This document shows positions 1 to 7,105 of a stretch of DNA of 7,105 bases, one piece after another. The stretch's first letter is position 1. Every line of letters starts with the position of its first letter. This DNA is from Candidatus Desantisiibacteriota bacterium (lineage in GTDB: Bacteria > JACRDZ01): NCBI GenBank assembly GCA_016209155.1, contig JACQWU010000110.1:6986-14090 (forward strand). The letters are read 5' to 3'. Made by a program: the position numbers and the translations under genes. The notes beneath the pieces were generated by a model, which made no database searches, was not told the DNA's origin, and worked only from the letters and a program-made list of their open reading frames with translations.

Positions 1-135
1 CAGCAATTCCTGAAAATCCACTCTGCTTCGTTTAAAACCGGTGGTATTGACATTAGCCAGATTGTTTGAAACAGTGTCAATATTGAGTTGTTGCGCAAGC
101 ATTCCTGAAGCGGCAGTCCAAAGTGCTCTAATCAT
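1..135 (-). CDS. flgG: FlgG, flagellar distal rod protein (N-terminal 45 residues only)
   Basis: The start of FlgG, the protein that builds the distal rod of the flagellar basal body and crosses the periplasm. Only 45 codons are present because the gene runs off the left edge. The visible part is the highly conserved N-terminal rod/hook signature: it opens [16 protein letters not shown] and continues with the [16 protein letters not shown] motif shared by axial flagellar proteins, which forms the N-terminal helix of the D0 domain. The start ATG is preceded by AGGAGG with a 9-nt spacer. It lies 78 bp downstream of flgF, the usual flgF-flgG order. Export is expected through the flagellar type III apparatus, and no Sec signal peptide is seen. 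Identity is essentially certain even from this fragment, although an FlhP-type naming would be the equivalent in Firmicutes. Confidence 0.95.
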
Positions 136-144
136 AATAATTAC

Positions 145-150
145 CCTCCT
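145..150 (-). promoter_or_regulatory. Ribosome binding site of flgG
   Basis: AGGAGG on the minus strand, a full match to the anti-Shine-Dalgarno core, 9 nt upstream of the flgG ATG. It fixes the flgG start and shows that this organism uses canonical Shine-Dalgarno initiation. Confidence 0.85.
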
Positions 151-181
151 TATTAAAAATTAACCACATAATAGATTTTAA

Positions 182-198
182 TTTGAAATTTGAGATTT
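182..198 (+). repeat. AT-rich near-palindromic repeat, copy 1 (flgF-flgG gap)
   Basis: TTTGAAATTTGAGATTT read on the plus strand, lying in the 78 bp gap between flgF and flgG and continuing into more AAATTT-rich sequence up to about 210. It contains the near-palindrome AAATTTGAGATTT. A copy with one mismatch occurs on the opposite strand at 953-969, so the two copies flank flgF as inverted repeats. This looks like a dispersed short intergenic repeat. Its low complexity means some of the similarity could be chance. Confidence 0.5.
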
Positions 199-213
199 AA
201 AATTTAAAATTAA

Positions 214-927
214 CTAGCTGACTCTCCCGACTTCTCTATTAGCAGATTGAATGCTTTCATTCAAAAACTGCATCATTTTCTGATATGATTCATACTTTCT
301 CATAATATTTATCATATTACACATTTCCATCATTGTATTTACATTAGAAGATTCAATACTTCCCTGTAAAACCTGAGGGGAAGCATTTATTTCAGTCATG
401 CCATTGCTTTCATAAAAATTGTGTCCGGCTTTTAAAAGTCTGTTATTTTTCTCAAAACTTACCAGCTTCAATTTAGCTGTTTTTATTCCATTGACTATTA
501 TTTCACCGTTTGTACCTACTTCAAATTTTGTACTTCCAACAGTTATTGGCCTATTTTGCTCATCAAGAACAAAATTATCATCATAAGTCATTAATTTTCC
601 ATCTCCGCTTATCTTAAAACTGCCGTCTCTGGTGTATCTGGTTCCGGACGGTGTTTCAATTACAAAAAAACCATCTCCATCAATAGCTAAATCAGCAGGA
701 TTATTTGTATTGGTAATCATCCCCTGGCTAAAATCTGTAATCATAAAACAATTTTTATTTTCCGCATTTTTATTATCAGCTGAATTGCTTTCAGAAGTCC
801 CGGTATATTCCACTAAAACTTTTTTAAAGCTGGGAGTTGAAATATTCGCCAGATTATTGGTGACAATCTCGAGTTTCCTGGCTTCCTGTTCCATTCCCGT
901 TACTAATCTATTTATACCTTCCATCAT
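214..927 (-). CDS. flgF: FlgF, flagellar proximal rod / basal-body rod protein
   Basis: A rod protein of the flagellar basal body, 237 residues with the start chosen here. Residues 3-36 carry the conserved axial-protein N-terminus (MEGINRLVTGMEQEARK, then NNLANISTPSFKK). The middle has the FlgE/F/G block with ADLAIDGDGFFVIETPSG and YTRDGSFKI. The C-terminus has LQGSIESSNVN (about 187-197) followed by the amphipathic D0 helix. Length fits FlgF (about 250), shorter than FlgG. An upstream in-frame ATG at 952-954 would add nine residues (MRFIIGDTK) unlike the family. The ATG at 925-927 has AGGAGAT 7-8 nt upstream, so it is preferred; the next codon is also ATG. The gene sits between the lipoprotein gene and flgG. 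There is no signal peptide, as expected for type III export. The only real ambiguity is naming among the FlgF, FlgG and FlhO paralogues, and position before flgG supports FlgF. Confidence 0.9.
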   Translation of the reverse strand: MMEGINRLVTGMEQEARKLEIVTNNLANISTPSFKKVLVEYTGTSESNSADNKNAENKNCFMITDFSQGMITNTNNPADLAIDGDGFFVIETPSGTRYTRDGSFKISGDGKLMTYDDNFVLDEQNRPITVGSTKFEVGTNGEIIVNGIKTAKLKLVSFEKNNRLLKAGHNFYESNGMTEINASPQVLQGSIESSNVNTMMEMCNMINIMRKYESYQKMMQFLNESIQSANREVGRVS

Positions 928-933
928 TTTCGT

Positions 934-940
934 ATCTCCT
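934..940 (-). promoter_or_regulatory. Ribosome binding site that sets the flgF start
   Basis: AGGAGAT on the minus strand, with 8 nt between its AGGAG core and the ATG at 925-927. The longer reading frame starting at 954 would place this site inside the coding sequence, so it decides in favour of the shorter FlgF. Confidence 0.8.
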
Positions 941-952
941 ATAATGAATCGC

Positions 953-969
953 AAATCTCAGATTTCAAA
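953..969 (-). repeat. AT-rich palindromic repeat, copy 2 (lipoprotein-flgF gap)
   Basis: TTTGAAATCTGAGATTT on the minus strand, in the 66 bp gap upstream of flgF. It contains the perfect odd palindrome AAATCT-C-AGATTT (plus-strand reading). It matches 16 of 17 positions of the copy at 182-198 but in the opposite orientation. It is probably a member of a dispersed intergenic repeat family. No open reading frame or terminator is associated with it. Confidence 0.5.
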
Positions 970-993
970 TTATATGCCATTCTCCTTAATTTC

Positions 994-1758
994 CTAATCA
1001 TATTGATATTTATCAACCCATAATTTATATCTGTCTGAATATGCAGGTTGATTGGAAAATGTTAAAATAAACCTTATAATCTGCTGAGGCAAAATTTTTT
1101 GCGGAATCATATCGGATGGGGCGGATGCTTCTTCAAGAATTTCATCTTTTAGCCCGTAAATCTTGCCTTTTATTACCAGATTCTTTATGGATTTATTAGA
1201 TAAATTTACTAATTTCCCGGCAACTTTAAAATATTCCTTATCCTGATCAAATTGCACAAAACTCTTATGATTAATAAATTTAACCGGAAAACCAAGCCAT
1301 CTTTCTGCTATATCAGTAGAATCAGAAGAAGCTATTTTTCGTTTTATTAAATGCAGATCCTTTTTTATTTCACTTACTTCCATATTCAAAGTATCGAATT
1401 TAACTTTTGTGCTTTCTAAGGCTAATTTTGCAGTATCACCTTTGTTTTTTTCAGTTAAAATGACCGGTTTTTTAACAATTTTATTTTTTTCAATTTTCCC
1501 GAGATTACTTTCAATTTTTCCGAGCTTTGATTCAAAAGTTATTAAATCTTTATTAAAACTCTTCATTTCTTTAATCTGCTCTTTTAATTTATCGATTTCT
1601 TTATTCTGATTGTCAATGGCCATTACTATATGATCCTTAAATTCCAATTGTTTTTTTTCCAATTCAGCATATTGATTTTTCTGACAACCGGTTCCAAAAA
1701 ACAAAAAAATATTTAAAAACAAATGAATAATCAGCTTTACTATTTTTTTATTCTGCAT
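994..1758 (-). CDS. Predicted coiled-coil lipoprotein in the flagellar cluster, function unknown
   Basis: I do not recognise this 254-residue protein as a named family. It starts with a lysine-containing n-region and a hydrophobic stretch (about 7-23) ending in FGTGC, so Cys25 is a probable lipidation site; the -3 glycine is unusual but TGC is common. Residues about 28-145 are rich in Lys, Glu, Leu and Ile and look like a coiled coil, including a tandem heptad SKLGKIE/SNLGKIE at 77-90. The last 85 or so residues (about 170-252) look like a small beta-sandwich of the FxLYD kind: FKVAGKLVNLSNKSIKNLVIKGKIYGL, then the IPQKILPQQIIRFILTF strands (described here in two pieces). This is an inference from pattern. 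It lies between fliL and flgF, downstream of the fliL promoter, so an envelope role near the flagellar basal body is plausible but unproven. The start has only a weak GGAT site 8 nt upstream. Confidence 0.75.
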   Translation of the reverse strand: MQNKKIVKLIIHLFLNIFLFFGTGCQKNQYAELEKKQLEFKDHIVMAIDNQNKEIDKLKEQIKEMKSFNKDLITFESKLGKIESNLGKIEKNKIVKKPVILTEKNKGDTAKLALESTKVKFDTLNMEVSEIKKDLHLIKRKIASSDSTDIAERWLGFPVKFINHKSFVQFDQDKEYFKVAGKLVNLSNKSIKNLVIKGKIYGLKDEILEEASAPSDMIPQKILPQQIIRFILTFSNQPAYSDRYKLWVDKYQYD

Positions 1759-1783
1759 AATATATAATCCATGTTTTTAGGTT

Positions 1784-1849
1784 TAGCGAAGCTAAAGCTT
1801 CGCACTACAATTAATATGTGTTTTGTAGTGCGAGGCTTCAGCCTCGCTA
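1784..1849. repeat. Nested inverted repeat: two hairpins that are inverted copies of each other
   Basis: Two 27-nt arms (1784-1810 and 1823-1849) are inverted copies matching at 24 of 27 positions, separated by a 12-nt spacer (1811-1822). Each arm is itself a perfect 8-bp palindrome with a 2-nt centre: GCGAAGCT-AA-AGCTTCGC on the left and GCGAGGCT-TC-AGCCTCGC on the right, followed or preceded by the shared ACTACAA/TTGTAGT tail. Two of the three arm differences are a matched pair inside the hairpin (A:T in one, G:C in the other), so both hairpins stay perfectly paired; the third is in the loop. This resembles a REP/BIME-type or other small non-coding palindromic element. It sits in the 102 bp gap between fliL and the lipoprotein gene. 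No T-tract follows on the transcribed strand, so it is not a standard terminator. No transposase is nearby. Confidence 0.9.
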
Positions 1850-1860
1850 TTAAAATTTAT

Positions 1861-2469
1861 TTATTGAGCTACAAATTCCGTAAAATACACATTGGTTATT
1901 TTCCCCTTCACCAAAAGAAGATTAATAGCCTTTTGAAGCTCTTTTTTAATATTATCTTTTTCCTGCGGATTTAAAATAATTACTGAATCTCTGCTCGATA
2001 TCACTCCTATGACAATATCTTTTATCTGAACTTCCCGCAGTTTTATCTCATTTACCGCTTCCTGCTTATCCAGTTCAACCGAAAGACTTGTTTTTAAATA
2101 ATGTTTTTCATTACTGCTGTCATTTAAACTCACAATAAAATCACCTAAAGGCGCGATAGCTATCGGCATTTCATTTATTCCCGGGATAAAGACTTCTTCT
2201 TCCTTAATCTCCGATTTAAGATTTTCTTTGGACTTATGCCCGGAGCTAAACACTTTCTTCCAGACTATAAAACCACCAAAAAGAAGTAAAACAGACACCA
2301 AAAAAATTATTATTATCAATTTATATTTGAGAATGATATTCAGTAAACCTGTTTTCATACCTGCTTTTTTTCCGGTTTCCGTCTTTTTATCCATTCCCTT
2401 TTTTTTATCATCCAGTGTTTTTAAATCCACCACATTTTCTTTTGCCGTGCTATTTCCCTCAGATCCCAT
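1861..2469 (-). CDS. fliL: FliL, flagellar basal body-associated membrane protein
   Basis: FliL is a single-pass inner-membrane protein that surrounds the stator units of the flagellar motor. With the start used here it has 202 residues. It has a long, charged cytoplasmic N-terminus (1-47, many Lys and Asp), one transmembrane helix at about 51-69, and a periplasmic domain from about 95 onward with the family pattern: IAPLGDFIVSLND, then HYLKTSLSVEL, an ISSRDSVIIL segment and the closing ITNVYFTEFVAQ. The reading frame extends upstream to an ATG at 2554-2556, but those 29 residues would cover the sigma-54 promoter and look non-coding. The ATG at 2467-2469 has GGAGGG just upstream. The cytoplasmic N-terminus is longer than in typical FliL. 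It is the first gene of the left-hand flagellar cluster and is likely expressed from the -24/-12 promoter about 40 bp upstream. FliL identity rests on motif pattern and context. Confidence 0.88.
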   Translation of the reverse strand: MGSEGNSTAKENVVDLKTLDDKKKGMDKKTETGKKAGMKTGLLNIILKYKLIIIIFLVSVLLLFGGFIVWKKVFSSGHKSKENLKSEIKEEEVFIPGINEMPIAIAPLGDFIVSLNDSSNEKHYLKTSLSVELDKQEAVNEIKLREVQIKDIVIGVISSRDSVIILNPQEKDNIKKELQKAINLLLVKGKITNVYFTEFVAQ

Positions 2470-2472
2470 AAG

Positions 2473-2478
2473 CCCTCC
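2473..2478 (-). promoter_or_regulatory. Ribosome binding site that sets the fliL start
   Basis: GGAGGG on the minus strand, ending 3 nt before the ATG at 2467-2469. The spacing is shorter than ideal, yet it is the only strong site in the region and lies inside the predicted 5' leader of the sigma-54 transcript. Confidence 0.6.
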
Positions 2479-2507
2479 ATTAAAATATATAGACTTGATA
2501 TTATATA

Positions 2508-2523
2508 AGCAAATTTCATACCA
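2508..2523 (-). promoter_or_regulatory. Sigma-54 (-24/-12) promoter upstream of fliL
   Basis: Read on the minus strand the sequence is TGGTATG-AAAT-TTGCT. It matches the RpoN consensus TGGCACG-N4-TTGCW with the invariant GG (2521-2522) and GC (2509-2510) at the correct spacing. The two differences are C-to-T changes at positions that vary among known sites. The predicted start is about 12 nt past the GC, near 2497, giving a leader of about 28 nt before the fliL ATG. Sigma-54 control of rod and hook genes is well known in several flagellated bacteria. An RpoN-activating enhancer-binding protein must be encoded elsewhere, since none is in this window. Confidence 0.75.
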
Positions 2524-2524
2524 A

Positions 2525-2532
2525 TACCGGTA
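2525..2532. other. 8-bp palindrome TACCGGTA abutting the -24 element
   Basis: A perfect palindrome starting one base upstream of the sigma-54 -24 box (about -28 to -35 from the predicted start). It could be an operator, but an 8-bp palindrome alone is weak evidence. Confidence 0.3.
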
Positions 2533-2541
2533 ATTGAGAAA

Positions 2542-2558
2542 AAACACTGTAAACACTG
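2542..2558. repeat. Direct repeat AAACACTG x2 upstream of the fliL promoter
   Basis: Two identical 8-bp copies of AAACACTG (2542-2549 and 2551-2558) with a 9-bp period, about 45-62 bp upstream of the predicted sigma-54 start. They may be a protein-binding site in the otherwise empty 150 bp gap between the kinase gene and fliL. Apart from these, the palindrome, the promoter and a G6 run near 2569-2574, I see nothing else in this gap, and no convincing terminator for the kinase gene. Confidence 0.35.
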
Positions 2559-2619
2559 GCTTTTCTAAGGGGGGAATATATTGATTAACTAGGCAAAAGT
2601 TACCTACAAGGAGAATTCT

Positions 2620-4554
2620 TTATTCAATCGGCAATTCAACAATAAATGCTGAACCTATACCCGGTTCAGATTCAAAGGATAAATTGCCTTTATGTTTCTT
2701 CACAATAGTCTGGTATGATATTGATAATCCCTGTCCTGTGCCTTTTCCGACTTCTTTAGTTGTAAAAAACGGTTCGAATATTCTACTTCTTATCTCCGGT
2801 TTTATCCCAACACCGGTATCTCTGACTGTAATTACAGCAAAAGAATCTTTTTTGCATGTAGTTATAGTAATTATTCCTTTATTTGATTCTTTTCCTTTTT
2901 CTTTTATAGCATGAGCGGCATTAATAATGAGATTAAGAATAACTTGTTTAATCTCCCCTATAATACAATTAACCAAAGGTAAAGACCTATCCAAATTGGT
3001 TATCAATTCCGCCGTATATTTCCATTCATTTCTGGAGATTGTAACAGTGGTTTCAATTGCTTTATTAATATCTTCTTTAGCTTTTTCTCCTGTCCCCATA
3101 TGAGAAAAATCCTTCATTGCTTTAACTATATTTGAAACACGGTCAACCCCCTCTAAAGTTTGAGTTATTGCTTTTGGAATCTCATCTTTAAAAAATTCCA
3201 GGTCAATCTTACTTTCTATTTGTTTTATCTGTTCCGCAAAATCATTTGAGTCTTTTATATGTTTTGTTTGAAGCTTTTTATATGTACTTACTAATTCAAA
3301 AATATCCCTTACAGAATCATTTAGAAAACGCACATTATCACCAATAAATTGTATTGGCGTATTAATTTCATGAGCAATTCCAGCCGCCAGAGTCCCTATT
3401 GATTCTAACTTTTGTTGTTGTGTTAATTGAAATTTAAGTTCTTTAGGTTCTGTAATATCCTTTGAAATATGAACTACCTGAAATATATTTCCATTATTAT
3501 CTTTTATAGGAGAAGTAGAAACTTCCACAAATCTTTTATCCCCATTTTGTCTGTAATGTATATGCTCTGCAATTGCATACTTTCCGGTTTTAACAGTTTC
3601 CATGAGTGGACAGATATCATATGGCGGAGAACAAGGCGAAGTTCTTTTATGAGTTATTTCATAACATTTTTTACCAATAACTTTTGAATTGTCATCAATT
3701 CCACATCCCTCAAGAAAAACACTATTTACAGCTATTATTTTAAAATCATTAATATCAATAATAGCAATAGAATCATTCATACTGTTGAGGATAGTTTTAG
3801 TAAATTCATAAGATCGTTCCAGAGAATCTTTTGATACAAGAATTCCCGATAAATCTTCAGCCATTTTATTTAATACTACACCTAATTCACCTATTTCATT
3901 TTTTGTTTTAACATTGACTCTCTGATTTATATTTCCACTGCCTATTGACTTCGAAACTTTAATAATTTCATTAAGCGGATCTGTTATTTTTTTGGCAAAA
4001 AAAACCGATAAAGCAATCGCAGAAAGTATGACCAAAATAGTAATACCTATTAATAATTCTAAAAGGTTATTTATGGTTTCTTGAATTGATTTTTCCGTAA
4101 TTCCCAGATGAACTTCCCCTATACCATTTTTTGATAGACGTATGCCTATATCCAAAATAATCCCTTTATCAGTATCAATAGTTTGAACACTGGATGTATG
4201 TTTTTTATTGAGTACGTTTATATTTTTAAGTTCTACGGGGAAACCATCTAAAAATGTATGGACTAATATTTCTCCATTTGAATCAGTAATAAATATGTAC
4301 TCAATATCGTCTTCCTGGTTTTTTAAATCATTAACAAAAATTAGCATTTGAAATTCTGAAACATTTTCAGTTAAAAAAAGGTTAATCCATCCACTGGCAA
4401 TATTTTTAGCTATGGACATACCTCTTTTAATAAGTTCACCGCGAAGCATTTTAGTTAATGTAGTACTGGTAAATATTACTATTGGTAAAACCAATAAAAG
4501 AATCATGGCTGAAAAACTTATCATAAATTTGGATTTTAAGCTTATGGTTTTCAT
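2620..4554 (-). CDS. Membrane histidine kinase: Cache-like sensor, HAMP, Cys-containing PAS, HisKA/HATPase
   Basis: Sensor histidine kinase of a two-component system, 644 residues from the chosen start. Order: transmembrane helix about 10-30; extracytoplasmic sensor about 33-162, with IEYIFITDSNGEILVHTF resembling a single Cache fold; second helix about 163-187; HAMP to about 238 (ITDPLNEI, NEIGELG); PAS about 250-370 containing Cys297, Cys308 and Cys315 in KKCYEITHKRTSPC and ICPL; then the phosphoacceptor His395 in AGIAHEINTPIQ. The dimerisation region is long (about 395-490), as in NTPIQ-type kinases. The ATPase has the N box (LNLIINAAHA, Asn545), DTGVGI (Asp579), FEPFFTTK and GKGTGQGLS. 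All catalytic motifs look intact. An ATG 18 nt upstream is in frame, but it contains the GGAAGGA ribosome site of the ATG at 4552-4554, so the shorter form is preferred. It follows the binding-protein gene by 59 bp and has no fused receiver. The likely partner is the response regulator two genes upstream. Confidence 0.92.
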   Translation of the reverse strand: MKTISLKSKFMISFSAMILLLVLPIVIFTSTTLTKMLRGELIKRGMSIAKNIASGWINLFLTENVSEFQMLIFVNDLKNQEDDIEYIFITDSNGEILVHTFLDGFPVELKNINVLNKKHTSSVQTIDTDKGIILDIGIRLSKNGIGEVHLGITEKSIQETINNLLELLIGITILVILSAIALSVFFAKKITDPLNEIIKVSKSIGSGNINQRVNVKTKNEIGELGVVLNKMAEDLSGILVSKDSLERSYEFTKTILNSMNDSIAIIDINDFKIIAVNSVFLEGCGIDDNSKVIGKKCYEITHKRTSPCSPPYDICPLMETVKTGKYAIAEHIHYRQNGDKRFVEVSTSPIKDNNGNIFQVVHISKDITEPKELKFQLTQQQKLESIGTLAAGIAHEINTPIQFIGDNVRFLNDSVRDIFELVSTYKKLQTKHIKDSNDFAEQIKQIESKIDLEFFKDEIPKAITQTLEGVDRVSNIVKAMKDFSHMGTGEKAKEDINKAIETTVTISRNEWKYTAELITNLDRSLPLVNCIIGEIKQVILNLIINAAHAIKEKGKESNKGIITITTCKKDSFAVITVRDTGVGIKPEIRSRIFEPFFTTKEVGKGTGQGLSISYQTIVKKHKGNLSFESEPGIGSAFIVELPIE

Positions 4555-4562
4555 AATATTAA

Positions 4563-4570
4563 TTCCTTCC
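4563..4570 (-). promoter_or_regulatory. Ribosome binding site that sets the kinase start
   Basis: GGAAGGAA on the minus strand, with 9 nt between its AAGGA core and the ATG at 4552-4554. The alternative ATG at 4570-4572 overlaps this site and has no purine-rich site of its own, so the start at 4554 is the better call. Confidence 0.75.
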
Positions 4571-4613
4571 ATCTATGTTGATTGCGATATTTTGCAAATA
4601 CTTAGTTTTTTAT

Positions 4614-5531
4614 TCACCTTAAAGATTTAATATTTTTTTTTATTTCACGAATCGAATTATAAGCGCTATCATATATAGTAACAAATTTATCTATCATCAT
4701 GCCTTTTAGAATTTCCTTGCCATTATTATCATTATGCGCATTTAGAAATACTTCTTTTAATTTATTTTTTAATTCCGGATTTAATCCATGACGCACCACA
4801 ACCGGTGGAATTCCATAAGGAGAAGATTTCTTAATAATTTTAGTTTGCGAAGTAATTTCAGGATTAATACGATTAAAATATTCCCAAATTAAACTATCGA
4901 CTGACGCGCCATCCACTATTCCCTGAGCAACTGCTTTTATTGATTTATCATGTGATTTAGTATAGAGAATTTTTTTAAAAAAAGTTTCCGGTGTTGCATT
5001 TATTTGAGCCAGCAGAAAAGGCGGGATTATTTTTCCTGTATTGGATAAAGGATCCGTAAAAGCAAAGATTTTTCCTTTTAATTCTTTAAAAGATTTAATT
5101 TTACTATTTTTATGTACAATAATATAAGAATGGTATACAGTTCCACCATAAACTTGCGGCGCAACTAAAAGCTCCATCCCAAATTCACTATGTCCATCAA
5201 CATAGGGACCTCCGCACACAAATGCTAAATCAACCGCGCTATTTTTTATCAATTTATTTATTTCCGCATAACCTTCTCTATCAACATAAATTATGTCTTT
5301 CCCTGTTTTACCGGCAATATAATCTAAAAAACGTTTATAATATCCAAACCCTTCTTTGGGTGTTATCATTCCTCCGGCTGCTATCCTGATTGATTCCTTG
5401 CTTGATAATTTATGTTTTACTTTTAGTGTCTCTTTTTTCTCAAAACTGATTTTTTTAGGTGTATCCTTCTTACTACAGCTAAAAAATAATAAAAAAATAA
5501 AAAATGAAAAAATAAGAAATTTTTTAAACAT
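4614..5531 (-). CDS. PhnD-type periplasmic substrate-binding lipoprotein, likely a sensory partner of the kinase
   Basis: A 305-residue protein of the phosphate/phosphite/phosphonate binding-protein family (type 2 periplasmic fold). The N-terminus is a hydrophobic signal (about 4-17) ending in FFSC, so Cys19 is the probable lipidated residue, followed by a charged linker to about 45. The fold starts at SIRIAAGGMITPKEG, has GYYKRFLDYIAGKTG, then the signature VDLAFVCGGPYV with Cys106, ELKGKIFAFTDPLSNTG (about 150-166), and AVAQGIVDGASVDSLIWEY (about 200-218). No ABC permease or ATPase gene is adjacent; instead a kinase gene follows by 59 bp and a response regulator precedes by 22 bp. Family members such as AioX (arsenite) and the sensor domain of TtrS (tetrathionate) act in signalling, so a ligand-sensing role is inferred. 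The ligand is unknown. AAAGGA lies 8 nt upstream of the start. Confidence 0.85.
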   Translation of the reverse strand: MFKKFLIFSFFIFLLFFSCSKKDTPKKISFEKKETLKVKHKLSSKESIRIAAGGMITPKEGFGYYKRFLDYIAGKTGKDIIYVDREGYAEINKLIKNSAVDLAFVCGGPYVDGHSEFGMELLVAPQVYGGTVYHSYIIVHKNSKIKSFKELKGKIFAFTDPLSNTGKIIPPFLLAQINATPETFFKKILYTKSHDKSIKAVAQGIVDGASVDSLIWEYFNRINPEITSQTKIIKKSSPYGIPPVVVRHGLNPELKNKLKEVFLNAHNDNNGKEILKGMMIDKFVTIYDSAYNSIREIKKNIKSLR

Positions 5532-5539
5532 TTTGTTTA

Positions 5540-5545
5540 TCCTTT
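5540..5545 (-). promoter_or_regulatory. Ribosome binding site of the binding-protein gene
   Basis: AAAGGA on the minus strand, 8 nt before the ATG at 5529-5531. It lies in the 22 bp gap after the response-regulator stop codon, which leaves no room for a separate promoter in that gap. Confidence 0.65.
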
Positions 5546-5553
5546 CATCAGAA

Positions 5554-6690
5554 TTAAAAAATTGACACTAAAATATCTTTCTTCATATTTCCCTGTCTAT
5601 AATAATTATTAAGCATACTCCCCATAGTCGGAGTGATTTCCTGTCCTTTTTTTACAAGTAAAACTCCGCTCTTTGTCATTATATCTTCTTCTAAAGACAT
5701 CCCTTTACTCAATTCTGTTAAATTTACTTTTATAATCTTTTTTTCTGCTTTAGGTAAATTTATTTTATCTAATACGGATAAAATTTTTGGATTATATAAA
5801 TAATGATTATTATAAAGTGATTCAATCGCATCTTTTTTTGAATTACCGGAAGAAAGCTGATACTCGTAATCTATTGCAATTCTTAAAATTTGCGAACCAA
5901 TTTCAATATATGATTTATCCGGATCATCAGGAGGTTTAGTGTTATCGAAATTATATTTTTGCCGGGCTATTATTTCAGCAATAGATTCAAGCCGTGGAAT
6001 ATTTTTAATAAGCTCACTTCCGATATGAGGAAAAGCTTTTACCATTTCCTGTTCATCGGGAGACAGATCTTTCATGCAATAAATTTTTTCAAGTACTTCC
6101 GAAGGAATTGTTACACATCCAATTTGTGAAAGCAATGCTGATACTTCAAAACGCCAGATATCCTGTAATTGAAGCAATTTGGATATTTCAACAACAAAAT
6201 ATTTAATTTTATTAGTATGACTGAATGCAATAGGATTTATCAGTGAAAGTATTTCTATAAGAACTTTTATACTCCCATTTAGAGTCTTTTCAAGAAGTTC
6301 CCTTTCTGCCATAAGCAAATGATATTGTTTAAGCGCGGAACCAAGTACTTTGACTATAATTTCCTGCGAACATGGTTTTGTTAAAAACCTGAATATATTC
6401 CCTTCATTTACCGAAGCAATAGCAGTATCTATGTCAGCATGTCCTGTAAGCATTATGCGAATAGTATCCGGATATTTTTCTTTAACTTTTGCAAGGAATT
6501 GAATCCCGTCCATACCCGGCATACTCATATCGGAAACCACCACAAAAGGAGGACCTTCTTTTTCCATAATATTTAAAGCGTCATCTCCGGATAATGCTAT
6601 AGAGATATTAAATATTTTGTATAATTGCCTTTTTAACGCATCTAAAATATTTTTTTCATCATCAACAAATAGAACTTTATCTAAAGCCAT
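5554..6690 (-). CDS. Response regulator: receiver plus degenerate HD-GYP-like domain
   Basis: A 378-residue response regulator. Residues 1-120 form an intact receiver: acidic pair Asp10-Asp11, phosphoacceptor Asp54 (SDMSMPGMDG), Thr82 (LTGHAD) and Lys105 (FLTKP). Residues about 135-310 resemble the HD-GYP domain of RpfG-type regulators (COG3437), but the metal ligands are gone: the LLHDIG position reads LLSQIG (Ser188-Gln189), the next His-Pro reads Phe220-Pro221, the His-His pair reads Arg243-Gln244, and no GYP motif is present. It is therefore unlikely to hydrolyse c-di-GMP and probably works by binding a partner. Residues about 320-378 (VNLTELSKGMSLEEDIMTKSG and LLVKKGQEIT) match a small C-terminal domain found in HD-GYP and HDOD proteins. 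AAGGGA lies 6 nt upstream, inside the end of the HDOD gene, whose stop is 2 bp away, suggesting translational coupling. The likely kinase is encoded two genes downstream. Confidence 0.9.
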   Translation of the reverse strand: MALDKVLFVDDEKNILDALKRQLYKIFNISIALSGDDALNIMEKEGPPFVVVSDMSMPGMDGIQFLAKVKEKYPDTIRIMLTGHADIDTAIASVNEGNIFRFLTKPCSQEIIVKVLGSALKQYHLLMAERELLEKTLNGSIKVLIEILSLINPIAFSHTNKIKYFVVEISKLLQLQDIWRFEVSALLSQIGCVTIPSEVLEKIYCMKDLSPDEQEMVKAFPHIGSELIKNIPRLESIAEIIARQKYNFDNTKPPDDPDKSYIEIGSQILRIAIDYEYQLSSGNSKKDAIESLYNNHYLYNPKILSVLDKINLPKAEKKIIKVNLTELSKGMSLEEDIMTKSGVLLVKKGQEITPTMGSMLNNYYRQGNMKKDILVSIF

Positions 6691-6692
6691 AT

Positions 6693-7105
6693 TTATTCCC
6701 TTTTTTCTCCCGCGAATTTAGTATACTTACGCCATTCCTGTAATTTCTCTAAAATATTCAATTTCTGCAAATATTTTATTTCAGGTTTTGTCATATCAAT
6801 TCCACTAAAATATTCCGGATTTTTCTCTAAAATATTGGCAAAATATACACTGTGTACACAATTAAAAGTATTTTCTAAAACTGGATCAAATGAATGATGA
6901 AAAATTATGGAATTTATTGAATTATCAGAAAAACCCCATGTCTCCATAATGCACCCCCCCACTTCCGCGTGATTTACTCCAAAATGCTGATTTTCCAGCA
7001 TATATAAAGGGATACCGTCTTGAATATGCTGTTTATAAATTTCATTATAGATTTCAGGCATATTTTTTATAAAAATTATTTTCCCGATATCATGCAGAAT
7101 CCCTG
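6693..7105 (-). CDS. HDOD-domain signalling protein (C-terminal 136 residues; 5' end outside window)
   Basis: The C-terminal part of an HDOD-domain protein, a family of non-catalytic HD relatives used in signal transduction, often beside response regulators and chemotaxis genes. The frame stays open to the right edge and reads GILHDIGKIIFIKNMPEIY there, so the internal ATG at 7059-7061 is not the true start. HDOD signatures follow: HFGVNHAEVGGCIMETWGF, then SIIFHHSFDP. The tail is Lys- and Glu-rich and ends GEKRE. The core His-Asp of LHDIGK and the later His residues are present, but in this family they do not by themselves show enzymatic activity. It ends 2 bp before the response regulator start. 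A run of seven G (7 C on the plus strand) encodes part of EVGG; the frame is intact across it. The missing N-terminus could carry another domain. Confidence 0.88.
   Translation of the reverse strand, partial: GILHDIGKIIFIKNMPEIYNEIYKQHIQDGIPLYMLENQHFGVNHAEVGGCIMETWGFSDNSINSIIFHHSFDPVLENTFNCVHSVYFANILEKNPEYFSGIDMTKPEIKYLQKLNILEKLQEWRKYTKFAGEKRE
6697..6702 (-). promoter_or_regulatory. Ribosome binding site of the response regulator, inside the HDOD gene
   Basis: AAGGGA on the minus strand, 6 nt before the ATG at 6688-6690. It lies within the last codons of the HDOD gene, so translation of the two genes is probably coupled. Confidence 0.6.

Follow-up and report, generated by a model that had tools for sequence, protein, structure and literature searches.

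A chimeric kinase appears to join an AioX/ArrX-type binding lipoprotein to two non-catalytic HD response regulators in a Candidatus Desantisiibacteriota bacterium

The 7,105-nucleotide stretch of DNA analysed here (the window) carries four genes in the order REC-HDOD, REC-HD*, lipoprotein and kinase (Table 1), HD* denoting a degenerate HD-GYP domain. All four are minus-strand genes separated by short gaps, packed as one apparent operon as the first-pass annotation had described; no c-di-GMP enzyme is encoded within it, and the remainder of the contig consists of flagellar genes. The same annotation had seen no ABC transporter beside the binding protein, and this held on a wider scale. There are no transporter genes in the remainder of the contig; the PhnC and PhnE partners expected of a phosphonate ABC transporter are absent from it, and a genome search for PhnE gave zero matches over the cut-off. 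The matches inspected were Pst-type (C125, C40) or a polar amino-acid-type permease (C11), and the genome holds two Pst phosphate systems. Since the MAG is 79% complete, these absences are provisional.

Table 1. Features of the operon, with positions counted along the window
Feature	Position	Strand	Basis
REC-HDOD response regulator, C-terminal part	6693-7103	-	HDOD profile positions 125-195; runs off contig end
REC-HD* response regulator	5554-6690	-	Pfam REC 70.7 bits and HD_5 83.4 bits
PhnD-family lipoprotein, AioX/ArrX-type	4614-5531	-	Pfam Phosphonate-bd 193
Membrane sensor histidine kinase	2620-4572 (alternative ATG 4554)	-	Pfam HATPase/PAS/HAMP
Kinase periplasmic sCache-like sensor half, residues 31-185	4018-4482	-	Alignment and genome searches, adjacency
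Kinase catalytic core, residues 379-650	2620-3438	-	Bit scores against cassette kinases

The HDOD gene is interrupted by the contig end. The end of contig C162 (G000:C162:1-799, minus strand) encodes its first 266 residues, a piece that comprises a REC domain (80.0 bits) and HDOD profile positions 1-116; judged against relatives, about three residues are missing between it and the window piece. Both pieces score well above the HDOD cut-off of 22.9 bits (57.9 in the window, 99.2 on C162). We infer a C162-C264 join and, because C162 supplies the receiver and the first part of the HDOD domain across so small a gap, the gene is read as a REC-HDOD response regulator. A stand-alone HDOD protein, as it had been annotated from the window, was dropped once the receiver half turned up: the HDOD domain is present, but the protein is not receiver-less. 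Hence the operon, previously credited with one receiver-HD protein and an HDOD partner as its outputs, encodes two response regulators.

The receiver of REC-HD* is intact (D10, D54, T82, K105), both receivers retain the phospho-acceptor aspartate, and neither regulator carries a DNA-binding domain. The output domain of REC-HD* has HD changed to SQ, HH to QK and GYP to KPP, which sets it apart from the HD-GYP phosphodiesterases of RpfG type, and it is followed by a β-rich C-terminal tail. None of 88 REC-HD* proteins keeps at least three of the four core metal residues, in agreement with the non-catalytic HD output first suggested. The best NCBIfam match, the NosR family NF053512, reaches 237.1 bits against a cut-off of 400 and marks a relative rather than a member. 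An assignment to HD_5 or to 'NosR family c-di-GMP phosphodiesterase' would suggest phosphodiesterases, yet not one of the 88 proteins retains the metal site. The structure model of REC-HD* has a pLDDT of 89.9; receiver domains filled the matches of its fold search, so that HD* and the tail were barely probed.

The lipoprotein belongs, from its sequence, to the AioX/ArrX clade of arsenic sensors and keeps their ligand pocket. ArrX is the nearest solved chain at 197 bits, followed by AioX (129), PtxB (72) and E. coli PhnD (36). A tree places the window protein, ArrX and AioX within a 52-row clade (support 97/98), with PtxB/PhnD and the genome's own second PhnD outside; scores, pocket and tree together rule out a generic PhnD identity. 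The pocket residues are Y88, C106, Y133, S163, T165, H194 and D212. Against the AioX-type reference (Y88, C106, Y131, S161, S163, H192, D210; PMC5908839), six are identical and one is a Ser163-to-Thr change common to most relatives. Transporters have Gly at the position of C106, and mutation of this Cys abolishes AioX binding (PMC7533571). The single-sequence structure model of the lipoprotein has a pLDDT of 36.8, too low to be informative.

In the AioX/ArrX family, pocket residues by themselves do not settle the ligand, and phosphate could be that of the lipoprotein. Sensing of phosphate or phosphonate instead of arsenic, with the remaining mechanism unchanged, is a reading of real weight, if short of probable. 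ArrX also binds phosphate, weakly (PMC5908839), the genome has its two Pst systems, and the proteins of two genomes of the same phylum (G001, G003) carry Ser at the position of the pocket Cys. The window protein, however, retains the Cys and the Asp that mark the AioX subfamily and lies within the AioX clade, apart from PtxB/PhnD. The relevance of arsenic to this host is made less sure by results from the 79% complete MAG: no full-length Acr3, and none over the cut-off, was found, and the two molybdoenzyme matches inspected besides C269, a formate-dehydrogenase-like protein and a fragment, included no ArrA-like arsenate reductase.

The two regulators form part of a widespread cassette, 60 of the 81 named REC-HD* genes adjoining an HDOD gene, in more than ten phyla; the culturable Desulfopila aestuarii and Sedimenticola selenatireducens are among its carriers. 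As to their targets, the genome gives 14 GGDEF and 17 HD_5 matches, and these proteins are possible ones; by analogy with NosR and HnoD, the regulators would most likely act on c-di-GMP enzymes. With flagellar genes as neighbours, the operon might instead be functionally linked to flagella. The output would then be transcriptional or chemotactic, the regulators acting on the adjacent flagellar genes, or the operon belonging to a motility regulon, without c-di-GMP. The operon does lie between flagellar genes and, if the C162 join holds, CheR and MCP genes, and HDOD regulators, GsmR among them, influence motility genes (PMC4114195). This output is nevertheless unlikely: the regulators lack a DNA-binding domain, and the link to flagella lost weight because, at other cassette loci, genes for flagella or chemotaxis seldom lie close by (FliL 1, FlgFG 1, CheR 0 and MCP 3 in 80 loci).

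The kinase looks chimeric from its sequence, with a sCache-HAMP-PAS front and a HEINTPIQ catalytic core (H401). The HEINTPxQ core is typical of the kinases behind REC-HDOD/REC-HD* cassettes; the window's version scores a median of 267 bits against 89 cassette kinase ORFs, and its score against 26 PhnD-sensor ORFs does not exceed 116 bits. The front matches sCache_3_2 below the cut-off (25.1 vs 28.4), and its family, which spans kinases, HD-GYP receptors and one MCP, adjoins a PhnD-family gene in 44 of the 47 strong genome matches that could be judged, out of 53. Roughly 60 natural pairs of such a lipoprotein and sensor came to light. A first count of 29/53 looked weak because PhnD was sought only at E ≤ 1e-30: among 18 exceptions retrieved, 15 prove to have a more remote PhnD-family gene immediately upstream. 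At L253 the sensor lies at a contig edge, as does its genome's PhnD; L242 has no PhnD match, nor has L254, where the sensor starts close to the end of the retrieved segment. The sensor half is closest (101-105 bits) to those of G003 and G001, where the lipoprotein is paired with a sCache-HAMP-PAS-intact HD-GYP protein. In a comparison made without AioS and ArrS themselves, the sensor half was common to kinases beside ArrX-type proteins and the catalytic half was not.

Among the genomes searched, the exact four-gene set was seen once, at the window locus. The expectation that the four genes stay together thus stands for its two parts, the regulators with the kinase core and the lipoprotein with the sensor half, both widely linked, and not for the full set. 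PhnD is fused to a cassette kinase in two other lineages; with the closeness of the lipoprotein to ArrX and AioX and the adjacency of its sensor partner, this upholds in outline the co-receptor role that had been assigned to it. A transport role for the lipoprotein, as an orphan that is by chance the neighbour of a self-sufficient Cache kinase, is very improbable, for while its family is named ABC transporter and the kinase's own Cache-like domain could take a ligand directly, the sensor family is almost always PhnD-adjacent, the genome search gave no PhnE over the cut-off, and the natural PhnD-kinase fusions occur in the same cassette.

The operon appears to join, in one kinase, a known arsenic-oxyanion sensor front end and a widespread cassette back end, and we propose that it is probably an AioX/ArrX-like three-component system in which a non-catalytic pair of regulators has taken the place of the usual output. 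In the model, the lipoprotein would bind an oxyanion, most likely arsenate or arsenite and possibly phosphate, and would dock on the sCache domain. Docking would shift the kinase/phosphatase activity at H401, and the phosphoryl group would pass to both REC-HDOD and REC-HD*. These would act through partner binding, most likely holding back or freeing a c-di-GMP enzyme, in the manner of HnoD with HnoB, so that the signal would reach adhesion or motility and not a promoter. More tentatively, the pair might be an ancient general-purpose switch, two phosphorylatable non-enzymatic HD proteins that bind partners, coupled here through the chimeric kinase to an arsenic-oxyanion co-receptor; an arsenic-type signal would then control c-di-GMP enzymes or motility after translation and not a reductase promoter.

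In 2018 the AioX orthologues were presented as the only members of their binding-protein family with a signalling role, and the regulators described for them are DNA-binding. According to a 2022 review, SBP_bac_3 is the only family of periplasmic binding proteins studied in c-di-GMP networks (PMC8846402). Our results suggest that the AioX-type co-receptor and sCache unit is an exchangeable input for kinases, HD-GYP enzymes and possibly chemoreceptors, and they point to a two-regulator cassette conserved across phyla.

The closest known systems are AioX-AioS-AioR, ArrX-ArrS-ArrR and ArxX-ArxS-ArxR (XSR), in which, as here, a binding protein of the AioX/ArrX clade and pocket type stands beside a membrane histidine kinase with no ABC transporter partner. 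There the response regulators are DNA-binding proteins, either of the AtoC type with AAA+ or of the CitB/FixJ type, and molybdoenzyme genes are found with the modules; here the neighbouring genes are flagellar and none encodes a molybdoenzyme. With REC-HD* and REC-HDOD as its regulators, the operon is left outside the XSR systems. NosP-NosK-NosR of Burkholderia (PMC12570481) likewise combines an auxiliary sensor, a kinase and a degenerate HD-GYP regulator in one operon, but NosP senses NO through haem, NosK lacks a membrane part and no REC-HDOD is reported. In HnoX-HnoK-HnoB/HnoC/HnoD of Shewanella (PMC6335343) one kinase serves several regulators, as here, and the degenerate HD-GYP regulator inhibits an EAL enzyme by binding; that system differs in its NO-binding sensor protein, its own active EAL regulator and the lack of HDOD. 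GsmR (Xanthomonas) and DVU0330 (Desulfovibrio) are HDOD response regulators like REC-HDOD; the available text on them describes pairing with neither a REC-HD* gene nor a binding protein and reports that no c-di-GMP activity was found for DVU0330.

The end of an HDOD gene, the gene of REC-HD* (a response regulator with a degenerate HD-GYP domain) and the genes of a PhnD-family binding lipoprotein and a membrane kinase follow one another in this order of transcription on the minus strand, with intergenic gaps of 2, 22 and 41 bp. Pfam upholds the domain identities of all four, and the short gaps bear out the tight packing described in the first-pass annotation. The sCache_3_2 match of the kinase reaches 25.1 bits, under the Pfam cut-off of 28.4, and relatives pass it (46.4 bits in locus L220). 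The statement that no ABC transporter genes accompany the binding protein also held: phosphonate transporter genes are absent near the four-gene run, and a PhnE search of the genome (a MAG of 3.08 Mb, 79% complete) gave no match over the cut-off. The two best matches below it belong to Pst phosphate systems (contigs C125 and C40), and the third is a permease on contig C11 adjoining an amino-acid-type binding protein. The remaining genes of the contig (C264), whose end is the window, are flagellar: first come the FliL and FlgF/G types, and after them ring, hook-associated and flagellin-like genes. A lipoprotein-like coiled-coil gene stands between the first two types.

Coordinates of the features in the window and in loci compared with it
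Location	Positions	Strand	Feature
Window	994-1758		254-residue coiled-coil, lipoprotein-like; flanked by FliL and FlgF/G type genes; no Pfam match
Window	2620-4572	-	Membrane kinase
Window	4614-5531	-	PhnD-family lipoprotein
Window	5554-6690	-	REC-HD*
Window	6693-7103	-	HDOD gene end
L033 (contig probably joining the window)	968-1810		CheR, divergent from the REC-HDOD gene
L033	2320-6860		Beyond CheR, a pair of methyl-accepting proteins, each type with HAMP-like repeats
L220 (same-phylum genome)	8447-11090		AioX/ArrX-like lipoprotein (Ser at the pocket Cys site) and membrane sCache-HAMP-PAS-HD-GYP receptor, catalytic motifs intact
L222 (same-phylum genome)	95-2747		As L220
L160	4713-8887		MCP gene, then, directly after it, ArrX-type binding protein; PhnD-like gene on the other side, opposite strand
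L006 (contig C11, window's genome)	4827-7508		Second PhnD-family protein adjoining a membrane histidine kinase; transport-like pocket (Gly at the Cys site)

The contig end cuts the HDOD gene at HDOD position 125. Contig C162 of the same genome carries at its low end a complementary truncated HDOD (positions 1-116) after an intact receiver (D13, D59, S87, K108), and alignment of the two pieces with relatives leaves about 3 residues missing between them. Therefore, although the join is inferred and not read through, the gene very probably encodes a REC-HDOD response regulator, which gives the operon two response regulators; the HDOD domain reported earlier is confirmed, but as the cut-off end of this larger protein.

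The solved structure closest to the lipoprotein is ArrX, the Chrysiogenes arsenate sensor (197 bits, E 3e-57), followed by AioX (129 bits); PtxB, at 72, and the PhnD of E. coli, at 36, score far lower. As a control, the C11 PhnD-family protein is closest to the transport proteins PhnD/PtxB (94 bits; ArrX 59); it is a possible further co-receptor that recognises some other ligand. The AioX pocket is formed by Y, C, Y, S, S, H and D (PMC5908839), and the lipoprotein has Y88, C106, Y133, S163, T165, H194 and D212 at these sites, whereas in transport proteins the Cys site holds Gly and the Asp is absent. AioX mutated at the pocket Cys loses both arsenite binding and induction (PMC7533571). In a maximum-likelihood tree the lipoprotein, ArrX, AioX and 49 relatives form one clade (support 97/98) with PtxB/PhnD outside. 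At E<=1e-30, relatives are present in 44 of the 395 genomes from the phylum of comparison genome G026 and, with the window's own genome counted, in 21 of 386 broader ones. Most genes next to these relatives encode kinases and response regulators (several NtrC-type), often together with a molybdoenzyme; two of these enzymes are ArrA-like (1108 and 1288 bits; cut-off 1600 not reached). In the window's incomplete genome neither an ArrA-like protein, among the molybdoenzymes read, nor a full-length Acr3 was found. Seven loci (L165, L173, L176, L178, L183, L221, L228) hold open frames that encode a pair of PhnD-family domains and lie upstream of genes for a kinase and a response regulator; in the five whose residues were compared one by one, domain 1 is ArrX-type and the pocket of domain 2 transport-like.

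To judge by its sequence, the kinase is a chimera whose sensor and catalytic halves belong to different families. Residues 31-185 define a sensor family carried, among the loci compared, by 28 of 33 kinase ORFs adjoining a PhnD-type gene and by 1 of 145 others. Because those loci had been selected for PhnD or REC-HD*, an independent profile search was run on the same 395 genomes, the 53 matches at E<=1e-26 being the tested part of its list. Among them 29 adjoin an ArrX-type gene, and 15 of 18 others whose surroundings were read carry, directly upstream, a PhnD-family gene that is more distantly related, hence a PhnD-family neighbour for 44 of the 47 judged, with the remaining 6 outside the count. 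The window sensor is closest (101-105 bits) to proteins of the same phylum (genomes G003 and G001) in which the same sCache-HAMP-PAS front, encoded after a lipoprotein with Ser at the pocket Cys site, precedes an intact HD-GYP end. The L220 and L222 pairs are possibly direct oxyanion-controlled phosphodiesterases. A weaker sensor relative, in genome G344, is an MCP adjoining a lipoprotein gene; the ArrX-type protein of L160 is a possible chemotaxis co-receptor.

The catalytic half (residues 379-650) belongs elsewhere, scoring a median of 267 bits against the kinases of REC-HD* loci (89 ORFs) versus at most 116 bits against sensor-bearing ORFs (26). The window kinase shares the motif HEINTPxQ with 56 of the 77 cassette ORFs that score above 60 bits; none of 20 sensor-bearing ORFs has it. 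All numbers given for kinases and cassettes count open frames from six-frame translations and therefore include some frameshifted or nested ones. Sensor domains are highly varied over 42 cassette kinases (PAS, GAF, MHYT, CHASE4, CHASE8, MASE3, dCache, PhnD).

The cassette of REC-HDOD and REC-HD* genes with a kinase appears to be undescribed in the literature searched, which lay mostly outside subscription journals. Scanning the REC-HD* alignment against 84,980 species genomes confirmed at least 573 stretches, of which 80 loci were kept. Among the matches listed, REC-HD* spans more than ten phyla, a same-strand HDOD gene lies beside it in 60 of 81 cases, and 50 of these 60 have a kinase within 4 kb. 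The cassette's pairing with a kinase is thus widespread, but the check proposed in the first-pass annotation, whether all four genes stay together, was borne out only partly, the exact set being found only here among the genomes searched. Two other lineages (L044/L027; L050) have a cassette kinase with a PhnD-type domain fused to it, and a third (L108) has a kinase with a similar fusion a few kb away from a REC-HD* gene; these fused domains lack the AioX pocket. Intact REC-HD-GYP genes occur inside the cassette at L029 and L077, and a REC-EAL gene at L100.

The proposal that the HD output is non-catalytic agrees with the residues of 88 REC-HD* proteins among the matches listed. In the HD motif, Ser stands in place of the catalytic His in 66 and Gln in place of the Asp in 54; in HH, Gln has replaced the first His in 74. 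No protein retains as many as three of the four core metal residues. Conservation of the substitutes (SQIGC) makes it a fair inference that REC-HD* is under selection for another role, probably binding. Its predicted structure is of high confidence (pLDDT 89.9); fold searches with this model compared the receiver alone.

By analogy with the AioX and NosP systems, we propose that the lipoprotein would act as a co-receptor, bind a ligand, probably an oxyanion, and dock on the kinase sCache domain, which would control H401 and hence phosphoryl transfer to both REC-HDOD and REC-HD*. Output would occur by partner binding, given the lost metal site and the precedents of NosR and HnoD. HnoD inhibits the EAL enzyme HnoB (PMC6335343); with 14 GGDEF and 17 HD_5 matches, the window's genome offers candidate targets. 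NosR, a regulator whose HD-GYP domain is degenerate, is accompanied by an auxiliary sensor and a kinase (PMC12570481), and the NosR family is the best NCBIfam match of REC-HD*, at a score under the cut-off.
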